From NCBI GenBank assembly GCA_035316325.1, contig DATHJB010000172.1, positions 1 through 64,000 of the forward strand: 64,000 nt of DNA, written 5' to 3'. Under the pieces are notes generated by a model. The model did not search any database and was not told where the DNA came from. It saw only the letters and a program-made list of their open reading frames with translations. The number at the start of each line of letters is the position of its first letter. Position 1 is the first letter of the stretch. Position numbers and translations under genes: made by a program. The DNA is from Acidimicrobiales bacterium (lineage in GTDB: Bacteria; Actinomycetota; Acidimicrobiia; Acidimicrobiales; VFJN01). Below are positions 1 to 64,000 of the stretch, one piece after another.

Positions 1-64
1 AACAGCCTGACACCATGACCCAACCCAGAGCCCACCCGTCACCTCAACCCCCGGTCCGGAAGGC

Positions 65-877
65 CTAGGGCCCCTCCGCACACGCCCACCCGCGGACGGT
101 GCCGACCCCACACCGCCAGGCGTCCGACGTGCTCCGGACCGGATCCTGCCGGCGCAGCTCCTCCGAGAGGACCTCGAGGCTGACCAGCCCGTCCCAGCCC
201 TTCGCGACCAGCGCTCGGCCGAAGCGGGAGAGGTCGAGGTCGCCGTCGCCGGGCAGGAGCCGCCGATGGCTACTGGCGTGCTGGAGGTCACCGACCACCG
301 GGAGCCGGACGTCGGAGAGCTGCACCATGGCGATCTCGTCCGCGGCCAGCGACTCGACCTCGGTCCAGGTGGCGCTCCCGCAGCCGACGTGGAAGGTGTC
401 GACCAGGATCTTCACCGACGGCCGGCCGACGGCCGCGGCCAGTGCGCGGGCCTCGTCCAGCGTCGCCGCGGCGGTCCACGGGATGAACTCGATCGCCAGT
501 CCGGAGCCCGCCTCCCGAGCCCGGTCGGCGCAGCGCCGGAGGCTGCCGACCGTCGTCGGGCCCCGGTCGTAGACGACGGTCGGCACCCACGGCGGGTGGA
601 CGGCGTGCAGGACGGGCTCGAGGACGTCCATCGCCGCCTCGGTCGACGCGGCATCCCCGACCCGCAGCGGGCCGAAGGTCGCGCAGGCGGCCTCGTGCGC
701 CGAGAGCAGGGACGCCAACCGGTGCGGATCAGCCCTCAGCTCCCCACCCGCGAAGGTCCAGTCGTCGACCTCGACCGACGTGAAGCCCGCCGCGACCGCG
801 CTGCGCAGGTGCCGTGCGAAGGTCACGTCGCCCGCGAAGCGCGCGGAGTGGTTCCCGAGGCTGTAGGCCAGCTGCAT
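65..877 (-). CDS. Sugar phosphate isomerase/epimerase-like TIM-barrel protein
   Basis: 270 aa, about the usual size for the xylose-isomerase-like / AP-endonuclease-2 superfamily. The expected metal ligands are visible: Glu130 (in AIEFIPW), Asp160 and His163 (ILVDTFH), Asp189 (VQLSDV) and Glu235 (VSLEVL). The family isomerises, epimerises or dehydrates sugar-like polyols using a divalent metal; the substrate here cannot be read from sequence. It is the last gene of a minus-strand operon running from about 5.1 kb (two acyl-CoA dehydrogenases, two ABC ATPases) and starts 20 bases after the preceding ABC gene. ATG start at 877. The neighbourhood suggests a catabolic rather than DNA-repair role, which is inference. 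Confidence 0.8.
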   Translation of the reverse strand: MQLAYSLGNHSARFAGDVTFARHLRSAVAAGFTSVEVDDWTFAGGELRADPHRLASLLSAHEAACATFGPLRVGDAASTEAAMDVLEPVLHAVHPPWVPTVVYDRGPTTVGSLRRCADRAREAGSGLAIEFIPWTAAATLDEARALAAAVGRPSVKILVDTFHVGCGSATWTEVESLAADEIAMVQLSDVRLPVVGDLQHASSHRRLLPGDGDLDLSRFGRALVAKGWDGLVSLEVLSEELRRQDPVRSTSDAWRCGVGTVRGWACAEGP

Positions 878-897
878 CGCGGCTCAGCCGGGGCGCC

Positions 898-1917
898 TCA
901 ATCGCGCACGACGATCGGCGCGTCGACGGGAACGCCGTCGACGGGTGCGTCGCGACGATCGTGCAGGTGGCACTCGACGAAGTGCCCGGGCTTGACCTCG
1001 GCGAGCGAGGGCGCGTCGGTCGAGCACCGGTCGAAGGCCACGGGGCAGCGGGTGTGCAGCGGGCAACCGGACGGCGGGTGCAGGGGCGACGGGACCTCGC
1101 CGCGCAGCTTCGTCGCGGCGCTCCCGGTGCCGTCGTCGTGGGCCGACAGCGCGGCGTCGAGGAGGGCCCGCGTGTAGGGGTGGAGCGGATCGGTGAAGAC
1201 CTGCTCGACGGGGCCGAGCTCGACGATGCGGCCGAGGTACATGACCATGACGCGGTCGGCCATGTACCGGACCGACGCGAGGTCGTGGGCGATGAGGATG
1301 CACGCGAACCCGTAGTCCTCGCGCAGGCCCTTCAGGAGGTTCATGATCTGCGCACGCACCGAGACGTCGAGGGACGACACCGGCTCGTCGAGGACCATCG
1401 CCTCCGGCTTCAGCGCCAGCGCCCGGGCGATCGCGACCCGCTGGCGCATGCCGCCGCTGAGCTCGTGCGGGTAGCCCGACCGCAGCGCGGGATCGAGCCC
1501 GACCGCCTCCAGCAGCGCGTCGACCCGCGCCCCGATCTCGTCGCGCCCGCCGCGCTTGTGGATCTGCAGCGGCTCCGCGATGGAGCTGCCGATCTTCATG
1601 CGGGGGTTGAGCGACGACGTGGGGTCCTGGAAGACGGCCTGGACGGCGGCTCGGTACCGGTGGAGCTCTCGCCGCCCGAGCTGCGAGATGTCCTCGCCGT
1701 GCCAGCGGACGGCGCCGGTCGTCGGGCGCTCGGCCCCCAGCACCATCCGCGCCACGGTCGTCTTCCCGCACCCCGACTCCCCCACCACGCCGACCGTCTC
1801 GCCGGCGTGGAGCTCCAGGTCGACCCCGTTGACCGCCCGCACCCGGGCGCCGTGCCAGCCGCCGACGGGGAACTCCTTCGTCAGCCCGTCCAGCGTGAGC
1901 ACCGCAGCGTCAGTCAT
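898..1917 (-). CDS. Oligopeptide/dipeptide-type ABC transporter ATP-binding protein (OppF/DppF-like)
   Basis: 339 aa from ATG 1917. A longer upstream reading is rejected because this ATG overlaps the stop of the preceding ATPase by 8 bases. Walker A GESGCGKT is at about residues 46-53. The signature LSGGMRQR, Walker B VLDEPVSSLD and switch His (IAHD) follow. The C-terminal peptide-transporter extension carries the Cys-rich GCPLHTRCP motif typical of OppD/OppF subunits. It is expected to energise uptake of peptides or similar solutes as the partner of the adjacent OppD-like protein. No permease or binding-protein gene is next to this pair, so its membrane partners must lie elsewhere (the lone permease at 29.7 kb is one candidate). 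Confidence 0.92.
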   Translation of the reverse strand: MTDAAVLTLDGLTKEFPVGGWHGARVRAVNGVDLELHAGETVGVVGESGCGKTTVARMVLGAERPTTGAVRWHGEDISQLGRRELHRYRAAVQAVFQDPTSSLNPRMKIGSSIAEPLQIHKRGGRDEIGARVDALLEAVGLDPALRSGYPHELSGGMRQRVAIARALALKPEAMVLDEPVSSLDVSVRAQIMNLLKGLREDYGFACILIAHDLASVRYMADRVMVMYLGRIVELGPVEQVFTDPLHPYTRALLDAALSAHDDGTGSAATKLRGEVPSPLHPPSGCPLHTRCPVAFDRCSTDAPSLAEVKPGHFVECHLHDRRDAPVDGVPVDAPIVVRD

Positions 1918-2950
1918 CGTGCCTCCAGCACCGCGACAGGTGCCCGGGCCCGATCTCGGTCGCGCCCGGCATCTCCTCGCCGCACTCGTCGGTCGCGACG
2001 GGGCACCGCGGGTGGAACGGGCATCCGGCGGGTCGGTCGAAGATCGACGGCGGCGAACCGGCGATCGACGGCAGTACGTCGATCTTGCGCTTCGCATCCG
2101 GAAGCGACTTCAGCAGCCCGACGGTGTAGGGGTTCGCCGCGGACCGCAGGACGTCGCGCGTGGCGCCCGCCTCCATCACCCGGCCCGAGTACATGACGAC
2201 CACCCGGGTGCACAGCCGGGCGACCACCCCGAAGTCGTGGGTGATGAGGACGGTCCCGAAACCCAGGCGGGTCTGGGCCTGGTCGAGGATGTCGAGGAAG
2301 TTCGCCTGCACGGTCGCGTCGAGCGCGGTGGTGGGCTCGTCGGCCAGGAGGACCTCGGGTTGGCAGGCGAGGGCGATGGCACCGGCCACCCGCTGGCGCA
2401 TGCCGCCGCTCAGCTCGTGGGGGTAGGACCGCATCACCCGCTCCGGTGCCGGCACCTGCAGGAGGCGCAGCATGTGGAGCGCGGCCTGCTCGCGCTCGCG
2501 GCGTCGGAGCCCCTGGTGGATGCGCAGCGGCTCGTTGATCTGGGTGCGGATCCTGAAGACCGGGTCGAGCGACGACATCGGATCCTGCAGGATCATCGAC
2601 AGGTGCTTGCCGCGGTACCCGCGCCGGGCCTTGGGCGGGAGGGCAGCCAGGTCCACGCCCTTGAACAGGATCTCACCCTCGATCTCGGCGTTGGCCGGGA
2701 GGAGGCCCATGACCGCAAGGGCCGTGACGCTCTTGCCCGACCCGGACTCGCCGACGATGCCGAGGGCCTCGCCCGGGCGCACCGAGAAGGAGACGTCGTC
2801 GATCGCGTGCCCGACCCCGCGGCGGTCCCGGAACCGCACGCTGAGGTTCCTGACCTCGAGCACCGGCGGGGGCTCGTCGACCCCGGCCTCGGTCTGCGCG
2901 TCGGACTCGGTGGCCGGGTCCGCGGACTCGTCCGATGCGATCGCTCCCAT
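1910..2950 (-). CDS. Oligopeptide/dipeptide-type ABC transporter ATP-binding protein (OppD/DppD-like)
   Basis: 346 aa from ATG 2950 (a TTG lies one codon upstream). The start has a strong GGAGGAG ribosome site and overlaps the stop of the acyl-CoA dehydrogenase upstream (TGATG). Walker A GESGSGKS, signature LSGGMRQR, Walker B LLADEPTTALD and His switch LITHD are present. The C-terminal CPFHPRCP motif is typical of OppD. An acidic, Ala/Asp-rich stretch of about 25 residues precedes the nucleotide-binding domain. Together with the next gene it forms the two-ATPase engine of a peptide-type importer, embedded in a fatty-acid-type catabolic operon, which suggests the imported solute feeds acyl-CoA oxidation. 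Confidence 0.92.
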   Translation of the reverse strand: MGAIASDESADPATESDAQTEAGVDEPPPVLEVRNLSVRFRDRRGVGHAIDDVSFSVRPGEALGIVGESGSGKSVTALAVMGLLPANAEIEGEILFKGVDLAALPPKARRGYRGKHLSMILQDPMSSLDPVFRIRTQINEPLRIHQGLRRREREQAALHMLRLLQVPAPERVMRSYPHELSGGMRQRVAGAIALACQPEVLLADEPTTALDATVQANFLDILDQAQTRLGFGTVLITHDFGVVARLCTRVVVMYSGRVMEAGATRDVLRSAANPYTVGLLKSLPDAKRKIDVLPSIAGSPPSIFDRPAGCPFHPRCPVATDECGEEMPGATEIGPGHLSRCWRHDD

Positions 2951-3924
2951 CAAGACTCCTCCATGCCGTCCATGCCCTCACCCGCCCCGAGCCCGATCAG
3001 CGTAGCGACGCGCTCCCGGCTGGAACGGGCGTCCATGACCAGGTGGGCGGACGACTGTGCCCGCCGCAGGTACCGGTGGGCCGGGTGCTCCCACGTGAAG
3101 CCCAGGCCGCCCAGCACCTGGATCGACCGGTGGGCACAGAAGATCGCGGCGTCGGCCGCCACGGCGTGCGCCTGCCGGACGGCCAGCTCGACGCTCGGGT
3201 CGCCCCGCTCGGCTGCGTCGGCCGCGCTGTAGACGTGGCTGCGCGCCGACTCGACGGCGATGTACATGTCGACGCACTGGTGGCTGATCGCCTGGTTGGA
3301 GCCGATCGGCCTCCCGAACTGCAGGCGCGTCCGCGCGTGCTCGACGGCGACGTCGAGGCAGGCGCGCCCGATGCCCGTGAGCTCGTGCGCGACGGCGAGG
3401 AGACCTTCCCGAGCCATGACCGATCGCACGTCGGCCAGCGCGCCGACGATCGTCGGCGCCGCAACCACCTCGAACGCGGCGAGCGGACGACCCGGGTCGA
3501 ACGACGGCACCGGTTCGAGCCGGACCCCGGAGCGCTCGACCACGCCGACCTCGTCGCCCTCCAGCACCAGCAGGTGGGTCGCCTGGTCCGCGCTGACGAC
3601 GAAACGGTCGAGCGCCACGACCGGGAGCGCGGTGCCCGCGCGCACCGCGGCGCAGAGCGCGCCGGTGGGATCGAGGTCCTCCAGCACCGGCAACGCCACC
3701 CCGAGCACCGGCACGATCGCGCCGCCGGCGCAGGCGTAGCCGGCCTCCTCGAAGAGGACCCCGCGCTCCGGCTGGCCCGGCAGCTCGGCGCAGCCGATCT
3801 CGACGAGCCGGTCGAACAGCCCGTCGCTCCCCCGCTCGCCCTCGGGCCGGCGACCCCAGTCGTCGAAGACTCGGACGAGGGTGGCCCGGAGGAGGTCCTG
3901 CTCCTCGGTGAAGAACGCCTTCAT
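2950..3924 (-). CDS. Acyl-CoA dehydrogenase, probable beta subunit of a heteromeric enzyme
   Basis: 324 aa from ATG 3924 (MKAFFTEEQDLL), beginning 1 base after the stop of the upstream dehydrogenase. FAD-dependent acyl-CoA dehydrogenase fold. The middle domain is short, and the C-terminal part GGLGFTWEHPAHRYLRRA resembles the short FadE28-like subunits of steroid degraders. In that family the short protein pairs with a larger one to give an alpha2-beta2 dehydrogenase acting on bulky or short-side-chain acyl-CoAs. The adjacent 391 aa dehydrogenase is the obvious partner. Heteromer formation is inference from length, order and coupling; the substrate is unknown. Confidence 0.85.
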   Translation of the reverse strand: MKAFFTEEQDLLRATLVRVFDDWGRRPEGERGSDGLFDRLVEIGCAELPGQPERGVLFEEAGYACAGGAIVPVLGVALPVLEDLDPTGALCAAVRAGTALPVVALDRFVVSADQATHLLVLEGDEVGVVERSGVRLEPVPSFDPGRPLAAFEVVAAPTIVGALADVRSVMAREGLLAVAHELTGIGRACLDVAVEHARTRLQFGRPIGSNQAISHQCVDMYIAVESARSHVYSAADAAERGDPSVELAVRQAHAVAADAAIFCAHRSIQVLGGLGFTWEHPAHRYLRRAQSSAHLVMDARSSRERVATLIGLGAGEGMDGMEES

Positions 3925-3925
3925 G

Positions 3926-5101
3926 TCAGCGCGCCCTCGGCAGGCCGAGCGCCCGTTCGGCGATGACAGACTTGAGGATCTCGGTGGTCCCTGCCTCGAT
4001 CGACCGCGCACGGCCCCGCAGGTACTGGTAGGGCCACACCCCGTCGTCGAGGCTGTGCGGGCCGTCGTTCACCTGGGCGGCGACGCCGAAGATCTCCATG
4101 GCCAGCTCGCCGATCCCCTGCTCCACCCGCTCCCAGATCAGCTTGCGCACGGAGTCCTCAGGGCCCGGGGTGCCCTCCATGATCCTCGGCAGGGCCCGGT
4201 TGTTGGTGAGCCGCAGCGACTCGAGGTCGAGCTGGATCCGGGCGACCCGATCCCGGGTCACCGGGTCGCGGCCGAGCCCGGACCGCCGGATCGCGGAGAT
4301 GAGGTCGTCGAGGAGGATGCGCGACGCGACCTGGAGGGCGTAGGTCATCGTGCCCCGCTCGTGCATGAGCGTCGTCAGCGCGACCCGCCATCCCTCCCCC
4401 TCGGGCCCGAGCAGCTGCTCCGCAGGGACGACCGCCCCGTCGAAGAACACCTCGTTGAACTCGGCGTCGCCGGTGATCTGCACCAGCGGCCGCACCTCCA
4501 CGCCCGCCTGGTCCATGTCGACGATCAGGACCGTGAGGCCCCCGTGCTTCGTGTCCCCGTCGCCGGTCCTCGCCAGGAGCATGCAGAAGGAGGCGACGTG
4601 AGCCCAGCTCGTCCACACCTTCTGACCGTCCACGGTGTAGTGGTCGTCGGCGAAGCGGGCCCGGGTCCGCAGCGACGCGAGGTCGCTCCCCGCGTCGGGC
4701 TCGCTGAACCCCTGGCACCAGATCTCCTCGGCCGCGAGCAGAGGAGGCAGGTAGCGCCGCTTCTGCTCCTCGGTGCCCCACTCGATGATGGTGGGCCCCA
4801 CCATGTACAGGCCGATGACGTTTATCGGCTCCGGCGCCTGCAGGGACGCCGCCTCCTCGTTGAAGATCACCTGCTGCACGAGCGATGCGCCGCGCCCGCC
4901 GTAGTCCTCCGGCCACGACAGCCCGGCCCAGCCGCCGTCGAACAGCTCGCGCTGCCACCACGTGCGGATCTTCAACGCCTCCTCGGCGCTCGAGTACCGC
5001 AGGGCGGACCGGTCGGCCCAGCCTTCGGGGAGATGACGACGTAGCCACGAGCGAGCCTCTGCGCGAAACGCCGCGTCCTCTCCCGTTTCACGCAGCCCCA
5101 C
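3926..5101 (-). CDS. Acyl-CoA dehydrogenase, probable alpha subunit
   Basis: 391 aa from GTG 5101, which has AAGGGGGT about 8 bases upstream; a TTG at 5140 would add 13 residues. Typical family segments: WPEDYGGRGAS, QGFSEPDAGSDLASLRTRA (FAD/substrate loop), and the C-terminal YLRGRARSIEAGTTEILKSV, where the Glu/Gly-Thr motif contacts FAD. This is the pattern of FadE29/FadE17-like proteins, which act as the larger half of heteromeric dehydrogenases. First gene of the minus-strand operon; a palindromic regulator site lies about 50 bases upstream at 5154. The expected reaction is alpha,beta-desaturation of an acyl-CoA with electrons passed to ETF. Confidence 0.9.
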   Translation of the reverse strand: MGLRETGEDAAFRAEARSWLRRHLPEGWADRSALRYSSAEEALKIRTWWQRELFDGGWAGLSWPEDYGGRGASLVQQVIFNEEAASLQAPEPINVIGLYMVGPTIIEWGTEEQKRRYLPPLLAAEEIWCQGFSEPDAGSDLASLRTRARFADDHYTVDGQKVWTSWAHVASFCMLLARTGDGDTKHGGLTVLIVDMDQAGVEVRPLVQITGDAEFNEVFFDGAVVPAEQLLGPEGEGWRVALTTLMHERGTMTYALQVASRILLDDLISAIRRSGLGRDPVTRDRVARIQLDLESLRLTNNRALPRIMEGTPGPEDSVRKLIWERVEQGIGELAMEIFGVAAQVNDGPHSLDDGVWPYQYLRGRARSIEAGTTEILKSVIAERALGLPRAR

Positions 5102-5153
5102 CGTGCGGACCCCCTTCGTCTGCCAGCGATCGCCCCTCAACTAGAGTGCGCAA

Positions 5154-5173
5154 CCGATCGGTCGTTCGTTCGG
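5154..5173. promoter_or_regulatory. Palindromic TetR-type operator, copy 1
   Basis: CCGATCGGTCGTTCGTTCGG, in the divergent gap between the acyl-CoA dehydrogenase operon (minus) and the SDR (plus). The same 20 bases recur exactly at 6031. The core matches nine further sites in this window. Presumed binding site of one of the three paralogous TetR proteins. Confidence 0.6.
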
Positions 5174-5235
5174 TTGATCTAAGTCGCGGGATCGTCACGG
5201 CGTCAAGCGTGTGCGGCCGGTCGAGAGGAGGATGC

Positions 5236-6006
5236 ATGGCACCGGAAAGCCCACTTGCCTCGCAGGTCGTCCTGGTCACGGGGGCAGGACGCAACCTCGG
5301 GCGCACGATCGCGCGGGAGGCGGCGGCCGGCGGCGCGCGCGTCGGGGTCAACGTCCGCTCCGACGCCGAAGCCGCCGACCGGGTCGTCCGGGAGGTCGAG
5401 CAGGCCGGCGGCACCGCGCTGGCCCTGATCGGCGACGTGGGCGTCGAGGACGAGGCGATCGCCGTCGTGGATCGCTGCGCGCGCGAGTTGGGCCCCGTGA
5501 CGTCGGTGATCCACAGCGCCGCGTACCGCTCGCACGGCGAGCTCGTCGACCTGGAGCTCGCCGAGTGGCGCCGGCCGCGCCAGGTGACTCTCGACGCCGC
5601 CTTCCTCCTCGCCCGGGCGACGCTGCCCGCCATGCGGGCCGCCGGCTTCGGACGCTTCGTCTTCATCGGGGGGTCCGCGATGGTCAATGCGCTACCTGTC
5701 GGCCACGGCCACGTCGCCACCGCCAAGGCCGCTCTCCGTGGGCTCGTGCGGGCGATCGCCCAGGAGGCCGGGCGCGACGGGATCACGGCAAACGTCGTCT
5801 CTCCCGGTGTGATCGACACCGAGGCGCGGGCTTCGGTCGTGCCGACCTACGGGGGCTGGAACCCGGCCGATGCCTCGGCGCTCGGGCGGATGGTGTCGAT
5901 GCACGAGGTCGCGTCGCTGTGCCTCCACCTCTGCCGCCCGGAGGGCGCGATCGTGACGGGCCAGACGATCAACGCGGACGGCGGGACGTTCGGTTTCGGC
6001 GACTGA
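5236..6006 (+). CDS. SDR-family protein lacking the catalytic tyrosine
   Basis: 256 aa from ATG 5236, preceded by GAGAGGAGG. Rossmann start VTGAGRNLG (TGxxxxxG), a variant of the usual TGxxxGIG. The active-site Ser147 (IGGSAMV) and Lys164 (ATAKAAL) are present, but the residue 4 before Lys is Val160 (with His159 next to it), where nearly all SDRs have Tyr. The C-terminal NADGG motif is kept. Without Tyr, normal ketone/alcohol chemistry is doubtful; it may bind NAD(P) without catalysis, use the His, or be a partner of another SDR. Its closest relative in the window by eye is the degenerate SDR at 28.9 kb. A regulator box lies about 65 bases upstream. Confidence 0.82.
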   Translation: MAPESPLASQVVLVTGAGRNLGRTIAREAAAGGARVGVNVRSDAEAADRVVREVEQAGGTALALIGDVGVEDEAIAVVDRCARELGPVTSVIHSAAYRSHGELVDLELAEWRRPRQVTLDAAFLLARATLPAMRAAGFGRFVFIGGSAMVNALPVGHGHVATAKAALRGLVRAIAQEAGRDGITANVVSPGVIDTEARASVVPTYGGWNPADASALGRMVSMHEVASLCLHLCRPEGAIVTGQTINADGGTFGFGD

Positions 6007-6030
6007 TTGCCCCTATGCTGCCAGCCATGC

Positions 6031-6050
6031 CCGATCGGTCGTTCGTTCGG
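6031..6050. promoter_or_regulatory. Palindromic TetR-type operator, copy 2
   Basis: CCGATCGGTCGTTCGTTCGG, identical to copy 1, in the 73-base gap between the SDR and the LLM gene. The LLM start is 30 bases downstream, so this gene probably has its own regulated promoter rather than depending only on read-through. Confidence 0.6.
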
Positions 6051-6079
6051 TTTGTGTCTGCTGCGGAGGAGGTCGGTCG

Positions 6080-7183
6080 ATGAAGCTGGGCATCGCCGGC
6101 AACGCCCGCCCGCCGATCGCCCGCGTCGGCCCTGACGCGGCGCGGACCGAGGCGAAGGGCTTCACCACGGCCCTCTACGCCGACCACATGATGAGCTGGT
6201 TCCCCGACTCGATCTGGACGCCCGCCCACACGGCGGCGGCGACGGCGCGTCCCTCGCCCCACGACTACCTCGACCCGGCTTGCACCGTGATGGCGGCGGC
6301 CGCCGCCACCGAGCGCCTGACGCTGGGCGTCGGTGTCACCGACGTGCTGCGTACCAACCCCGCCGTGGTCGCCCGGACGGCGCTCACCCTCGACCATGCG
6401 ACGGAGGGCCGCTTCGTCCTCGGCCTCGGCGCCGGGGAGGCCGAGAACCTCGTCCCCTACGGGATCGCCATGGACGACGCCGTCAGTCGACTCGAGGCGG
6501 GCCTCGAGATCATCCGCACGCTGTGGGAGGCCGACGGCCCGGTCTCGCTGGACAACGGCTACTGGCCGCTGCGCGACGCCGTCCTGGGGCTCGCGCCCCA
6601 CGTCGCCGACCAGCCCCCGCGCATCTGGCTGGCGGCCCGGGGCCCGCGGATGCGGCGCCTGACCGCCGAGCACGCCGATGGCTGGTTGCCGATGTTCGTC
6701 GACCCGGACGAGTACGCCTCGTCGCTCGCGGACATCCAGGGCCGCCGGGCCGCCGCGGGTCGGTCGGGGCCCTTCGACGCCGCCTTGTACGCGTTCGTCG
6801 CCGTCGGCGAGTCGCGCGAGCACTGCCGGGCGATGTTCGAGTCGCCGGTGTTCCGGTGCCTGGGCCTCCTCCTGCCGGCCAGCGCCTACGCCCGACACGG
6901 TCTCGAGCACCCGCTGGGAAGCGGCCGGTACGGGCTGCTCGACTTCGTGCCGTCCTCGTGGGACGAGAGCGCGGCACTGGAGCTGCTCGCCGGTGTGCCG
7001 CCGGAGATCGTCGGCGAGGCGATCATCCACGGCTCGGCCGACGACGTCGCCGACGACCTGCGCCGCTACGCCGACGCCGGCTGTGACCAGGCGATCCTCG
7101 CGAACGTGTCGTTCCTCACCGATCCGACGCTGGTCCGCCCGAGCTACGCGGCCTTCGACCGGCTCGTCTCAGCGCTGGCGTAG
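6080..7183 (+). CDS. LLM-class flavin-dependent oxidoreductase
   Basis: 367 aa, ATG 6080 with GGAGGAGG upstream. Bacterial-luciferase-like TIM barrel. N-terminal MKLGIAG strand, then YADHMMSW, LTLGVGVTDVLRTNP, EGRFVLGLGAGEAEN and LAARGPRMRRLTAEHADGW, a segment order typical of F420- or FMN-dependent members such as the phthiodiolone ketoreductase/Mer-like group. Such enzymes either oxygenate substrates with reduced flavin or move hydride through F420. Which cofactor applies cannot be settled here. Its 3' end overlaps the convergent GntR gene by 15 bases. Confidence 0.88.
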   Translation: MKLGIAGNARPPIARVGPDAARTEAKGFTTALYADHMMSWFPDSIWTPAHTAAATARPSPHDYLDPACTVMAAAAATERLTLGVGVTDVLRTNPAVVARTALTLDHATEGRFVLGLGAGEAENLVPYGIAMDDAVSRLEAGLEIIRTLWEADGPVSLDNGYWPLRDAVLGLAPHVADQPPRIWLAARGPRMRRLTAEHADGWLPMFVDPDEYASSLADIQGRRAAAGRSGPFDAALYAFVAVGESREHCRAMFESPVFRCLGLLLPASAYARHGLEHPLGSGRYGLLDFVPSSWDESAALELLAGVPPEIVGEAIIHGSADDVADDLRRYADAGCDQAILANVSFLTDPTLVRPSYAAFDRLVSALA

Positions 7184-7897
7184 GCCGAGCGGTTCGTCGA
7201 GCGATCGGGGGTCGACGGTCTCCAGGATCCACTTGAGGTGTTGCGACATCCGCCGCTCCGCGAGCGATCCCTGACCGCCGTGGATCGCCTGGGCGATCTT
7301 GGTGTGGCGCTCGATCGTGAGGGCGCGGCGCTCCGGGTCGCCGTACACGTCGGCGATGCCGGCGGAGGGCGCGGCGAGGTCCATCAGCACGCCGACGAAG
7401 AGGAAGACCACGGGGCTCCCGCTGAGCCGGGCGACCTCCCGCTGGAAGGTGGGTGCGAGCTCCATGAACTGGCGGGCGGAGACCGCCGCGCCCTTGGCGG
7501 TCGTGCTGCTCCAGAAGGTGAGCAGTCCCTGACGGCCCTCGACGTCCGCATGCTCGGCGGCGAGTGCCGCGGCGGCCGGTCCCACGACCAGCTCCGCCTG
7601 GAGGAGCTGCCGGAAGGTCGTCTGCTCGGACTGCAGGAACACGCGGGCGGCCGCGGTCACACCGGCCCCTGACGGGCGCCGACCGAAGATCCCGCCGTTG
7701 ATGCCGCGCCGGACCACCACGAGCTGCTGCTGCTCGAGCAACCGGGCCGCCTGGCGGATGGTCGGCCGGCCTACGCCGAGGATCTTCATCAGCTCGTCTT
7801 CGGAGCCGAGCGGCCACTCCTCCTCGTCGCCCTCGTGGGCGAGGATGTCCTCGGCGAGGAGATCGGCCGCCTGCCGCGCCGCCGAGTTGATCGTCAT
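7169..7897 (-). CDS. GntR-family transcriptional regulator (FadR-like)
   Basis: 242 aa from ATG 7897; an alternative in-frame start at 7951 adds 18 residues and neither has an ideal ribosome site. N-terminal winged helix (PLGSEDELMKILGVGRPTIRQAARLLEQQQLV, then the wing) is a textbook GntR DNA-binding domain. The all-helical C-terminal domain (FRQLLQAELVVGPAAAALAAE ... ERHTKIAQAI) looks like the FCD acyl/organic-acid sensing domain. It lies divergent from the acyl-CoA dehydrogenase/acyl-CoA synthetase operon, with a near-palindrome between them at 7978. Similar elements precede three other operons, so it is a reasonable candidate for their regulator (inference). Confidence 0.88.
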   Translation of the reverse strand: MTINSAARQAADLLAEDILAHEGDEEEWPLGSEDELMKILGVGRPTIRQAARLLEQQQLVVVRRGINGGIFGRRPSGAGVTAAARVFLQSEQTTFRQLLQAELVVGPAAAALAAEHADVEGRQGLLTFWSSTTAKGAAVSARQFMELAPTFQREVARLSGSPVVFLFVGVLMDLAAPSAGIADVYGDPERRALTIERHTKIAQAIHGGQGSLAERRMSQHLKWILETVDPRSLDEPLGLRQR

Positions 7898-7977
7898 CCG
7901 CTTCAGGGTGCTGGTCCTCCGTCTCGTCGCGCCGCTCGGCGACGCTACCACGATGATCGCCCAGAAGTAGGTTAAAT

Positions 7978-7995
7978 CGATATCTCAGGTATTTG
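7978..7995. promoter_or_regulatory. GRTATCT-type element, copy 1 (putative GntR operator)
   Basis: CGATATCTCAGGTATTTG in the divergent gap between the GntR gene and the 8.0 kb operon. ATATCT-C-AGGTAT is a 13-base inverted repeat with one mismatch. Related sequences lie at 13616, 20750 and 25409. Confidence 0.45.
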
Positions 7996-8029
7996 ACATG
8001 CACGTGGACGGCGACGATCATCGAGGTTC

Positions 8030-9256
8030 GTGTTCCTTGACCTTCCGGCGGAGACGAACGAGGTTGTGGCAGGGGTCGACAAGTTCGTCGACGCCGTCGT
8101 AGAGCCCCGGATCGAGAACCTCCAGCCGATCCTCGACGACCCCCACCAGCTCTACGGCCCCGACCGCCGACTGCACCCCGACGTCCAGGCGGCCCGGAGG
8201 GACATACGGCGGACCGCGGCCGAAGCCGGCTACTACCAGATGTTCGCACCGACCGACGTCGGCGGCGGCGGGATGGACAACGTCACGCTCTACGCCGTCT
8301 GGCACGCGCTGTACCGCCGGGCCGGCATGCGCAACTGGCTGGCCTTCGACGCCATCGCCCACTGGGCCACCGGGCCCAGCCACCTGCTGCGGGACATGTC
8401 CGCCGCCACCCGGGAGGCCTACGACGAGCCGATCCTGGGCGGCGACGTCACCCTGTGCTTCGCGCTCTCGGAGTCGAACGCCGGCTCGGACGTGTGGCAG
8501 ATGCGTTCCCGCGCCGTCCGCACCGACGACGGGTGGCTCCTCAACGGCGAGAAGCAGTGGATCACGAACGGGCCCTACGCCGACGTTGCGCTCGTGTTCG
8601 CGGTGACCGACCCGGCGGCGGCCTCGGCCCGCCGGGGCGGGATCAGCGGGTTCTTCGTCCCCATGTCGACCCCCGGCGCGTCGGTCGCCAGCGTGCTGCG
8701 GCTCTTCGGCCACGCCAGCTCCAACGAGGCCACCCTGGCCTTCCAGGACGTGGCGCTCCCCGAGCACGCCCTGATCGGGCAGGAGGGCCAGGGCCTCCCC
8801 CTGGCGCTGTCCGGCACCTCCGTCGGGCGGATCTACAACGCCGCCCGGGCCGCCGGGCTCGCCGCATGGGCGCTCCGGATCGCCACCGAGTACGCCACCG
8901 AGCGGGTGACGTTCGGCAAGCCGGTGATCGAGCACCAGGGCGTGGGCTTCGCGCTCGCCGAGTGCGCGACCGAAACCCTCGCGGCGCACCTCCTCGGCCT
9001 GCACGCGGCCCGCACCATGGACGCCGGGCTCCCGGCCACCATCGAGGGCGCCATCGCCAAGAGCTGCTCGACCGAGACCGCGGTGCGGGTGATCGACCGG
9101 GCCGTGCAGGCCCTCGGCGGCATGGGCATCACCAACGAGACGCACCTGTCGCAGGCCTGGCAGGAGATCCGGGCGGTCTGCATCGCCGACGGGTCCGCCG
9201 AGATGATGCGCCGCCTGATCGCCAAGCAGCTCGCCGCCGGAAAGGTCCGCTACTAG
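8030..9256 (+). CDS. Acyl-CoA dehydrogenase
   Basis: 408 aa from GTG 8030; the ribosome site is weak (GAGG only three bases away), so the exact start is uncertain. Full-length dehydrogenase: LCFALSESNAGSDVWQMR (FAD loop), WITNGPYADVALVFA, AWALRIATEYATERVTFGKP, and the C-terminal ALGGMGITNETHLSQAWQ and CIADGSAEMMRRLIA motifs. It resembles the stand-alone homotetrameric type rather than the paired subunits downstream. First gene of a five-gene plus-strand operon whose members touch or overlap, with the GntR-type site 35 bases upstream. Confidence 0.9.
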   Translation: MFLDLPAETNEVVAGVDKFVDAVVEPRIENLQPILDDPHQLYGPDRRLHPDVQAARRDIRRTAAEAGYYQMFAPTDVGGGGMDNVTLYAVWHALYRRAGMRNWLAFDAIAHWATGPSHLLRDMSAATREAYDEPILGGDVTLCFALSESNAGSDVWQMRSRAVRTDDGWLLNGEKQWITNGPYADVALVFAVTDPAAASARRGGISGFFVPMSTPGASVASVLRLFGHASSNEATLAFQDVALPEHALIGQEGQGLPLALSGTSVGRIYNAARAAGLAAWALRIATEYATERVTFGKPVIEHQGVGFALAECATETLAAHLLGLHAARTMDAGLPATIEGAIAKSCSTETAVRVIDRAVQALGGMGITNETHLSQAWQEIRAVCIADGSAEMMRRLIAKQLAAGKVRY

Positions 9257-9961
9257 GTGGCCGCCGCGAGCACCAGGCACATCACGGTCCAGGAGGTCGA
9301 CGGGGTGCCCGGCGCGCTGCGCCTGATCCTCGACCGGCCGCCGGCCAACGCCTTCGACCTCCGGCTGTACCAGGAGCTCGGCGGTGTCCTGCGGGCGATC
9401 GGAGCCGCCCCGCCGCGCTGCCTCGAGATCGGGTCCGCGCTCCCCAGGTTCTTCAGCGGCGGGCGGGACCTCAAGGAGCCCCCGACATCGCCGGCGGACC
9501 TGCCCGAGCGCCATCGCGCGGTGACCGAGCTGTACCGGACGCTCCATGGCCTCGAGTGCCCGACGATCGCCATCGTCGAGGGGCACGCCCTGGGGGCCGG
9601 CTGCGTGATCGCCTCGCTCTGCGACTTCCGCGTCGCCACCTCGGCGGCGGCCTTCGGCCTTCCGGAGGTGAAGGCCGGGAGCGTCGGCGGCGCCCGCCAC
9701 CTCCTGCGCCTGCTGCCCCACGGCGTCGTACGGGGCATGGCCCTCAGCGCCCGCCCGCTCCCCGCGGCGCGCGCCGCGGCACTCGGGATGTGCGACCTCG
9801 TCGACGACGACCAGGACCCCTGGGCGGCCGCCGACGAGCTGGCGCGGGAGGTCACGGCGTTCGACGCGGACACGGTGGCGCGCGTCAAGCGGGCGCTCAA
9901 CGACAGCGAGGACGCCGCGCTCTGGGACGGCTTCGCGATCGAGCTGGCGGCGGGGACCTGA
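9257..9961 (+). CDS. Enoyl-CoA hydratase/isomerase family protein
   Basis: 234 aa, GTG 9257 directly after the previous stop. Crotonase fold: RPPANAFDLRLYQEL, the oxyanion-hole segments FSGGRDLKE and EGHALGAGCVIASL, and FGLPEVKAG with the conserved Glu. Slightly shorter than the usual 255-265 aa; the C-terminal helices are compact but the active-site half is intact. Expected to hydrate or isomerise the enoyl-CoA made by a dehydrogenase of the same operon. The stop overlaps the next start (TGATG). Confidence 0.88.
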   Translation: MAAASTRHITVQEVDGVPGALRLILDRPPANAFDLRLYQELGGVLRAIGAAPPRCLEIGSALPRFFSGGRDLKEPPTSPADLPERHRAVTELYRTLHGLECPTIAIVEGHALGAGCVIASLCDFRVATSAAAFGLPEVKAGSVGGARHLLRLLPHGVVRGMALSARPLPAARAAALGMCDLVDDDQDPWAAADELAREVTAFDADTVARVKRALNDSEDAALWDGFAIELAAGT

Positions 9962-11106
9962 TGCGCTCGGCCCTGCGCGACATCGGCCTCGACGAGGACG
10001 AGCGCCGCTTCGCCGCCGAAGTGCGAGGCTTCCTGGCCGAGACGGCGCCGCAGCGCGACCGCTTCCAGATCTTCAAGGACCGCGGGGGTGCCACGGCGAA
10101 GCTCTACCGGGAGCTCGGCGAGCGCGGGTGGCTCGGCCTCACCTGGCCGGAACCCCTCGGCGGCCTCGGCCGCCCGGCCATGTACGAGCTCGTCCTCTGG
10201 GACGAGATGGCCTACGCACGCGCGGCTCGGCCTCCGGTCGGCGCCGGCATGGTGGCCCGGTCGATCGTCGAGTGGGGCACGCCCGAGCAACACGACCGCT
10301 TCCTCCCCGGCATCCGCTCCGGTGAGGAGGCCTTCTCGCTCGGCTACTCGGAGCCCGAGGCGGGATCCGACCTCACGTCGCTGCGAACCCGGGCGCGGCG
10401 CGACGGCGACAGCTACGTCGTGACCGGAGAGAAGCGCTGGACGTCCGACGCCCACACCGCCGACTGGCTCTGGCTGCTCTGCCGCACCGGGACCCAGGAG
10501 GAGCGCAGCGCCGGGCTCACGCTGCTCGTCGTCGACCTCGCGAGCGCCGGCGTGACCGTGTCGCCGATCCCGACCCTCGACGGGCACCGACTCAACGAGG
10601 TCCGGCTGGACGACGTCGTCGTCCCCGCGGCGAACCGCGTCGGCCCGGAGGGCGGAGCGTGGGAGATGATCCGCGTCGCGCTCGCCCGCGAGCGGCACCT
10701 GCAAGTGATGCCGGGTCGCCTCGAGCGCGACCTCGAGTCCCTGCAGCGGCTGCTCGACGACCTTCCTGACCGGGGCGACCGCCATCGCGAGGAGCACGCC
10801 GGCCTGGTCGCGCGGGCGTTGGCGGTACGGGCGGCCGTGTACCGGTCGGTGCGAGCGGCGCAGCACGAGGAGATCACGCCCGCCGTAGCGGCGCGCAACA
10901 AGATCGTCGGCACCACGCTGATGCAGCAGATCGCCCGCTTCGCCGCCCGCGTCGGAGGCCGCGCCGCGGTGCTCCGGGGCGAAGACCTCGAGCTGCTGTG
11001 GCGGGAGTCGATCATGGAGACGGTCGCCGGCGGGACGACCGAGATGATGCTCACGGTGGTCGCCCGCCACGGCCTCCGCCGGTCCCTGCAGGAGGAGGCG
11101 CAGTGA
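9961..11106 (+). CDS. Acyl-CoA dehydrogenase, probable alpha subunit
   Basis: 381 aa from ATG 9961, overlapping the hydratase stop. Typical segments: GWLGLTWPEPLGGLG, LGYSEPEAGSDLTSLRTRA, VTGEKRWTSDAHTADW, GPEGGAWEMIRVALARER, and C-terminal ESIMETVAGGTTEMMLTVVARHGL, where GGTTE replaces the usual EGT motif near FAD. The shape resembles the larger subunit of the heteromeric actinobacterial dehydrogenases; a short dehydrogenase two genes downstream (12617) is the natural partner. Its stop overlaps the start of the acyl-CoA synthetase (GTGA). Confidence 0.88.
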   Translation: MRSALRDIGLDEDERRFAAEVRGFLAETAPQRDRFQIFKDRGGATAKLYRELGERGWLGLTWPEPLGGLGRPAMYELVLWDEMAYARAARPPVGAGMVARSIVEWGTPEQHDRFLPGIRSGEEAFSLGYSEPEAGSDLTSLRTRARRDGDSYVVTGEKRWTSDAHTADWLWLLCRTGTQEERSAGLTLLVVDLASAGVTVSPIPTLDGHRLNEVRLDDVVVPAANRVGPEGGAWEMIRVALARERHLQVMPGRLERDLESLQRLLDDLPDRGDRHREEHAGLVARALAVRAAVYRSVRAAQHEEITPAVAARNKIVGTTLMQQIARFAARVGGRAAVLRGEDLELLWRESIMETVAGGTTEMMLTVVARHGLRRSLQEEAQ

Positions 11107-12620
11107 TCGCCGGCGACGAGCTCGCGGTGCTGCCGCCACTGTCGCCCGTCCGGGCGATCGCGCTCCAGGCGCGCTACCGCGCGGGGAAGACCGCGATCGA
11201 CGACGGCGTGCCCGTGACCTACGGCGAGCTGTGGTCGGGGGCCGTGCGAGCTGCCGAGGGGCTGGCGTCGGCCGGCGCGACGCCGGGCACCGCGGTGGCG
11301 TTCGCACTCGACCCCGGCGCCGACTACGTCGCCCTGCTGCTGGGCGCCATGCTGACCGGCGCCGCCGCAGTGCCGCTGAACACTCGGCTGCGGCCGGCCG
11401 AGGTCGAGCAGTTCCTCGCCCCGGTTGCCCCTGCACTCGTCGTCGCCTCGGACCCCTACCGCGACCTGCTCGACCTGGTCGAGGGCCGGGACGTCGAGGG
11501 GTTGCCCGGCGCCCGAGGGAAGGTGGCCGTACGGCGGACCGTGCACGGACCGATCGACGACCTGGCGCCCGGTGGGCTCCTGGTGGGCACGGGCGGCACC
11601 ACCGGCGTCCCCAAAGCCGCTCACTTCGACCACGAGCGCTTGTGGCTGTGGACCGCGGCCAGCGCCGCCAACAACCAGGTGCGCGCCGCCGACGTCGAGC
11701 TGTTCGTCTCCCCGTTCTTCCACGGCACCCTGGTCACCGGCGTGCTGACCAGCCTCACCCAGGGCGCCACTGTGGTCACGCTCGCTCGCTTCGACGCCGA
11801 TCGAGCCGTCGAGCACATCGCCGACGGCCGGATCACCCGCATGCTCGGCGCCGCGACGATCGTGGAGAGGTTGGTGCGCGCCGCTCGTGGGCAGGACCTC
11901 TCGACGTCCCGGCTGCGCTTCCTCCAGTTCGGCATGAGCTCCACCCGCAGTGGGTTCGCCGCCGACATCGCCGCGGCGTTCCCCGGCACGGCGGTGATCA
12001 CCGGCTACGGCACCACGGAGTACGGCCCGGTGACCCGAACCTACAGCTGGGACTTCGACGAGCACGGTGATCCGATCGGGGTCGGCCGGCCCGTGCCGAG
12101 CGCGGACATCGTGATCGAGGCCGACGGCCAGCTCCATGCCGTCGGCGGCCCGGAGGGGGAGATCCTCGTGTCGGCGCCGTGGCAGATGCTGCGGTACTGC
12201 ACGTCGGACGTGGAGCTGCAGCGCTCGGCCTTCGAGGGTCGCTACGTCCGCAGCGGGGACATCGGCCGGTTCGACGACGACGGGTACCTCCACATCACGG
12301 GCCGCCTGAAGGAGGCGATCCGCACCGGCGGCGAGAACGTCTTCCCCGCGGAGGTGGAGACGGCCCTCCACCGTCACCGCTCGGTGGCCGCCTGCGCCGT
12401 CTACGGGGTGCCCGACCCGGAGTGGGGCGAGCGGGTCGAGGCCGCTGTGGTCCTCGAGGACCGCGTCGTCGACGTGCGCGAGCTCGAGGCCCACGTCCGG
12501 TCGCTCATCGCGGGGTACAAGGTGCCGAAGCGCATCGTGCTCGTGGACGCCCTTCCCCTGACCAGCCTGAACAAGGTCGACCGGCGTGCGCTCCGAGCGG
12601 CGGCGGTGGCGGCGCCATGA
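11103..12620 (+). CDS. Acyl-CoA synthetase (AMP-forming, FadD-like)
   Basis: 505 aa from GTG 11103 (GTGA overlap with the previous stop). ANL-superfamily adenylate-forming ligase: phosphate loop GTGGTTGVPK at 162-171, GYGTTEYGP, hinge region RSGDIGRFDDDGYLHITGR, GGENVFPAEVE, and the C-terminal LNKVDRRALR with the adenylation Lys. It activates a carboxylic acid to its CoA thioester via acyl-AMP, the entry step of beta-oxidation. Located between the two subunits of a probable heteromeric acyl-CoA dehydrogenase, so all three likely share one substrate. The stop overlaps the next ATG. Confidence 0.92.
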   Translation: MIAGDELAVLPPLSPVRAIALQARYRAGKTAIDDGVPVTYGELWSGAVRAAEGLASAGATPGTAVAFALDPGADYVALLLGAMLTGAAAVPLNTRLRPAEVEQFLAPVAPALVVASDPYRDLLDLVEGRDVEGLPGARGKVAVRRTVHGPIDDLAPGGLLVGTGGTTGVPKAAHFDHERLWLWTAASAANNQVRAADVELFVSPFFHGTLVTGVLTSLTQGATVVTLARFDADRAVEHIADGRITRMLGAATIVERLVRAARGQDLSTSRLRFLQFGMSSTRSGFAADIAAAFPGTAVITGYGTTEYGPVTRTYSWDFDEHGDPIGVGRPVPSADIVIEADGQLHAVGGPEGEILVSAPWQMLRYCTSDVELQRSAFEGRYVRSGDIGRFDDDGYLHITGRLKEAIRTGGENVFPAEVETALHRHRSVAACAVYGVPDPEWGERVEAAVVLEDRVVDVRELEAHVRSLIAGYKVPKRIVLVDALPLTSLNKVDRRALRAAAVAAP

Positions 12621-13588
12621 CGGCCCTCCGCACGGCGGTGCACGACGACGCCGAGCTCTTCGGCCGGACGGTGCGAGCCGCTTGCCTGGATGCGTACGGC
12701 GACGAGGGAGAGGACAGGTCGCGGCCGTTCGACGCGGGCCTGTGGCGGTCGCTCGGCGACGCGGGCGCGTGGGGCGTGGCCACGACCGGCGGCGGCGATG
12801 TCGGCGACGCGGTCGTCGTCGCCGAAGTCCTCGGTTCGGAGGCCGTCTGCGGGCCGCTGCTCCAGACGTTCCTCGTCCTCACGTCGGGGCTCGAGGTCGA
12901 CGGCGTCGAGAGCGGCGACCGGATCGCGGCGGTCGCCGACGGCGACACGATGGTGCCGTGGGGCGGCGCCGCCGACGTCTTCGTCCGGCTCGACCTGGCC
13001 GCCTCGACGGTGGGCATGGCCCGCGCCGAGCCCCGGCCCCGGGCGGCGGCGACGCTCGCCGGCGAGCCGTGGGCCGAGGTCGCCGTGGAGCCGGTCGGGC
13101 CGACCGCTCCCGCCGGCCGCGCGCTCGCGGTCGCCAACGTCGTCGGCGCTGCGTACGCAGTCGGCGCTGGCGGCCGCGCCCTCCAGCTGTCGCTCGACTA
13201 CACCGCGGAACGCCGCCAGTTCGGCCGGACCCTGCTCAGCTACCAGACGGTCGAGCACCGGCTGGCCCAGGTGGGCGCCGAGCTCGACGTCGCCGCCGAC
13301 CTGGTCGTCGGGGCGGGACAGGCGCTGGAGCGCGGCAGCGACGTCGACTTCGAGATCGCCGCGGCCCACGCCGCTGCCGCCCGGCTCTACGCCACCGAGA
13401 TCGCCACCCAGGCGGGATGGCTCGGCCACCAGCTCGCGGGCGGCATGGGCTTCGTCGCCGGGACCCTCCTCAGCGCGCTGTCCACGCGGGCCCAGCAGCT
13501 TCGGCACCAGCCCCCGCCGCCGGCAACGGTCGAGGCGGCCACGTTGGGGTGGCTGCGATCGTCGATGCCCGCTCCGGCCGACCGCTGA
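12617..13588 (+). CDS. Acyl-CoA dehydrogenase, short (probable beta) subunit
   Basis: 323 aa from ATG 12617 (ATGA overlap). Divergent dehydrogenase: the N-terminal region is reduced, but the C-terminal helices LDYTAERRQFGRTLLSYQTVEHRLAQ and GWLGHQLAGGMGFVAGTLLSALSTRAQQLRHQ follow the pattern of FadE28-type partner subunits. No clear SEPxAGSD loop is present, which fits a subunit that shares its active site with a larger partner (the protein at 9961). The last gene of the operon; the next gene has its own promoter-like elements. Confidence 0.8.
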   Translation: MTALRTAVHDDAELFGRTVRAACLDAYGDEGEDRSRPFDAGLWRSLGDAGAWGVATTGGGDVGDAVVVAEVLGSEAVCGPLLQTFLVLTSGLEVDGVESGDRIAAVADGDTMVPWGGAADVFVRLDLAASTVGMARAEPRPRAAATLAGEPWAEVAVEPVGPTAPAGRALAVANVVGAAYAVGAGGRALQLSLDYTAERRQFGRTLLSYQTVEHRLAQVGAELDVAADLVVGAGQALERGSDVDFEIAAAHAAAARLYATEIATQAGWLGHQLAGGMGFVAGTLLSALSTRAQQLRHQPPPPATVEAATLGWLRSSMPAPADR

Positions 13589-13615
13589 GCGGGCAGCACC
13601 TGCCTCTCGCCTAAA

Positions 13616-13633
13616 CCGGTATCTGTGTTATCG
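13616..13633. promoter_or_regulatory. GRTATCT-type element, copy 2 (putative GntR operator)
   Basis: CCGGTATCTGTGTTATCG, 34 bases before the LLM start at 13667. It shares GGTATCTG with the element at 20750 and TATCT with that at 7978. Confidence 0.45.
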
Positions 13634-13638
13634 TTATG

Positions 13639-13655
13639 ATCTGAACTGCTCAGAT
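13639..13655. promoter_or_regulatory. Perfect inverted repeat ATCTGA-N5-TCAGAT before the LLM gene
   Basis: A 6-5-6 perfect dyad immediately upstream of the GGAGGG ribosome site of the gene at 13667. Close enough to the start to act as an operator, or to form a small hairpin in the leader. Confidence 0.4.
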
Positions 13656-13666
13656 AGGAGGGCACG

Positions 13667-14689
13667 ATGAGGTTCGGGGTTTTCCAATACCACGCGGTCC
13701 CACCCCACTCGCACCCCTACGACGTGGTGCAGCACGGCCTGGCCCAGTCCGTCGAGGCGGAGCGGGCGGGGTTCCACGAGGTGTGGCTCGCCGAGCACAA
13801 CGGCCGGGGCTACGGCATGGTCGGCAACACCGTGGTGGCGGCCGCGGCGATCGCTGCGGCGACCAAGCGGATCCGGATCGGCACGGCCATCGTCCGGCTC
13901 CCGCTGCACAACGCGGTGCACCTCGCGGAGGACCTCGCCTATGTCGACATCCTGTCCGGCGGACGCATGGACTGGGGCATCGGCAAGGGCTACGACGAGC
14001 TCGAGTTCGCGTCGTACGGGATCGACTTCGAGCATCGCGAGGAGCTCTGGGAGGAGACCTACGAGGCCGTCACCCAGATCTGGCGATCGGGGCGCACGAA
14101 GTTCAAGGGCCAGCACTTCGAGTTCGCCGACGCGGAGCTGCTCCCTCCACCCCTGCAGCGCCCGACGCTGCCCACCTACGTCATGGTGTCCAAGAGCGAC
14201 TCGTCGGTGCTCTGGGCCGCCGAGCGGCTCCTGCCGATCGTCATCGGGTCCGGCCCGGACTGGGACGACGTCAAGCACAAGCTCGACCTCTACGGCGAGA
14301 CCGCCGCCGCGGCCGGCCACGACGAGCTGCCCATCCGGGAGACGCTCCAGCGCTGCTGGCAGATGAAGCAGATGCACGTCGCGGCGACCACCGAGCAGGC
14401 CGTCGAGGAGTTCCGCGACAGCCTCATGTGGTACTTCGAGGCCCTCGGCAACCGGGCGATGTTCGGCTTCTCGAAGGAGACGCAGCCCTACGACTACTTC
14501 ATCCGCCACCCGAACGTCCTCGTCGGGTCGAGCGAGAAGGTCGGCGACGCCCTGGAGCGGTACCACGCGCACACCGGCATGGAGAACGTGATCGGGTTCT
14601 TCAACATCGGCGGGCAGCCACACCTGCAGGTCATGAACGCACTCGAGCAGTTCGGCGGAGAGCTCATCCCTCGCCTCGCCGACATCTGA
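13667..14689 (+). CDS. LLM-class flavin-dependent oxidoreductase
   Basis: 340 aa, ATG 13667 with AGGAGGG upstream. Luciferase-like monooxygenase fold: MRFGVFQYHAVPPHSHPYD, EVWLAEHNGRGYG, IRIGTAIVRLPLHNAVHLAEDLAYVDILSGGRMDWGIGKGY, ATTEQAVEEFRDSLMWY. The LAEHN and LPLHNAV.LAEDLA segments are those of FMN-dependent alkanal-monooxygenase-like members, which use reduced flavin from a separate reductase. First gene of a three-gene operon with a cyclase and an exporter. Confidence 0.88.
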   Translation: MRFGVFQYHAVPPHSHPYDVVQHGLAQSVEAERAGFHEVWLAEHNGRGYGMVGNTVVAAAAIAAATKRIRIGTAIVRLPLHNAVHLAEDLAYVDILSGGRMDWGIGKGYDELEFASYGIDFEHREELWEETYEAVTQIWRSGRTKFKGQHFEFADAELLPPPLQRPTLPTYVMVSKSDSSVLWAAERLLPIVIGSGPDWDDVKHKLDLYGETAAAAGHDELPIRETLQRCWQMKQMHVAATTEQAVEEFRDSLMWYFEALGNRAMFGFSKETQPYDYFIRHPNVLVGSSEKVGDALERYHAHTGMENVIGFFNIGGQPHLQVMNALEQFGGELIPRLADI

Positions 14690-14693
14690 CCCG

Positions 14694-15605
14694 GTGACAG
14701 GCACTACGGAGCTCGATCCCGACTGGTTCCGCGAGCGGGCTCGCGCGCACCGGTCGGCACATGACGAGGACTGCCTGGGCACCGTCAGCCTCATCGACGC
14801 CGAGGCGCGGCGCCGGGGCGCGGCGGCGGTGCGGACCGGCCAGGCGATCTCGCTCAGCCGTCCGATCACCGCCGAGGCGGCCGCCCGGGCCGACGACCGG
14901 CGTCCGACCGCGCAGATCGAGGTGTTCGTCGAGACGGCCGGCGACCGCACCGTCGGCACCGACCGCGTGACGCTCGACGCCCACGGGACACCGAACACCC
15001 ACCTCGACGGCCTGACCCATTTCGGCATCGACGGTGAATGGCACGGCGGCCGGCCCTGCGCCTCGCCGTCGGAGGAGGACCGCTCGCTCGTCGCCTGGGC
15101 GCGGCACGGGCTCGTGACACGGGCGGTGCTCGCCGACATCCCGGCCCACCGGGGCACGGAGTGGGTGGAGGTCGGAGCACCGGTCACCGCCGACGACATC
15201 CAGGCCAGCCTCGACATGGCAGACGTCGAGGTCGTCCCCGGCGACGCCCTCCTCCTCTACATGGGCCGCGACCGGTTCGAGCGAGCCGGCAACGAGCTGC
15301 TCCCGATCGCGCGTGCCGAGCACGGGCGACCCGGGGTCGGCCGCTCCGCCGCCGAGTGGATCGCCGACAACGGCGTCTCGTTGTTGTGCTGGGACTTCCT
15401 GGACGCGCACGGCCCCGGCATCGAGCCCCTCGTCGTCCACCACCTCATCTGGGCCATCGGGCTCGCTCTGGTCGACTGCTGCGAACTGGGTGCGGCCGCC
15501 GACGCGCTCCGGGGTCGGCGACCGCCGACCGGTCTGCTCTCCGTGGCCCCCCTGGCCCTCGAGCAGGCCACCGGTTGCATGGTCAACCCGCTGCTCGTGA
15601 CCTGA
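14694..15605 (+). CDS. Cyclase family protein (kynurenine formamidase-like metal hydrolase)
   Basis: 303 aa from GTG 14694, four bases after the previous stop. It holds the cyclase-family signature as HGTPNTHLDGLTHF (HGTxxTHLDGLxH), the metal-binding segment of KynB-type formamidases and isatin hydrolases. GIEPLVVHHLIWAIGLALVDCCEL is the usual C-terminal active-site strand with its His. Such enzymes hydrolyse amides or lactams, or open rings of oxidised aromatics. With an LLM oxygenase just upstream, a scheme of oxygenation followed by hydrolytic ring or amide cleavage is plausible but unproven. The stop overlaps the exporter start (TGATG). Confidence 0.85.
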   Translation: MTGTTELDPDWFRERARAHRSAHDEDCLGTVSLIDAEARRRGAAAVRTGQAISLSRPITAEAAARADDRRPTAQIEVFVETAGDRTVGTDRVTLDAHGTPNTHLDGLTHFGIDGEWHGGRPCASPSEEDRSLVAWARHGLVTRAVLADIPAHRGTEWVEVGAPVTADDIQASLDMADVEVVPGDALLLYMGRDRFERAGNELLPIARAEHGRPGVGRSAAEWIADNGVSLLCWDFLDAHGPGIEPLVVHHLIWAIGLALVDCCELGAAADALRGRRPPTGLLSVAPLALEQATGCMVNPLLVT

Positions 15606-17128
15606 TGGCCCGGGGGCTGTGCGGCGACCACGCCGTGGTCGCCGCCCCCGCTGCGGCCACGCTGGCCGCGAGCGGGAAGCGGCTGGTCTTCGCCGGGATC
15701 GTGGTCGGCATGGCCCTGGCCTCGCTCGACACCACGATCGTGGCGACGGCGCTCCCCACCATGGGCAGTGACCTGGAGGCCGGCGACCACATCTCCTGGA
15801 TCGCCTCCGTGTACCTACTCACCTCGACGGTGATGCTCCCGGTCTACGGCAAGCTCGGCGACCTCTTCGGGCGGCAGCGGACGCTGCGGGCGTCGATCGT
15901 GATCTTCCTCGTCGGGAGCCTGCTGGCGGGCGTCGCGCAGTCGTTGGCCCAGCTCATCGCGTTCCGAGCGCTGCAGGGGGTCGGCGCCGGCGGGTTGATC
16001 GTCGTCAGCTACGCGTTCATCGCGGACCTCGTCTCACCGCGCGACCGGGGTCGCTACCAGGGCTACGTCGGTGCCGTGCAGGGAGCGGCGGTCATCGCCG
16101 GTCCGCTGGCGGGCGGCCTGCTGACCGACCACCTCTCGTGGCGATGGGTCTTCTGCATCAACCTGCCGGTCGGGCTGTTCGCCCTGGTCGCGATGGGCCG
16201 CCCGGTGCCGGTCCCTACCCGGTCGCGGGTGCCCAGGATCGACTGGACGGGCGCTGTGCTCGTCGGCGCCGCGGTGACCACCGTGGTGCTCGTGCTCGGC
16301 CGCGACGATCCGGGCGGGGTGACGGCGACCGGCCTCCTGGTCATGGGCGGCGTCGTGACGGTGAGCGGGTTGCTGCTGTTCCGCGTCGAGCAGCGCGCGC
16401 CGGAGCCCATCGTCCCCCTGCGCCTGTTCGGCGACCGCACGTTCCTCGTCTCGGGCGGCGTGAACTTCTTGATCGGTGCCGTGCAGTTCGGCGCCCTCAA
16501 CTTCCTTCCGCTGCTGATCCAGGTGATGTACGGAACGTCGGCCACCAACTCCGGGGTGCTCCTGATCCCCCTGCTCCTCTCGCTGATCGGCTGCAGCGCC
16601 CTGGCAGGCCAGATCGCCTCGCGGACGGGTCGCTACCGGCGCCTGCCGGTCGTCGGGTCCTCCCTGGTGACCGCCTCGCTCGTCGTCGTGGCCACCCTCG
16701 ACGCCACCACACCCCGCGCGGTCGTCGTGGTCGCGACGGTCCTCCTGGGAGCCGGCATCGGCCTCTCGATGCACATCCTGACCCTCGCCACCCAGAACAG
16801 CGTCGACGTCGAGGACATGGGCATCGCCACGTCGCTCGTGTACTTCTGCCGGGCGATCGGCGGCCTCGTCGGAGTGGCGCTCGTCGGCTCGATGGTGGGC
16901 CGCGCCGTGGACGCGGCCGGCACTGGCATCGACCCTTCCGGGCTCTCACCGGAGGAGCTCGGCCGGCTCGACCCCGGGACGCTGTCGCGGCTCTCCGAGC
17001 ACCTCGCGCACGGCGTCGCGACGGGGGCTCTCGCCTACATCGGGGTCATGGCCGTCGGCGTCCTCGCATCCACCCGCCTCCGCGAGGTCCCGCTCCGGTC
17101 GACGCCACCGCCGACGCTGGCGACGTAG
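15605..17128 (+). CDS. MFS transporter, DHA2 drug-exporter type (14 TM)
   Basis: 507 aa from ATG 15605. Hallmarks of the EmrB/QacA group: motif LDTTIVATALPTM in TM1, GKLGDLFGRQRTL in loop 2-3, RALQGVGAGGLIVVSYAFIADLV, and motif C-like YVGAVQGAAVIAGPLAGGLL. The hydrophobic pattern fits 14 membrane segments. Proton-driven export of hydrophobic compounds is the family role. Placed after an oxygenase and a hydrolase it may export the substrate, a toxic intermediate or a product. It converges with the SDR gene 15 bases away. Confidence 0.9.
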   Translation: MARGLCGDHAVVAAPAAATLAASGKRLVFAGIVVGMALASLDTTIVATALPTMGSDLEAGDHISWIASVYLLTSTVMLPVYGKLGDLFGRQRTLRASIVIFLVGSLLAGVAQSLAQLIAFRALQGVGAGGLIVVSYAFIADLVSPRDRGRYQGYVGAVQGAAVIAGPLAGGLLTDHLSWRWVFCINLPVGLFALVAMGRPVPVPTRSRVPRIDWTGAVLVGAAVTTVVLVLGRDDPGGVTATGLLVMGGVVTVSGLLLFRVEQRAPEPIVPLRLFGDRTFLVSGGVNFLIGAVQFGALNFLPLLIQVMYGTSATNSGVLLIPLLLSLIGCSALAGQIASRTGRYRRLPVVGSSLVTASLVVVATLDATTPRAVVVVATVLLGAGIGLSMHILTLATQNSVDVEDMGIATSLVYFCRAIGGLVGVALVGSMVGRAVDAAGTGIDPSGLSPEELGRLDPGTLSRLSEHLAHGVATGALAYIGVMAVGVLASTRLREVPLRSTPPPTLAT

Positions 17129-17143
17129 GAACCCCCGCGGACG

Positions 17144-17887
17144 TCAGAGCATCCTGGTGCCGACGACCTGCCCGGTCATGAAGCCCCGGGCCGGACCGCA
17201 GAGGAACATCACGGTCGCCGCGATCTCGCTCGGGTCGCTGATCTTCCCGAGGGGGTCGGCCTCCCGTCGCCCTCGGAGCCCCTCGTCGCCGAGCCCGCCC
17301 CGGGCCATCGGCGTGTCGGTGGTGCCGGGGTTGAGCGCGTTCACCGTCACGCCCTGGGGGCCCAGTGCCAGGGCGAGGGACTTCACGAGCCCGATCACCC
17401 CGCCTTTCGACGCCGAGTAGGCCGCGAAGTCGGGGGAACCGAGGGTCGCGAGATCCGACGTCAGGAACACCATCGCGCCACGGCCCTGGGCCGACATCGC
17501 CCGGCCGAACGCACGGCCGACGAAGAAGGCGCCGTCGAGGTTCACCGAGAGGATGCTGCGCCAGGCATCGACCGAGAGGTCCAGCACGGGACAGCCCCGG
17601 TTGATCGCGGCGCAGTGGACGAGGCTGTCCACCTGCCCGAACCGGTCCACGAGCTGCACGACCACGCGATCGACGGCCTCGGCGTCACCCACGTCGACCG
17701 TCCAGGGGCTCACGGCTCGACCGGCCATCGCCTGTTCATCCACGATGCCCGCCAGTGCCGCGCCGTCGGCGTCGATCGCGGCGACCTCGGCCCCGGACGC
17801 CGCGAACGCGATCGCGGTCGCCCGGCCGATGCCGCTCGCCGCGCCCGTGACCGCCACGACGTGGCCCTCCCAGCTCACCGGCGCCAT
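17144..17887 (-). CDS. SDR-family dehydrogenase/reductase
   Basis: 247 aa from ATG 17887 (ATGA overlap with the Rieske gene stop). Canonical TGAASGIG cofactor motif, Asp at the end of strand 2 (AAIDADG, suggesting NAD preference), catalytic FLTSDLATLGSPDFAAYSASKGG with Ser, Tyr and Lys in place. The C-terminus GQVVGTRML lacks the usual NVDGG ending. Expected to oxidise an alcohol or cis-dihydrodiol, or reduce a ketone; behind a Rieske oxygenase a dihydrodiol or hydroxyl oxidation is a reasonable guess. Last gene of the 20.7-17.1 kb operon. Confidence 0.88.
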   Translation of the reverse strand: MAPVSWEGHVVAVTGAASGIGRATAIAFAASGAEVAAIDADGAALAGIVDEQAMAGRAVSPWTVDVGDAEAVDRVVVQLVDRFGQVDSLVHCAAINRGCPVLDLSVDAWRSILSVNLDGAFFVGRAFGRAMSAQGRGAMVFLTSDLATLGSPDFAAYSASKGGVIGLVKSLALALGPQGVTVNALNPGTTDTPMARGGLGDEGLRGRREADPLGKISDPSEIAATVMFLCGPARGFMTGQVVGTRML

Positions 17888-19098
17888 CAGCGGTCCACCG
17901 GTCCGAAGGTGGGGATCACGCCGCGCACGTCGCAATCGACGCTCGAAGGGACCGTGCCCGCCTCGTGCTCGCGCACCGCCTCCAGGAGCAGGTGGCGGAG
18001 GCGGGTGATGAGGTGGTCGGAGGGGCCGAGGTGCTGGCGGCTGCGATCCCAGCCGGGTCGGATGCTCTCCATGAGCGCCATGTCCTCGTAGAACAGGCCG
18101 ACCCCTCCCCGGCCCACGCCGATCCCGGTCCAGTGCCGGTCCATCAGGTCGCGGCGTTGGCCCCAGTTCCCGTCGGGGTCGTGCGGGAGGTCGGTGCGGA
18201 AGGTCTCCTCCGAGCGGACGTGGCTCGCGAAGACCCGTCCGGGCTGCCCGTCCTTCAGCGGGTGCTCCGTGTTGTAGAAGATCCCCCACAGCATCGTGGT
18301 GCGGTCGTCGACGGGAACGTTGAGCAGGATGGCCTGGTCCTCCGCCGGGTCGGCCGCCAGGCCGATGAGGTCCCACCACGGGAGGACGAGCTCGCCGACC
18401 CGGACCTCCTCCTCACCGTCCGGGCCCTGCTCCAGGAACCGCCACCGGCCGCCGTAGGGCCGTCGCTCGAACTCGAACCGGCTCCGCGTGGTCGACAGCA
18501 TCGTGCCGGCCATCGTCACGCCCTCGTACGACTCGCGCAGCGCCGACTGGTGCAGGACGCGCACGTGGGCCTGGTCGAAACCCGCTTCGAGCACCGGCAG
18601 CCAGTTGGCGTGCACCACGCCCATGGACGCGAACACGTGGTCATCCGGGAGGTCGACGAAGGGGAGGTCCGGACGGGGTGGGGGCGACGACCGGGGTCCG
18701 AGGTACAGCCACACCAGGCCGCCCGCCTCGTCGACGGGATGGTGGTTCGCGGGGATGCGATCGACGAACCCGTCGATCGCGGACTCGTTGGGCGCCTCCA
18801 CCACTCGGCCGCGCACGTCGAGCTTCCACCCGTGGAAGAGGCACCGGAGCCCGCACTCCTCGTTGCGGCCGAGGGCCAGGGACACACCTCGGTGCGGGCA
18901 TGCCTCGTCGAGGATGCCGACGGTGCCGGTCGAGTCGCGGAAGGCGACGAGGTCCTCGCCCAGGACCCGCACCCGCCGGGGCGGGCCGTCGGCCTCGAGG
19001 TGCGCCGAGCGCAGCACCGGGATCCAGTACTCGCGCATGAGGCGGCCCATCGGTGTCGACGGACCGAACCGGGTGAGTGCGGTGTAGGCGTCGGGCAC
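17887..19098 (-). CDS. Rieske non-heme iron oxygenase, large (alpha) subunit
   Basis: 403 aa from GTG 19098 with GAGAGGG upstream. N-terminal Rieske domain binds a 2Fe-2S cluster through C67-x-H69 (ACPHRG) and C86-x2-H89 (CLFHGW). The catalytic domain has the mononuclear iron motif around FDQAHVRVLH (Asp175, His178, His183). Size and spacing fit the phthalate 4,5-dioxygenase / vanillate demethylase-like group with no separate beta subunit. It needs an electron-supply reductase, and none is encoded nearby. Upstream in the same operon are a UGSC-family thiol protein and its partner, an unusual setting for this class. Confidence 0.9.
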   Translation of the reverse strand: MPDAYTALTRFGPSTPMGRLMREYWIPVLRSAHLEADGPPRRVRVLGEDLVAFRDSTGTVGILDEACPHRGVSLALGRNEECGLRCLFHGWKLDVRGRVVEAPNESAIDGFVDRIPANHHPVDEAGGLVWLYLGPRSSPPPRPDLPFVDLPDDHVFASMGVVHANWLPVLEAGFDQAHVRVLHQSALRESYEGVTMAGTMLSTTRSRFEFERRPYGGRWRFLEQGPDGEEEVRVGELVLPWWDLIGLAADPAEDQAILLNVPVDDRTTMLWGIFYNTEHPLKDGQPGRVFASHVRSEETFRTDLPHDPDGNWGQRRDLMDRHWTGIGVGRGGVGLFYEDMALMESIRPGWDRSRQHLGPSDHLITRLRHLLLEAVREHEAGTVPSSVDCDVRGVIPTFGPVDR

Positions 19099-19117
19099 GT
19101 TTCCCTCTCGACGATGC

Positions 19118-20161
19118 TCAGTCGCGGTCGGCCACCGGCCAGGTGACGGCCGACGAGTTCCCGAACGCCGGGACCAGGAACGAGTGCTTGCCCGGCCCGC
19201 CCGTCACGAAGACGCAGACCTCGTCGGGGTGGCGCACCGGTGGCACCAGGCTCTCGGGATCGTCGGCGAGCCCCTCCATCCAGGCCGGCCAGTCGCGGCC
19301 GGTCCAGTTGCCGCCCCACATGACGTCCCGGACCGGCCGGCACGAACGGTGGTAGAGGTACATCTGGACGTCGTGGCGCGACCAGCCGTCACGAGCGAGC
19401 ATGCCCGCGTGCTCGGGGCCGAGCACCACGCCGAAGTCGTTGCCCCTGGACATGATCCAGCTCACGTGACCCTGCGCGCGCATGACGTCGGCGACGATGT
19501 TCGCGAACCGCACCCCGGTCGAGCTCTGGTGGTCGTGAACGTTGTGCGGCGCCTCGCCGGCCAGCACCGTCACGGCGTCGTCTCCCGGAGCGAAGCCCTT
19601 CGTCGTGTGGAACTCCGGCCAGGGCGACGCCTCGACGTTCTCCGCCATGCAGTAGGCGAACTTCGCCGGGCTCCCGTGCGTGGCCTGGTCGCCCGATCCC
19701 GGGCGCGCCGCCCCGACGTTCATCAGGATCAGCCGCAACGCCCGCCCGATCGACGAGCTCGCGCCCACGCCCGGGCCCAGCGCTCCTGGCCCCGAGCCCA
19801 CGCCCACCCGGTCGGCGACGGGCCCGTGGACGACGAGGAAGGGCGACACGGGGTGCGTCGTGGCCTGGACGCCGGCGAGGTTGAAGCGGGGCTGCAGCAT
19901 CGCCTCGACGGCGGCCCGGACGACCGGGAACATCGGCGGGGCGCACCCGGCCATCACCGCGTTGGCGGCCAGCACCTCGTTCGTCGCCTCCCGGTAGCCC
20001 GGCGGCACGACGCCCGCGGAACCACCGGGGCTGAAGGAGCCGAGCATGGTGGCGACCCGCTCGGCGGTAGGGGGGACGACCGGCAGCCCGTCGGCCCAAC
20101 CTCGCGCCTCGACGAAGCCGTACACGTCGTCGAGGTCGCCCTCCACCGTGTACGTCGTCAT
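19118..20161 (-). CDS. Conserved protein, partner of the UGSC-family protein
   Basis: 347 aa from ATG 20161, overlapping the stop of the UGSC gene (ATGA). I cannot assign a function. Seen: an N-terminal segment DDVYGFVEARGWADGLPVVPPTAERV, a Gly-rich middle (VGVGSGPGALGPGVGASSSIGRALRLILMNVG), FHTTKGFAPGDDAVTVLAGEAPHNVHDH, and a C-terminal VFVTGGPGKHSFLVPAFG. No signal peptide or membrane segment. The Gly/Ser-rich loop and repeated His/Asp could form a cofactor or substrate site. Strict pairing with a UGSC protein suggests a two-subunit enzyme or redox complex; this is inference from overlap and order. Confidence 0.7.
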   Translation of the reverse strand: MTTYTVEGDLDDVYGFVEARGWADGLPVVPPTAERVATMLGSFSPGGSAGVVPPGYREATNEVLAANAVMAGCAPPMFPVVRAAVEAMLQPRFNLAGVQATTHPVSPFLVVHGPVADRVGVGSGPGALGPGVGASSSIGRALRLILMNVGAARPGSGDQATHGSPAKFAYCMAENVEASPWPEFHTTKGFAPGDDAVTVLAGEAPHNVHDHQSSTGVRFANIVADVMRAQGHVSWIMSRGNDFGVVLGPEHAGMLARDGWSRHDVQMYLYHRSCRPVRDVMWGGNWTGRDWPAWMEGLADDPESLVPPVRHPDEVCVFVTGGPGKHSFLVPAFGNSSAVTWPVADRD

Positions 20162-20712
20162 GTCGCGGCGACCACATCGCGGGTCACGTGGTCCCACCAC
20201 GGAGCGATCCCCTGCACGGCCTCCGCCTGCCGCTCGCAGAGCTCGTCTGGCGTGATTCCCCCGATGGGGTGGCGCACCACGAGGAGGTCGAGGTCCTCGT
20301 CACCGAGCGCCTCGCCCTGCATGCGGGCGAGCTCGACGAAGGCGTCCGAGGTCAGCATCGCGACGGCGAGCCCCCGCCGCCGGAGAGCGACGGTGTCGTG
20401 CACGGTGGCCGACGTGCACGACCCGCAGTCACCGGAGCCGGTGACAACCACCTCACACTCGGCGACCATCTGGTCGACCAGTTCGGGCTCGGCCGGCACC
20501 GAGGCGTTGAGCTTCAGGTAGGAGCGCACCTCGACGCCATGCTGCTCGCGGGCCCAGGTGCCGACGGCATCCTCGATCTCCGCAGCGTTCTGCTTGTTGT
20601 TGCTGAACAGGCCGATCCGCCGCACGGCGCGAGCGAGCTCGCCGCGAGCGTCGGTCCTCCCGTCGCGGCGGGGCTCCCCCGTCGGATCCACCAGGACCCA
20701 CGTCGATCCCAT
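20158..20712 (-). CDS. UGSC-family (seleno)protein homologue with Cys-Gly-Ser-Cys motif
   Basis: 184 aa, ATG 20712 with AGAGGGGGG upstream. GLFSNNKQNAAEIEDAVG near the N-terminus and TGSGDCGSCTSATVHD around residues 92-106 match the UGSC-like family, named for a Sec-Gly-Ser-Cys motif. Here Sec is replaced by Cys96 (codon TGC, not TGA), paired with Cys99. Thiol/selenol redox chemistry is expected, but the substrate of the family is, as far as I know, not established. Heads an operon with its partner protein, a Rieske oxygenase and an SDR. A GRTATCT-type regulatory element lies about 40 bases upstream. Confidence 0.78.
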   Translation of the reverse strand: MGSTWVLVDPTGEPRRDGRTDARGELARAVRRIGLFSNNKQNAAEIEDAVGTWAREQHGVEVRSYLKLNASVPAEPELVDQMVAECEVVVTGSGDCGSCTSATVHDTVALRRRGLAVAMLTSDAFVELARMQGEALGDEDLDLLVVRHPIGGITPDELCERQAEAVQGIAPWWDHVTRDVVAAT

Positions 20713-20749
20713 GCAACCCCCCTCTCACTCGACCTGGCGAACATAGTCT

Positions 20750-20768
20750 CACAAACAGATACCTCTAG
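20750..20768. promoter_or_regulatory. GRTATCT-type element, copy 3 (putative GntR operator)
   Basis: On the minus strand AGGTATCTGTTTGTG, upstream of the UGSC operon. GGTATCTGT is shared with the element at 13616. A possible -10 (TATGTT) follows on the minus strand. Confidence 0.45.
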
Positions 20769-20780
20769 CACTTCTTTTGC

Positions 20781-21818
20781 TCACGCCACCAGGCCCGCGA
20801 GGAGCTCGATCGTGTCCCGCCGGTCCGTCGTCACGACCAGCGTCGTGATCGGGGAGGCCCGCCAGACCTCCAGCCGGTCGCGCACCCGCCCGGGCGGGCC
20901 GCAGAGGGCCACCTCGTCGACGAGGGCGTCGGGCACGGCCGCGATCGCGCCGTTCCTGTCGCCCGCCAGGTAGAGGTCCTGGATCCGGGCCGCAGCCTCC
21001 CCGAAGCCCAGTCGGACGGCGAGGTCGTTGTAGAAGTTCGCGCCCCGCGCCCCCATCCCGCCGACGTAGAGGGCGAGCGCGGGCTTCACCTCGGCCCGAC
21101 AGGCATCGATGTCGTCGCCGACGACCACGCGGACGAACGGTGCGAGGTCGAACGACGTCACGTCGCAGCCCTCGAAGGACGGCCCGAACACTGCTTCGAA
21201 CCGCGCCGGTGAGCACCACGGCACCAGCCAGCCGTCGGCGATCTCGCCCGCGAGCCGGACGTTCCGGGGGCCGATCGCGGCGAGGTAGATCGGCACGGAT
21301 GACCGTTCCGGTCGGACGATCAGCTTGAGCGGTTTGCCGAGCCCGGTCGCGTCGGCCCCGCCGTACGGGATGTCGTAGTGCGAGCCGTGGTGCTCGAGCG
21401 GGCCCTCCCGACGCAGCGCGGCTCGGACCACGCTCACGTACTCGTGGGTCCGCTCGAGCGGCCGCCCGTACGCCTGGCCGTGCCAGCCCTCGGCGACCTG
21501 CGGGCCCGAGACGCCGAGGCCGAGGTGGAAGCGGCCCGCCGAGAGCAGGTCCATCGAGGCGGCCGTCATCGCCGTCATCGCCGGCGTGCGGGCCGGCATC
21601 TGCATGACCGCCGTGCCGAGGCCGATCCGGCTCGTGCCCGCACCGGCCCATGCCAAGGGCGCGATCGCATCGGACCCGTAGGCCTCGGCCGTCCACACGC
21701 TGTGGTAGCCGAGCGACTCGGCGAGCTGCGCGGCCTCGACCACCGGTAGGCCCGATCCGAGCTGACCCAGGTCGAGGGCCAGCCGCAACTGCCCCGAGCC
21801 CGGCCAATCCTGCGCCAT
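20781..21818 (-). CDS. LLM-class flavin-dependent oxidoreductase (F420-type pattern)
   Basis: 345 aa from ATG 21818 with GGAGGGACGG upstream. Segments [85 protein letters not shown] are the pattern seen in F420-dependent LLM oxidoreductases (Rv0953c-like). The chemistry could be hydride transfer or oxygenation; the substrate is unknown. It diverges from the P450 gene across a 90-base gap that holds one palindromic TetR-type operator, so the two genes are probably co-regulated. Confidence 0.88.
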
Positions 21819-21842
21819 CCGTCCCTCCTCCAAGACAACCGA

Positions 21843-21857
21843 CCGATCGTTCGTTAG
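21843..21857. promoter_or_regulatory. Palindromic TetR-type operator, copy 3
   Basis: CCGATCGTTCGTTAG in the divergent LLM/P450 gap. On the plus strand it runs into TAGTCT, a possible -10 for the P450 gene. Confidence 0.6.
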
Positions 21858-21908
21858 TCTCAACTGCGGACAGTATCGTCGCGTTCGCCACGCCTCAAAG
21901 GGGGACCC

Positions 21909-23126
21909 GTGGACAGCTCCACCCAGCTCTTCATCGACGAGACGGCGGCCGGGTACTTCGACGACCCCTACGCGCACTACGCCCCGATCCGGGCCGCCAA
22001 CCCGGTCCACCACGACCCGCGCGGGCCGTGGATGGTCTTCGGGTACGACGACGTGAAGCGGGTACTGCGAGGCCCGGGCATCAGCAGCCGCCTGGCCAAC
22101 GCGCCGGACACGCCGCGCACGCAGCGACTCGTCGAGGCGTGGGGAACCGGGATCATCACCAAACCGCACCTCTCCCGCGCCGACCCGCCGGAGCACACCC
22201 GCCTGCGGCGCGTGCTCGCCGCCGCGTTCACGCCTCGGCACATGGAGGCCCTTCGCCCGCGCATCCGGGAGATCGTCGACGAGCTGCTCGTCGGCGCCGG
22301 GGACGAGATCGAGGTCGGCGCACAGCTGGCCCGGCCGCTGCCCTACCGCGTGATGTGCGAGCTCCTCGGGTACCCGCCCGACACCGACGACTCGCTCATG
22401 ATCGAGTGCACCCACGCGTTCGTCGTGGCGACGATGGAGCCGTTCATGGACGGCGCCCAGGTCGACGCCGTGGTGCGGGCGAACAAGCTGCTGACCGAGC
22501 AGATCCGCGACGCCGTCGAGTGGAAGCGGGACCACCTCGGCGACGACCTCATGTCGCTCCTGTTGAACGCCGGCGACGAGCGCGAGGTGCTGAGCGAGGA
22601 CGAGGTCGTGGAGCAGGTCCGCCTCCTGTTCGCCGCCGGCCACGAGACGACGGTGAACGCGGTCGAGCTCGCACTGCTCTCGCTGCTGCGCAACCGCGAC
22701 CAGTGGGACCTCCTGGTCGGCAACCCCGACCTGATCGACAACGCCGTCGAGGAGCTGCTGCGCTACGACAACACCATCCAGATCGCGTGGCGGACGACCC
22801 CCGACGACTTCGAGCTCGGCACCGCCACCATCCCGGCCGGGAACGACGTCATCGGCTGGATCGGCTCGGCGAACCGCGACCCGGCCAAGTGGGGCCCGGC
22901 CGCCGATCGGCTCGACGTGACGAGGCAGGACGCCGGTGACCACCTCTCCTTCGGCAGCGGGCTGCACCTCTGCCTCGGTGCCTGGCTGGCGCGTGCCGAG
23001 CTCCAGGAGCTCCTGAGGACCCTTGCCGCTCGCTACCCGGCCATGGACCTCGCCGGCGAGGTCCCGTGGGAGCGGCTCGTCTCGGTCCGGGGTCCCGAGC
23101 GACTCGACCTGCGCCTCCGGGGATGA
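21909..23126 (+). CDS. Cytochrome P450
   Basis: 405 aa from GTG 21909. All class I bacterial P450 hallmarks are present: I-helix oxygen-activation motif AGHETT at 243-248, K-helix ExxR at 282-285 (EELLRY), and heme loop [10 protein letters not shown] with the thiolate Cys355. No membrane anchor, so soluble and dependent on a ferredoxin/reductase not encoded nearby. It resembles actinobacterial CYP families that hydroxylate terpenoid, steroid or fatty-acid substrates, but the substrate cannot be told. The stop overlaps the start of the FMN-dependent enzyme downstream (ATGA), so the two are translationally coupled. Confidence 0.93.
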
Positions 23127-24349
23127 CGTCGGAGGCCGCCGCCCCGCTCCCTCGTCGAGCCCGCCGCCTCCTCGGGCCCGACGACGCCCGGCGTGCCGCG
23201 CGTCGTCGCCTCCCCGGGAGCGTCTTCCGCTACTTCGAGGGCGGTTCGGAGGAGCGGCTGACGATCGAGGCGAACCGGGAGGCCTTCAGGTCATTGGCGT
23301 TCAGGCCCCACGTCGGCGTCGCCCCGACCGGCGTCGATGCCTCCGTGGACGTGCTCGGCACGCGACTGGCGATGCCCGTGGTGCTCGCACCGGCCGGCTA
23401 CATCCGGCTCGCGCACCGCGACGGCGAGTTGGGTGCGGCGCGAGCGGCACAGCGAGCGGGGATCGCGACTGCGGTCAGCAGTCTGTCCAGCCAGCCGATC
23501 GAGGCGATCGCCGACGCCGCCGGTGGCGACCTCGCGTGGTACCAGGTGTACTTCGCCGGCGGGCGCGCCGTCGTGGAACGAGCCATCGAGCGGGCTCGTG
23601 TCGCCGGCTGCGGTGGGCTCGTCGTCACGATCGACATGGCGGCGCTCGGCTCCCCCGAGCGACCGCTCCGTGGCGGGAAGGTCCCGACGAAGATCGACCT
23701 CGCGACCGCGCTGCGCCACGGACCGGGGATGCTCATGAAGCCGGCCTGGCTCGCAGGCTTCGTTCGAGACGGCTTGTCCCTCGACGTGCCCAACCTCGTC
23801 GACGGATCGGGCCGAGTGCTCTCGGTGGGCGAGGCGGCCGCGAGCATCGCTCAGGAGCCCCCTCCGACATGGGAGGACCTCGAGTGGATACGCGCGGCGT
23901 GGCCCGGCCCGCTGATCGTCAAGGGGATCCTGCGCGCGGACGACGCGCGGCGAGCCGTCGATGTCGGAGCCGACGGGGTCGTCGTCTCGAACCACGGGGG
24001 CAACGTCCTCGACGGATCGGTGGCCACCCTCCGCGCTCTCCCCGAGGTCGTCGACGCCGTCGGTGACCGCGTGGAGGTCCTGCTCGACGGCGGCGTCCGA
24101 CGCGGGGTCGACGTCGTCAAGGCGGTGGCCCTCGGAGCGAGGGCGGTCCTGATCGGCCGGCCCTACATCTGGGCACTCGCCGCCGCGGGCGAGGCCGGGG
24201 TGGACCAGACCCTTCGCCTCTTCCAACAGGGCGTGGAGCGCACGCTGGCGCTCCTCGGTTGCCGGTCCGTCGAGGACCTCGAACCCTCGCTCGTCACCGG
24301 CGCGTGGCGGGATGGCCAGGCGCCCGGCTACGGCACGTCCACCGGGTAG
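23123..24349 (+). CDS. FMN-dependent alpha-hydroxy-acid oxidase family protein, MftD-like
   Basis: 408 aa from ATG 23123. TIM barrel of the lactate/glycolate oxidase family: [116 protein letters not shown]. The active-site His291 is kept, but the canonical SNHGGRQLDG is [10 protein letters not shown], so the substrate-carboxylate Arg is missing. That change and the C-terminal half resemble MftD, the flavoenzyme of mycofactocin maturation, although no other mycofactocin genes are in the window. It may oxidise a 2-hydroxy acid or an amine-like substrate. Tail-to-tail overlap of 22 bases with the amidohydrolase gene. Confidence 0.85.
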
Positions 24350-25392
24350 GAGACCTCGAGAGCCAGCTCGATCCCTGCCCGCTCGAGCCGGTTGGCGGCG
24401 ATGCCGACGAAGACCTCCTTGGGCACGAGGCAGTCGTCGCACGCACCCTCTCCGGCCCGGACGTCCAGCCGGGCACGGCCGTCGGCGATCGCGACGACGT
24501 CGAGTCGGTAGCCGTCGGCCGCCAGCGACCGTGCGAGCGGATCGAGGGCGTCGTGCACGCCCGGGGGCAGTTCGGCCCCTCCCCGGTCGAGGCCGAACAG
24601 GTCCGCGGTCGTCGCCCCCAGGAACCGGGCCTGGTCCTCGACCGCCAGCCGGCGGACGCCCTGCCGGGCCGTCTCGACCGCTGCCCCCAGGCCGCCGAAG
24701 GTCTGCGGATGGTCGGACCCCCAGAGCAGCCGGCCAGGCCCGAAGAGCCCGACGAGCTGGTCCACCACGGCCGCAGGGTCGCCGTCTGCGTGTTGGAACG
24801 TGTGCGTCGTCACCTTCAGGTGGATGCGGTCGAGCTCGGCGAGGCCGAGGACCGGCTCGCCCGGCGCGATCCGCCCGTCCTCGAAGGCCGGGAACCCGCA
24901 GTGGTCGAGCACCACCGGGCACTCCGCCGCGGCGAACGCCGGTCGGAGCGGCGCGATGGCGTCGGCCGTCACGGTCACCACTGCCGTGAGGCCCAGGCGC
25001 GCCGCCGTCTCGAGCACGGTGGACGCCCCGCCGCGCCCGATCCACCGGCGGGCGGTGGTCATCCCGAACAGGCGGACGCCGGTCACGGCCGGAAGCACTG
25101 CCAGCTCCTCGAGGTGCGCGAGGTGGTCGGCCGCATCGAGGTCGACCGCGACGACCGCGGCCAACCGGCCGGGGTGCGCCGACGATGCCGCCACCACGTA
25201 GCGGTTGTCGAACGAGTAGGGCCCCACGGCCTGGACGAGCACAGCCTGGTCGACGCCGGCCTGGTCCATCGCGCCGACGAACGACTCGGCATCGTGGTCG
25301 GGCTCCTTCCACCAGTCCGTCCCGATCCCGGTCGGTGCCACCGGGTAGCGATCGTCCGTGGTGGCGACGTGCACGTGCGAATCGACGATCAT
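24328..25392 (-). CDS. Amidohydrolase fused to a C-terminal NifU-like domain
   Basis: 354 aa, ATG 25392. Residues 1-270 form an amidohydrolase-2/PDC-lactonase-like TIM barrel: HxH at 6-8 (DSHVHV), VRLFG, His164 (LDHCGF), LLWGSDHPQ with Asp227. Residues 277-352 read as a NifU C-terminal (Nfu) domain: LDPLARSLAADGYRLDVV, then GACDDC (Cys318, Cys321) followed by the helix VFVGIAANRLE. Nfu domains hold a labile Fe-S cluster between two CxxC motifs of a dimer and pass it on. A hydrolase carrying one is unusual. The cluster could be structural, regulatory or delivered to an oxygenase in the island. Diverges from the aldo/keto reductase gene. Confidence 0.85.
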   Translation of the reverse strand: MIVDSHVHVATTDDRYPVAPTGIGTDWWKEPDHDAESFVGAMDQAGVDQAVLVQAVGPYSFDNRYVVAASSAHPGRLAAVVAVDLDAADHLAHLEELAVLPAVTGVRLFGMTTARRWIGRGGASTVLETAARLGLTAVVTVTADAIAPLRPAFAAAECPVVLDHCGFPAFEDGRIAPGEPVLGLAELDRIHLKVTTHTFQHADGDPAAVVDQLVGLFGPGRLLWGSDHPQTFGGLGAAVETARQGVRRLAVEDQARFLGATTADLFGLDRGGAELPPGVHDALDPLARSLAADGYRLDVVAIADGRARLDVRAGEGACDDCLVPKEVFVGIAANRLERAGIELALEVSYPVDVP

Positions 25393-25408
25393 CCGGCCAC
25401 TCCCTATT

Positions 25409-25430
25409 CCGATATTTCTGGTACCATATT
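25409..25430. promoter_or_regulatory. GRTATCT-type element, copy 4 (putative GntR operator)
   Basis: CGATATTTCTGGTACC and flanking bases in the 50-base gap between the divergent amidohydrolase and aldo/keto reductase genes. It aligns with CGATATCTCAGGTATT at 7978. CATATT just downstream could be the -10 for the reductase. Confidence 0.42.
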
Positions 25431-25442
25431 AGCGGAGGGAGC

Positions 25443-26414
25443 ATGCGCTATCGCACCGTCGGAAGGTCAGGGCTCGCCGTCTCGGTCGTCGGCCTCGGCT
25501 GCAACAACTTCGGCAAGACGCTCGAGCTCGACGCCGCCCGGGCCGTCTGCAACGCCGCTCTCGACTGCGGCATCACGCTGTTCAACACCGGCGACACCTA
25601 TGGCCGGGCGGACGGCACCACGACGCCCCGATCGGAGGGGATGCTGGGCACGGCCTTGCGAAGCCACCGCGACGAGGTGGTGATCGCCACCAAGTTCGGC
25701 AACGACATGTTCGGCCTCAACGGGCCCGACTGGGACGCCCGCGGCTCCCGCCGGTACGTACGCACCGCGGTCGAGCGGTCGCTGCGCATGTTGCAGACCG
25801 ACTGGATCGACCTCTACGAGATCCACAACCCCGACCCGCGCACTCCCATCGAGGAGACGCTCTCGGTGCTCGACGACCTCATACACGAAGGCAAGATCCG
25901 CTACGCCGGTGCCTCCAACTTCGCGGCATGGCAACTCGTCGACGCGGACTGGACGGCACGTGCCCGGGGATGCGACCGGTTCGTGAGCGTCGAGACGGAG
26001 TACAGCCTCCTCCGACGCGATGCGGAGAAGGAGATCATCCCCGCCTGCACGCAACTAGGGATCGGGCTGCTGCCCTACTTCCCGCTGGCCCACGGACTGC
26101 TGACCGGCAAGTACCGCGGCGGGGCCATCCCGTCGGGGTCACGCCTCGAGACCTGGGGGATGCCGGGGTACCTCACCGAGGCCCGGCTGGTGGCGGTCGA
26201 GCGACTCCACACCTTCGCCGAGGCCCGGTCGATCTCGACGCTGGACCTCGCGATCGGAGGGCTCGCCGCCGAGCCCTGCGTGTCGTCGGTGATCGCCGGA
26301 GCGACGACGCCGGAGCAGGTCCGGGCCAACGCCCAGGCCGGTGATTGGGTTCCCGACGCCGCCGACCTCGACGAGATCCGCGCCCTCGGCCAGGCCGTGG
26401 AGGCCCGTCCGTGA
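25443..26414 (+). CDS. Aldo/keto reductase
   Basis: 323 aa from ATG 25443 with GGAGGGAGC upstream. The catalytic tetrad is present: Asp and Tyr in NTGDTYGRADG, Lys in VIATKFGND, His in LYEIHNPDP. The NADPH-binding C-terminal SVIAGATTPEQVRANAQA is typical of the AKR11/YajO-like group (MRYRTVGRSGLAVSVVGLGCNNFG start). It reduces aldehydes or ketones to alcohols with NADPH, or runs in reverse. No downstream operon partner: the next gene is convergent. Confidence 0.92.
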   Translation: MRYRTVGRSGLAVSVVGLGCNNFGKTLELDAARAVCNAALDCGITLFNTGDTYGRADGTTTPRSEGMLGTALRSHRDEVVIATKFGNDMFGLNGPDWDARGSRRYVRTAVERSLRMLQTDWIDLYEIHNPDPRTPIEETLSVLDDLIHEGKIRYAGASNFAAWQLVDADWTARARGCDRFVSVETEYSLLRRDAEKEIIPACTQLGIGLLPYFPLAHGLLTGKYRGGAIPSGSRLETWGMPGYLTEARLVAVERLHTFAEARSISTLDLAIGGLAAEPCVSSVIAGATTPEQVRANAQAGDWVPDAADLDEIRALGQAVEARP

Positions 26415-26424
26415 CCGGCGGACC

Positions 26425-27099
26425 TCAGTCGGCGGGCGCCGCCCGCAGCAGACCCTCCACGATCATCTTCGAGTAGAGGTCACCGAGGACGCGGAGGTCC
26501 AGGTCCTTCCGCGGCTCGAACCACTTGTTGAAGTTGTTGAGCATGTCCAACAGCGCCCGGGTGGCGATCCGCGGGTGGTCGACGTGGAGGTCGCCGTCGT
26601 CGCACCCCTTCTGGATCAGGTCGCTCAGCGCTTCCAGGTAGTCACGTTGGCGTCGCCGCACCTCGTCGTAGTGGGCGGGGTCGAGCTCGCGGAGCTCGCG
26701 CTCCGCCACCTGCTGGGCGAGCTTGTTCTCCCCGAAGTAGACGACGTGGGCCTTGACCAGTTCCCGCAGCTTCGTGGGAACGTCACCCTCCGCCTCGACC
26801 ATCGACGCGTGCGCGTCGATGAAGTCGGTCGTCGCCCGGAGCGCGATGCGGTAGAGCATCGCCTCCTTGTTGGGGAAGTGGTGGTACAGCGACGACGGCC
26901 GGGCGCCGACCGTGTCCGCGATCATCCGGATGCCAACACCGCGGTAGCCGTGCTCGAAGAAGAGCCGGGTGACGGTCGCCAGGATCTCCTCGGCTCTGAC
27001 GCTGCCCGGAGCGAGGCCCGCCTCGTCATCGGCGGACCTCCCGTCGGCCCGCGACCTCTGGCCGCCGGCCACGGTCGTTGCGGCTTTCTTCCTGGGCAC
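26425..27099 (-). CDS. TetR-family regulator, paralogue 1 of 3
   Basis: 224 aa. After a 34-residue polar N-terminal extension comes a TetR helix-turn-helix: LFFEHGYRGVGIRMIADTVGARPSSLYHHFPNKEAMLYRIALRATTDF. The C-terminal ligand domain (VVYFGENKLAQQVAERELREL ... MLDMLNNFNKWFEP) is strongly similar by eye to the TetR proteins at 43784 and 57346. It is the last gene of the 29.6-26.4 kb operon, starting 3 bases after the LLM stop; that operon has a palindromic operator at 29616, so autoregulation is likely. Ligand unknown; in related actinobacterial regulators (KstR2-like) acyl-CoA intermediates act as inducers. Confidence 0.9.
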   Translation of the reverse strand: MPRKKAATTVAGGQRSRADGRSADDEAGLAPGSVRAEEILATVTRLFFEHGYRGVGIRMIADTVGARPSSLYHHFPNKEAMLYRIALRATTDFIDAHASMVEAEGDVPTKLRELVKAHVVYFGENKLAQQVAERELRELDPAHYDEVRRRQRDYLEALSDLIQKGCDDGDLHVDHPRIATRALLDMLNNFNKWFEPRKDLDLRVLGDLYSKMIVEGLLRAAPAD

Positions 27100-27101
27100 C
27101 T

Positions 27102-28085
27102 CTACCCCCTCGTCCTTTCGACGACCCGGTACGCCGTCCGCTCACGCATTCGATCGGCGATCTCTCCGACACGCTCGATCTGCTCTGCCGTCTCCGCCGC
27201 GTCGATCCCTGGGAGCCGAACCCGTACGTTGAGGTTCGTCCCACCCGACGCATCGACGATGTCGGACAGACGTCCTGCCAGCTCGGCCTGGTCCGTTCCC
27301 GACTCGACGCGGATGACCGAGCTCGAGTCGAGCCAGAGCTGGTCGCGCTGGGCCCCGGATGCTCCCTGGTTGAGGGCCCGCTCACCTTCGTCGGGGTGCG
27401 TTCCGAGCCAGACCCATCGTGTGATCGTCACCGGTCCCGCGCCGCCGGCGGCGGTGTACCGATCGACGAGCGCTCTCGAGTCGTCCACCGGTAACGGCGG
27501 AAGGAACAACCCCGCGCCGATGCGTGCCGCGTGCTCGACGTTGCGCTGGCCCTTCGTGGCGATGAGGAGCGGGATCGACATCCGACGGGCAAACCGTATG
27601 CCGTCGTCGCCGTCGTCGCCGGCATCTTGCCCGAGGCGGCGGGCGACCTGCGCCGTCACCTGCCGGAACCGACGCATCCGGTGCTCGAAGGGCACCTCGG
27701 TGGCGGCGAAGTCCTGCGCGTCGTAGCCGGCGCCGAACGCGGCTCCGAACCGTCCGCCGGACAACAGAGAGGCCCAGGCGAGATCCTCGGCGAGCAGCGG
27801 CGCAGGGCGCAACGAGGCCAGGGTCGGAGCGGCGGCCACCCATCCCCGGTCGACGTGGGCCAGCAGGTGCGTCGCGACGAGGACGGGGTTGGTCACATAG
27901 CCCGGTTGCGTGCCGTGGTGCTCGGGGAGCGTGACGCCGTCGAAGCCGGCGGACAGAGCGAGGCGCGCGTGCCGCTCGAGGACGCGCATCGCGTCGAGCG
28001 GCTCGCCTGGTGTCAGATAGAGGCCGATGGACACGGACCCGTCGGCGAAGGGCCTTCCGGCAACGACGGTCCTTGGGATCTCCAT
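27102..28085 (-). CDS. LLM-class flavin-dependent oxidoreductase
   Basis: 327 aa from ATG 28085; a GTG two codons upstream (28091) overlaps the preceding SDR stop and may be the real start. Luciferase-like barrel: GLYLTPGEPLDAMRVLERHARLALSAGFDGVTLPEHHG, LLAEDLAWASLLSGGRFGAAFGAGYDAQDFAA, IPLLIATKGQRNVEHAARIGAGLFLPPL. PEHHG and ATKGQRNVEHAARIG are family hallmarks. The protein is shorter in the insertion region than the others in this window. Third gene of a four-gene operon of two SDRs, LLM and TetR. Confidence 0.85.
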   Translation of the reverse strand: MEIPRTVVAGRPFADGSVSIGLYLTPGEPLDAMRVLERHARLALSAGFDGVTLPEHHGTQPGYVTNPVLVATHLLAHVDRGWVAAAPTLASLRPAPLLAEDLAWASLLSGGRFGAAFGAGYDAQDFAATEVPFEHRMRRFRQVTAQVARRLGQDAGDDGDDGIRFARRMSIPLLIATKGQRNVEHAARIGAGLFLPPLPVDDSRALVDRYTAAGGAGPVTITRWVWLGTHPDEGERALNQGASGAQRDQLWLDSSSVIRVESGTDQAELAGRLSDIVDASGGTNLNVRVRLPGIDAAETAEQIERVGEIADRMRERTAYRVVERTRG

Positions 28086-28087
28086 GG

Positions 28088-28873
28088 TCACCGGGGCATC
28101 GTTTCGGCATAGGGGCTGGCCAGCGTGCCACCCCCGTCGAGGACGACGGTCTCGCCCGTGATCCACCCGGCCTCGTCGGAGAGCAGGAAGCAGACGGCGG
28201 CGGCGACGTCGTCGGGCTCGCCCAGGCGCCGGAGCGGGTAGGTCGACTCCGGGTTGCGGCCGTCCTCGTAGAGCGGCCGGGCCCATCCGGTCTTGACGAC
28301 CGCCGGAGCGACCGCGTTCACGCGCACCGCGGGGGCGAGGTCGTACGCGAGCTGCTTGGTGAGGAAGACGAGCGCCGCCTTCGACACGTTGTAGGCGCCC
28401 ATCGACGGCGAGACCGAGATCGCTCCCACGCTGGCGATGTTGACGATCGAGCCGCCATGGGCCTCCATCCAGGCCCGCCACGCGTGTTGAGCGAAGACGA
28501 GCGGCGCCCGCAGGTTCACGGCCATCGTCTTGTCCCAGGCCCCCATGTCGAAGGTCTGCAGGGGGCCGACCACCGGGTTCGTCGCCGCGTTGCAGACGAG
28601 GTGGTCCAGCCGGCCGAACCTCTCGACCACCGCATCGACCGTCTCGGCCACGTGGTCGTCGTCGTCCGCCGCGCCCCTGATCGTGATCGCCGACCGACCC
28701 AGCTGCTCCGCGGCGGCGTCGAGCTCGGGTTGGCGCCGGGCCGTGATGCCGACAGCACCTCCCTCGTCGACGATCCGCTGGGCGATGGCGAGCCCGATCC
28801 CGCGGCTGCCGCCGGTCACAAGCGCGACGCGATCTTCGAAGCGCCGTCCGCCGTTCCGGGTCGCCGCCGTCAT
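28088..28873 (-). CDS. SDR-family dehydrogenase/reductase (catalytically complete)
   Basis: 261 aa from ATG 28873 (ATGA overlap). TGGSRGIG cofactor loop, ITARRQ after strand 2 (Arg pair, NADPH-like), NAATNP, catalytic NIASVGAISVSPSMGAYNVSKAAL with Ser, Tyr and Lys, and C-terminal VVLDGGG. FabG/3-oxoacyl reductase-like. It follows directly on a degenerate SDR, with which it may form a mixed oligomer (active plus inactive subunits). The reaction is probably oxidation of a 3-hydroxyacyl-CoA or a similar alcohol. Confidence 0.9.
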   Translation of the reverse strand: MTAATRNGGRRFEDRVALVTGGSRGIGLAIAQRIVDEGGAVGITARRQPELDAAAEQLGRSAITIRGAADDDDHVAETVDAVVERFGRLDHLVCNAATNPVVGPLQTFDMGAWDKTMAVNLRAPLVFAQHAWRAWMEAHGGSIVNIASVGAISVSPSMGAYNVSKAALVFLTKQLAYDLAPAVRVNAVAPAVVKTGWARPLYEDGRNPESTYPLRRLGEPDDVAAAVCFLLSDEAGWITGETVVLDGGGTLASPYAETMPR

Positions 28874-29574
28874 CGCCCCTGCACCCCGCCGTCCACGAGG
28901 ACGCGGGCGCCGGTGACCGCGGCACCGGCGTCGGAGCACAGCTGCATGCACATCGACGAGACCTCCGCCTCGTCGACCGGTCGGCCGATGGCGGTCGGGG
29001 TGCCGTCCGCCGGCCCGGCGAGGACCACGTTGGCGGTGACCCCTTGGCGACCGAGCTCCTGGGCGATCGTGCGGGCCAGGCCGTCGAGCCCCGCCGTCGT
29101 CGTCGCCGCGAGGACGGCCCGCTCGGGCCGGCCGGTGTGCGCCGAGGACGAGCCGAGCAGCACGTGCCGGCCGAACGACGCTTCGACCATCGCCGGCGCG
29201 GTCGCCTGGACGAGGAGGAACGCCGTATCGAGGACGTCGGCGGTGCCGCGCTGCCAGTCGTCGATCGACAACTCGGCGACGGGCCCGGCCGCCGTGGGAG
29301 CCGCGGCGTGCACGACGATCGTGACCGGTCCCAAGGCCTCGTGCACCGACGCCACGAGAGCGCGGGCGGTCGCCTCGTCGGCCGGCGGGTCGCCCACGAG
29401 GAGCGCTCGTGCCGGTCCGAGCGCACCGATCGTCCCGTCGAGCTCGACCGACGACTTCCCGGCGACGGCCACGCGCCCACCGCGGTCGGTCACGTCGCGC
29501 GCGAACTGCGCCGCCATCGACGCGGTCGCACCCGAGACGAGTGCCACCCGCCCATCCAGCGTCTGCGCGTGCAC
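28870..29574 (-). CDS. Degenerate SDR-fold protein (catalytic Tyr and Lys absent)
   Basis: 234 aa from GTG 29574, with GAGGGAGG upstream; longer readings run through the operator and are rejected. The Rossmann motif is altered to SGATASMAA. The Ser cluster at 142-144 is kept, but at the Tyr and Lys positions it has Ala156 and Thr160 (AATTT), so the SDR proton relay is missing. The C-terminal VLVDGGV remains. Most likely a non-catalytic or repurposed subunit partnered with the complete SDR encoded immediately downstream. First gene of the operon, 41 bases after a palindromic operator. Confidence 0.82.
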   Translation of the reverse strand: MHAQTLDGRVALVSGATASMAAQFARDVTDRGGRVAVAGKSSVELDGTIGALGPARALLVGDPPADEATARALVASVHEALGPVTIVVHAAAPTAAGPVAELSIDDWQRGTADVLDTAFLLVQATAPAMVEASFGRHVLLGSSSAHTGRPERAVLAATTTAGLDGLARTIAQELGRQGVTANVVLAGPADGTPTAIGRPVDEAEVSSMCMQLCSDAGAAVTGARVLVDGGVQGR

Positions 29575-29615
29575 GGCCCTCCCTCTCGACGTCGAACGAC
29601 CGGCAGTATACGCTA

Positions 29616-29635
29616 CCGATCGATCGTTCGGTCGG
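29616..29635. promoter_or_regulatory. Palindromic TetR-type operator, copy 4
   Basis: CCGATCGATCGTTCGGTCGG midway in the divergent gap between the SDR-SDR-LLM-TetR operon (start 29574) and the permease (start 29678); it could control both. Confidence 0.62.
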
Positions 29636-29677
29636 ACGACGAGACGGTGAGGTCGACGGACAAGGGGGCATCGGCGA

Positions 29678-30580
29678 ATGAGCGTGTTGCAGCCTGCGAT
29701 GGAGCTCCCCGTGCCGCGCCGTCGACGCCTCGACAGCATCACACAGACGTTCCGCCGGTACCCCGTCGTCTCGGGGTTCCTGCTCCTCGTCGTCATCGGC
29801 ATGGCCGTCTTCGCGGGCGTTCTCCAGAAGCAGCCGCCGAACGCGCAGCTGCTCGTCGACCGCTACCAGCCCCCGTTCTGGGTGGGCGACGGCTCGTGGG
29901 ACCATCCGCTCGGTACCGACGGCCTCGGCCGGGATGTCTTCAGCCGCGCCATCCACGGCGCCCGGGTCTCGATGCTCGTCGCGGGCGTGTCGATCCTCAT
30001 CGGCACCGCCGCGGGAACGCTCGTCGCGCTCCTCGCCGGGAACTGGCACCGCTCGTGGATCGACACGACGCTCATGCGGATCACCGATGCGATGCTCTCG
30101 ATCCCTCTGGTGCTCGCCGCCCTGCTCTTCGCCGTGGCGGTCGGCGCCAGCTTCGGCATGGTGGTCACCATCATCGCCCTCTTCATCTGGGCTCGGACGG
30201 CGCGCATCGTGCGAACCGAGGTGCTGGAGGTGAACACGCGCGACTTCGTGACGTTCGCCCGCCTGTCGGGCGCGTCCAACCTGCGGATCATCACCCGTCA
30301 CCTCCTGCCGAACATCTCCCACGTGGCGATCGTCATGGCCACCCTCGAGGTCGGGAACGTGATCATCCTCGAGGCGTCCCTCGGCTTCCTCGGCGTCGGG
30401 GTCCCGCCGCCGGACCCGTCGTGGGGAGGGATGGTCGCGGAGGGACGCAGCCAGATCACCAGCGCCTGGTGGCTCGTGGTCGTCCCCGGCGTCATGATCA
30501 TGATCACCGTCGTGTCGCTGAACTTCCTCGGCGACTGGCTGCGGGATCGGCTCGACCCCCGCCTGCGCACCGAGGTCTGA
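29678..30580 (+). CDS. ABC transporter permease, DppC/OppC-like, orphan
   Basis: 300 aa from ATG 29678. DppC-type inner-membrane permease: an N-terminal helix (VVSGFLLLVVIGMAVFAGVL), the periplasmic HPLGTDGLGRDVFSRAIHGARVSML signature of OppC proteins, and the EAA coupling loop near ARLSGASNLRIITRHLLPN. GFLGVGVPPPDPSWGGMVAEG and a final helix follow. Its DppB partner, ATPases and binding protein are not adjacent; it stands alone between a divergent promoter and a convergent gene. It may work with the unaccompanied OppD/OppF pair at 0.9-3.0 kb or substitute in the complete transporter at 38-43.6 kb. Confidence 0.9.
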   Translation: MSVLQPAMELPVPRRRRLDSITQTFRRYPVVSGFLLLVVIGMAVFAGVLQKQPPNAQLLVDRYQPPFWVGDGSWDHPLGTDGLGRDVFSRAIHGARVSMLVAGVSILIGTAAGTLVALLAGNWHRSWIDTTLMRITDAMLSIPLVLAALLFAVAVGASFGMVVTIIALFIWARTARIVRTEVLEVNTRDFVTFARLSGASNLRIITRHLLPNISHVAIVMATLEVGNVIILEASLGFLGVGVPPPDPSWGGMVAEGRSQITSAWWLVVVPGVMIMITVVSLNFLGDWLRDRLDPRLRTEV

Positions 30581-30590
30581 AGAGCGGTCG

Positions 30591-32657
30591 CTACCGGCGG
30601 TCGCTGGTGTGCTCCCCCAGCGACCCCGCAACCGCGAACGACCCCGTCTCGGCGTCGAGCCGCTCGACCACGTCGAGGACCCGGTCGCCACCGAGGCGAG
30701 CGACATGGTGGAAGGGGCCACCGAGGCGGCGCGGGAAGCCGATGCCCAGCACCGACGCGACGTCGCCCTCCTCAGGGGCGCCGATCACCCCCTCGTCGAG
30801 GCACAGGAAGCTCTCCGTCACGAAGGAGTACAGGAGGCGGTCGGCCACCACGGCATCGTCGAGCGGCGGGCGCTCGCCCTCGACGAGGGACTCGACCGAA
30901 GCGTCCGGCTCGAGGCGGGCGCCGTCGGCGCCGTAGCGGTACCAGCCGGCACCGGCTCGCCGCCCGAGCCGGCCCGTGGCCAGCAGCGCGTCGAGGAGCA
31001 GGTGGGCACCCTCGAGGTCGACACGGTCCCCGAGCACCGGGGCCCGGAAGGGATCGTTGGCGACCTTGTGCACCAACGAGATCGAGACCTCGTCCTGCGC
31101 CTGGAGCGGGCCCACGGGGAACCCGAGCTGCCGGGCCACCCGGTCGACCTGGTCGATGGTCGCCCCGTCGACGACCAGCCGGGTTCCCTCGTCGAGCCAC
31201 CGTCCGTACACGCGGGAGGTGAAGAAGCCGGGTGAGTCGCCCACGACGATGGCGACCTTGCCCAGCGCCGCGGCGAGCCCCAGGGACCGCGCGACCACAT
31301 CGGGGTCGGTCCCGGCGTGGGGGATGACCTCGAGCAGCGACATGCGGTCGACGGGCGAGAAGAAGTGCATGCCGATCAGCCGCTCGGGGCGCGAGGACGC
31401 CTCGGCGAGGTGGCTGATCGGGATGGCGGACGTGTTCGACGCCAGGACCGCGTCGGGCCGCAGCAGCGGCTCGACCTGCCGGATCACGTCGCGCTTGAGC
31501 GCGGCGTCCTCGTACACGGCCTCCACCACGACGTCGGCGGCGCCGAGCCCGGTGAGGCCGGTCGAGGTCGAGAGGCGGTGGATCCGTTCGAGCCGACGGA
31601 TGTCCGCGTCAGCTCCACCGTGCCGCCGGGCGACGACGCGCTCGACGTACGAGTGCACGCGGCCGAGCGCCTCGTCGTCGACGTCACGGACCCGGGCCGT
31701 GAAGCCCCGGTCGACGGCCTCGGCGGCGATGCCCGAGCCCATCATCCCGCCGCCGAGCAGGAACAGGCTCCGTACGTCGCTCGGCACGGCGCGGCGCTTG
31801 GCCCGGCGGGCGACGTCGCGCTCGGCCACGAAGAGGTGCGTGCGCGCCACGGCCTCGTCCGTCCGGACGATCGCCTCGAACTGCTCGCCCTCCTCGCGCA
31901 GTCCGGCGTCGAGCCCGGCTGCGCCGGCGCAGACGGCAGCGATGATCGCCTCGACGCTCGTCGCCGGCACGCCGCGGGGCGCGGCCGCGCGTGCGGCGGC
32001 GACGGCAGGTTCGACGTCACCGTCCAGGCGGTCGTCGTGCACGGCGCCGTCGAGCTCGCTCAGGAGCGCATGCGCCCGGGCGAGCAGCGCAGCCTCCGAC
32101 ACCACGTCGTCGACGAGGCCGATGGCCAGGGCCTCGGCCGGCGACATCTGGCGGCCGCTGAGCAGGAGGCCCAGCGCGCGCTCGATGCCGACGATCCGGG
32201 GCAGGAGTTGCGTGCCCCCGCCGCCGGGGATGAGGCCGAGGGTGCTCTCGGGGAGGCCCAGCCTCGTCCCGGGGCTCGCGGTGGCGACCCGGCCGCGGCA
32301 GGCGAGGGCCAGCTCCATCCCACCGCCGAGGACGATGCCGTGAAGGCAGGCGACGGTCGGCACCGGCAGCCCCACCAGGCGCGTGATGACGCGGTGGGCC
32401 CGGACGACCGTGTCGTGCAGGGTCGGGTCGTCGGCCAGACCGGACAGCCACCTGATGTCGGCGCCGGCTGAGAAGCCGTTGCTCTTCCCGGAGCGCACCA
32501 GCAACCCGCGCAGCTGCTGCCCGTCCAGGTCGTCGAGGATCCGCTCCAGCTCCTCCCACACGCCCGGGCCGACCAGGTTCACGGGCGATCCCGGGGTGTC
32601 CAGGGTGATCGTCGCCACGTCGTCCTCGATCGACAGCGCCAGTGTCTCGGCGGGCAT
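30591..32657 (-). CDS. Bifunctional 3-hydroxyacyl-CoA dehydrogenase / enoyl-CoA hydratase (FadB-like)
   Basis: 688 aa from ATG 32657 (ATGA overlap with the thiolase stop). Residues about 1-190 are a crotonase domain: SNGFSAGADIRWLSG and ACLHGIVLGGGMELALACR give the oxyanion hole, LGLPESTLGLIPGGGGTQLLPR the catalytic Glu pair. From about residue 300 a 3-hydroxyacyl-CoA dehydrogenase domain follows: LLGGGMMGSGIA (NAD), SNTSAIPISHLAEASSRPERLIGMHFFSPVDRMSLLEVI with the His-Glu dyad, then two helical C-terminal domains. Size fits FadB/FadJ alpha subunits (about 700 aa). With the thiolase upstream it gives the last three steps of a beta-oxidation turn. Confidence 0.93.
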   Translation of the reverse strand: MPAETLALSIEDDVATITLDTPGSPVNLVGPGVWEELERILDDLDGQQLRGLLVRSGKSNGFSAGADIRWLSGLADDPTLHDTVVRAHRVITRLVGLPVPTVACLHGIVLGGGMELALACRGRVATASPGTRLGLPESTLGLIPGGGGTQLLPRIVGIERALGLLLSGRQMSPAEALAIGLVDDVVSEAALLARAHALLSELDGAVHDDRLDGDVEPAVAAARAAAPRGVPATSVEAIIAAVCAGAAGLDAGLREEGEQFEAIVRTDEAVARTHLFVAERDVARRAKRRAVPSDVRSLFLLGGGMMGSGIAAEAVDRGFTARVRDVDDEALGRVHSYVERVVARRHGGADADIRRLERIHRLSTSTGLTGLGAADVVVEAVYEDAALKRDVIRQVEPLLRPDAVLASNTSAIPISHLAEASSRPERLIGMHFFSPVDRMSLLEVIPHAGTDPDVVARSLGLAAALGKVAIVVGDSPGFFTSRVYGRWLDEGTRLVVDGATIDQVDRVARQLGFPVGPLQAQDEVSISLVHKVANDPFRAPVLGDRVDLEGAHLLLDALLATGRLGRRAGAGWYRYGADGARLEPDASVESLVEGERPPLDDAVVADRLLYSFVTESFLCLDEGVIGAPEEGDVASVLGIGFPRRLGGPFHHVARLGGDRVLDVVERLDAETGSFAVAGSLGEHTSDRR

Positions 32658-33916
32658 CAGATCGCTCGTTCGAGCACCATTGCGGCTCCCCGCGCACCGC
32701 CCGCGCAGATGGCGAGCGCGCCGTACTGCACGTCGCGCCGCACCATCTCGTTGGCGAGCTGCAGCGCGATGCGAGCGCCGGTCGCACCGAAGGGGTGGCC
32801 GATGGCCACCGAGCCGCCGGCCACGTTGAGGAGCGACCGGTCGATCGCTCCGATGGCCCGGTCCCGACCGAGGCACGAGCGGGCGAACTCGTCGTCCGCC
32901 ATCGCCGCGAGGTTGGCGAGGACCTGACCGGCGAAGGCCTCGTGCAGGTCGATCAGCCCGAGGTCGGCCAGCCCGAGCCCGGCCTTGTCGAGGGCGACGG
33001 GAAGGGCGTACGCCGGTCCGAGCAACACCCCGAGCTTGTGGGGATGCGACGTGAACGCCCACGACCGCAGCCACACCTTCGGCTGGAGCCCGCGCCGTTC
33101 GGCCTGCTCGTCGGTGGTGATGACCACGGCGGCGGCGCCGTCGGTGAGCGACGAGGCGTTGGCGGCGGTCACGGTGCCGTGCGGATCGAACACCGGTGCC
33201 AGCCGTGCCACCGCCTCGGTCGACGTGTCGGGCCGGATCAGGGAGTCCGCCGCCACCCGCCGGCCGCCCGGCGTGACGATCGGTTCGATCTCCGCGCCCA
33301 GCCGCCCGTCGGACGTGGCCGCCGCCGCCCGATGATGGCTCGTCACGGCGAGCTCGTCCGACGCCTCCCGCGTGATGCGCCAGTCGCGCACGATCTCCTC
33401 GGCGTGCTCCCCGAGGCTCAGCCCGGTGTAGGGCTCGGCGACCGTCGGGCTGGCGGGGAGGAGGTCCCGGAGGGACACGGCGAGCAGCGCCTCGACATCC
33501 GACACGCCCTTCCCCCGGGCGCGCAGTGCCTGGGCGACCGGGTCGGACGCCGTCACCGGCTGGTGCGACATCGACTCCGCCCCACCGGCGATCGCGACCT
33601 CGGCCTCGCCCAGCAGCAGCTGGTGGGCCGCGCTCACGATCGCCCGCGCGCCCGTGGCGCAGGCTGTCTCGACGGAGTACGCGTCCGTGGAGCCCCAGTC
33701 GAGGGCGATGGTGGTCTCACGCGCGAGGTAGGGCGTCTTACCGTCGGGGGTGGCGGCGCCCATCACCACGAGGTCGGCGTCACCGGTCGCGAGGCCGGCC
33801 CGGAGGCCCGCCTCGCGCACGGCGTGGATGGACAGGTCGAGCACGCTCGCCGAAGAGAGGTCCCCACCCGCCTTGGCGAACGGCGTGCGACAGCCGTCGA
33901 TGATCCCGACCCTCAT
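32657..33916 (-). CDS. Acetyl-CoA acyltransferase (thiolase, FadA/FadI-like)
   Basis: 419 aa from ATG 33916 with GGAGGATGGAGG upstream. All thiolase signatures are present: nucleophile Cys86 in VETACATGARA, NASSLTDGAAAVV, LHEAFAGQ, GHPFGATGAR with the catalytic His, and CAGGARGAAM with the second Cys. It cleaves 3-ketoacyl-CoA with CoA to release acetyl-CoA. Forms a coupled pair with the FadB-like gene. Its promoter segment (33919-34000) is nearly the same as that of the MmgE/PrpD gene at 49.8 kb, including the palindromic operator. Confidence 0.94.
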   Translation of the reverse strand: MRVGIIDGCRTPFAKAGGDLSSASVLDLSIHAVREAGLRAGLATGDADLVVMGAATPDGKTPYLARETTIALDWGSTDAYSVETACATGARAIVSAAHQLLLGEAEVAIAGGAESMSHQPVTASDPVAQALRARGKGVSDVEALLAVSLRDLLPASPTVAEPYTGLSLGEHAEEIVRDWRITREASDELAVTSHHRAAAATSDGRLGAEIEPIVTPGGRRVAADSLIRPDTSTEAVARLAPVFDPHGTVTAANASSLTDGAAAVVITTDEQAERRGLQPKVWLRSWAFTSHPHKLGVLLGPAYALPVALDKAGLGLADLGLIDLHEAFAGQVLANLAAMADDEFARSCLGRDRAIGAIDRSLLNVAGGSVAIGHPFGATGARIALQLANEMVRRDVQYGALAICAGGARGAAMVLERAI

Positions 33917-33918
33917 GT

Positions 33919-34000
33919 TGCCTCCATCCTCCCTACCGAACGATCGATCGGTACTCCAGGCATTGAACGATCCGGCCCGATGTTTGTCAAGCGGACGGGC
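33919..34000. repeat. Duplicated promoter cassette, copy A
   Basis: About 82 bases matching 49841-49922 in the same orientation with only a handful of substitutions and one indel. It includes the ribosome site region (tgcctccatcctcc), the operator ACCGAACGATCGATCGGT, then cattgaacga and gtttgtcaagcggacg. Both copies end at the ATG/GTG of a minus-strand catabolic gene. Confidence 0.85.
33935..33952. promoter_or_regulatory. Palindromic TetR-type operator, copy 5
   Basis: ACCGAACGATCGATCGGT, 18 bases upstream of the thiolase start. On the minus strand it runs straight into TAGGGA and the ribosome site, so a bound repressor would cover the promoter. Confidence 0.65.
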
Positions 34001-34021
34001 CGAGGTGCTCCGGCGTGCCCG

Positions 34022-35230
34022 TCAGGTGATGACGCCGGCGATCTTCAGCTCCAAGAGCTCCTCCATCGTCAGGCCGACCTCACCCAGCACCTCGTCGGTG
34101 TGCTCAGCGTGCGTGGGAGCGCGGGTCACGCCGAGCGGCTCCCCGTCGAACTGAAGGGGCGTCGCGACCGTTCGCATCTCGCGGCCGGACGACACGCGGG
34201 AGGAGGGCAGGTAGCCGTTCGCGACCGCCTGCCGATCCGCATGGACCTCGTCGGAGGACTGCAGGGCGGTCCACGGCATTCGCATGCCGTCGAATCGCAC
34301 GCGCCAGTCGGCGAGCGGACGGCTCCCCAGGATCTCCTGCAACACATCCGCCAGCTCGGTGCTGTGCGCGACCCGGTCGGCATGGCTGCCGAACCTGGCG
34401 TCAGCGACCAGGTCGGGCCGGCCGAGGCGCCCGCAGAACTCCTCCCACGCCGAGTCGGCGTTCATCGCGGAGAAGAACAGGTGCCGGTCGTCGGCGGTGC
34501 GGTACGCCCGGTACACCGGGTTCACGCCGTCGCGCCGGGCGGGGATGCCCCGGATGCCGGTCAGCTCGCTGGCGACTACCGACGGCGCGTTCGCCCAGAT
34601 GCCGGCGGCGAGCAGCGAGGAATCGACGACCGCTCCGATGCCGGTGCGGGCGCGGCGAACCAACGCGGCCGCTATCCCACCTGCCAGCATGACGCCGGCG
34701 CTGAGGTCACCCATCGCCGGACCGGGCTGGGGCAGGAAGTCGCCGGTGGCTTCCGCCACCGTGTAGCCGAGACCGCTGCGCCCCCAGTAGTCCAGGGCGT
34801 CGTACCCGCCAGAGCGGTGCTCCGGCCCGGCGGGGCCCTTCGCCGAACCCCGCGCGTAGACGATCGTCGGGTTGACCCCGCAGATGTCGTCGACGTCGAT
34901 GCGGAGGCGTTCTCTCGCATCGGGCAGGAGACTGGTGAGGAACACGTCAGCGCCGTCGAGGAGCACGTCGAGCAGGCCCCGGCCGCGCGGGTCCGACAGG
35001 TCGATCCCGACGCTGCGCTTGCCCCGGTTCGCGAGCTCCCACATGAACGAGGTGCCGTCGTCGACCGGCGGGACGCCGCCGACGACCGCGGTCTGCATGG
35101 GGTCCCCCGTCTCGGGGTGGACGACCTTGACCACGTCGGCGCCCCAGTCGGCCAGCGTCGTCGCGGCGGACGGCACGAAGCCCCACAGCGAGACCTCGAT
35201 CACCCGCACACCGGCCAGCACGTCGTACAC
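34022..35230 (-). CDS. Class III CoA-transferase (CaiB/BaiF family)
   Basis: 402 aa from GTG 35230, which has GAGGAGG 8 bases upstream; longer readings run through a tandem repeat. CaiB-BaiF fold: VLAGVRVIEVSLWGFVPSAATTLADWGADVVKVVHPETGDP at the N-terminus, then NRGKRSVGIDLSDPRGRGLLDVLLDGADVFLTS, YDALDYWGRSGLGYTVA, GDLSAGVMLAGGIAAALVRR. In place of the usual catalytic Asp segment (NP.hVYar.sg), NPTIVYARGSAKGPAG is recognisable. The enzyme moves CoA between carboxylic acids, activating the substrate without ATP. Directly downstream of the thiolase-like/DUF35 pair. Confidence 0.9.
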   Translation of the reverse strand: MYDVLAGVRVIEVSLWGFVPSAATTLADWGADVVKVVHPETGDPMQTAVVGGVPPVDDGTSFMWELANRGKRSVGIDLSDPRGRGLLDVLLDGADVFLTSLLPDARERLRIDVDDICGVNPTIVYARGSAKGPAGPEHRSGGYDALDYWGRSGLGYTVAEATGDFLPQPGPAMGDLSAGVMLAGGIAAALVRRARTGIGAVVDSSLLAAGIWANAPSVVASELTGIRGIPARRDGVNPVYRAYRTADDRHLFFSAMNADSAWEEFCGRLGRPDLVADARFGSHADRVAHSTELADVLQEILGSRPLADWRVRFDGMRMPWTALQSSDEVHADRQAVANGYLPSSRVSSGREMRTVATPLQFDGEPLGVTRAPTHAEHTDEVLGEVGLTMEELLELKIAGVIT

Positions 35231-35258
35231 CTTGGGCACCTCCTCTTCCGGCCCTCCG

Positions 35259-35292
35259 GCCACCGGCCCACCGGCCCACCGGCCCACCGGCC
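35259..35292. repeat. Tandem repeat, about four copies of CCCACCGG
   Basis: Units at 35267-35274, 35275-35282 and 35283-35290 are exact, with a partial copy before them. Lies in the short gap between the thiolase-like gene and the CoA-transferase start. Confidence 0.85.
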
Positions 35293-35305
35293 GACATCGG
35301 TTCCG

Positions 35306-36508
35306 TCACGGCGTGCGGAGCAGCGCAGCCGCCGCGTTCCACACGATGCCCCCCGGTGCGACCAGCGCCACCTCGGCACCGTCGACCTGTCGATCCCCCG
35401 CGTCACCCCGCAGCTGCACGACCGCCTCGCGGAGCGCGCCGGCGCCCTGCGTCGCGCCCTCCGACAGGTTGCCCCCGTGCGTGTTCACCGGCACCCGGCC
35501 GTCCAGCAACAGGCGGCCCTCGTCCGGCCGCCACGCCTCGTCGAGGCAGCTCCCGGCCTCGCCCGGACCGCAGAAGCCGGCGGCCTCCAGCCACAGCACG
35601 CTCACGAACGAGAAGCCGTCGAAGGGGTAGAACAGGTCGACGTCGCCGAGGGCGAGGTCGCTGCGCTCCCACAGGGCGCGCATGGCGACGTCGGGTCCGA
35701 GCCGCCCGAAGCCCTCCAGCTGGTCCTCCCGGGCGAAGGCCGTCCGCCCGGTCGTCGCCGCGTGGAGCAGCACCGGCCGGTGGGGGGTGTCCGCGGCGCG
35801 CTCGACCCGGGCCAGGACGAACGCCTCCGCCCCGTCGACACCCACGTCGAGGTCGAGGAGGCACAGGGGGTCGTAGACCATCGGCGCGGCGAGGTAGTCG
35901 TCGACGGTCAGCGGCGTCCGCATCACGGCATTCGGGTTGGGGACGGCATGGGTCCGGTTGTTCACCGCGATGCGGGCGAGCTGGTCGCGGGTGAGGCCGA
36001 ACTCCTGCATGTAGCGCCAGGCCCAGGCTGCGTAGCCCGCGCCGCCGGTGGTCAGCATCCCGGGTGGATCCGGTGTGACCCACGAGAACGAGCCGGAGCG
36101 TGCGCTCGCCTGGGCCCGGACCCTCAGGGGGTCCGCACTCGAGCGCCGCTTCCCGGGCGGGTGGACGGCCGAGTGGTAGACGACCGCGTACCGGCAGGCG
36201 CCCGAGAAGACCGCGTTGGCGGCGTCCACGAGCTGGAAGCCGATCGGGAGGCCGCCCGGGTGGTTGGTGCCCCAGGTCGTCTCCGGTATCCCGAGGGCAC
36301 CTTGCACCTGCCAGAAGGGCACGGTCGTGGCGGTGCCGGCGATGCCGTCGACGTCGGCGGCGGTGAGGCCGGCGTCGACGATCGCCCGGCGGCAGGCCTC
36401 CAGCGCCAGGGCGGGGCTCGAACGGGGCCGGCCGCCGCGGCTGTACGGCGCGGTCCCCACGCCGACGATCGCGACCTGGTCCTGGATCGGGGAGCGTGCG
36501 GGGCTCAT
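35306..36508 (-). CDS. Thiolase-like protein (Ltp2/SCPx-thiolase type, no thiolase Cys)
   Basis: 400 aa from ATG 36508, overlapping the DUF35 gene stop (ATGA). Thiolase fold: VAIVGVGTAPYSRGG, ALEACRRAIVDAGLTAADVDGIAG, IGFQLVDAANAVFSGACRYAVVYHSA, NNRTHAVPNPNA, FYPFDGFSFVSVLWLEAAGFC, VNTHGGNLSEGATQGAGALREAVVQLRG. The reactive Cys region of true thiolases reads TNHPGGLPIG and has no Cys. This is the pattern of Ltp2-like aldolases, which in steroid catabolism pair with a DUF35 protein to cleave a 17-hydroxy side-chain thioester by retro-aldol. Here too a DUF35 protein is encoded immediately before it. The substrate is unknown. Confidence 0.87.
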   Translation of the reverse strand: MSPARSPIQDQVAIVGVGTAPYSRGGRPRSSPALALEACRRAIVDAGLTAADVDGIAGTATTVPFWQVQGALGIPETTWGTNHPGGLPIGFQLVDAANAVFSGACRYAVVYHSAVHPPGKRRSSADPLRVRAQASARSGSFSWVTPDPPGMLTTGGAGYAAWAWRYMQEFGLTRDQLARIAVNNRTHAVPNPNAVMRTPLTVDDYLAAPMVYDPLCLLDLDVGVDGAEAFVLARVERAADTPHRPVLLHAATTGRTAFAREDQLEGFGRLGPDVAMRALWERSDLALGDVDLFYPFDGFSFVSVLWLEAAGFCGPGEAGSCLDEAWRPDEGRLLLDGRVPVNTHGGNLSEGATQGAGALREAVVQLRGDAGDRQVDGAEVALVAPGGIVWNAAAALLRTP

Positions 36509-36972
36509 GTCCGACCGTCCGGGTCGGGTTCGAAGAAGGGCAGCTCGGCCGAGCCGACGGTCTCCCACGCCATGCGCACGGGCATCGCCAGGGTGACGTC
36601 GCCCGGATCGCGGCCCCGGAGCCGCAGCGTCACGCGCAGGCCCGGTTGCTCGACGATGGCGGCGCTCACCAGCGGCACCGGGGTGGACCAGTCGGCACCC
36701 GGTACGTCGACGCTGCCCGGCTGGTGGAGCACGACGGTCAGCTCACACGTCCCGCGACCGCTGATCGGCGCAGGTGCGACGTCCTCGCTCCAGCAGGCGG
36801 GGCAGAGCGGCCGGAGCGGGACGGACCACCGCCCGCAGGCGCCGCAGTGGTTCACCAGGTAGCGGTGCTCGAGCAGGCCCGCGTAGAAGGCCAGGTTGTC
36901 GCCGTCGATCGCCGCATCCGGGAACGCCGCCAGCACGTCGTCGACGCTTCGCTCCATCGGTCCGTTCACCAT
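36505..36972 (-). CDS. DUF35 / zinc-ribbon OB-fold protein (ChsH2 C-terminal-like)
   Basis: 155 aa from ATG 36972, 2 bases after the propeller stop; an internal Met (36957) is an alternative. A zinc-ribbon with two CxxC pairs (NHCGACGRW, LCPACWSED) about 40-65 residues in, followed by an OB fold (GRGTCELTVVLHQ ... PLVSAAIVEQPGLRVTLRLRG). DUF35 proteins are partners of thiolase-like enzymes and help hold the CoA thioester. The gene overlaps the thiolase-like gene, so the two most likely form one complex. Confidence 0.88.
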   Translation of the reverse strand: MVNGPMERSVDDVLAAFPDAAIDGDNLAFYAGLLEHRYLVNHCGACGRWSVPLRPLCPACWSEDVAPAPISGRGTCELTVVLHQPGSVDVPGADWSTPVPLVSAAIVEQPGLRVTLRLRGRDPGDVTLAMPVRMAWETVGSAELPFFEPDPDGRT

Positions 36973-36974
36973 CG

Positions 36975-38015
36975 TCAGCCCACTCCTGCTCGGTGCTCTC
37001 GTCGGGCGAGCGCCATCACCGCCAGGCCGTGGGTGCCCCCCTCGCCCGGCGTGCATCGGATGGTCCCCACCACCTGCATCGCGTCGAGGTCGACCACGCT
37101 GAGCGTGCCCGACACGGCGTTGGCGACGTACGCGTGGCGCCCGTCCGGGGACGCACGCATCGTGAAGGACCCGTGCTCCAGGTCCACCGTGCCGACGACG
37201 TCCATGGACCGGCCGTCGACGACCCAGAGCCTCCCGGGCGCCGCCGGGTCCTGGCGCGCCAGCTGCGAGACGAGGACCCGATCGGCGGCGACGCGGAGCG
37301 TCGAGCAGGCCGGCTCGAGCGCGGCCTCGCCGACGATCTGCAACGTGTCGACGTCGATCTTGACGAGGCGGGACGGACCGCTGGTGGTGAGCGGCGACGT
37401 CTGGACCGGTGACACCGCGAACGCCCAGCGGCCGTCGGCGGAGACGTCGATCTCCTCGGCGCCGCCCTCGACGGCGACCGTGCCCACCAGGCGCCGCGAG
37501 AGGAGGTCCAGCACCGTGATCTCGGGTGCCTCCTTGTGGGTCACGTAGCACCGGTTGCCCGACGGCGAGATCGACAGCCAGTGCGAGTTCCTCGCCGGGG
37601 TCGGGATGTGGTCCAGGATCCGGCCGGTGACCGGCTCCAGGACGAGCACGCCGTTGCCGGCGTCGTTCGCCTCCACACCGGTGTAGACGAGGTCGTGCAC
37701 GGGGTCGTACTCGACGTCGTGGGGCGCGACGAAAGGCGAGATGTCCACGACCTGGTGGACGGCCCGCCGGTCCACGTCCACGACCGAGATCTCGTGGGCC
37801 GGCGCACCATGGCGGCTGTAGCCACCCTCGCGATAGGTGTGTGCGATGTACGCCAGCCTCCGCTCGTGGTCGGCCGCGATCTCGTGCGGTTGGGCCACCA
37901 GCCCGTCGATCCGGGCCAGGTGCGCGCCGGTCGCCGACTCGAAGAAGTCGAGGACGCCACGGGTCACGCTCGCCACGAGCAAGAGGTGGTTCTCGACGTC
38001 GGTGCCCTTCGACAC
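36975..38015 (-). CDS. YncE-like beta-propeller protein
   Basis: 346 aa from GTG 38015 with GAGGAAGGA upstream. Repeated blades of about 45 residues with the pattern xxVVDxxxxxVVGTxxxxxxPHxxxxxxDGRxxYVxN: e.g. EISVVDVDRRAVHQVVDI, EITVLDLLSRRLVGTVAVEGGAEEIDVSADGRWAFAV, LSVVDLDAMQVVGTIRC. This is a YVTN/40-residue seven-bladed propeller. No signal peptide or lipobox, so apparently cytoplasmic, unlike many YncE relatives. Function unknown: it could be a lactonase-like enzyme or a binding scaffold. It sits between the ABC permease gene and the DUF35/thiolase-like genes of the same operon. Confidence 0.82.
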   Translation of the reverse strand: MSKGTDVENHLLLVASVTRGVLDFFESATGAHLARIDGLVAQPHEIAADHERRLAYIAHTYREGGYSRHGAPAHEISVVDVDRRAVHQVVDISPFVAPHDVEYDPVHDLVYTGVEANDAGNGVLVLEPVTGRILDHIPTPARNSHWLSISPSGNRCYVTHKEAPEITVLDLLSRRLVGTVAVEGGAEEIDVSADGRWAFAVSPVQTSPLTTSGPSRLVKIDVDTLQIVGEAALEPACSTLRVAADRVLVSQLARQDPAAPGRLWVVDGRSMDVVGTVDLEHGSFTMRASPDGRHAYVANAVSGTLSVVDLDAMQVVGTIRCTPGEGGTHGLAVMALARREHRAGVG

Positions 38016-38050
38016 TGGGTCCTTCCTCGGATCTCTGGTGGGGTCCACTC

Positions 38051-38974
38051 TCACTGGCCTTCGACCGGGGGCACCGCGACGGTCGGGTCGACCCGGCGGA
38101 CCAGCCTCCACCGCGGTCCACGTCGGGGGCCGATCGCTCCCTGCCCGAGGACGTCGCGCCAGGCGTCGCCGATGACGGAGAAGGCGAGGATGGCCACGAT
38201 CACCATCGCGACGGGCGGGAAGATGGGGAACGAGTTCGTGGTCAAGGTCGTGAACGCCTGCTGGGTCATGCTCCCCCACGACGCGGCGGGGGGCCGCAGG
38301 CCCAGGCCGAGGAAGCTGAGGCTGGCTTCCGCGGTGATGGCGAGCCCGGCCGTGAACGAGGTCTGTACGAGCAGCGGACCGCTCGTGTTCGGCATGACGT
38401 GGCGCCAGAGGATCCGGCCGGTCGAGCAGCCCATCGCCCGGCAGGCGAGGATGTACGTCTCGCTGCGCACGGACTGGCCGGCTCCTCGCGCCACGCGGAA
38501 GAACCGGGGAGCGAACACGACGCCCACCGCGAACATGGCGTTCGTGAGCCCGGGCCCGAGCACGCCGATGATCGCCATCGCCAGGATGAGCGGTGGCATG
38601 GTGAGCAGCGCGTCGGTGATCCGTCCCAGGACGGCGTCGATCCAGCCGCCCAGGTAGCCCGCCAGCAGCCCGGCGGGGACACCGCCGAGGATGGCGACGC
38701 CGGTGGCCAGTGCGGCCGCGACCATCGACACGCGTGTGGCCATGATCAGGCGCGACAGCGTGTCCCGCCCCAGCGCGTCGGTGCCCAGCAGGTGATCCCC
38801 GCTCGGCGACCGCAGGGGGTTGGCGAGGTCCTGGTGGTTGGGATCCTGGGGGGCCAGCATCGGGGCGATCGCGGCCACGACCACGAGCAGGAGCAGCACG
38901 GCGGTGGCGGCGACGGCCACACGGTTCGTGAGGAAGCGCGCGACCTTCGGGCTTTGGCTGAGTCGTCGCAGCAT
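38051..38974 (-). CDS. Peptide-type ABC transporter permease (DppC-like)
   Basis: 307 aa, ATG 38974, 3 bases after the DppB gene. N-terminal TM helix (VAVAATAVLLLLVVVAAIAP), OppC_N motif DHLLGTDALGRDTLSRLIMATR, further helices, EAA loop region around CRAMGCSTGRILWRHVMPN and SFLGLGLRPPAASWGSM. Basic C-terminal tail. Inner-membrane half of the importer encoded by 38.0-43.6 kb. Confidence 0.93.
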   Translation of the reverse strand: MLRRLSQSPKVARFLTNRVAVAATAVLLLLVVVAAIAPMLAPQDPNHQDLANPLRSPSGDHLLGTDALGRDTLSRLIMATRVSMVAAALATGVAILGGVPAGLLAGYLGGWIDAVLGRITDALLTMPPLILAMAIIGVLGPGLTNAMFAVGVVFAPRFFRVARGAGQSVRSETYILACRAMGCSTGRILWRHVMPNTSGPLLVQTSFTAGLAITAEASLSFLGLGLRPPAASWGSMTQQAFTTLTTNSFPIFPPVAMVIVAILAFSVIGDAWRDVLGQGAIGPRRGPRWRLVRRVDPTVAVPPVEGQ

Positions 38975-38977
38975 GGG

Positions 38978-39919
38978 CTAGGTCCGGACCTTCGGGTTGA
39001 AGTAGGCGTACGACAGATCCACGGCCAGGTTCACGAGGATCACCGTCAAGCCGCTCACCAGCACGATCCCCTGGATCATCGGGTAGTCCGAGTTCTTGAC
39101 CGCCTGGATGGCCAGTGTCCCGAACCCGGGCAGGGCGAAGACCTGTTCCACCACCACGGCCCCGCCGATCACCCGGCCGATCTGCAGCCCGAGCACGGTG
39201 ACCACGGGAATCGCCGCGTTCTTGGCCGCGTGCTTGAGGACGACGATGCGGCGGGGCAGCCCCTTGGCCTGCGCGGCGCGCACGTAGTCGCGGGACAGGG
39301 CGTCCGCGAGCGCGCCCCGCGTCTGGCGGGCCAGCTCCGCCGCCGGTGCGACCGCGAGCGCGATGGCGGGCAGGACGAGGTGGCGGGCCCATTCGCCGGG
39401 ATCGTCGGCGAACGGCACGTACCCCACGGCCGGGAGCAGCGAGTTCTCCACCGCGAAGAACACCACGAACAGCACACCGATGACGAAGGGCGGGACGGCC
39501 AGGGCGAAGGCGGAGACCGCGCTCACCAGTCGATCGAGCGGGCCACCCGGTCGGAGCGCGGCCAGCAACCCCGCGGGCACGGCCACCAGCACGGCGAGAC
39601 CCAGGGCGGCCAGCGCCAACGACGCCGTGATGGGGAAGGCCCGACCGATCTCGTCGAGGACCGGGCGGTTGCTGAAGAAGCTGTCACCCAGGTCGCCGGT
39701 GAACACGCCACCCACGTAGTCGCCGTACCGGTCGAGCAGCGGGCGGTCGAGGCCGAGCCGGGCCCTGGTGTCGAGCACCTGCTCCGGCGTCGCGGTCTCC
39801 CCCGCCAGGATGCGGGCGGGGTCGCCGGGCGTCAGGTCCAGGAGGAAGAACACGACCAGGCTGACGATGAGCAGGGTGGGGACCATCGCGAGGAGGCGTC
39901 GGCCGACGAGCGCCACCAT
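38978..39919 (-). CDS. Peptide-type ABC transporter permease (DppB-like)
   Basis: 313 aa from ATG 39919 (a GTG directly before, at 39922, is equally possible and overlaps the ATPase stop). DppB hallmarks: RRLLAMVPTLLIVSLVVFFLLDLTPGDP, RLGLDRPLLDRYGDYVGGVFTGDLGDSFFSNRPV, EAA loop YVRAAQAKGLPRRIVVLKHAAKNA, VEQVFALPGFGTLAIQAVKNSDYP. Six membrane segments predicted from hydrophobic runs. Partner of the DppC gene downstream. Confidence 0.93.
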   Translation of the reverse strand: MVALVGRRLLAMVPTLLIVSLVVFFLLDLTPGDPARILAGETATPEQVLDTRARLGLDRPLLDRYGDYVGGVFTGDLGDSFFSNRPVLDEIGRAFPITASLALAALGLAVLVAVPAGLLAALRPGGPLDRLVSAVSAFALAVPPFVIGVLFVVFFAVENSLLPAVGYVPFADDPGEWARHLVLPAIALAVAPAAELARQTRGALADALSRDYVRAAQAKGLPRRIVVLKHAAKNAAIPVVTVLGLQIGRVIGGAVVVEQVFALPGFGTLAIQAVKNSDYPMIQGIVLVSGLTVILVNLAVDLSYAYFNPKVRT

Positions 39920-40959
39920 CACGCCGCCCCTGGGGTCGGGGGCCGGGCCGGCTGCTCCACGGGCGTCTCGCCTTCGAGGTGGCAGGCGACCGAGCGCACG
40001 TCGCTGCCCACCAGCGGCGGGACCTCCTCCCGGCACACCTCCATGACGTGGGGGCAGCGGGGGGCGAAGGAGCAGCCCCGGGACGCCTCGGTGGCGCCCG
40101 CCGCGCCGGCGGCGGCCGGCAGCCGGTCCTTCCGCACGCGCGGGTCGGGCACCGGGATGGCCGAGAGCAGGGTGCGGGTGTAGGGGTGCCGGGCGCTGCC
40201 GAAGATCTCGGCCGGTCGCCCCGTCTCGACGACGCGCCCGCTGTACATCACCGAGATGCGGTCGGCGACCACCCGGACGAGCGAGAGGTCGTGGGTGATG
40301 AAGACGATCGCGATGCCGCGCTCCTCCTGCAGCTCCCGCAGCAGGTTCAGCACCTGCGCCCGGATCGACACGTCGAGCGCGGCCACGGGCTCGTCACAGA
40401 CGATCACGTCGGGATCGGTCGCCAGTGCGCGAGCGATGGCGACCCGCTGCAGCTGGCCGCCCGAGAACTCGGCCGGGAACCGGTGCATGTGGTGGGACCG
40501 CATGCCGACGCGCTCGAGCAGGTCCAGGACCCTCCGGTCCCGCTCCTCCCGGTCGACGCGCTCGTGCACCGTGATCGCCTCGCCGACGGAGTCGCCGATC
40601 ACCATCATGGGGTCGAGCGAGGCGAAGGGGTCCTGGAACACCATCTGCGCCCGCCGCCGCCAGCGCCGGAGGTGGCGGCGATCCAGCTGGGCCAGGTCCT
40701 GGCCCTCCGAGTGGACCGTTCCCTCGTCGGGCGACTCCAGGCGGAGGAGCAGCCGGGCCAGCGTCGACTTGCCGGAGCCGGACTCCCCGACGATGCCGTG
40801 GGTCTCACCGCGACGCACGTCGAGCGACACCCCGCGCAGGGCGTGGGTCCGCTCGACGACCGAGCCGAGGATGTTCCGCCGCCGGACGTAGGACTTGTGC
40901 AGGTCGCGCCCGACCAGCACGGGCTCCGGGGACGGTACGGCCCGGTCCATGGCGCTCAC
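39919..40959 (-). CDS. Peptide-type ABC transporter ATP-binding protein (DppF-like)
   Basis: 346 aa from GTG 40959 (GTGA overlap; an ATG at 40950 is an alternative). Walker A GESGSGKST, QMVFQDPFASLDPMM, signature FSGGQLQR, Walker B VIVCDEPVAALDVS, switch FITHDLS, and the C-terminal CSFAPRCPHVMEVC motif with Cys residues. The second ATPase of the complete importer. Confidence 0.93.
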   Translation of the reverse strand: MSAMDRAVPSPEPVLVGRDLHKSYVRRRNILGSVVERTHALRGVSLDVRRGETHGIVGESGSGKSTLARLLLRLESPDEGTVHSEGQDLAQLDRRHLRRWRRRAQMVFQDPFASLDPMMVIGDSVGEAITVHERVDREERDRRVLDLLERVGMRSHHMHRFPAEFSGGQLQRVAIARALATDPDVIVCDEPVAALDVSIRAQVLNLLRELQEERGIAIVFITHDLSLVRVVADRISVMYSGRVVETGRPAEIFGSARHPYTRTLLSAIPVPDPRVRKDRLPAAAGAAGATEASRGCSFAPRCPHVMEVCREEVPPLVGSDVRSVACHLEGETPVEQPARPPTPGAA

Positions 40960-41981
40960 GCGACCCGCGGAGCGTCGATGCCCCGGAGGTCCAGCTCGTC
41001 GCTACGGAGGCACCGGGCCCGGTGATCGCCCTCGGGTGGTTCGAGCGCCGGGTGCACCTCGTCGCACCGCCCCGCCACGAAGTCGGCGCAACGATCGTGG
41101 AACAGGCAGCCCCGCACCTCCTGGCCGGGCCGCGGGACGACGCCCGGTATGAAGCCGAACGCCGCGGCCTCCGCCGTAGGTGAAGGGATCGAGGCGAGCA
41201 ACCCGGCGGTGTAGGGGTGCCGGGGTCGGACGAACAGGGGTTCGGCAGCCGCCTGTTCCACCAACTCGCCGGCGTACATCACCGCGACGCGCTGGCACAT
41301 CTCGGCGACGACAGCGAGGTCATGGGTGATCAGGAGGATCGCGATGCCGACCCGCTCCTGCAGCTCCCGCATCAGGTCCAGCACCTGGGCCTGCACCGTG
41401 ACGTCGAGCGCGGTCGTCGGCTCGTCGGCGATGAGCACCTTCGGCTCGCACGCCATCGCCGATGCCAGCATCACCCGCTGGCACATCCCCCCACTGAACT
41501 GGTGGGGGTAGTCCTTGGCCCGCCGGCGAGCCTGCGGGATGCCGACGAGCTCGAGGAGCTCGATCGCCCGCTCCCACGCCTCCGAGCGGTGCAGCGACAT
41601 GTGGCGCCGCACGACCTCCGCAACCTGATCCCCGACCGTGAAGGCCGGGTTCAGGCTGCGGGTGGAGTCCTGGAACACCATGGCGATGTCACGGCCGCGC
41701 ACGGCCGTGAGCTCCCGCTCCGACATCGAGAGCAGGTCGGTCTGCTCGAGGCGGACCTGGCCTCGCGTGCGGACCGACGACCGGCCCAGCAGGCCCATGA
41801 TGGCCATCGACGTGACGGTCTTGCCCGACCCGGATTCGCCGACGAGCCCGAGGGTCTCGTTCGGGAACAGGTCGAAGCTGACGTCCTTGACGATGGCGGT
41901 CCACCGGCCGTCGACCATCAGGTCGACGGCCAGGTCCCGCACCGACAGCACCGGCTCCGACGTCCGGACCTCAGCCGTCAT
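40956..41981 (-). CDS. Peptide-type ABC transporter ATP-binding protein (DppD-like)
   Basis: 341 aa, ATG 41981. Walker A GESGSGKTV, MVFQDSTRSLNPAFTVG, signature FSGGMCQR, Walker B VLIADEPTTALDVT, LLITHDLAVV, C-terminal GCLFHDRCADF. It follows the binding-protein gene by 27 bases and overlaps the DppF gene. Confidence 0.93.
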   Translation of the reverse strand: MTAEVRTSEPVLSVRDLAVDLMVDGRWTAIVKDVSFDLFPNETLGLVGESGSGKTVTSMAIMGLLGRSSVRTRGQVRLEQTDLLSMSERELTAVRGRDIAMVFQDSTRSLNPAFTVGDQVAEVVRRHMSLHRSEAWERAIELLELVGIPQARRRAKDYPHQFSGGMCQRVMLASAMACEPKVLIADEPTTALDVTVQAQVLDLMRELQERVGIAILLITHDLAVVAEMCQRVAVMYAGELVEQAAAEPLFVRPRHPYTAGLLASIPSPTAEAAAFGFIPGVVPRPGQEVRGCLFHDRCADFVAGRCDEVHPALEPPEGDHRARCLRSDELDLRGIDAPRVA

Positions 41982-42008
41982 CGGACGGGATGGTCGGGCC
42001 GTCGCTCG

Positions 42009-43589
42009 TCACGAGGTCATCCCGAGCGGCCGCGGGTCCCAGAACGGAGCGACGACCGAGAACGGGATCTCGTCGGCGCCCACCACCTTGTCGTTGGCGA
42101 GCCACATGGTGGCGGGCGAGCAGATCGGTACGTGGATGGGGCTCTCGGCCAGCTCCGCGTTGACGGCCCGGAAGGCATCCGCACGTTCCGTGGACTCCAG
42201 CGGCTGCTCCTTCGCCTCGTCGAGGAGGCCGGTGAGCTCGTCCGGCACCGGCCCGACGTTCTCGAGCAGGTAGCTGTCCATCGTGAAGCTGGCCTCGACG
42301 CCGGCCAGGATGGTGTTGACGTTCATGTCGTAGTCGCCCTGCCGCCACGTGGTGCGGATCTCGGTGGCGGGGATGGGGCTGATCGTCACGGTGATGCCGA
42401 TCTCCGCCAGCTGCTCCTGCACGACCTCGGCCACGGGCAGCAGCACCGGGGAGTCGCCCACGAGCAGCGAGAGCTCGAGGTCCTCCGCGCCGGCGTCCTC
42501 GAGCAGCGTCTGCGCCTCGTCGACGTCGTAGGCGATCGCCTCGTCGAGGGCCGCGTCGTACCCGAGCGCCGCCGAGCCGAGGGGTTGGACCGTCGGCGCG
42601 CACTTGCCGGCATGCAGCGCGGTGCTGATCGCCTGCCGGTCGATAGCCAGGCTGATCGCCCGACGGACGTCGGGATCGTCGAGGCCGGGCGTGCTCGTGT
42701 TGAGGTACAGGCCCTGCGGGCTCATGGTCTCGTACTCGAACAGGTCGGCGGTCGGGCCTTCGGCGAGCGCCTCGGCGTCGTTGTACTGGCTGGCCCGCAC
42801 CAGGACGACGTCCAGCTGGCCCGCCCGGAACGCATTGAGCCGCTGGGTGTCGTCCAGGATCGTGTGCACCTCGTAGCGCGCCACCTTCGGCACCTCGGGG
42901 TCCCAGTAGTCGTCGTTCCGGACGAACACCTGCGTCAGGTTGTCGCTGTCGCCCGCCGCGAACGTGTAGGGCCCTGACCCGGCCGGCTCGGTGATCGTGG
43001 GCTCCTCGGCGCTCGCCGGGTTGACGATCATCCCCGCGTGCTGCGCCAGGGCGTAGGGCAGCGAGACCCGGTCGCCCGTCGGGCCCGTGAGACGAACCCG
43101 CACGTGCGAGGCATCGACCACGTCGACGCCGGCCACCGAGCTCAGCTGCGACGCCACGGTCGAGCCCTCCAGTGACTGGGCCCGCTCGAGGCTCGCCTTC
43201 ACCGCCTCGGCGTCGAGGGGCGTGCCGTCGTGGAAGACGACGTCGGTGCGCAGGGTCAGGTCCAGGTGGGCCGCATCCGAGGCCATCTCCCACTCGGTCG
43301 CCACCATGGGCTCGAGCTTCATGTCGGCATCGAGGTAGAGCAGCCGGTCGTACACGAGCGAGTGCGGCACGAAGTCGCCGCCGACGTTCGTGGGCATGTG
43401 CGGGTCCCAGTTGGTCGAGCCGCCCGCCCAGGCCGCACGCAGGGTGCCGTTCTCGTCCAGCTCCACTGATGCGTCTGACGATCCCTCCGACGAGCCCGGC
43501 TCGGCGGCGTCGTCATCACCGCCACCACACGCGGCCGCCGCCGCCACCAGGACCGCACAGATCGCAACGTTGCGACGGATTCCCGTCAT
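42009..43589 (-). CDS. Extracellular solute-binding lipoprotein, family 5 (DppA/OppA-like)
   Basis: 526 aa from ATG 43589 (a TTG is one codon upstream), with GGGGGAGGG before it. N-terminal signal peptide with lipobox AAAACG; the Cys at about position 21 would be lipid-modified, followed by a Gly/Asp/Ser-rich linker. Family-5 body: NWDPHMPTNVGGDFVPHSLVYDRLLYLD, VVFHDGTPLDAEAVKASLERA, GSGPYTF, DDPDVRRAISLAIDRQAI. Captures peptides, nickel complexes, opines or other bulky solutes; the specificity is unknown. First gene of a long minus-strand operon running through transporter, propeller and CoA enzymes, suggesting that the imported solute is degraded by those enzymes. Confidence 0.93.
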   Translation of the reverse strand: MTGIRRNVAICAVLVAAAAACGGGDDDAAEPGSSEGSSDASVELDENGTLRAAWAGGSTNWDPHMPTNVGGDFVPHSLVYDRLLYLDADMKLEPMVATEWEMASDAAHLDLTLRTDVVFHDGTPLDAEAVKASLERAQSLEGSTVASQLSSVAGVDVVDASHVRVRLTGPTGDRVSLPYALAQHAGMIVNPASAEEPTITEPAGSGPYTFAAGDSDNLTQVFVRNDDYWDPEVPKVARYEVHTILDDTQRLNAFRAGQLDVVLVRASQYNDAEALAEGPTADLFEYETMSPQGLYLNTSTPGLDDPDVRRAISLAIDRQAISTALHAGKCAPTVQPLGSAALGYDAALDEAIAYDVDEAQTLLEDAGAEDLELSLLVGDSPVLLPVAEVVQEQLAEIGITVTISPIPATEIRTTWRQGDYDMNVNTILAGVEASFTMDSYLLENVGPVPDELTGLLDEAKEQPLESTERADAFRAVNAELAESPIHVPICSPATMWLANDKVVGADEIPFSVVAPFWDPRPLGMTS

Positions 43590-43671
43590 CAAGACCCTCC
43601 CCCTCTATCCGGGCATGCCCCGCCCGACGTAAGTGGAGCATCAGACAACCACTCTCCGCACTGACTGTCAA

Positions 43672-43687
43672 CCGATCGTTCGTTAGG
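43672..43687. promoter_or_regulatory. Palindromic TetR-type operator, copy 6
   Basis: CCGATCGTTCGTTAGG between the binding-protein gene (minus) and the TetR gene (plus). Continues into TAGGCT, a fair -10 match for the plus strand. Confidence 0.62.
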
Positions 43688-43727
43688 CTGAGATCGCTTG
43701 ACGCCGGCCGGTGCCGCACATCAAACT

Positions 43728-43740
43728 GAACGATCGTTCG
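43728..43740. promoter_or_regulatory. Palindromic TetR-type operator, copy 7
   Basis: GAACGATCGTTCG, whose first 12 bases are a perfect palindrome, 44 bases before the TetR start. Second site in the same intergenic region, as is common for autoregulated TetR genes. Confidence 0.6.
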
Positions 43741-43783
43741 TACGGTTCGGTCGCGCAGTCCACCCGGCGAGGGGAGACCCAAC

Positions 43784-44416
43784 GTGGGCAGATCCAGCAC
43801 ATCGAACGGCCTCGAGAGCTACTCCGAACGGGTCGAGGAGATCCTGACGACCGCCACGACGCTGTTCTCCGAGCTCGGGTACCGAGGGGTCGGGATCCGC
43901 CGGATCGCCGACGCGGTCGGCGTGCAGCCGTCGTCGCTGTACCACCACGTCCCGGGCAAGGAGGAGCTCCTCTACCGCATCGCTCTCCGGGCCACGACCG
44001 AGTTCATCGACGCGCACCCGCCGGCGCTCGAGACAGACACGGACGTACCGCAGACGCTCCGCTCGCTGGTCCGCGCCCACGTCGTGTACTTCGGCAGGAA
44101 CAAGCTCGCGCAGCAGGTGGCCGAGCGGGAGCTACGAGAGCTGTCGCCCGAGCACTTCGAGGAGGTCAGGCGACGCCAGCGACAGTGGCTCGACAGCCTG
44201 ACCACGTTGGTCGAGCGCGGCCAGCGGGAGGGCACGCTGCGCGTCGCCAACCCCCGGATCGCCACTCGGGCGATGCTCGACATGCTGAACCACTTCAACC
44301 GCTGGTACGAGTCCCGTCCGGGGCTCCGGCTCGACGACCTCGCGGACCTCTACGCCGACCTCGTCGTCGACGGCCTGCTGCAGGCCATGCCGACTCCGTC
44401 GGGCGCCGGTCGATGA
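43784..44416 (+). CDS. TetR-family regulator, paralogue 2 of 3
   Basis: 210 aa from GTG 43784 with GAGGGGAG upstream. Helix-turn-helix: LFSELGYRGVGIRRIADAVGVQPSSLYHHVPGKEELLYRIAL. C-terminal domain: HVVYFGRNKLAQQVAERELRELSPEHFEEVRRRQRQWLDSL ... MLDMLNHFNRWYES, nearly the same as paralogues 1 and 3. Two palindromic operators lie upstream, facing the peptide-transporter operon on the other strand, so it probably represses itself and that operon. The stop overlaps the SDR start (ATGA). Confidence 0.93.
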   Translation: MGRSSTSNGLESYSERVEEILTTATTLFSELGYRGVGIRRIADAVGVQPSSLYHHVPGKEELLYRIALRATTEFIDAHPPALETDTDVPQTLRSLVRAHVVYFGRNKLAQQVAERELRELSPEHFEEVRRRQRQWLDSLTTLVERGQREGTLRVANPRIATRAMLDMLNHFNRWYESRPGLRLDDLADLYADLVVDGLLQAMPTPSGAGR

Positions 44417-45246
44417 CCCCCAAGCCCGCCGCGTTCGACCTCGACGGCCGCGTCGCCGTCGTGACCGGTGGCAGTGCCGGGATCGGCCTCGGGATCGCCC
44501 GCACCCTCGGAGCCGCCGGCGCGACGGTCGCCATCTGGGCCCGGGACGAAGACCGCCTGGCACGGGCCACGGAGTCCCTGACGCAGGACGGCATCGCGAC
44601 GGTGCCCGCCCGCTGTGACGTCACCGTCGAGGACGACGTGGAACGCGCCATGGAGACCACCATCGGAGCGGCCGGGCCCCCGGACGTGCTCGTCGCGAAC
44701 GCAGGCCTCCAGTCGACGCGGGTCCCGTTCGTGGACACGTCGGTCGAGCTGTGGGAGCGCTCGCTGCGCGGCAACCTCACCTCGGCGTTCATCTGCTTCC
44801 GCGCCGCGGCGCGGCAGATGATCGCCCGGGGATCCGGCGGCTCGCTGATCGCGGTCTCGTCGGCGGCCGCCCTGCAGGCATCACCGCTCATCCACCAGTA
44901 CGCCGCGGCGAAGGCCGGGCTCCATGCCCTGGTCCGCGCGGTCGCCCACGAGCTGGCACCGGCGGGGATCCGCTGCAACGCGCTGGTGCCCGGCTTCACC
45001 GAGAGCGAACGCCTCGTCGCCGCCGACCTGACCGACCAGAAGCGGGCGGTCAGCCTGGCGTCGATCCCCGCCGGTCGCTTCGGCCTGCCCGAGGACCTCG
45101 GCATGGCGGCGCTCTACCTGGCCGACCCCGCGCTGCGCTACCAGACGGGAGGGATGCTGGTCGTCGACGGCGGCCTGTCGACCATGGCCGCGCACAACGC
45201 GGCCGCCGCCGGGTGGGACGCGTCCCGCCGCGCCGGCACCGGGTGA
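44413..45246 (+). CDS. SDR-family dehydrogenase/reductase
   Basis: 277 aa from ATG 44413. TGGSAGIG cofactor loop, WARDEDR after strand 2, NAGLQ, catalytic AVSSAAALQASPLIHQYAAAKAGL with Ser, Tyr and Lys all in place, C-terminal VVDGGLS plus a 20-residue tail. FabG-like; oxidises or reduces a hydroxy/keto intermediate. Co-transcribed with the TetR gene and the MDR oxidoreductase. Confidence 0.9.
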   Translation: MTPKPAAFDLDGRVAVVTGGSAGIGLGIARTLGAAGATVAIWARDEDRLARATESLTQDGIATVPARCDVTVEDDVERAMETTIGAAGPPDVLVANAGLQSTRVPFVDTSVELWERSLRGNLTSAFICFRAAARQMIARGSGGSLIAVSSAAALQASPLIHQYAAAKAGLHALVRAVAHELAPAGIRCNALVPGFTESERLVAADLTDQKRAVSLASIPAGRFGLPEDLGMAALYLADPALRYQTGGMLVVDGGLSTMAAHNAAAAGWDASRRAGTG

Positions 45247-46226
45247 GCAGGCGCCCGGAGATGTTCGCCGTCTACGCATCCGAGCCGAACGCCGACGCAC
45301 CGCTCGCGTCACTCCGGATCGGCGAGCGGCCCGCACCCGTCCCCCCGCCGGGCTGGGTGCGCGTGCAGGTCACAGCCGCAAGCCTCAACATGCACGACAT
45401 CTGGACCCTGCGCGGGGTGGGCATAACGCCCGACCAGTTCCCGATGATCCTCGGCTGCGACGGGGTCGGGACGCTGGACGACGGGACGGAGGTCGTCATC
45501 TACCCCGTCGTCAACGCCCCGGAGTGGCGCGGCGACGAGACGCTCGACCCGGGCCGGAAGCTGCTCACCGAGCAGGCTCAAGGGACGTTCGCCGACGTCG
45601 TCGTCGTACCTGCCGGCAACGTGCTGCCCAAGCCCCCGTCCCTGTCCTCCGCGCAGGCCGCGGTCATGGGCACTGCATGGCTCACCGCCTACCGCATGCT
45701 GTTCACGAAGGCACGACTCCGCCCCGGCCAGCGCATGCTGGTGCAGGGCGCGTCGGGAGGCGTGTCCACGGCACTCGTCCAGTTGGGGCGCGCCGCAGGG
45801 TTCCACGTGTGGGTGACCGGGCGATCGCCCGAGAAGCGAGCGCTGGCGGAACGCCTCGGTGCCCACGAGACCTTCCAGACCGGCGAGCGCCTTCCCGGCA
45901 GGGTGGATGCGGTCTTCGAGAGCGTCGGGGCGGCGACGTGGTCACACTCCCTGCGTTCGCTGCGCCCCGGCGGGGCCGTCATCTGCTGCGGCGCCACGAG
46001 CGGCCCCAACCCGCCGGCCGACCTGCAACGGCTCTTCTTCCTCCAGCTCCGGGTCGAAGGATCGACGATGGGCACCCGTCAGGAGCTGGCGGACCTCCTG
46101 GACTTCGCCGCGAGCGCCGGGCTGGGCCCCGAGATCGGCCGGGAGCTGCCCATGGTCGAGGCGGAGGAGGGCTTCCGTTCGATGATCGCCGGAGAGACGG
46201 CGGGCAAGGTCGTCTTCCATCGATGA
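45243..46226 (+). CDS. MDR-superfamily (quinone oxidoreductase-like) dehydrogenase
   Basis: 327 aa from GTG 45243 (GTGA overlap); an ATG at 45261 is an alternative. GroES-like domain (PPPGWVRVQVTAASLNMHDIWTLRG, ILGCDGVGTL) followed by a Rossmann domain with VQGASGGVSTALVQLGRAAGFHVWVTGRSPEKRALAERLGA. The MDR fold is clear. Zinc ligands of the alcohol-dehydrogenase branch are not obvious, favouring the zinc-free quinone oxidoreductase / enoyl reductase branch. NADPH-dependent reduction of a quinone, enone or enoyl thioester is expected. Confidence 0.88.
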   Translation: MSRRPEMFAVYASEPNADAPLASLRIGERPAPVPPPGWVRVQVTAASLNMHDIWTLRGVGITPDQFPMILGCDGVGTLDDGTEVVIYPVVNAPEWRGDETLDPGRKLLTEQAQGTFADVVVVPAGNVLPKPPSLSSAQAAVMGTAWLTAYRMLFTKARLRPGQRMLVQGASGGVSTALVQLGRAAGFHVWVTGRSPEKRALAERLGAHETFQTGERLPGRVDAVFESVGAATWSHSLRSLRPGGAVICCGATSGPNPPADLQRLFFLQLRVEGSTMGTRQELADLLDFAASAGLGPEIGRELPMVEAEEGFRSMIAGETAGKVVFHR

Positions 46227-46263
46227 GCCGCACCGGTCCGGACCTACGACGAAGGAGAACACC

Positions 46264-46578
46264 GTGGCGATCCAGCTCCGAACGGGAGGCCGAGTGCGCT
46301 CGGCGACATGCACCGCCGAGTTCATCGTGGTGAAGGCGCCGGCGGAGCCCGTCGACCTGCGCTGCGGCGGCGAGCCCGTCATCGCCGGGGTCGTGCGACA
46401 GGACGTCACCGGCAGCCCCGGGACGGCCGTCGACGGGGGCTCGTCGATCGGGAAGCGGTACGTCGACGCCACCGGCGCCATCGAGGTGCTGTGCACGAAG
46501 TCGGGGCCGTCGGCGCTGTCCACGGCCGGCGAACCGCTCGTGGTCAAGGGCGCCAAGCCGCTGCCCTCGTCGGACTAG
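46264..46578 (+). CDS. Small conserved-looking protein of unknown function
   Basis: 104 aa from GTG 46264 with GAAGGAGAA upstream. No recognised family. Seen: three Cys (in SATCTAE, LRCGGEP, VLCTKSG), a Gly/Pro-rich beta-like sequence with no membrane segment or signal. IGKRYVDATGAIEVLCTKSG resembles a short beta barrel with a possible metal or thiol site. It lies directly before an acyl-CoA synthetase pseudogene, and I have the impression that this kind of protein travels with such synthetases, but cannot verify it. Good ribosome site and codon use argue that it is a real gene. Confidence 0.65.
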   Translation: MAIQLRTGGRVRSATCTAEFIVVKAPAEPVDLRCGGEPVIAGVVRQDVTGSPGTAVDGGSSIGKRYVDATGAIEVLCTKSGPSALSTAGEPLVVKGAKPLPSSD

Positions 46579-46588
46579 GGCACGGGTC

Positions 46589-47383
46589 GTGCGCCTCGAG
46601 CTGCTGCTGCAGATGGCCGCCGACGGCGTGGGCGAGCGCGTGGCCGTCGGGCCGCCGCCGTGTTCGCCGGCCGGGCCGCTGAGCGGGTCGCCCTGGTCGA
46701 CCTGAGCTCCGAGGCCGTGCCGATCGCGCTGTTCGGGTCCGCCCTGGAACCTCGCCGCCTACGTCCTCGCCACCGTCGAGTTCGCGTCCGCCGGCGAGGA
46801 CGAGGCGGCGATCGTCGGCGTACCGCCCTACCACATCGCCGGCATCTCGTCGGTGCTGACGTCGACGTACTCGGGCCGGCGCGGCGAGATCTGGGTCCGG
46901 GGCGAGCAGGTCTCCGGCGAGTACCTCGGTCCGGACGCCGGCGGGCCCGGCGACGGCTGGTTCCCCACCCGCGACGCCGGGCACGTCGACGAGGCCGGCT
47001 ACCTCTTCGTGCACGGTCGGTTGGACGACGTCATCGTGCGCGGCGGTGAGAACCTCTCGCCCGGCGAGATCGAGAGCGTCCTGCTCCAACATCCGCAGGT
47101 GCAGGCCGCGGCCGTCGTCGGCATCACGGACGCGGAGTGGGGCGAGAAGGTCGTCGGAGCAGTCGTTCCTGCCGACGGGGTGGCCGTGGACGAGGACGAG
47201 CTGCGCGCCTTCGTCCGGGCCCGCCTGCGGTCGACGAAGACGCCGGAGCACATCCAGGTCCGCACCGGGCTGCCGTTCAACGAGACCGGGAAGCTCCTCC
47301 GCCGCGTCCTGCGCACGGAGCTGGCCCAGGTCTTCGGGACCGCGGGTGCGGAGCCTCGGTCAGGTCGTCAGGACACCCGGTAG
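46589..47383 (+). pseudogene. Acyl-CoA synthetase (FadD-like), decayed by internal deletions
   Basis: Ordered scraps of one adenylate-forming ligase survive in two frames. 46589-46651 encodes the N-terminal LELLLQMAADGVGERVAVG. From about 46654, in another frame, comes AAVFAGRAAERVALVDLSSEAVPIALFGSAL. From 46748, back in the first frame, comes NLAAYVLATVEFASAGEDEAAIVGVPPYHIAGISSVLTSTYSGRR, which jumps straight to GEIWVRGEQVSGEYLG. The intact C-terminal part follows (GRLDDVIVRGGENLSPGEIESVL ... FNETGKLLRRVLR). The phosphate loop and most of the core are missing, so it cannot be an active ligase. The C-terminal piece alone could be read as 176 aa from GTG 46853. Several deletions look like natural decay; an assembly fault is less likely but possible. 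Confidence 0.82.
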
Positions 47384-48364
47384 CCGGCCCTGTCCGACGT
47401 GGGAGGCGATCTCGGCGCGGAGCCAGGTCCGGTCCTCGTCCGAGAACTCGAGGGTGAGCGGGCGGGCCGGCCCACCGACCATGCCGATCTCGTCCTGCCA
47501 CGCCTTGATGCCCGCGCACGGGTGCTCCTCGCGCCCGAAGGGCCGGTCGAAGAGCGGTGCGTAGATGCGCAGCCAGGAGCTCACCAGGGGAGCGAGGTCG
47601 CGCTCGTAGATGCGGCGTGCCTCGTCGAGCCGGCCCTGCACGCTGAGGTCGTACATCTCCCGCACGGGCGTCCAGCCCGGGGTCTGGAGCATGTAGTTGC
47701 CCGACGTCGGCGACATCATCACGATGCCCGCCTCCGCGTACGCGGGCCAGTCGGTCACGCTGCCGGCCGACACGACGATGCGGTCACCGATCGCCTCGTT
47801 GACCTTCACGACGTGGTCGACGCTCTGGTCGTGGCCCTTCATGCAGCAGACGTTGGGGAGGTCGACGATGCGGTCCTCGAGCTCCGGCGGCAGGATGTAG
47901 CCCGCATGGGGTGTGTTGTAGAGCATCACGCCCATGTCGCCGGCGGCCTCGCACACGAGCTCGAAGAACCGGTAGATGGTCCCGTCGCTCTTCGCCCACT
48001 CGAACGGCACGTTGACCATGGCCAGGTCACAGCCCACCTGCGCGCAGTGCGAGACGAGGTCGAGCAACTCCGGGAGCGTCTCGTGGACCGGGTACGCGTA
48101 GGAGACCACGCCCGCCGCCCGGGCTTCCTCCGCGAGGATCTCGTGCACCCGCTTCCGCTCGTCGACCGTCAGGGTGTAGGGCTCCCCCAGCGGCCCGCCG
48201 GCCCCGAGGCCGTCGGCCGACAGCTCGACACAGCGACGCAGGTTGTGCCGCAGACCCTCCTCGTCGAGCGCCGAGAGGTCCGGGGTGAACGGCGTCGTGT
48301 TGCCGAAGAACAGACCGGCGCACCGCTCGCGGGCCCATTCCTTGCGCTCGCTTGCCTTGACCAT
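47360..48364 (-). CDS. DapA-family aldolase/lyase
   Basis: 334 aa from ATG 48364 with GGAGGGAGA upstream. Dihydrodipicolinate-synthase-like barrel: LFFGNTTPFTPDLSALDEEGLRHNLRRCVE, GAGGPLGEPYTLTVDERKRV in place of the GTTGE loop, catalytic Tyr149 (LYNTPHAGY) and Schiff-base Lys176 (CCMKGHDQS). It forms an imine with a keto acid to make or break a carbon-carbon bond; many relatives are retro-aldolases or hydratase-aldolases of aromatic catabolism. It follows the MmgE/PrpD gene by 20 bases. The 3' end overlaps the pseudogene end by 24 bases. Confidence 0.88.
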   Translation of the reverse strand: MVKASERKEWARERCAGLFFGNTTPFTPDLSALDEEGLRHNLRRCVELSADGLGAGGPLGEPYTLTVDERKRVHEILAEEARAAGVVSYAYPVHETLPELLDLVSHCAQVGCDLAMVNVPFEWAKSDGTIYRFFELVCEAAGDMGVMLYNTPHAGYILPPELEDRIVDLPNVCCMKGHDQSVDHVVKVNEAIGDRIVVSAGSVTDWPAYAEAGIVMMSPTSGNYMLQTPGWTPVREMYDLSVQGRLDEARRIYERDLAPLVSSWLRIYAPLFDRPFGREEHPCAGIKAWQDEIGMVGGPARPLTLEFSDEDRTWLRAEIASHVGQGRLPGVLTT

Positions 48365-48384
48365 GCTTCTCCCTCCAGGGGCGC

Positions 48385-49833
48385 TCAGGCGGTGAGGAGT
48401 CGGACCACGTCGGCGACCGTGCCGTCCCCGTCGAGGCCGAAGACCGCGGCCGACGCCGCCTCGACGTCCGCCGACGGCAGCACGCGACGGGTCAGGTGGG
48501 CGAACTTCTCGACGACCTTCTCGTCCGGGAGGTTGGCGCTGACCGACCAGATCTCGGCGGTCCCGTGGAGCGACCGGCCGCCGCGCAGCCGGATCTCGAC
48601 GTTCGACCCGAAGCGCATCGGCCACTCCTGCTCGAACCCGCGCTCCAGATCGTCCGACCCGACGATGCGCACGCGCTGCGACAGAGCGCGCCGCGGGGCG
48701 TCGTCGACCTTGTCGTCGGTGTAGAGGTCGAGGAAGTACGGATCGTCCGCCAGCTCGTCGTGGTAGGCGAGGACGGCCGCCGTGACGTAGGGAACGCTCA
48801 CCTTCGCGGCGACCCCCGTGCGGGGGTCGGGATCGGTCATCATCGGCCTCGTCCCGCGGTGGTTGGTCTCGACGACGATCTCCGCGACGTCCTCCGGCCG
48901 GATCGCCGGCTGGCCCTCGAGGGCGTCGAGCATGGCGTCCGCGGCCGACTGGGTCATCCCGGCAGTCTGGTGGAGCTTGAAGTGCAGGCCGCCGGAGCTG
49001 ACCAGGTACTCGCTGCCGAGGTTGCGGAGGAGCAGCGAGGGCTCGTAGTCCTCGACGAGGACCGTGTAGTGGTCGTGCACGTCGGCGGGGCCGGTCACGC
49101 CGTGCGCCGCCATCTCCGCGTACGTCACCGCGGTGCTGTTCGAGAACCCCTGGTACAGGTCCTTCACGAGGCCGCCGTCCATGAACGAGCGGATGAGGCC
49201 GACCGCGGGCGTCATCGCCGTGGACATCGTGAGCGCGTGCTTCATCTCGTCGACGGTGAGCCCCAGGAGCCGCCCGGCGGCGGCGGTGGCGCCGTACACC
49301 CCGAAGGTCGGCACGGGGTGGAAGAGAGGGATGATCGACGTCCGCGTCTCGTCCTTCGCCGCGAACGTGGGCGAATCGGGATGGACCCGGACCGACAGCC
49401 CCGAGCGGATCGAGATCTCGTAGCCGACGACGAGCGCCGCCAGCAGCTCACGGCCGCTGGCCCCGGCCTTCTCGGCCACGGCGAGCGCCGCGGGCGGCAC
49501 GGCGTTGCCGGCGTGCATCGTCGCTCGGGTGAAGGACTCCGCCAGCTCGGTGGCGTGCACGTAGGTGCCGAAGGCGTAGGCGGCGTTGGAGGCGGTGGTC
49601 CGGAACCCGCCCGGAAGGACCGTGGCCTCCTCGGTGCCGCCCTGCTCCCGGAGCCACGAGAGGACCGCTCGGCTCGACGGCGCCTGCGAACCGATGATGC
49701 CGACACCGAGGCAGTCGAGGAGGCTGCGCTTCATGCGGTGCACGGCGTCGGCGGGCAGGTCGTCGAAGCGGGTCTCGACGGCGAACTCGGCCCAGGCCCT
49801 CGCGACGTTCGGCCTATCTCCGATGACTGTCAC
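48385..49833 (-). CDS. MmgE/PrpD family protein (2-methylcitrate dehydratase-like)
   Basis: 482 aa from GTG 49833 with GGAGG 9 bases upstream. Typical features: LLDCLGVGIIGSQAP, ASNAAYAFGTYVHATELAESF, HAGNAVPPAALAVAEKAGASGRELLAALVVGYEISIRSG, FHPVPTFGVYGATAAAGRLLGLT, long two-domain body and C-terminal VEIRLRGGRSLHGTAEIW. The family dehydrates 2-methylcitrate or decarboxylates itaconate-like acids; many members have unknown substrates. Coupled with a DapA-like lyase, suggesting dehydration then carbon-carbon cleavage of a polycarboxylate. The promoter segment is a duplicate of the thiolase promoter at 33.9 kb. Confidence 0.9.
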   Translation of the reverse strand: MTVIGDRPNVARAWAEFAVETRFDDLPADAVHRMKRSLLDCLGVGIIGSQAPSSRAVLSWLREQGGTEEATVLPGGFRTTASNAAYAFGTYVHATELAESFTRATMHAGNAVPPAALAVAEKAGASGRELLAALVVGYEISIRSGLSVRVHPDSPTFAAKDETRTSIIPLFHPVPTFGVYGATAAAGRLLGLTVDEMKHALTMSTAMTPAVGLIRSFMDGGLVKDLYQGFSNSTAVTYAEMAAHGVTGPADVHDHYTVLVEDYEPSLLLRNLGSEYLVSSGGLHFKLHQTAGMTQSAADAMLDALEGQPAIRPEDVAEIVVETNHRGTRPMMTDPDPRTGVAAKVSVPYVTAAVLAYHDELADDPYFLDLYTDDKVDDAPRRALSQRVRIVGSDDLERGFEQEWPMRFGSNVEIRLRGGRSLHGTAEIWSVSANLPDEKVVEKFAHLTRRVLPSADVEAASAAVFGLDGDGTVADVVRLLTA

Positions 49834-49840
49834 CCTGTCA

Positions 49841-49922
49841 TGCCTCCATCCTCCCTACCGAACGATCGATCGGTACTCCCGGCATTGAACGAGCCGCGCC
49901 CGACGTTTGTCAAGCGGACGGC
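49841..49922. repeat. Duplicated promoter cassette, copy B
   Basis: Matches 33919-34000 over about 82 bases in direct orientation, with a few substitutions and one single-base indel. Includes a palindromic operator at 49857. Upstream of the MmgE/PrpD gene. Confidence 0.85.
49857..49874. promoter_or_regulatory. Palindromic TetR-type operator, copy 8
   Basis: ACCGAACGATCGATCGGT, identical to copy 5, inside the duplicated cassette. Faces the MmgE/PrpD start, with TAGGGA next to it on the minus strand. Confidence 0.65.
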
Positions 49923-49926
49923 CGGG

Positions 49927-51270
49927 TCATCGCCCGGTCACGCCTGCAAGGTCCTCCTCGAAGAGCCCGCTCACCTCGGCCCTGTCGATCTGCTCGTACG
50001 ACGTGGTGCCACCGCCCCGGATGTGGAGGTTCGCGACCACGCGGGGATCGACGTGATGCTCGCCGAGCAGGTCGCTCGGACGAGGGCCGATCCGCTCGGC
50101 GACCGCCGCCAGCTTCTCGCGGTCCAGCCCGTAGCAGCGCACCGCGTTCTCGCCGAGGAGGAGGCGCAGCTCGTCCTCGGGCACGTCGCGCAGCGTGTCC
50201 CGTATCCAGTCCCACGTGTTGGGCCATGTGCCCTCGAAGTGGGGGTAGTCACGGCCGAACATCATCCGGTCGATGCCGATCTCGGCGCGCAGGCGCACCT
50301 CGGAGTGCTTGATCGAAGAGACCGCCGCCCAGCAGTTCTGCTCCCAGTACTCGCTGGGCTTCCGGGCCAGAGGTGTGCCTCCCTGCTCGAACCGCGCGTC
50401 GAGCAGGTCGAGGGTCGCTGGCACCCAGTCGGCGCGGACCTCCGTCAGCGCGAGCTGGAGGCCGGGATGCCGGTCGAAGACGCCGCCCAGCATCAGCGAC
50501 CACATCACCTGGCGGGGAATCAGGTCCAGCTCGAAGGGAGACCCTTCGACCCCGCTGACCATCGCGGCGATGATCTCCTCCTGCGTCTTGCCGACCGTGA
50601 TCCGCTCGATGAAGCCGAGCATGTGACCTTGCGGGTAGCCGTGCCCGGCGTGGACCGACAGCACCATGCCGTGCTCCGCACAGGCCCGCCAGAACGGCTC
50701 GTAGTAGGGGTCGTAGAGGGGCGGGAGGGCGGGGTCGGAGATGATCCCGGGCACGGCGATCGACCGGAAGCCGTGAGCCGCCACCCACTCCAGCTCCTCG
50801 ACGGTCCCGTCCATGTCGAGGCACGGGCCGGGATCGGCCAGCCCGAACAGCCGACCGTCGGCCTCGGCCATGCAGTCCGCGACCCAACGGTGGTACGCCT
50901 GCACGCCGGCGAAGCGGACGTCGGCCGGGTACGGGCCGTTCTGGACCCCGAAGAACGGCACCGTCGCCAGCTGGGTGCCGTAGATGAGGATCTCCGCCGC
51001 CACCCCTTCCTGGTCCATCTCGGCCAGGCGCCGGCCGACGTCGTACGACCCGAGCAACCCGCCGGACCGCATCGCCCGCCGCTCGTCGATCGCCTCGAGC
51101 ACCTCCGGAGGAGGGTTCGAGATGGCCCCGGTGAAGCGGGTGAAGTTCTCGTTCTCACGCTGGAGCGCGTCGTCGATCCACGACCGGTAGCGCGCCTCCA
51201 TGTAGGGCCGGAACGTCTCGGGCGGGGCCGTCGTGTGCCCGTCCGCCGATACGAAGAGGATTCTGTCCAC
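49927..51270 (-). CDS. Amidohydrolase-2 family metal-dependent hydrolase
   Basis: 447 aa from GTG 51270 with AGGAAGGAG 6 bases upstream. Amidohydrolase fold: FVSADGHTTAPPE (the first metal motif is D-G-H, not HxH), IAVPGIISDPALPPLYDPYYEPFW, LSVHAGHGY, IPRQVMWSLMLGGVFDRHPGLQLALTEVRADW, IDRMMFGRDYPHFEGTWPNTW with the catalytic Asp. This pattern is seen in ACMSD/LigW-like decarboxylases and related uncharacterised hydrolases. Hydrolysis or decarboxylation of the imported compound is likely. Last gene of the transporter-redox operon. Confidence 0.88.
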   Translation of the reverse strand: MDRILFVSADGHTTAPPETFRPYMEARYRSWIDDALQRENENFTRFTGAISNPPPEVLEAIDERRAMRSGGLLGSYDVGRRLAEMDQEGVAAEILIYGTQLATVPFFGVQNGPYPADVRFAGVQAYHRWVADCMAEADGRLFGLADPGPCLDMDGTVEELEWVAAHGFRSIAVPGIISDPALPPLYDPYYEPFWRACAEHGMVLSVHAGHGYPQGHMLGFIERITVGKTQEEIIAAMVSGVEGSPFELDLIPRQVMWSLMLGGVFDRHPGLQLALTEVRADWVPATLDLLDARFEQGGTPLARKPSEYWEQNCWAAVSSIKHSEVRLRAEIGIDRMMFGRDYPHFEGTWPNTWDWIRDTLRDVPEDELRLLLGENAVRCYGLDREKLAAVAERIGPRPSDLLGEHHVDPRVVANLHIRGGGTTSYEQIDRAEVSGLFEEDLAGVTGR

Positions 51271-51309
51271 TCGGATCTCCTTCCTTGTGGAACCCGGCAC
51301 GCGCCGGGC

Positions 51310-51639
51310 TCAGTGCGTCCAGCTCGACAGCTCACGCACGATGTGCCGCTTCGGTCGGGCGCCGACCAACCGCCTCACGGGCTCTCCGCCGACGAAGATG
51401 ATCAACGTCGGCACCGATGCGACCGAGAACCGCTCGGCGAGCCCGGGGTTGGCCTTCACGTCGATCGATCCGACGATCGCCTTCTCCCGGTACTCCTCCG
51501 CGACCTCGTGGAGGATCGACCGCACCTGGACGCAGGGCGGACATGCGTCCGACCAGAAGTCCGCCACGACCGGCAGTGCCGCCCGCCCCACCACGGCGTC
51601 GAAGTTGCCGAACGACAGCTCGACGATGTCCGCGCTCAT
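51310..51639 (-). CDS. Thioredoxin-like protein with CPPC active site
   Basis: 109 aa from ATG 51639 (ATGA overlap with the glutaredoxin-DinB gene). Thioredoxin fold: VVADFWSDACPPCVQVRSILHEVA, IVGSIDVKANPGLAERFSVASVPTLIIFVGGEPVRRLVGARP with the cis-Pro loop SVPT. The active site is CPPC rather than CGPC, which usually changes redox potential and partner choice. Reduces disulfides in the cytoplasm; here it may serve the glutaredoxin-DinB protein encoded just before it. Confidence 0.92.
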   Translation of the reverse strand: MSADIVELSFGNFDAVVGRAALPVVADFWSDACPPCVQVRSILHEVAEEYREKAIVGSIDVKANPGLAERFSVASVPTLIIFVGGEPVRRLVGARPKRHIVRELSSWTH

Positions 51640-52397
51640 GTGAACAGGCGCTCGGGCATCGGTAGCCCGTCGAGCTCGCTCGGCCCCAGCGGACCGTCCG
51701 GCTCGATGCCGCTCGCGCTCAGCAGCGCTTCGACCTGACGCACGTGCTGGGCCGTGTGCCACACCTCGCGTTCGAAGGCTGCGTGCAACGTCTGATGACC
51801 CCAGTAGGTGTCCACCACGCGATCCAGGGGATCGTCGTGGCCGTCGTCCTCCCACCACCGGCGAACCCGCGTCAGGGTCTCCGTCGCATGGTCGACGATC
51901 TGCTCCGCCGACGAGATGTCCCCGGGTGCCCGGTTCCTCTCGTAGTCCATCTCGTAGCGATCGGGGTAGGCGTCCGGGTCGTAGAGGAACAGGAACTCGC
52001 GCATCACCGAGGCGCCATGGTGTGAGATGTCCCGCAACGTCCACTCCCAGGATGGAGGCTTCGTGTCGAGGACCTCCGGCGCTACCTGGGCCATGTGCCG
52101 GCAGAGCGCGGCCATGATCGCTTCGTACCGCGCCTGGAGCTCGCCCGGCGGACAAGGCTCGCGAGCGTCGTAGGGAACATCGAGCAGCCTCGCGACCGCA
52201 GCCAGGTCGCAACCGTCGGCCCACCGACCGTCGACGACCGCGGCGGGCGCAGATGCTCCCAGTTCGAGGAGCCGCTCCGCGCGAGCCGGGTCCTCGTCGA
52301 CGTTGACGCTGTCGAACGCGAGTCCGGCCGACTCGACGAACTCCTTCATCCGCAGGCATGCAGTGCACCCCGGGATCCAGTACAACTCGATGTTCAT
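51636..52397 (-). CDS. Glutaredoxin-DinB (four-helix bundle) fusion protein
   Basis: 253 aa, ATG 52397. Residues 1-75 are a glutaredoxin-like domain with CTAC at 11-14 (WIPGCTACLRM) and SAPAAVVDGRWADGCD. Residues about 85-245 are a DinB/mycothiol-dependent-enzyme-like helical bundle with a likely metal site of His127, His214 and His218 (HHGASVMREF and EVWHTAQHVRQV). DinB-fold proteins in actinobacteria conjugate or transfer low-molecular-weight thiols (mycothiol). Fusion to a glutaredoxin suggests a thiol-transfer plus deglutathionylation-type (demycothiolation) enzyme. Paired with a thioredoxin and a solute transporter in the same operon. Confidence 0.85.
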   Translation of the reverse strand: MNIELYWIPGCTACLRMKEFVESAGLAFDSVNVDEDPARAERLLELGASAPAAVVDGRWADGCDLAAVARLLDVPYDAREPCPPGELQARYEAIMAALCRHMAQVAPEVLDTKPPSWEWTLRDISHHGASVMREFLFLYDPDAYPDRYEMDYERNRAPGDISSAEQIVDHATETLTRVRRWWEDDGHDDPLDRVVDTYWGHQTLHAAFEREVWHTAQHVRQVEALLSASGIEPDGPLGPSELDGLPMPERLFT

Positions 52398-52430
52398 CTG
52401 ACCTCATCCCCCCTTGTGAGGATCACGGAT

Positions 52431-53237
52431 TCACAGGCCCTCGGCTTCCAGGGCCCGCGACCTCTGCTTGGTGTTCCAGCTCCTCACCGCGACGTTCGTG
52501 ACGACGCCGAGCGACGCGGCCACCAACGTCGCGGCGTAGATGCCATCGGTATCGAAGTCGTTCCGGCTCGCGACGAGGAGGCCGCCCAGGCCGCCGGCGC
52601 TCATGAGCATCTCCCCCACGATCGTCGACACGAGCGTCAACGGAGCGGAGATCATCAGGGCCGCGAGGGCGTACTCCCGCGAGTGCGGAACGAGGTAGGC
52701 CGACAGGAGGTCGCGGTCCTGCGCGCCCATGACCCGCAGGCTGTCGAGCATGACCCGATCGGACGACCTGAGCCCCTGCAGGACGTTGTAGAAGATGGGG
52801 AAGAAGGCCGTCCCGACGACGTAGACCATGATGGGTGCGAGGCCACTTCCGAGCCACAGGATGAACAGCGGCACGAGCACGATGCGGGGCACGCTGTTCA
52901 CGACGGCGGCGACCGGCTCGAAGAGGTTGGCGATGTGCTTGCTGCGCCAGACCAGGAACGCCGCCACCAGCCCGAGGACGGTTCCGATGATCAGGCCGCC
53001 GGCGGCGCGGCCCAACGTCGACCGGATCGCTCCCCAGAGCACCGCGTCACCGCCGTCCAACCCCATCCACTCCCCGAGGGTCCGGCCGATGGCCGAGGGC
53101 TGCGCCACGAGCAGCTCGTCCAGCCAGCGGCCCGGGGCCACCTCGAAGAACGCCAGCAGCCCCACGAGGATGAGCGTCCTCCCGAGCCACACGGACGAGC
53201 GGTACCTGGCGCCCGACCGGTCCTTCACAGCCGCCAC
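52431..53237 (-). CDS. ABC transporter permease (SsuC/TauC-like), second copy
   Basis: 268 aa from GTG 53237 with GGAGGGTC upstream. Binding-protein-dependent permease: six membrane runs, EAA loop SLRVMGAQDRDLLSAYLVPHSREYALAALMISAPLTL, IVGEMLMSAGGLGGLLVASRNDF. It overlaps the preceding permease gene by 13 bases. Two different permeases follow one ATPase here, so the channel is probably a heterodimer rather than the homodimer usual in nitrate/taurine-type importers. Confidence 0.88.
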   Translation of the reverse strand: MAAVKDRSGARYRSSVWLGRTLILVGLLAFFEVAPGRWLDELLVAQPSAIGRTLGEWMGLDGGDAVLWGAIRSTLGRAAGGLIIGTVLGLVAAFLVWRSKHIANLFEPVAAVVNSVPRIVLVPLFILWLGSGLAPIMVYVVGTAFFPIFYNVLQGLRSSDRVMLDSLRVMGAQDRDLLSAYLVPHSREYALAALMISAPLTLVSTIVGEMLMSAGGLGGLLVASRNDFDTDGIYAATLVAASLGVVTNVAVRSWNTKQRSRALEAEGL

Positions 53238-53992
53238 GACGAGACCCTCCGATCGAAGCGCCGCAGGAGGTTGTCGACGAGCACGCCGACCATGGTGAGC
53301 ACCGTCACCACCGACAGCAGGCTCGTCGCGTCGAGCGCGTACTGGGCGCTGATCACGAGCCGTCCCATGCCCGGCGTGTAGGAGAAGAACTCGGCGAACA
53401 CCGTTCCCAGGATCGCCAAGGCTGCGCTCAGCCGAGCGGACGCGACGAGGAAGGGGACCAGCGTCGGCAACGTCAGGTTGACCCAGACGTCGCGCTCGCT
53501 CGCGCCGAGCATCAGCAGAGCGTCGCGATGGCTCTGCTTCGACGTCGCGAGGCCGGCGCGGACGTTGTAGTAGAAGACGAAGAAGACGAGCAGGACGACG
53601 AGGAGGAACTTCGGGGTGTCACCGAGGCCGAAGGCGAAGAGGAAGAGCGGGACCAACGCCGGCTTCGGAACGGCATAGACGATGTCGACGTACCAGCCGA
53701 GGACGTCGTCGATCCACCGGAGCCGGGCGAACGCCGACCCGACGACGACGGCTCCGACCGCCGAGATGAGGAAGGCCGTGGCGGCGATCCTCATCGTGCG
53801 CACCAGGTTCGTGGAGAGCGTCCCGTCCTGGAGCCACTCGCCGATCTTGTCCACGACGAGCGTCGGGCGGCTGACCCAGAACTCGTCCTGGTAGCCGAGG
53901 CGCACCGCGCCTTCCCACAGAGCGAGGAAGACGATCAACGCCGCCGCCGAGTGCAGGCGATCCGACGAGAGCCGACGCACGATCGCCCTCAC
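53225..53992 (-). CDS. ABC transporter permease (SsuC/TauC-like), first copy
   Basis: 255 aa from GTG 53992 (GTGA overlap with the ATPase stop); longer readings are out of frame with the ATPase gene they would overlap. Hydrophobic segments such as LHSAAALIVFLALWEGAVRL and FLLVVLLVFFVFYYNVRAG. EAA loop MLGASERDVWVNLTLPTLVPFLVASARLSAALAI, VFAEFFSYTPGMGRLVISA. Inner-membrane part of the NMT1-type importer. Confidence 0.88.
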   Translation of the reverse strand: MRAIVRRLSSDRLHSAAALIVFLALWEGAVRLGYQDEFWVSRPTLVVDKIGEWLQDGTLSTNLVRTMRIAATAFLISAVGAVVVGSAFARLRWIDDVLGWYVDIVYAVPKPALVPLFLFAFGLGDTPKFLLVVLLVFFVFYYNVRAGLATSKQSHRDALLMLGASERDVWVNLTLPTLVPFLVASARLSAALAILGTVFAEFFSYTPGMGRLVISAQYALDATSLLSVVTVLTMVGVLVDNLLRRFDRRVSSWRL

Positions 53993-54879
53993 CCCGCGTG
54001 CCGCCGCCTCGCGAGCCTGCTCCACCAGCTCCCTCGGTGCTCCTGGAACGCCGTGGCATCGGAGGGAGCCTCCAGCTGGTCGCGGAGGGTCTCCCACACG
54101 AGGTCGTGCAGCGCGATCAGGTCGGGATCTCGTCGGGTGTCCCGCGGCTTCCCGGCCGTCACCGCCAGGTCGAGCAGCACCCTCGCCGGACGCCGGGAGA
54201 AGACGACGATCCGGTCCGCCAGGAGGAGCGCTTCCTCGATCTCGTGGGTGACGTAGAGGACGGTCATCGATTCCCGCCCCCACATCTCGAGCAACCAGCT
54301 CTGCATCTTCTGACGCAGCAGGGCGTCCAACGCCGCAAGGGGCTCGTCCATCAGCAGCGTGCGCGGGCGGTACACCAACGTCCGGGCGATCATCGCCCGA
54401 CTGCGCATGCCGCCGGAGAGCTGGCCCGGGTACGCCCGCCCGAAGCCGCTCAGGCCGACCTGCTCGAGCGTCTCGTCGACGCGACGGCGGATGTCGTCCG
54501 GCCTCTCGTGCCGGAACTTCAAGGGCAGGGCGACGTTCGCCTCCACCGTCCGGTACGGCAGCAGCGTGTCGCGCTGGGTCATGTAGCCGACATCGGTGTT
54601 GACCCCGGCGATGGGACCGCCGTCGTAGGTGACCTGCCCCTCATCCGGCTCGAGCAGCCCTCCGATCATGTTGAGCAGCGTCGACTTGCCGCACCCACTC
54701 GGCCCGATCAGCGCCACGCGCTCACCGGGCCGCAGGGACAGGTCCACGTCCTGCAGCACGGGGGCCGGAGGTGCGCCACCCGGCCCCGGATACGCGAGGG
54801 AGACGCCGCGGAGCTCGAGGCTCGCCCCGCTGCGGGTCCCCAGCTCTGCCACATCCCGGGCGGTGTCCGTCACGGTCAT
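53989..54879 (-). CDS. ABC transporter ATP-binding protein (SsuB/TauB-like)
   Basis: 296 aa, ATG 54879 (overlaps the binding-protein stop). Walker A GPSGCGKST, VGYMTQRDTLLPYRTVEANVALPL (Q-loop), signature LSGGMRSR, Walker B LLMDEPLAALD, YVTHEIEEALLLADRIVVFSRRP. Typical of nitrate, taurine, sulfonate and pyrimidine-precursor importers. Confidence 0.93.
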   Translation of the reverse strand: MTVTDTARDVAELGTRSGASLELRGVSLAYPGPGGAPPAPVLQDVDLSLRPGERVALIGPSGCGKSTLLNMIGGLLEPDEGQVTYDGGPIAGVNTDVGYMTQRDTLLPYRTVEANVALPLKFRHERPDDIRRRVDETLEQVGLSGFGRAYPGQLSGGMRSRAMIARTLVYRPRTLLMDEPLAALDALLRQKMQSWLLEMWGRESMTVLYVTHEIEEALLLADRIVVFSRRPARVLLDLAVTAGKPRDTRRDPDLIALHDLVWETLRDQLEAPSDATAFQEHRGSWWSRLARRRHAG

Positions 54880-56048
54880 GCGTTCGGCGGCGTGATGCCC
54901 AGGTCCGCGATCGCCGCGTCCTGGAACGAGGAGTCGAACGACGCCGAGTACGAGACCGTCTCCAACGGCGCCTCCTGCGTGCTGTTCACCAGGTCGAGGG
55001 TCGAGTCGAAGGCGCCCTCGGAGACGTAGGCGCCGTTCCGGCTGTACACCTGGTAGCCGATGTCGAAGGTGGCGTCGAACACCGCCTCGCTCATGTCCGG
55101 GTAGGCCTCCTTCATCAGGTCGTGGACCTCCTCCTGGTTGCCCTCGTCCTTCAGGTAGTCCCAGGCGCTCCAGTAGGCCTTCATGAACGCATCGAGCGTG
55201 TCGGGATGCTCCTCCGCGAAGGAGCTCGTCACGGTGAAGAAGTTCGCCACGCCGTCCGTGATGTTCGGGACCTTCTCGAGGTCCTGCAGGGAGACGATGA
55301 CCGCTCCGACGCGGTCCTTGGCGAACGACGTCTGATCGGACGGAGAGAGGAACGCATCGATCCGGCCGGCTTCGAGCGACGCCAACATCGCCGGCGTGCT
55401 ACCCAGGTACTCCGTCGTCGTCTCGCCGGCGGGGTCGACGCCGTACTGGCTCAGCACGTAGCTCAGCACCGTGGCGATGGAATCGGTCGGCCCGACCACT
55501 CCGCCGAACTTCGCTCCCGCCAGCTCGGGGATGATCTCCTCGGGGTCGGTGTCGGCATCGAAGCCTCGGCTCTCCGCGAAGTCCGGATCGATCGCCAACT
55601 GCCAATCGCTCCCGACGGCCGCCGTGCCGACCAACTTGACGTCGATCTCCCCCTTCTCCATCGGGATCATGGTCGTCGAGGGCCCCGACTGGGTCATGTC
55701 GAGCGATCCACCGGTGAGGCCTGCGAGCTGCTCGGCCCCTGTGCCGATGTTGAGGATCTCCAGGGAGAGTCCTTCGTCCTCGAAGTACCCGCGAGCGAGG
55801 GCGGTGCGAAGCAGCATGGCGTTGTTCGGGGCGTCGTAGATCGCGACCTTGAGGGTGTCCTGGCTCAGCGACTGCCCTGCGTCGCCATTCTCGGCAGTCG
55901 TCGTCGCGTCGTCGTCACCGGCGCACGCGGCAACAGCCAGAGAAAGGATCAGGGCCACGCCGATCATTCGCAACGTACGACGACCCTGGACAACGGACTC
56001 CCGCGGAGTCGCACGTACCTGGAACAAGACGTCTCCCCCTGTTTGCAT
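54876..56048 (-). CDS. ABC transporter substrate-binding lipoprotein (NMT1/THI5-like)
   Basis: 390 aa from ATG 56048; a TTG at 56027 with GGGGGAG five bases upstream would give a more typical signal peptide. Hydrophobic run MIGVALILSLAVAACAG with lipobox (Cys about position 42), then a Thr/Asp-rich linker. NMT1-like body: LKVAIYDAPNNAMLLRTALARGYFEDEGLSLEILNIGTGAEQLAGLTGGSLDMTQSGPSTTM. Such proteins bind pyrimidine precursors, sulfonates, nitrate or aromatic acids. First gene of a seven-gene operon, with a palindromic operator 50 bases upstream. Confidence 0.9.
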   Translation of the reverse strand: MQTGGDVLFQVRATPRESVVQGRRTLRMIGVALILSLAVAACAGDDDATTTAENGDAGQSLSQDTLKVAIYDAPNNAMLLRTALARGYFEDEGLSLEILNIGTGAEQLAGLTGGSLDMTQSGPSTTMIPMEKGEIDVKLVGTAAVGSDWQLAIDPDFAESRGFDADTDPEEIIPELAGAKFGGVVGPTDSIATVLSYVLSQYGVDPAGETTTEYLGSTPAMLASLEAGRIDAFLSPSDQTSFAKDRVGAVIVSLQDLEKVPNITDGVANFFTVTSSFAEEHPDTLDAFMKAYWSAWDYLKDEGNQEEVHDLMKEAYPDMSEAVFDATFDIGYQVYSRNGAYVSEGAFDSTLDLVNSTQEAPLETVSYSASFDSSFQDAAIADLGITPPNA

Positions 56049-56100
56049 GTTCGAACTTCAGCGCACGTTCCCGCGACTGACGTCGAGATCCGATCGATGC

Positions 56101-56120
56101 CCGATCGATCGTTCGGTAGG
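56101..56120. promoter_or_regulatory. Palindromic TetR-type operator, copy 9
   Basis: CCGATCGATCGTTCGGTAGG, 52 bases upstream of the NMT1-type binding-protein gene. On the plus strand it runs into TAGGCT. Confidence 0.65.
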
Positions 56121-56385
56121 CTGAACTGTGACGAGCGTCTCATGCAGGGTGGACCGTGTCAAGGGTTCGAATCCCAGAACGAACCACTCGCCAGACCCAG
56201 GACGCGGCCGGGTGCGGGCCCAGCCGCGAGGGTCGGTCGCAGACCGGATCAGCCGACGCTTCGCCGCGGTCATGCCGCTGACCTGGACCGACGTCGATCT
56301 CGGCACCCGCTCCCACGTCCGCGCGACGCACCACACGGGCACCATGGGGGTTGACACCCGGGGCCAGGCGCCGGAACACTGGATC
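56121..56385. other. Intergenic stretch with no recognised gene
   Basis: Between operator copies 9 and 10. An open reading is continuous with the SDR from 56128 but encodes an Arg/Ser-rich sequence with no family features and would run across copy 10, so it is not taken as coding. A tRNA T-arm-like gggttcgaatccc occurs near 56164 without the rest of a tRNA. Confidence 0.5.
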
Positions 56386-56403
56386 TATCGATCGATCGTT
56401 AGG
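56386..56403. promoter_or_regulatory. Palindromic TetR-type operator, copy 10
   Basis: TATCGATCGATCGTTAGG, about 125 bases before the SDR start at 56527. CGATCGATCG core followed by TTAGG as in copies 3 and 6. Confidence 0.58.
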
Positions 56404-56526
56404 GCCTACCGGCTACCGCACGCGAAAGGGGACCGCGCGGTCAGGTCGGCGACCTCGGGTGCGTCGTCACGATCGCGATCCGGCGTTTGCAGCCGTAGCC
56501 GCAACAGGGAGCGAGGCAAACATTCA

Positions 56527-57285
56527 ATGACTGGACGCGAGACCGCCGAAGAAGGCGATATGACTGCCGTGGCCATCACCGGAGCAGCCAGTGGCATCGG
56601 TCGGCATACCGCTATCGAGGCAGCTCGTCGAGGAGCGAAAAGACTTTGGGTCATCGACCGCAACGAAAGCGGCCTTGACTCGCTCCGCGACGAGATTCCG
56701 TCGGCGTGCGACCTTCGCCCGAAGGTGCTCGACGTCACCTCGCGCAGCGGCATCGATGCGCTCGCTCGCGAGTGGATGAGCGAGTCGCCGCCAGGCCTCC
56801 TGGTCAACGCGGCCGGCATTCGATTCTCCGCGGCTCTCGGTGACACGACCGACGAGGAGTGGGACGACACCATCGCCGTCAACCTGACGGGCATCTTCCT
56901 ACTCACCAGAGCGGCGTCGAATGCGATGCTTCACCATGGGGTCGGGGGCGTGATCGTCAACATCGCGTCCATCGCCGCCGACATCGGCTTCACCGAGCGC
57001 GCCGCGTACTGCGCTTCGAAGGCGGGGGTCCTCGGCCTCACCCGAGCAGCCGCCCTCGACCTCGCGCCCCACGGCATCCGGGTGCTCGCCATCTCCCCCG
57101 GCTTCCATCGCTCAGGGATCAGCGATGACCTGGGGGACGACATCGTCAGCGCGACGGTACCTCTCGGGCGGCGCGGCGAGCCCTCCGAGCTGGCCGCGCT
57201 GATCCACGACATCGCGGCCTCTTCGTACGTGACAGGGACCAACGTCGTCGTGGACGGAGGCTCCTCGACAGGACGTTCGATCTGA
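56527..57285 (+). CDS. SDR-family dehydrogenase/reductase
   Basis: 252 aa from ATG 56527; an internal ATG at 56560, with GAAGAAGG close upstream, is an equally good start and gives 241 aa. TGAASGIG cofactor motif, WVIDRNESG after strand 2 (Asp, NAD-type), NAAGIRF, catalytic NIASIAADIGFTERAAYCASKAGV with Ser, Tyr and Lys, and VVVDGGS. The sequence around the start is less GC-rich than neighbours. Probably regulated by copy 10 and followed by its TetR gene. Confidence 0.87.
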   Translation: MTGRETAEEGDMTAVAITGAASGIGRHTAIEAARRGAKRLWVIDRNESGLDSLRDEIPSACDLRPKVLDVTSRSGIDALAREWMSESPPGLLVNAAGIRFSAALGDTTDEEWDDTIAVNLTGIFLLTRAASNAMLHHGVGGVIVNIASIAADIGFTERAAYCASKAGVLGLTRAAALDLAPHGIRVLAISPGFHRSGISDDLGDDIVSATVPLGRRGEPSELAALIHDIAASSYVTGTNVVVDGGSSTGRSI

Positions 57286-57310
57286 CGGCGACGCCGTGAA
57301 CTAGGGTCGG

Positions 57311-57326
57311 CCGAACGATCGATCGG
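57311..57326. promoter_or_regulatory. Palindromic TetR-type operator, copy 11
   Basis: CCGAACGATCGATCGG, 20 bases before the GTG of TetR paralogue 3; position over the promoter/leader fits autorepression. Confidence 0.62.
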
Positions 57327-57345
57327 CCTCGGGAGACGGCGAACG

Positions 57346-57975
57346 GTGGCGAAGGAAGCCGGCACTACCGCGGTGGCCGAGCCGTACCCGGACCGGGTCG
57401 AGGAGGTCCTCACGACGGCGACTGCCCTCTTCTCGGAGCTGGGCTACCGCGCCGTCGGGATCCGGATGATCGCCGACGCCGTGGGCGTACAGCCCGCCTC
57501 GCTCTACTACTACTTCCCGGGTAAAGAGGACATCCTCTATCGCATCGCCCTGCGAGCGACGACGGACTTCATCGACGCCCACTCGACCATCCTCGAGGCA
57601 GGCACGAGCGCGCCTGACACGCTGCGGTCGCTCGTCCGCGCCCACGTCGTCTACTTCGGCAAGAACAAGCTCGTGCAGCAGGTGGCGGAGCGGGAGCTGC
57701 GGGAGCTGTCGCCACCCCACTACGAGGAGGTCAGGCGGCGTCAGCGCCAGTGGCTCGACGAGCTGTGCGCGCTCGTCGAGCGCGGGCAGCAGGAGGGTTC
57801 GCTCCACGTCACCAACCCGCGGGTGGCCACAAGGGCGATGCTCGACATGTTGAACCACTTCAACCGCTGGTACGAACCCCGTCCGAAGTTGGGCCTCCAG
57901 CGCCTGGCGGATCTCTACGCCGAGATGGTCGTCGACGGGATGCTCCAGGGAGTGTCCGCGTCCGAACCCAGGTGA
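57346..57975 (+). CDS. TetR-family regulator, paralogue 3 of 3
   Basis: 209 aa from GTG 57346. Helix-turn-helix: LFSELGYRAVGIRMIADAVGVQPASLYYYFPGKEDILYRIALRATTDFIDAH. C-terminal domain HVVYFGKNKLVQQVAERELRELSPPHYEEVRRRQRQWLDEL ... MLDMLNHFNRWYEP is nearly identical to paralogue 2, and the recognition region is shared by all three. An operator overlaps its leader. Likely regulates itself and possibly the SDR upstream and the whole set of matching sites. Confidence 0.93.
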   Translation: MAKEAGTTAVAEPYPDRVEEVLTTATALFSELGYRAVGIRMIADAVGVQPASLYYYFPGKEDILYRIALRATTDFIDAHSTILEAGTSAPDTLRSLVRAHVVYFGKNKLVQQVAERELRELSPPHYEEVRRRQRQWLDELCALVERGQQEGSLHVTNPRVATRAMLDMLNHFNRWYEPRPKLGLQRLADLYAEMVVDGMLQGVSASEPR

Positions 57976-58126
57976 CGACCGCGATCGGTTCACGCGCCGA
58001 GGTCGGTGGGGCAGCGGTTCCAGAAGATCCGCTCGTCGGCACGCTCGCGTGGGGCCGGCCGGAAGGTGGTCCCAATCGTGTTGGCCGGAGGCGCGGCATT
58101 CTGTGCATGTCGGAAACGGCCAAGAC

Positions 58127-58190
58127 CAGGCGATCTACCGAGATCGGCAAGGACGCCTTCGGCCTGGACCAGTCGCAGGTTCGGCCCGCC
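58127..58190 (+). pseudogene. Transposase scrap (DDE, IS4/IS701-like C-terminal motif)
   Basis: 58140-58184 encodes EIGKDAFGLDQSQVR, which resembles the E/K block of IS4/IS701-type transposases (E..GK..GLDQ.QVR). No intact transposase or terminal repeats are visible around it. It sits exactly where gene style changes, between the last island gene and a TetR of another subfamily. Confidence 0.5.
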
Positions 58191-58198
58191 CGGCGCTG

Positions 58199-58807
58199 CT
58201 ACACGGACGAGAGCGTGTCCCAGGCGGCCATCGCGCAGGTGATGACCGTCTCCAACTCGGCGCGGGTGGCGCCGTCGCGGGCCTGTACAGATAGGCCCTG
58301 CACCACGGTGGTGTAGTAGCGGGCGATGGCGTCGAGGCTGGCGGGCGGCGCGGTGAGGTCGCCGTCGGTGACGCCGCGGGCGAGCCGGTCCCTGATCTCG
58401 GCGAGCATGCCGCGTCGCAGGCCGGCCAGGAACTCCCGGATCGCGTGGTTTTCCACGGCGCCGGTGGGCGCGGCGAGGATGAGCATGCAGTAGTGCGGGG
58501 TGTCCGGGCGGGTGATCTCATCGGCGGTGGCACGCAGCATGGCGTGGACCGCGGCGCGTGCGGTCGGTTGTTCGCGCAGCGCTCTCCGGGGCGGCTCGCC
58601 CGAGGTCGTGCCGTAGAGCGCCATGACCTTGCGGAACAGGTCCTCCTTGCTGCCGAAGCAGGCGTAGATGCTGGCCGAGGCGATGCCCATGGCCTCGGCC
58701 AGGTCGTTGAGCGAGGTCCCCTCGTAGCCGCGCTCCCAGAACAGGTCCAGGGCCTGGCGCAGGGCGGTGTCCGGGTCGAACGTGCGCGGCCTGCCGCGAG
58801 TAGCCAT
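58199..58807 (-). CDS. TetR-family regulator (different subfamily)
   Basis: 202 aa, ATG 58807. Helix-turn-helix ALDLFWERGYEGTSLNDLAEAMGIASASIYACFGSKEDLFRKVM and a TetR C-terminal domain unlike the three island paralogues (MLRATADEITRPDTPHYCMLILAAPTGAVENHAIREFLAGLRRGM). Divergent from a quinone-oxidoreductase-like gene; two matching GTCGTTCGAT elements lie in the gap, the classical layout of a TetR repressor controlling its neighbour. Confidence 0.93.
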   Translation of the reverse strand: MATRGRPRTFDPDTALRQALDLFWERGYEGTSLNDLAEAMGIASASIYACFGSKEDLFRKVMALYGTTSGEPPRRALREQPTARAAVHAMLRATADEITRPDTPHYCMLILAAPTGAVENHAIREFLAGLRRGMLAEIRDRLARGVTDGDLTAPPASLDAIARYYTTVVQGLSVQARDGATRAELETVITCAMAAWDTLSSV

Positions 58808-58831
58808 CCCACATCCCCTCCGGACTTCTTT

Positions 58832-58844
58832 GTCGTTCGATCAA
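58832..58844. promoter_or_regulatory. Putative operator of the divergent TetR, first half
   Basis: GTCGTTCGATCAA, matching GTCGTTCGATAAA 54 bases downstream at 12 of 13 positions, both in the 111-base divergent gap. Confidence 0.55.
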
Positions 58845-58885
58845 GTTTACCTTGACCTGCACCGGACGGCCGTGACAGTTTGTTG

Positions 58886-58898
58886 GTCGTTCGATAAA
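58886..58898. promoter_or_regulatory. Putative operator of the divergent TetR, second half
   Basis: GTCGTTCGATAAA, followed by TAAA and the AAAGGGGA ribosome region of the quinone oxidoreductase gene. Paired with 58832-58844. Confidence 0.55.
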
Positions 58899-58918
58899 TA
58901 AAGGGGAACCCGATCGTC

Positions 58919-59917
58919 ATGAGCCTTCCCGCAACCATGCGCGCCCTGCGGCAGACGTCACTGAACGGCCCGCAGGACCTGAGCCTGATCACCGACGCGC
59001 CGGTCCCGAACCCAGGCCCGGGCGAGGTCCTGATCCGTGTCACCGCCGCCGGCGTCAACTTCGTCGACATCTCGCAGGCCCACGGCACGTTCGCAGGCGG
59101 CCCGCAGCCGCCGTATCTGGCGGGCATCGAGGGCGCCGGTGAAGTCACCGCCGTCGGCGAGGGGGTGACCGACCTAGAGCCCGGCGCCCACATCATCGGC
59201 GTCGGCATCGGAGGCGGCGCCTTCGCCGAGTACATGGTGCTGCCCGCGGCCGCCGCGGTCCCCGTGCCTGCGGGCTGGGCCGACGAGCAGGCGCTGGGCC
59301 TGGTCGTGAACTGGCCAACCGCGCTTGCGGCACTCAAACCACTGGGCGGCGTCACCGCAGGGCAGACCGTGCTGATCCACGCCGCGGCCGGCGGGACCGG
59401 CCAAGCCGCGGTGAAGATGGCGAAGCACTACGGCGCAACGGTGATCGCCACGGCCTCGCCAGGCAAGCACGAGGTGGTACGGGCGCTGGGCGCCGACCAC
59501 GTCATCGACTCCCGCGGCACCGAGATCGCCGCCGAGGTCCTGCGACTGACCGACGGCGCGGGCGCCGACCTGGTACTGGAGTCGGTCGGCGGCGCCACCC
59601 TCGACGCCAGCCTGGCCGCGACCAAGCGGATCACCGGCCGAGTCGTCGTCTATGGCCTGGCCGGCGGGGAAGCCGCGATCACCAACTGGGAACTGGTCTA
59701 CAAGCACCAGATCCACGTCATCGGCCTGAACATCGGCATCCTGATCCAGGCCGCACCGCAGATCTTCGGCGAGGTCATGGGTGAGATGTTCGGGCTCCTC
59801 GCGGCCGGGGTGCTCGGCCCCGGCCAGCCCACCATCTACGACCTGGCCGAAGGGCCGAAGGCACTCGCCGAACTGGAAGCGCGGGCCACCGTAGGCAAAC
59901 TGGCACTGCTGCCCTGA
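58919..59917 (+). CDS. Zinc-free NADPH:quinone oxidoreductase-like (MDR) dehydrogenase
   Basis: 332 aa, ATG 58919. GroES-like domain (PGPGEVLIRVTAAGVNFVDISQAHGTF, PYLAGIEGAGEVTAVGEGV) and Rossmann domain (TVLIHAAAGGTGQAAVKMAKHYGATVIATASPGKHEVVRALGADHVID). The HAAAGGTGQAA motif and lack of zinc ligands mark the QOR/zeta-crystallin branch: one- or two-electron reduction of quinones or enones with NADPH. Likely controlled by the divergent TetR, as in many redox-stress or xenobiotic modules. Confidence 0.92.
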   Translation: MSLPATMRALRQTSLNGPQDLSLITDAPVPNPGPGEVLIRVTAAGVNFVDISQAHGTFAGGPQPPYLAGIEGAGEVTAVGEGVTDLEPGAHIIGVGIGGGAFAEYMVLPAAAAVPVPAGWADEQALGLVVNWPTALAALKPLGGVTAGQTVLIHAAAGGTGQAAVKMAKHYGATVIATASPGKHEVVRALGADHVIDSRGTEIAAEVLRLTDGAGADLVLESVGGATLDASLAATKRITGRVVVYGLAGGEAAITNWELVYKHQIHVIGLNIGILIQAAPQIFGEVMGEMFGLLAAGVLGPGQPTIYDLAEGPKALAELEARATVGKLALLP

Positions 59918-60053
59918 GCAGACCGCGACGCCTCGAAATCATCCCCCAGTCGGCACGCCGCGGCACTCGACAACGAGTTGAGGCACGCAGAACGATTGCT
60001 ACCGCTTGCCCCAAAGCCGGGCTGCGGTTGGTGTTGCAGACAGCAGTGCTCGG

Positions 60054-60566
60054 TCAGGTGTCGGCTGCTTGCTCTGTGGCGTCGTTGGCTTCGACGAGAC
60101 GGAGCCGGAGGCACTGGTCGACCCCGAACCAGCGGTGGGTTCGCTGCTCACTGGGTGGAAACTCGTCTTTGACGTCGTCGGTGGCGACGACTTCGGGACG
60201 GTCGACGGTGCAGGTCTGCCCGTTGGTGACGAGCACAGCGGAGCCGCCGGCCAGGACGTTCTTCAGCCAGTCCGTGTTCGACCCGTAGGGCAGGGAGACC
60301 AAGAACCCGCCGTCAGTCGCGAAGGGCACGACAGGGGTCTCGTAGAGCCGGCCCGAGGTCCGGCCTCGATGCTGTATCACCGCAGTGGACGCCCCGGGCC
60401 GGCCTGCCGACCGGCGCTGCAGCTTGTTGGTGAAGGCCCGATTGAACCGACGCACGACCCCGAGGAGACGTGGCGACTTCGTCCGCATCGCGACGACGAG
60501 GAACACCAAGCCAGCACACACCACCACCGCAAGGGCAACCACGACGATCAACGCAGTTCGCAGCAT
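60054..60566 (-). CDS. Deazaflavin (F420)-dependent nitroreductase/quinone reductase family protein
   Basis: 170 aa from ATG 60566. An N-terminal membrane helix (MLRTALIVVVALAVVVCAGLVFLVV) precedes a DDN-like split barrel: STAVIQHRGRTSGRLYETPVVPFATDGGFLVSLPYGSNTDWLKNVLAGGSAVLVTNG. RTSGR and GSNTDWLKNV..G are the family's F420-binding and substrate-site segments. Mycobacterial DDN relatives reduce quinones (and activate nitroimidazoles) with F420H2. Implies that the organism makes F420. Confidence 0.88.
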   Translation of the reverse strand: MLRTALIVVVALAVVVCAGLVFLVVAMRTKSPRLLGVVRRFNRAFTNKLQRRSAGRPGASTAVIQHRGRTSGRLYETPVVPFATDGGFLVSLPYGSNTDWLKNVLAGGSAVLVTNGQTCTVDRPEVVATDDVKDEFPPSEQRTHRWFGVDQCLRLRLVEANDATEQAADT

Positions 60567-60805
60567 CGCTCCAACAACTCTCCCATGCCAGCACCCTGCG
60601 ACCTCGTCGGCGCCCCGTCGCGCACCCAGCCCCACCGTAGGCAGGCCGTTCGAGCGGGGACGATAGCTGGCGGCACGGACTGCTCGCCTGCACCACCCCG
60701 TCCCTCGGTCAACATCGCCAGCGGCTCGGTACCCAACGTGCGCTCACCGCCGGCGTCCGGGCTCGACTGATCCCGAGCCCGTGATCGGGGATGGCTTGCG
60801 GCTCG

Positions 60806-61981
60806 TCAGTGGTCGTGGCCGTGGTGCGCAGCGGCAGCCGTCCAGAAGGCCTCCAGGACGAGAGCACCGCCGGCACCACCCACCTCGGTCTGCGTGAGGA
60901 GGATCGAGATGCTGCCGTCGGATGGCACGACGTACGCGCACGTGCCCGTTCCGCCGACCCAGCCGTAACGACCGATGACGTGCCAGAGCTCTCGCTGCTC
61001 GATGTCGACACCGCCGCCGTACCCCCACGACTGCCCGTCCAGGAAGACGGAGTCGGTGGCTCGTATCGCCGGGGACAGCTGGTCGGTCATCATCTCGGCA
61101 ACCCATCGGCCGGGCAGGACGTCGCCGCCACCGGCCAGCAGCATCCGTTGGAAGCGGAGCAGGTCGGCCGCGGTCGACACGTAGCCGCCGGCACCCGATG
61201 CGAACACGGGAGGACGCGCGAACTGGCCATCTGGTTCGTCGACGACCACCAGCCCTCCTTCGTCGGCGCGACGGTATGCGGTGGTCGTTCGGGCAGCCTC
61301 GCCCGGCGGGAACGAGAACCCGGTGTCGAGCATGCCGAGCGGTTCGAGGATCCGCTCGGCGAGGTAGTCGTCGAACGAGCGGCCGCTGGCCCGAGCGATG
61401 AGCACGGTCAGGATGTCGTACGCCGTGTTGTAGGTGAACCCCTCCCCGGGCTGGTGAACGAGCGGGAGCTCGCCGACCCTGGCGATCCACTCGTCGGGGG
61501 CCGCGAAGTCCTGCGGGCGCGGTGGGCCCTGGTTCAAACGCTCGAACAGCGCTGCAGAGATCGGCGCCGTGAAGTCCGACGAGAACCCGAGCCCGCTCGT
61601 CGAGCACAGCAGATCCCGCACTGTGACGGGCCGGACGGCGGGAACCGTGTCGTCCAGCGCGGCCGACGGTTCACGCAGCACACGCCGCTGAGCGAGCTCC
61701 GGGAGCAGGTCGTCCACCGCTTGATCGAGCGTCAGCCGACCGTCGGCGACCAACGCCAGTGCGGCTGCAGCCGTGACCGGCTTGCCCGCCGATGCCACGC
61801 GGAACATCGAGTCCTCCCGCATCGGCGAGCCACCCACTGCCTGGTCGCCGAGAACGGTGACCTCGACGTCGTCGCCTCGCGCGACCAGGGCCACGAGCCC
61901 CGCGACCTCACCGGCGTCAACGAAGGGCTCAAGCGCATCAGCGATCGCAGTCACAGCCTGACTCTCGCGCGTCACGCGCAT
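60806..61981 (-). CDS. Serine hydrolase, class C beta-lactamase / penicillin-binding-like
   Basis: 391 aa, GTG/ATG region at 61981. Serine active-site motif SxxK as SAGK in MFRVASAGKPVTAAAA, the Tyr-Asn motif in FTYNTAYDIL, and a C-terminal GYG/WVGGTGT region. No clear N-terminal signal peptide, so probably cytoplasmic. The family holds esterases, D-aminopeptidases and carboxypeptidases as well as beta-lactamases; the reaction here is unknown. Sits alone between unrelated genes. Confidence 0.88.
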   Translation of the reverse strand: MRVTRESQAVTAIADALEPFVDAGEVAGLVALVARGDDVEVTVLGDQAVGGSPMREDSMFRVASAGKPVTAAAALALVADGRLTLDQAVDDLLPELAQRRVLREPSAALDDTVPAVRPVTVRDLLCSTSGLGFSSDFTAPISAALFERLNQGPPRPQDFAAPDEWIARVGELPLVHQPGEGFTYNTAYDILTVLIARASGRSFDDYLAERILEPLGMLDTGFSFPPGEAARTTTAYRRADEGGLVVVDEPDGQFARPPVFASGAGGYVSTAADLLRFQRMLLAGGGDVLPGRWVAEMMTDQLSPAIRATDSVFLDGQSWGYGGGVDIEQRELWHVIGRYGWVGGTGTCAYVVPSDGSISILLTQTEVGGAGGALVLEAFWTAAAAHHGHDH

Positions 61982-62509
61982 CCCGCCCTCGAGCCGTCAG
62001 CGGAAGGCTCGCCCGAGGGCGCTCATCCGGCGTTTGGTGACGTCGCGCAACGTGGTTCGGGGACGCAGGTTATGGGGCGCGCGTTCAGTGCGAATGCTCC
62101 GGCGGACGGCCGAGCAGATCGCCGAGTCGGTTACGCGTGGCCGGGGCGCTGGGTGGCCTCTGGCACGCTCCGCGCTCGCGGGCGTTGCTGCGCCCGGAAC
62201 GGCACTTTGCGAGCAGTCCGACCGTGGTTGGGACTGATGGCCAGGTTCCGATGCGAGTCGCAAGTCCGTTGTGTGGCTCGGCGGAACGTCCCAGGTAGTC
62301 GGCGGTCAGGAGTGCGTGGGCGAACTCCAGCCCGGCCCGGTCGGCGGGCAAGTTCTCCATCCTGGCGTTACCTACCGGGGGCTGGTGGCCTGGCGTTCGC
62401 GCCAGCGGCCGTGATGGCGGCCGTCGGGGCGTGCGGAAGGGCCGCCAGTAGGCTGCCTGGCAGGCGGGGCGCCATGGCGCCGGTGGGCGTGGACGGATAG
62501 GTGGCAGGC
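61982..62509. other. Gap of about 530 bases without a confident gene
   Basis: On the minus strand 62085-62360 a start MENLPADRAGLEFAHALLTADYLGRSAE looks protein-like before degenerating into an Arg/Pro-rich tail; it may be the beginning of a broken gene, but no family is recognised. I see no tRNA, repeat or clear terminator. The end of the gap carries the leader of the SARP-type regulator. Confidence 0.4.
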
Positions 62510-64000
62510 ATGGATTACGCGATCCTGGGTGGGCTCGCGGTCACGGACGGCGGGAGGCCGGTGGACCTCGGTGGGCGCAAGCAGCGTGCCGTGCTCGCGG
62601 CGCTGCTGCTGGACGTCGGGCGGCCGGTCTCGCCCGAGCGGCTGCATGCCTTCGTCTGGGGTGACGCGCTGCCCGCCAACCCCGAGACGTCTCTGCAGGC
62701 GTTCGTCTCCAACCTGCGCCGGGCGCTCGAGCCGGGCCGCAAGCCGCGGGAGGCGGCCCGCACGCTCGTGACCAGGCCCGCCGGTTACGCGCTCCTGGCC
62801 GCGCGGACGGACGTCGACGCCACCCGGTTCGAGGACCTGGTGGCCGCCGGTCACGCCGCCCTCGCCGCCGGCGACGCCGCGGGCGCGGCCCGCATCCTCG
62901 ATGATGCGCTCGCCGTCTGGACTGGGCCGCCGGTGCCCGAGCTCGCCGGCGAGCCCGCGGTCGTCGTGGCGACCGGGCGGCTGGAGGGCCGGCGGGCCCA
63001 GGCGCTGGAGGACCGGTTCGACGCCGGGCTCGCCCTCAGCGACCACCGCGTGCTCGTCCCTCGATTGGAGGCGGCGGTGGCCGAGCAGCCGTTCCGGGAG
63101 CGGCTCCGGGCCCAGCTCGCCCTCGCCCTGTACCGCTGCGGCCGCCAGCGGGAGGCCCTCGCCGCGCTGGCCGCGGCCCGCGCCGCGCTGGTGGAGGAGG
63201 TCGGCGTCGACCCCGGCCCCGAGCTCCAGCGCCTGGAGGCGGACATTCTCGCCCAGGCGGCGACGCTCGACGACGTGGCCGCGCCTGCCGCGAGGCCCGA
63301 TGGCCCAGCGATGCCTGCCCCCGCCAGGCCTGTGACCGGTCCCGCGGCTGGGGAGCGCACGCCCGGCCGAGGCAGGGGGTTGGCACCCAGTGCCGGCGGG
63401 ATGCCGTTCGTTGGGCGGGTGGCCGAGCTCGACGGCCTGGTCGAGGCGGCGGCACTCGCCGCCGGCGGCGCGGGCCGGCCGGTGGTCGTCAGCGGCGAGC
63501 CGGGCATCGGCAAGACCCGACTGGTCGAGGAGCTGATCGCCCGCCTCCCGGGCGACGCCGCTGTCGGCTGGGGCGGGTGCCCGGAGAGCGCGGCCTCGGC
63601 GTCCTACTGGCCCTGCATCCAGATCGGCCGTCAGCTGGAGGGCGCCGACACGCTCGACAGGGACCTCGTCGCGGGGTTGCTGCCCGCGCAGGACGTCCAG
63701 CGGGGCGGTGACGACGCCTCGGCCGACCGGCTGGCGCTGCATGTCGCGCTGGCCGAGGCGCTCGCCTCGGCCACCCGTCCCGTGGTCGTCGTCGTCGACG
63801 ACCTCCAGTGGGCCGATCCCGCCAGTCTCCGAGCGATCGAGTTCGTGGCCGGCACCCTGCGAGACATGCCGGTCCTGCTCGTCTGCACGGCGCGGCCCGT
63901 GGCCGAGCCCTCGCCGCCGCTGGTCGAATGCCTCGCCGAGCTGGCCCGCCAGCCGGGCGCCCTGCGGGTCGACCTGGGCGGCCTCGGCGGTGAAGACGTG
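62510..64000 (+). CDS. SARP/BTAD-type transcriptional regulator with AAA ATPase domain (partial)
   Basis: 497 codons from ATG 62510 to the window end, no stop reached; AGGTGG precedes the start, and a GTG three codons upstream is an alternative. Residues about 1-95: OmpR-type DNA-binding domain (LGGRKQRAVLAALLLDVGRPVSPERLHAFVWGD ... VSNLRRALEPG). Then a bacterial transcriptional-activation domain (DATRFEDLVAAGHAAL ... LRAQLALALYRCGRQREALAALAAARAALVEEVGVDPGPELQRLEADIL). A Pro/Ala-rich linker follows, then an AAA/AfsR-like ATPase with Walker A GEPGIGKTR and Walker B VVVVDDLQWADP. The AfsR/DnrI family activates secondary-metabolite or stress genes in actinomycetes. Confidence 0.9.
   Translation, partial: MDYAILGGLAVTDGGRPVDLGGRKQRAVLAALLLDVGRPVSPERLHAFVWGDALPANPETSLQAFVSNLRRALEPGRKPREAARTLVTRPAGYALLAARTDVDATRFEDLVAAGHAALAAGDAAGAARILDDALAVWTGPPVPELAGEPAVVVATGRLEGRRAQALEDRFDAGLALSDHRVLVPRLEAAVAEQPFRERLRAQLALALYRCGRQREALAALAAARAALVEEVGVDPGPELQRLEADILAQAATLDDVAAPAARPDGPAMPAPARPVTGPAAGERTPGRGRGLAPSAGGMPFVGRVAELDGLVEAAALAAGGAGRPVVVSGEPGIGKTRLVEELIARLPGDAAVGWGGCPESAASASYWPCIQIGRQLEGADTLDRDLVAGLLPAQDVQRGGDDASADRLALHVALAEALASATRPVVVVVDDLQWADPASLRAIEFVAGTLRDMPVLLVCTARPVAEPSPPLVECLAELARQPGALRVDLGGLGGEDV

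Follow-up and report, generated by a model that had tools for sequence, protein, structure and literature searches.

The locus described here raises the question of why a lactonase-type hydrolase should carry at its C-terminus a domain resembling the iron-sulfur protein Nfu, and which partners such a domain may have. The gene lies in a window which comprises the whole stretch of DNA that was analysed, 64,000 nucleotides of a contig (DATHJB010000172.1) from an Acidimicrobiales bacterium, and the features that bear on the question are collected in Table 1. A first-pass annotation of this DNA had described the product as an amidohydrolase joined to a NifU-like Fe-S domain with the cysteine pair Cys318/Cys321, and both halves were recovered, the amidohydrolase-superfamily domain by Pfam (PF04909) and the Nfu-like CxxC domain, referred to below as NL, by profile comparison (hhalign).

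The reading frame is free of stops over all 354 codons, the codon-position GC is of the coding type in the hydrolase as well as in NL, and no frameshift or second gene is visible at their junction. The linker consists of a few residues and does not contain a start methionine of NL; the sole candidate for an internal start is a GTG at residue 279, upstream of which a by-eye inspection revealed no obvious Shine-Dalgarno sequence at the usual spacing. The gene encodes an amidohydrolase joined in one frame to an Nfu-like domain, and the earlier observation is confirmed.

Table 1. Coordinates of the fusion gene, of its domains and motifs, and of the relevant neighbouring genes in the window
Feature	Coordinates	Strand	Basis or remark
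Fusion protein, 354 aa, lactonase-like amidohydrolase and Nfu-like domain	24328..25392	(-)	single open reading frame
Amidohydro_2 LigI-like TIM-barrel domain, residues 1-268	24589..25392	(-)	Pfam PF04909 and PDB sequence matches
HxH active-site motif, residues 6-8	25369..25377	(-)	role inferred from the family
DHCG motif, residues 163-166	24895..24906	(-)	aligns with DHxG of PDC hydrolases
GSDH motif, residues 225-228	24709..24720	(-)	aligns with GSDWP of PDC hydrolase 2ffi
Nfu-like domain (NL), residues 277-352	24337..24564	(-)	profile comparison, AlphaFold2, Foldseek
CDDC, Cys318 and Cys321	24430..24441	(-)	neither Cys varies among 61 homologues
UGSC family protein, Cys form (DCGSC), 184 aa	20158..20712	(-)	PF24696, E 8e-41
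UPART, conserved UGSC partner, about 346 aa	19118..20161	(-)	4-nt overlap of its ATG with the UGSC stop
P450	21909-23126		
FMN-dependent alpha-hydroxyacid dehydrogenase	23066-24349	(+)	nearest MftD, 376 bits against a cut-off of 471; convergent with the fusion gene, with which it shares about 20 bp at the ends
Rieske and LigXa_C-type oxygenase component	17890-19098	(-)	starts about 20 bp after UPART, same strand

The hydrolase half can be placed with the help of its full-length domain and its catalytic residues. PF04909 matches residues 3-268 over the entire profile (1-289 of 289; E 6e-19, 69.3 bits against a cut-off of 26.4), the closest sequence relatives in the PDB are the 2-pyrone-4,6-dicarboxylate (PDC) hydrolases 2ffi and 4d8l, and the active-site motifs HxH, DHxG and GSDxP of the LigI/4-sulfomuconolactone hydrolase group are all present. 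Judged by these nearest relatives, the half is a member of the LigI/lactonase side of the amidohydrolase superfamily. It shares with that group the complete domain, the three motifs and the best PDB relatives, but scores far below the equivalog cut-offs (37.1 bits for NF042924, whose cut-off of 500 is not reached) and differs from it also by the C-terminal Nfu-like extension.

The tail, taken alone, gives a weak match to Pfam NifU that stays below the threshold (PF01106; E 0.07, 13.7 bits against a cut-off of 27), and the top E-value for this model among 61 NL homologues, which were drawn from the same genome, the same order and at least 80 loci of the GTDB collection, is 4e-4. In the alignment of these 61 domains A50, C51, C54, L55 and P57 (tail numbering) are invariant and form the pattern A-C-x-x-C-L-x-P. 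The NL profile aligns by hhalign with the true Nfu domains of related genomes (probability 90.6, E 1.3e-6, 60 columns), and an intermediate family of small CxxC proteins, A7, bridges NL and Nfu with links of 3e-14 and 8.8e-13, all of these E-values being single-pair values. One member of A7 (G018:C112) scores 43.7 bits to PF01106 and thus over the Pfam NifU cut-off. For comparison, the probability was 0.1-0.2 in control pairs of unrelated profiles and 33 in a match confined to a bare CxxC (12 columns).

The AlphaFold2 model of the tail, built from 61 sequences, has a pLDDT of 88 and an alpha-beta-beta-alpha-beta order of predicted elements. A structure search had been expected to find Nfu, and Foldseek did return Nfu structures from the PDB, 2jnv in second and 2z51 in fourth place, 1veh lower though still among the first 15, and 2m5o also lower, with TM of 0.5-0.57 and E above 0.001, amid KH-type folds of the same topology. 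With the C-terminal domain of NifU and the Nfu proteins (E. coli NfuA, human NFU1, plant NFU/CnfU) NL shares this predicted order, a DG-containing end of the first helix, a CxxC pair before helix 2 (Cys318/321) and the significant profile similarity. It differs from them in having CxxCLxP, a longer loop before the first Cys, a Pfam score under the cut-off and a linkage to UGSC and UPART genes that is described below; the Nfu signature GxCxxCPxS is not matched, the tail reading GACDDCLVPK against GACVSCPAS in Nfu. We conclude that NL is homologous to Nfu, yet constitutes a separate divergent subfamily.

Elsewhere NL is in most cases a separate small protein, about 75-95 aa long (typically about 85 aa) and present in actinomycetes, proteobacteria and Chloroflexi among the GTDB loci, and its recurrent neighbour is UPART, the conserved partner of the UGSC proteins. 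UPART lies within 4 kb in 57 of the 80 listed NL loci, and UGSC too in 49 of those 57, these counts being raw, from related genomes and uncorrected for kinship. In 24 loci the start of NL overlaps the stop of UPART by a few nucleotides, often by 4. The two are even encoded as a single open reading frame, with NL at the C-terminus, in a locus of Chloroflexi (L112, 8930-10240) and in one of Sphingomonadaceae (L082, 8461-9861), and in a locus of Nitriliruptorales (L056, 229-3273) NL precedes UPART in the same frame, which is a possible NL-UPART fusion. Another locus (L070) had been flagged as having UPART and NL in one frame; the UPART reading is broken there, and it was not counted as a fusion.

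The Pfam neighbours found across NL loci comprise zinc alcohol dehydrogenases, SDR proteins, FAD oxidoreductases, luciferase-like monooxygenases and solute-binding proteins, a pattern indicative of the catabolism of small organic molecules. In the loci with UGSC, UPART and NL the most frequent Pfam neighbours are zinc-dependent alcohol dehydrogenases, which account for 12 of the 102 adjacent proteins that were scanned.

NL also occurs outside UGSC systems, since UPART is not nearby in 23 of the 80 listed loci and a second NL of the host genome is situated by other genes; and as many UGSC loci have no NL, it is to be considered an accessory. The second host copy is a stand-alone gene (C60:6382-6636, locus L163) with no UGSC found nearby, and its neighbours are a different amidohydrolase, a carboxymuconolactone-decarboxylase-like gene and an acyl-CoA ligase. 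We also considered whether NL goes with the Cys form of UGSC, NL being present in 3 of 5 Cys loci versus 0 of 21 clear Sec loci in a sample of 30 UGSC loci; this was rejected, because NL adjoins UGSC genes with an in-frame TGA in many genomes of the order (e.g. G628, G646, G610, G485, G537, G559, G450 and G623).

The UGSC family itself is described in the literature as (seleno)proteins without known function, likely of a Trx-like fold (PMC2398784, PMC13188914); they are among the most abundant environmental selenoproteins (PMC2398784) and are known with one fusion domain, itself of no known kind (GOS selenoproteome paper 2008, PMC2398784). In our literature search no description of NL or of the hydrolase as a component of this family (PF24696, NF041046) was found. 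The UGSC protein of the window scores 140 bits to the Pfam model, whose cut-off is 25, and 105.8 bits to the NCBIfam equivalog, below its cut-off of 125. Three UGSC genes are present in the host genome, of which the window copy is of the Cys form, and the other two (C71:11097-11519 and C64:1368-1832) contain one in-frame TGA each, which suggests the use of selenocysteine. By hhalign UGSC aligns with PrdB-like selenoproteins (PF07355) with a probability of 91 and a single-pair E of 1.1e-6, the Sec/Cys UxxC positions coinciding. This likeness to selenoprotein B of proline and glycine reductases (PrdB/GrdB) is centred on the UxxC; it covers about 96 columns only, and no sign of the rest of the PrdB/GrdB system was seen here.

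UPART proteins, about 350 aa long, have no Pfam match above the cut-off and adjoin UGSC in all 30 loci sampled from UGSC alone. The AlphaFold2 model of UPART is confident (pLDDT 92), and no convincing fold relative was found for it in the PDB, where the top structural match has a TM of 0.27-0.31; a relation to class I fumarase, with a TM of 0.27 for the best PDB match, was not used. A sequence profile search of the PDB with UPART and UGSC gave nothing useful. The window shares with the UGSC family its Cys-form UGSC and UPART, and NL and the hydrolase recur in UGSC loci.

How often, then, are the two halves of our protein joined? When 397 genomes of the order were searched, the hydrolase was found, among the matches listed, in 52 including the host, and the tail is fused to it only in the host copy (0 of the 51 other hydrolase genomes among these matches). 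Among the matches listed from a plasmid collection a fused homologue was not found either, and a literature search for a fusion of NifU and amidohydrolase retrieved no relevant paper. The combination is as unusual as it had been taken to be, occurring in no other genome covered by the order search and the plasmid collection. In one genome (G704) the hydrolase seemed to run into a tail across a TGA; this stop separates the hydrolase from UPART, and there is no fused tail. The first-pass annotation had named the absence of the tail in all orthologues as a finding that would refute its reading. Such absence is true of the fused form, but not of the tail as such, which is missing from the orthologues because NL exists as a separate gene beside several of them.

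A fusion seen once, in the one assembly examined and in none of the 51 other genomes, may of course be incidental, i.e. result from the loss of a stop between adjacent genes or from an assembly error, the joining being without function. We consider it quite unlikely, because the frame is open through a junction that offers neither a start methionine of NL nor a good ribosome site, coding-type GC is kept on both sides, the catalytic motifs and the CxxC are intact, and the independent UPART-NL fusions show that NL tolerates fusion and recurs in it.

Fifteen of the 20 best hydrolase relatives from the same order are located no more than about 5 kb away from UPART and/or UGSC, and a separate NL gene is also present in 8 of these 15 loci, again as raw counts from related genomes. 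Typical arrangements are NL-UGSC-UPART accompanied by a divergent hydrolase, and hydrolase-UPART-UGSC-NL with all genes on the same strand; several of the UGSC genes in the loci of hydrolase orthologues contain an in-frame TGA where selenocysteine is expected. In Embleya sp. NBC_00888 hydrolase, NL, UPART and UGSC are four separate genes within about 5 kb. Since hydrolase and NL are both neighbours in one conserved cluster, the protein of the window joins two of its members, which corresponds to a Rosetta-stone pattern. In the window UGSC and UPART are about 4 kb away from the fusion gene and do not form one run with it, being separated from it by the P450 and FMN-enzyme genes, which run in the opposite direction.

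From what is read in the sequences, namely the domain identities, the rarity of the fusion, the linkage of NL to UPART and UGSC, that of the hydrolase to UGSC, and the NL-UPART fusions, we propose that the fusion probably represents two neighbours of a conserved cluster that became joined, a LigI/lactonase-type hydrolase and the NL protein of the UGSC-UPART system. It suggests that the hydrolase works with the little-known UGSC system.

A different role had been put forward in the first-pass annotation, according to which the tail delivers Fe-S clusters to, or senses them for, a nearby Rieske enzyme or P450 redox chain, and a Rieske protein and a P450 are encoded in the same region. P450s, however, carry haem, and comparative evidence ties NL to UGSC and UPART, genes that in many genomes adjoin it, overlap it or are fused to it, so that delivery to the P450 or the Rieske protein is unsupported. 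No link of NL to either of them was seen in other genomes, neither of the two families belongs to the frequent Pfam neighbours of NL loci, and the host genome has two ordinary NifU/Nfu matches elsewhere; we regard this role as very improbable. The NL subfamily does not seem to be a general factor of Fe-S assembly.

As to the function of NL within the UGSC-UPART system, it would be logical to suggest a small subunit which docks on UPART/UGSC and presents its CxxC pair there, and this pair may either bind an Fe-S cluster transiently, as that of Nfu does, or work as a thiol redox pair. There is a considerable chance, though less than an even one, that the tail holds no Fe-S cluster at all, the CxxC acting as a dithiol or holding a structural metal, and the domain serving mainly for docking on UPART/UGSC or for dimerisation. 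Consistent with it, CxxC is followed by LVP where Nfu has CPxS, the profile alignment shows about three extra residues before the first Cys of NL, and UGSC, as a Sec/Cys UxxC protein, could exchange electrons with a dithiol. The invariance of both Cys argues in the opposite direction, as does the homology to Nfu, in whose homodimers a [4Fe-4S] cluster is bound at the interface by the same CxxC (PMC5014551).

If the fusion does join two members of the UGSC-UPART cluster, as we propose, it would tether the hydrolase to the UGSC-UPART enzyme encoded 4 kb away, and the hydrolase would cleave a lactone-like intermediate. The least certain step concerns the nature of that enzyme: provided that the similarity to PrdB is real, the profile similarity of UGSC to selenoprotein B would make the system most likely a selenol/thiol-dependent reductive enzyme of a catabolic pathway. 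We may even suggest, as a tentative and in our own estimate rather doubtful extension, that NL is a dedicated Fe-S or redox subunit of an undescribed UGSC-UPART system, related to selenoprotein B reductases, widespread in actinomycetes and present in proteobacteria and Chloroflexi as well, for which the tethered lactonase-type hydrolase performs the next step.

Reviews still list UGSC proteins without a function, and the value of this rare fusion is in the functional link to UGSC. The NL family defines a divergent subfamily of Nfu. Together with the linked clusters, the fusion provides a parts list, consisting of UGSC, UPART, an Nfu-like CxxC protein and a lactonase-type hydrolase, as well as an interaction that can be put to the test and a type of candidate substrate for the UGSC system.
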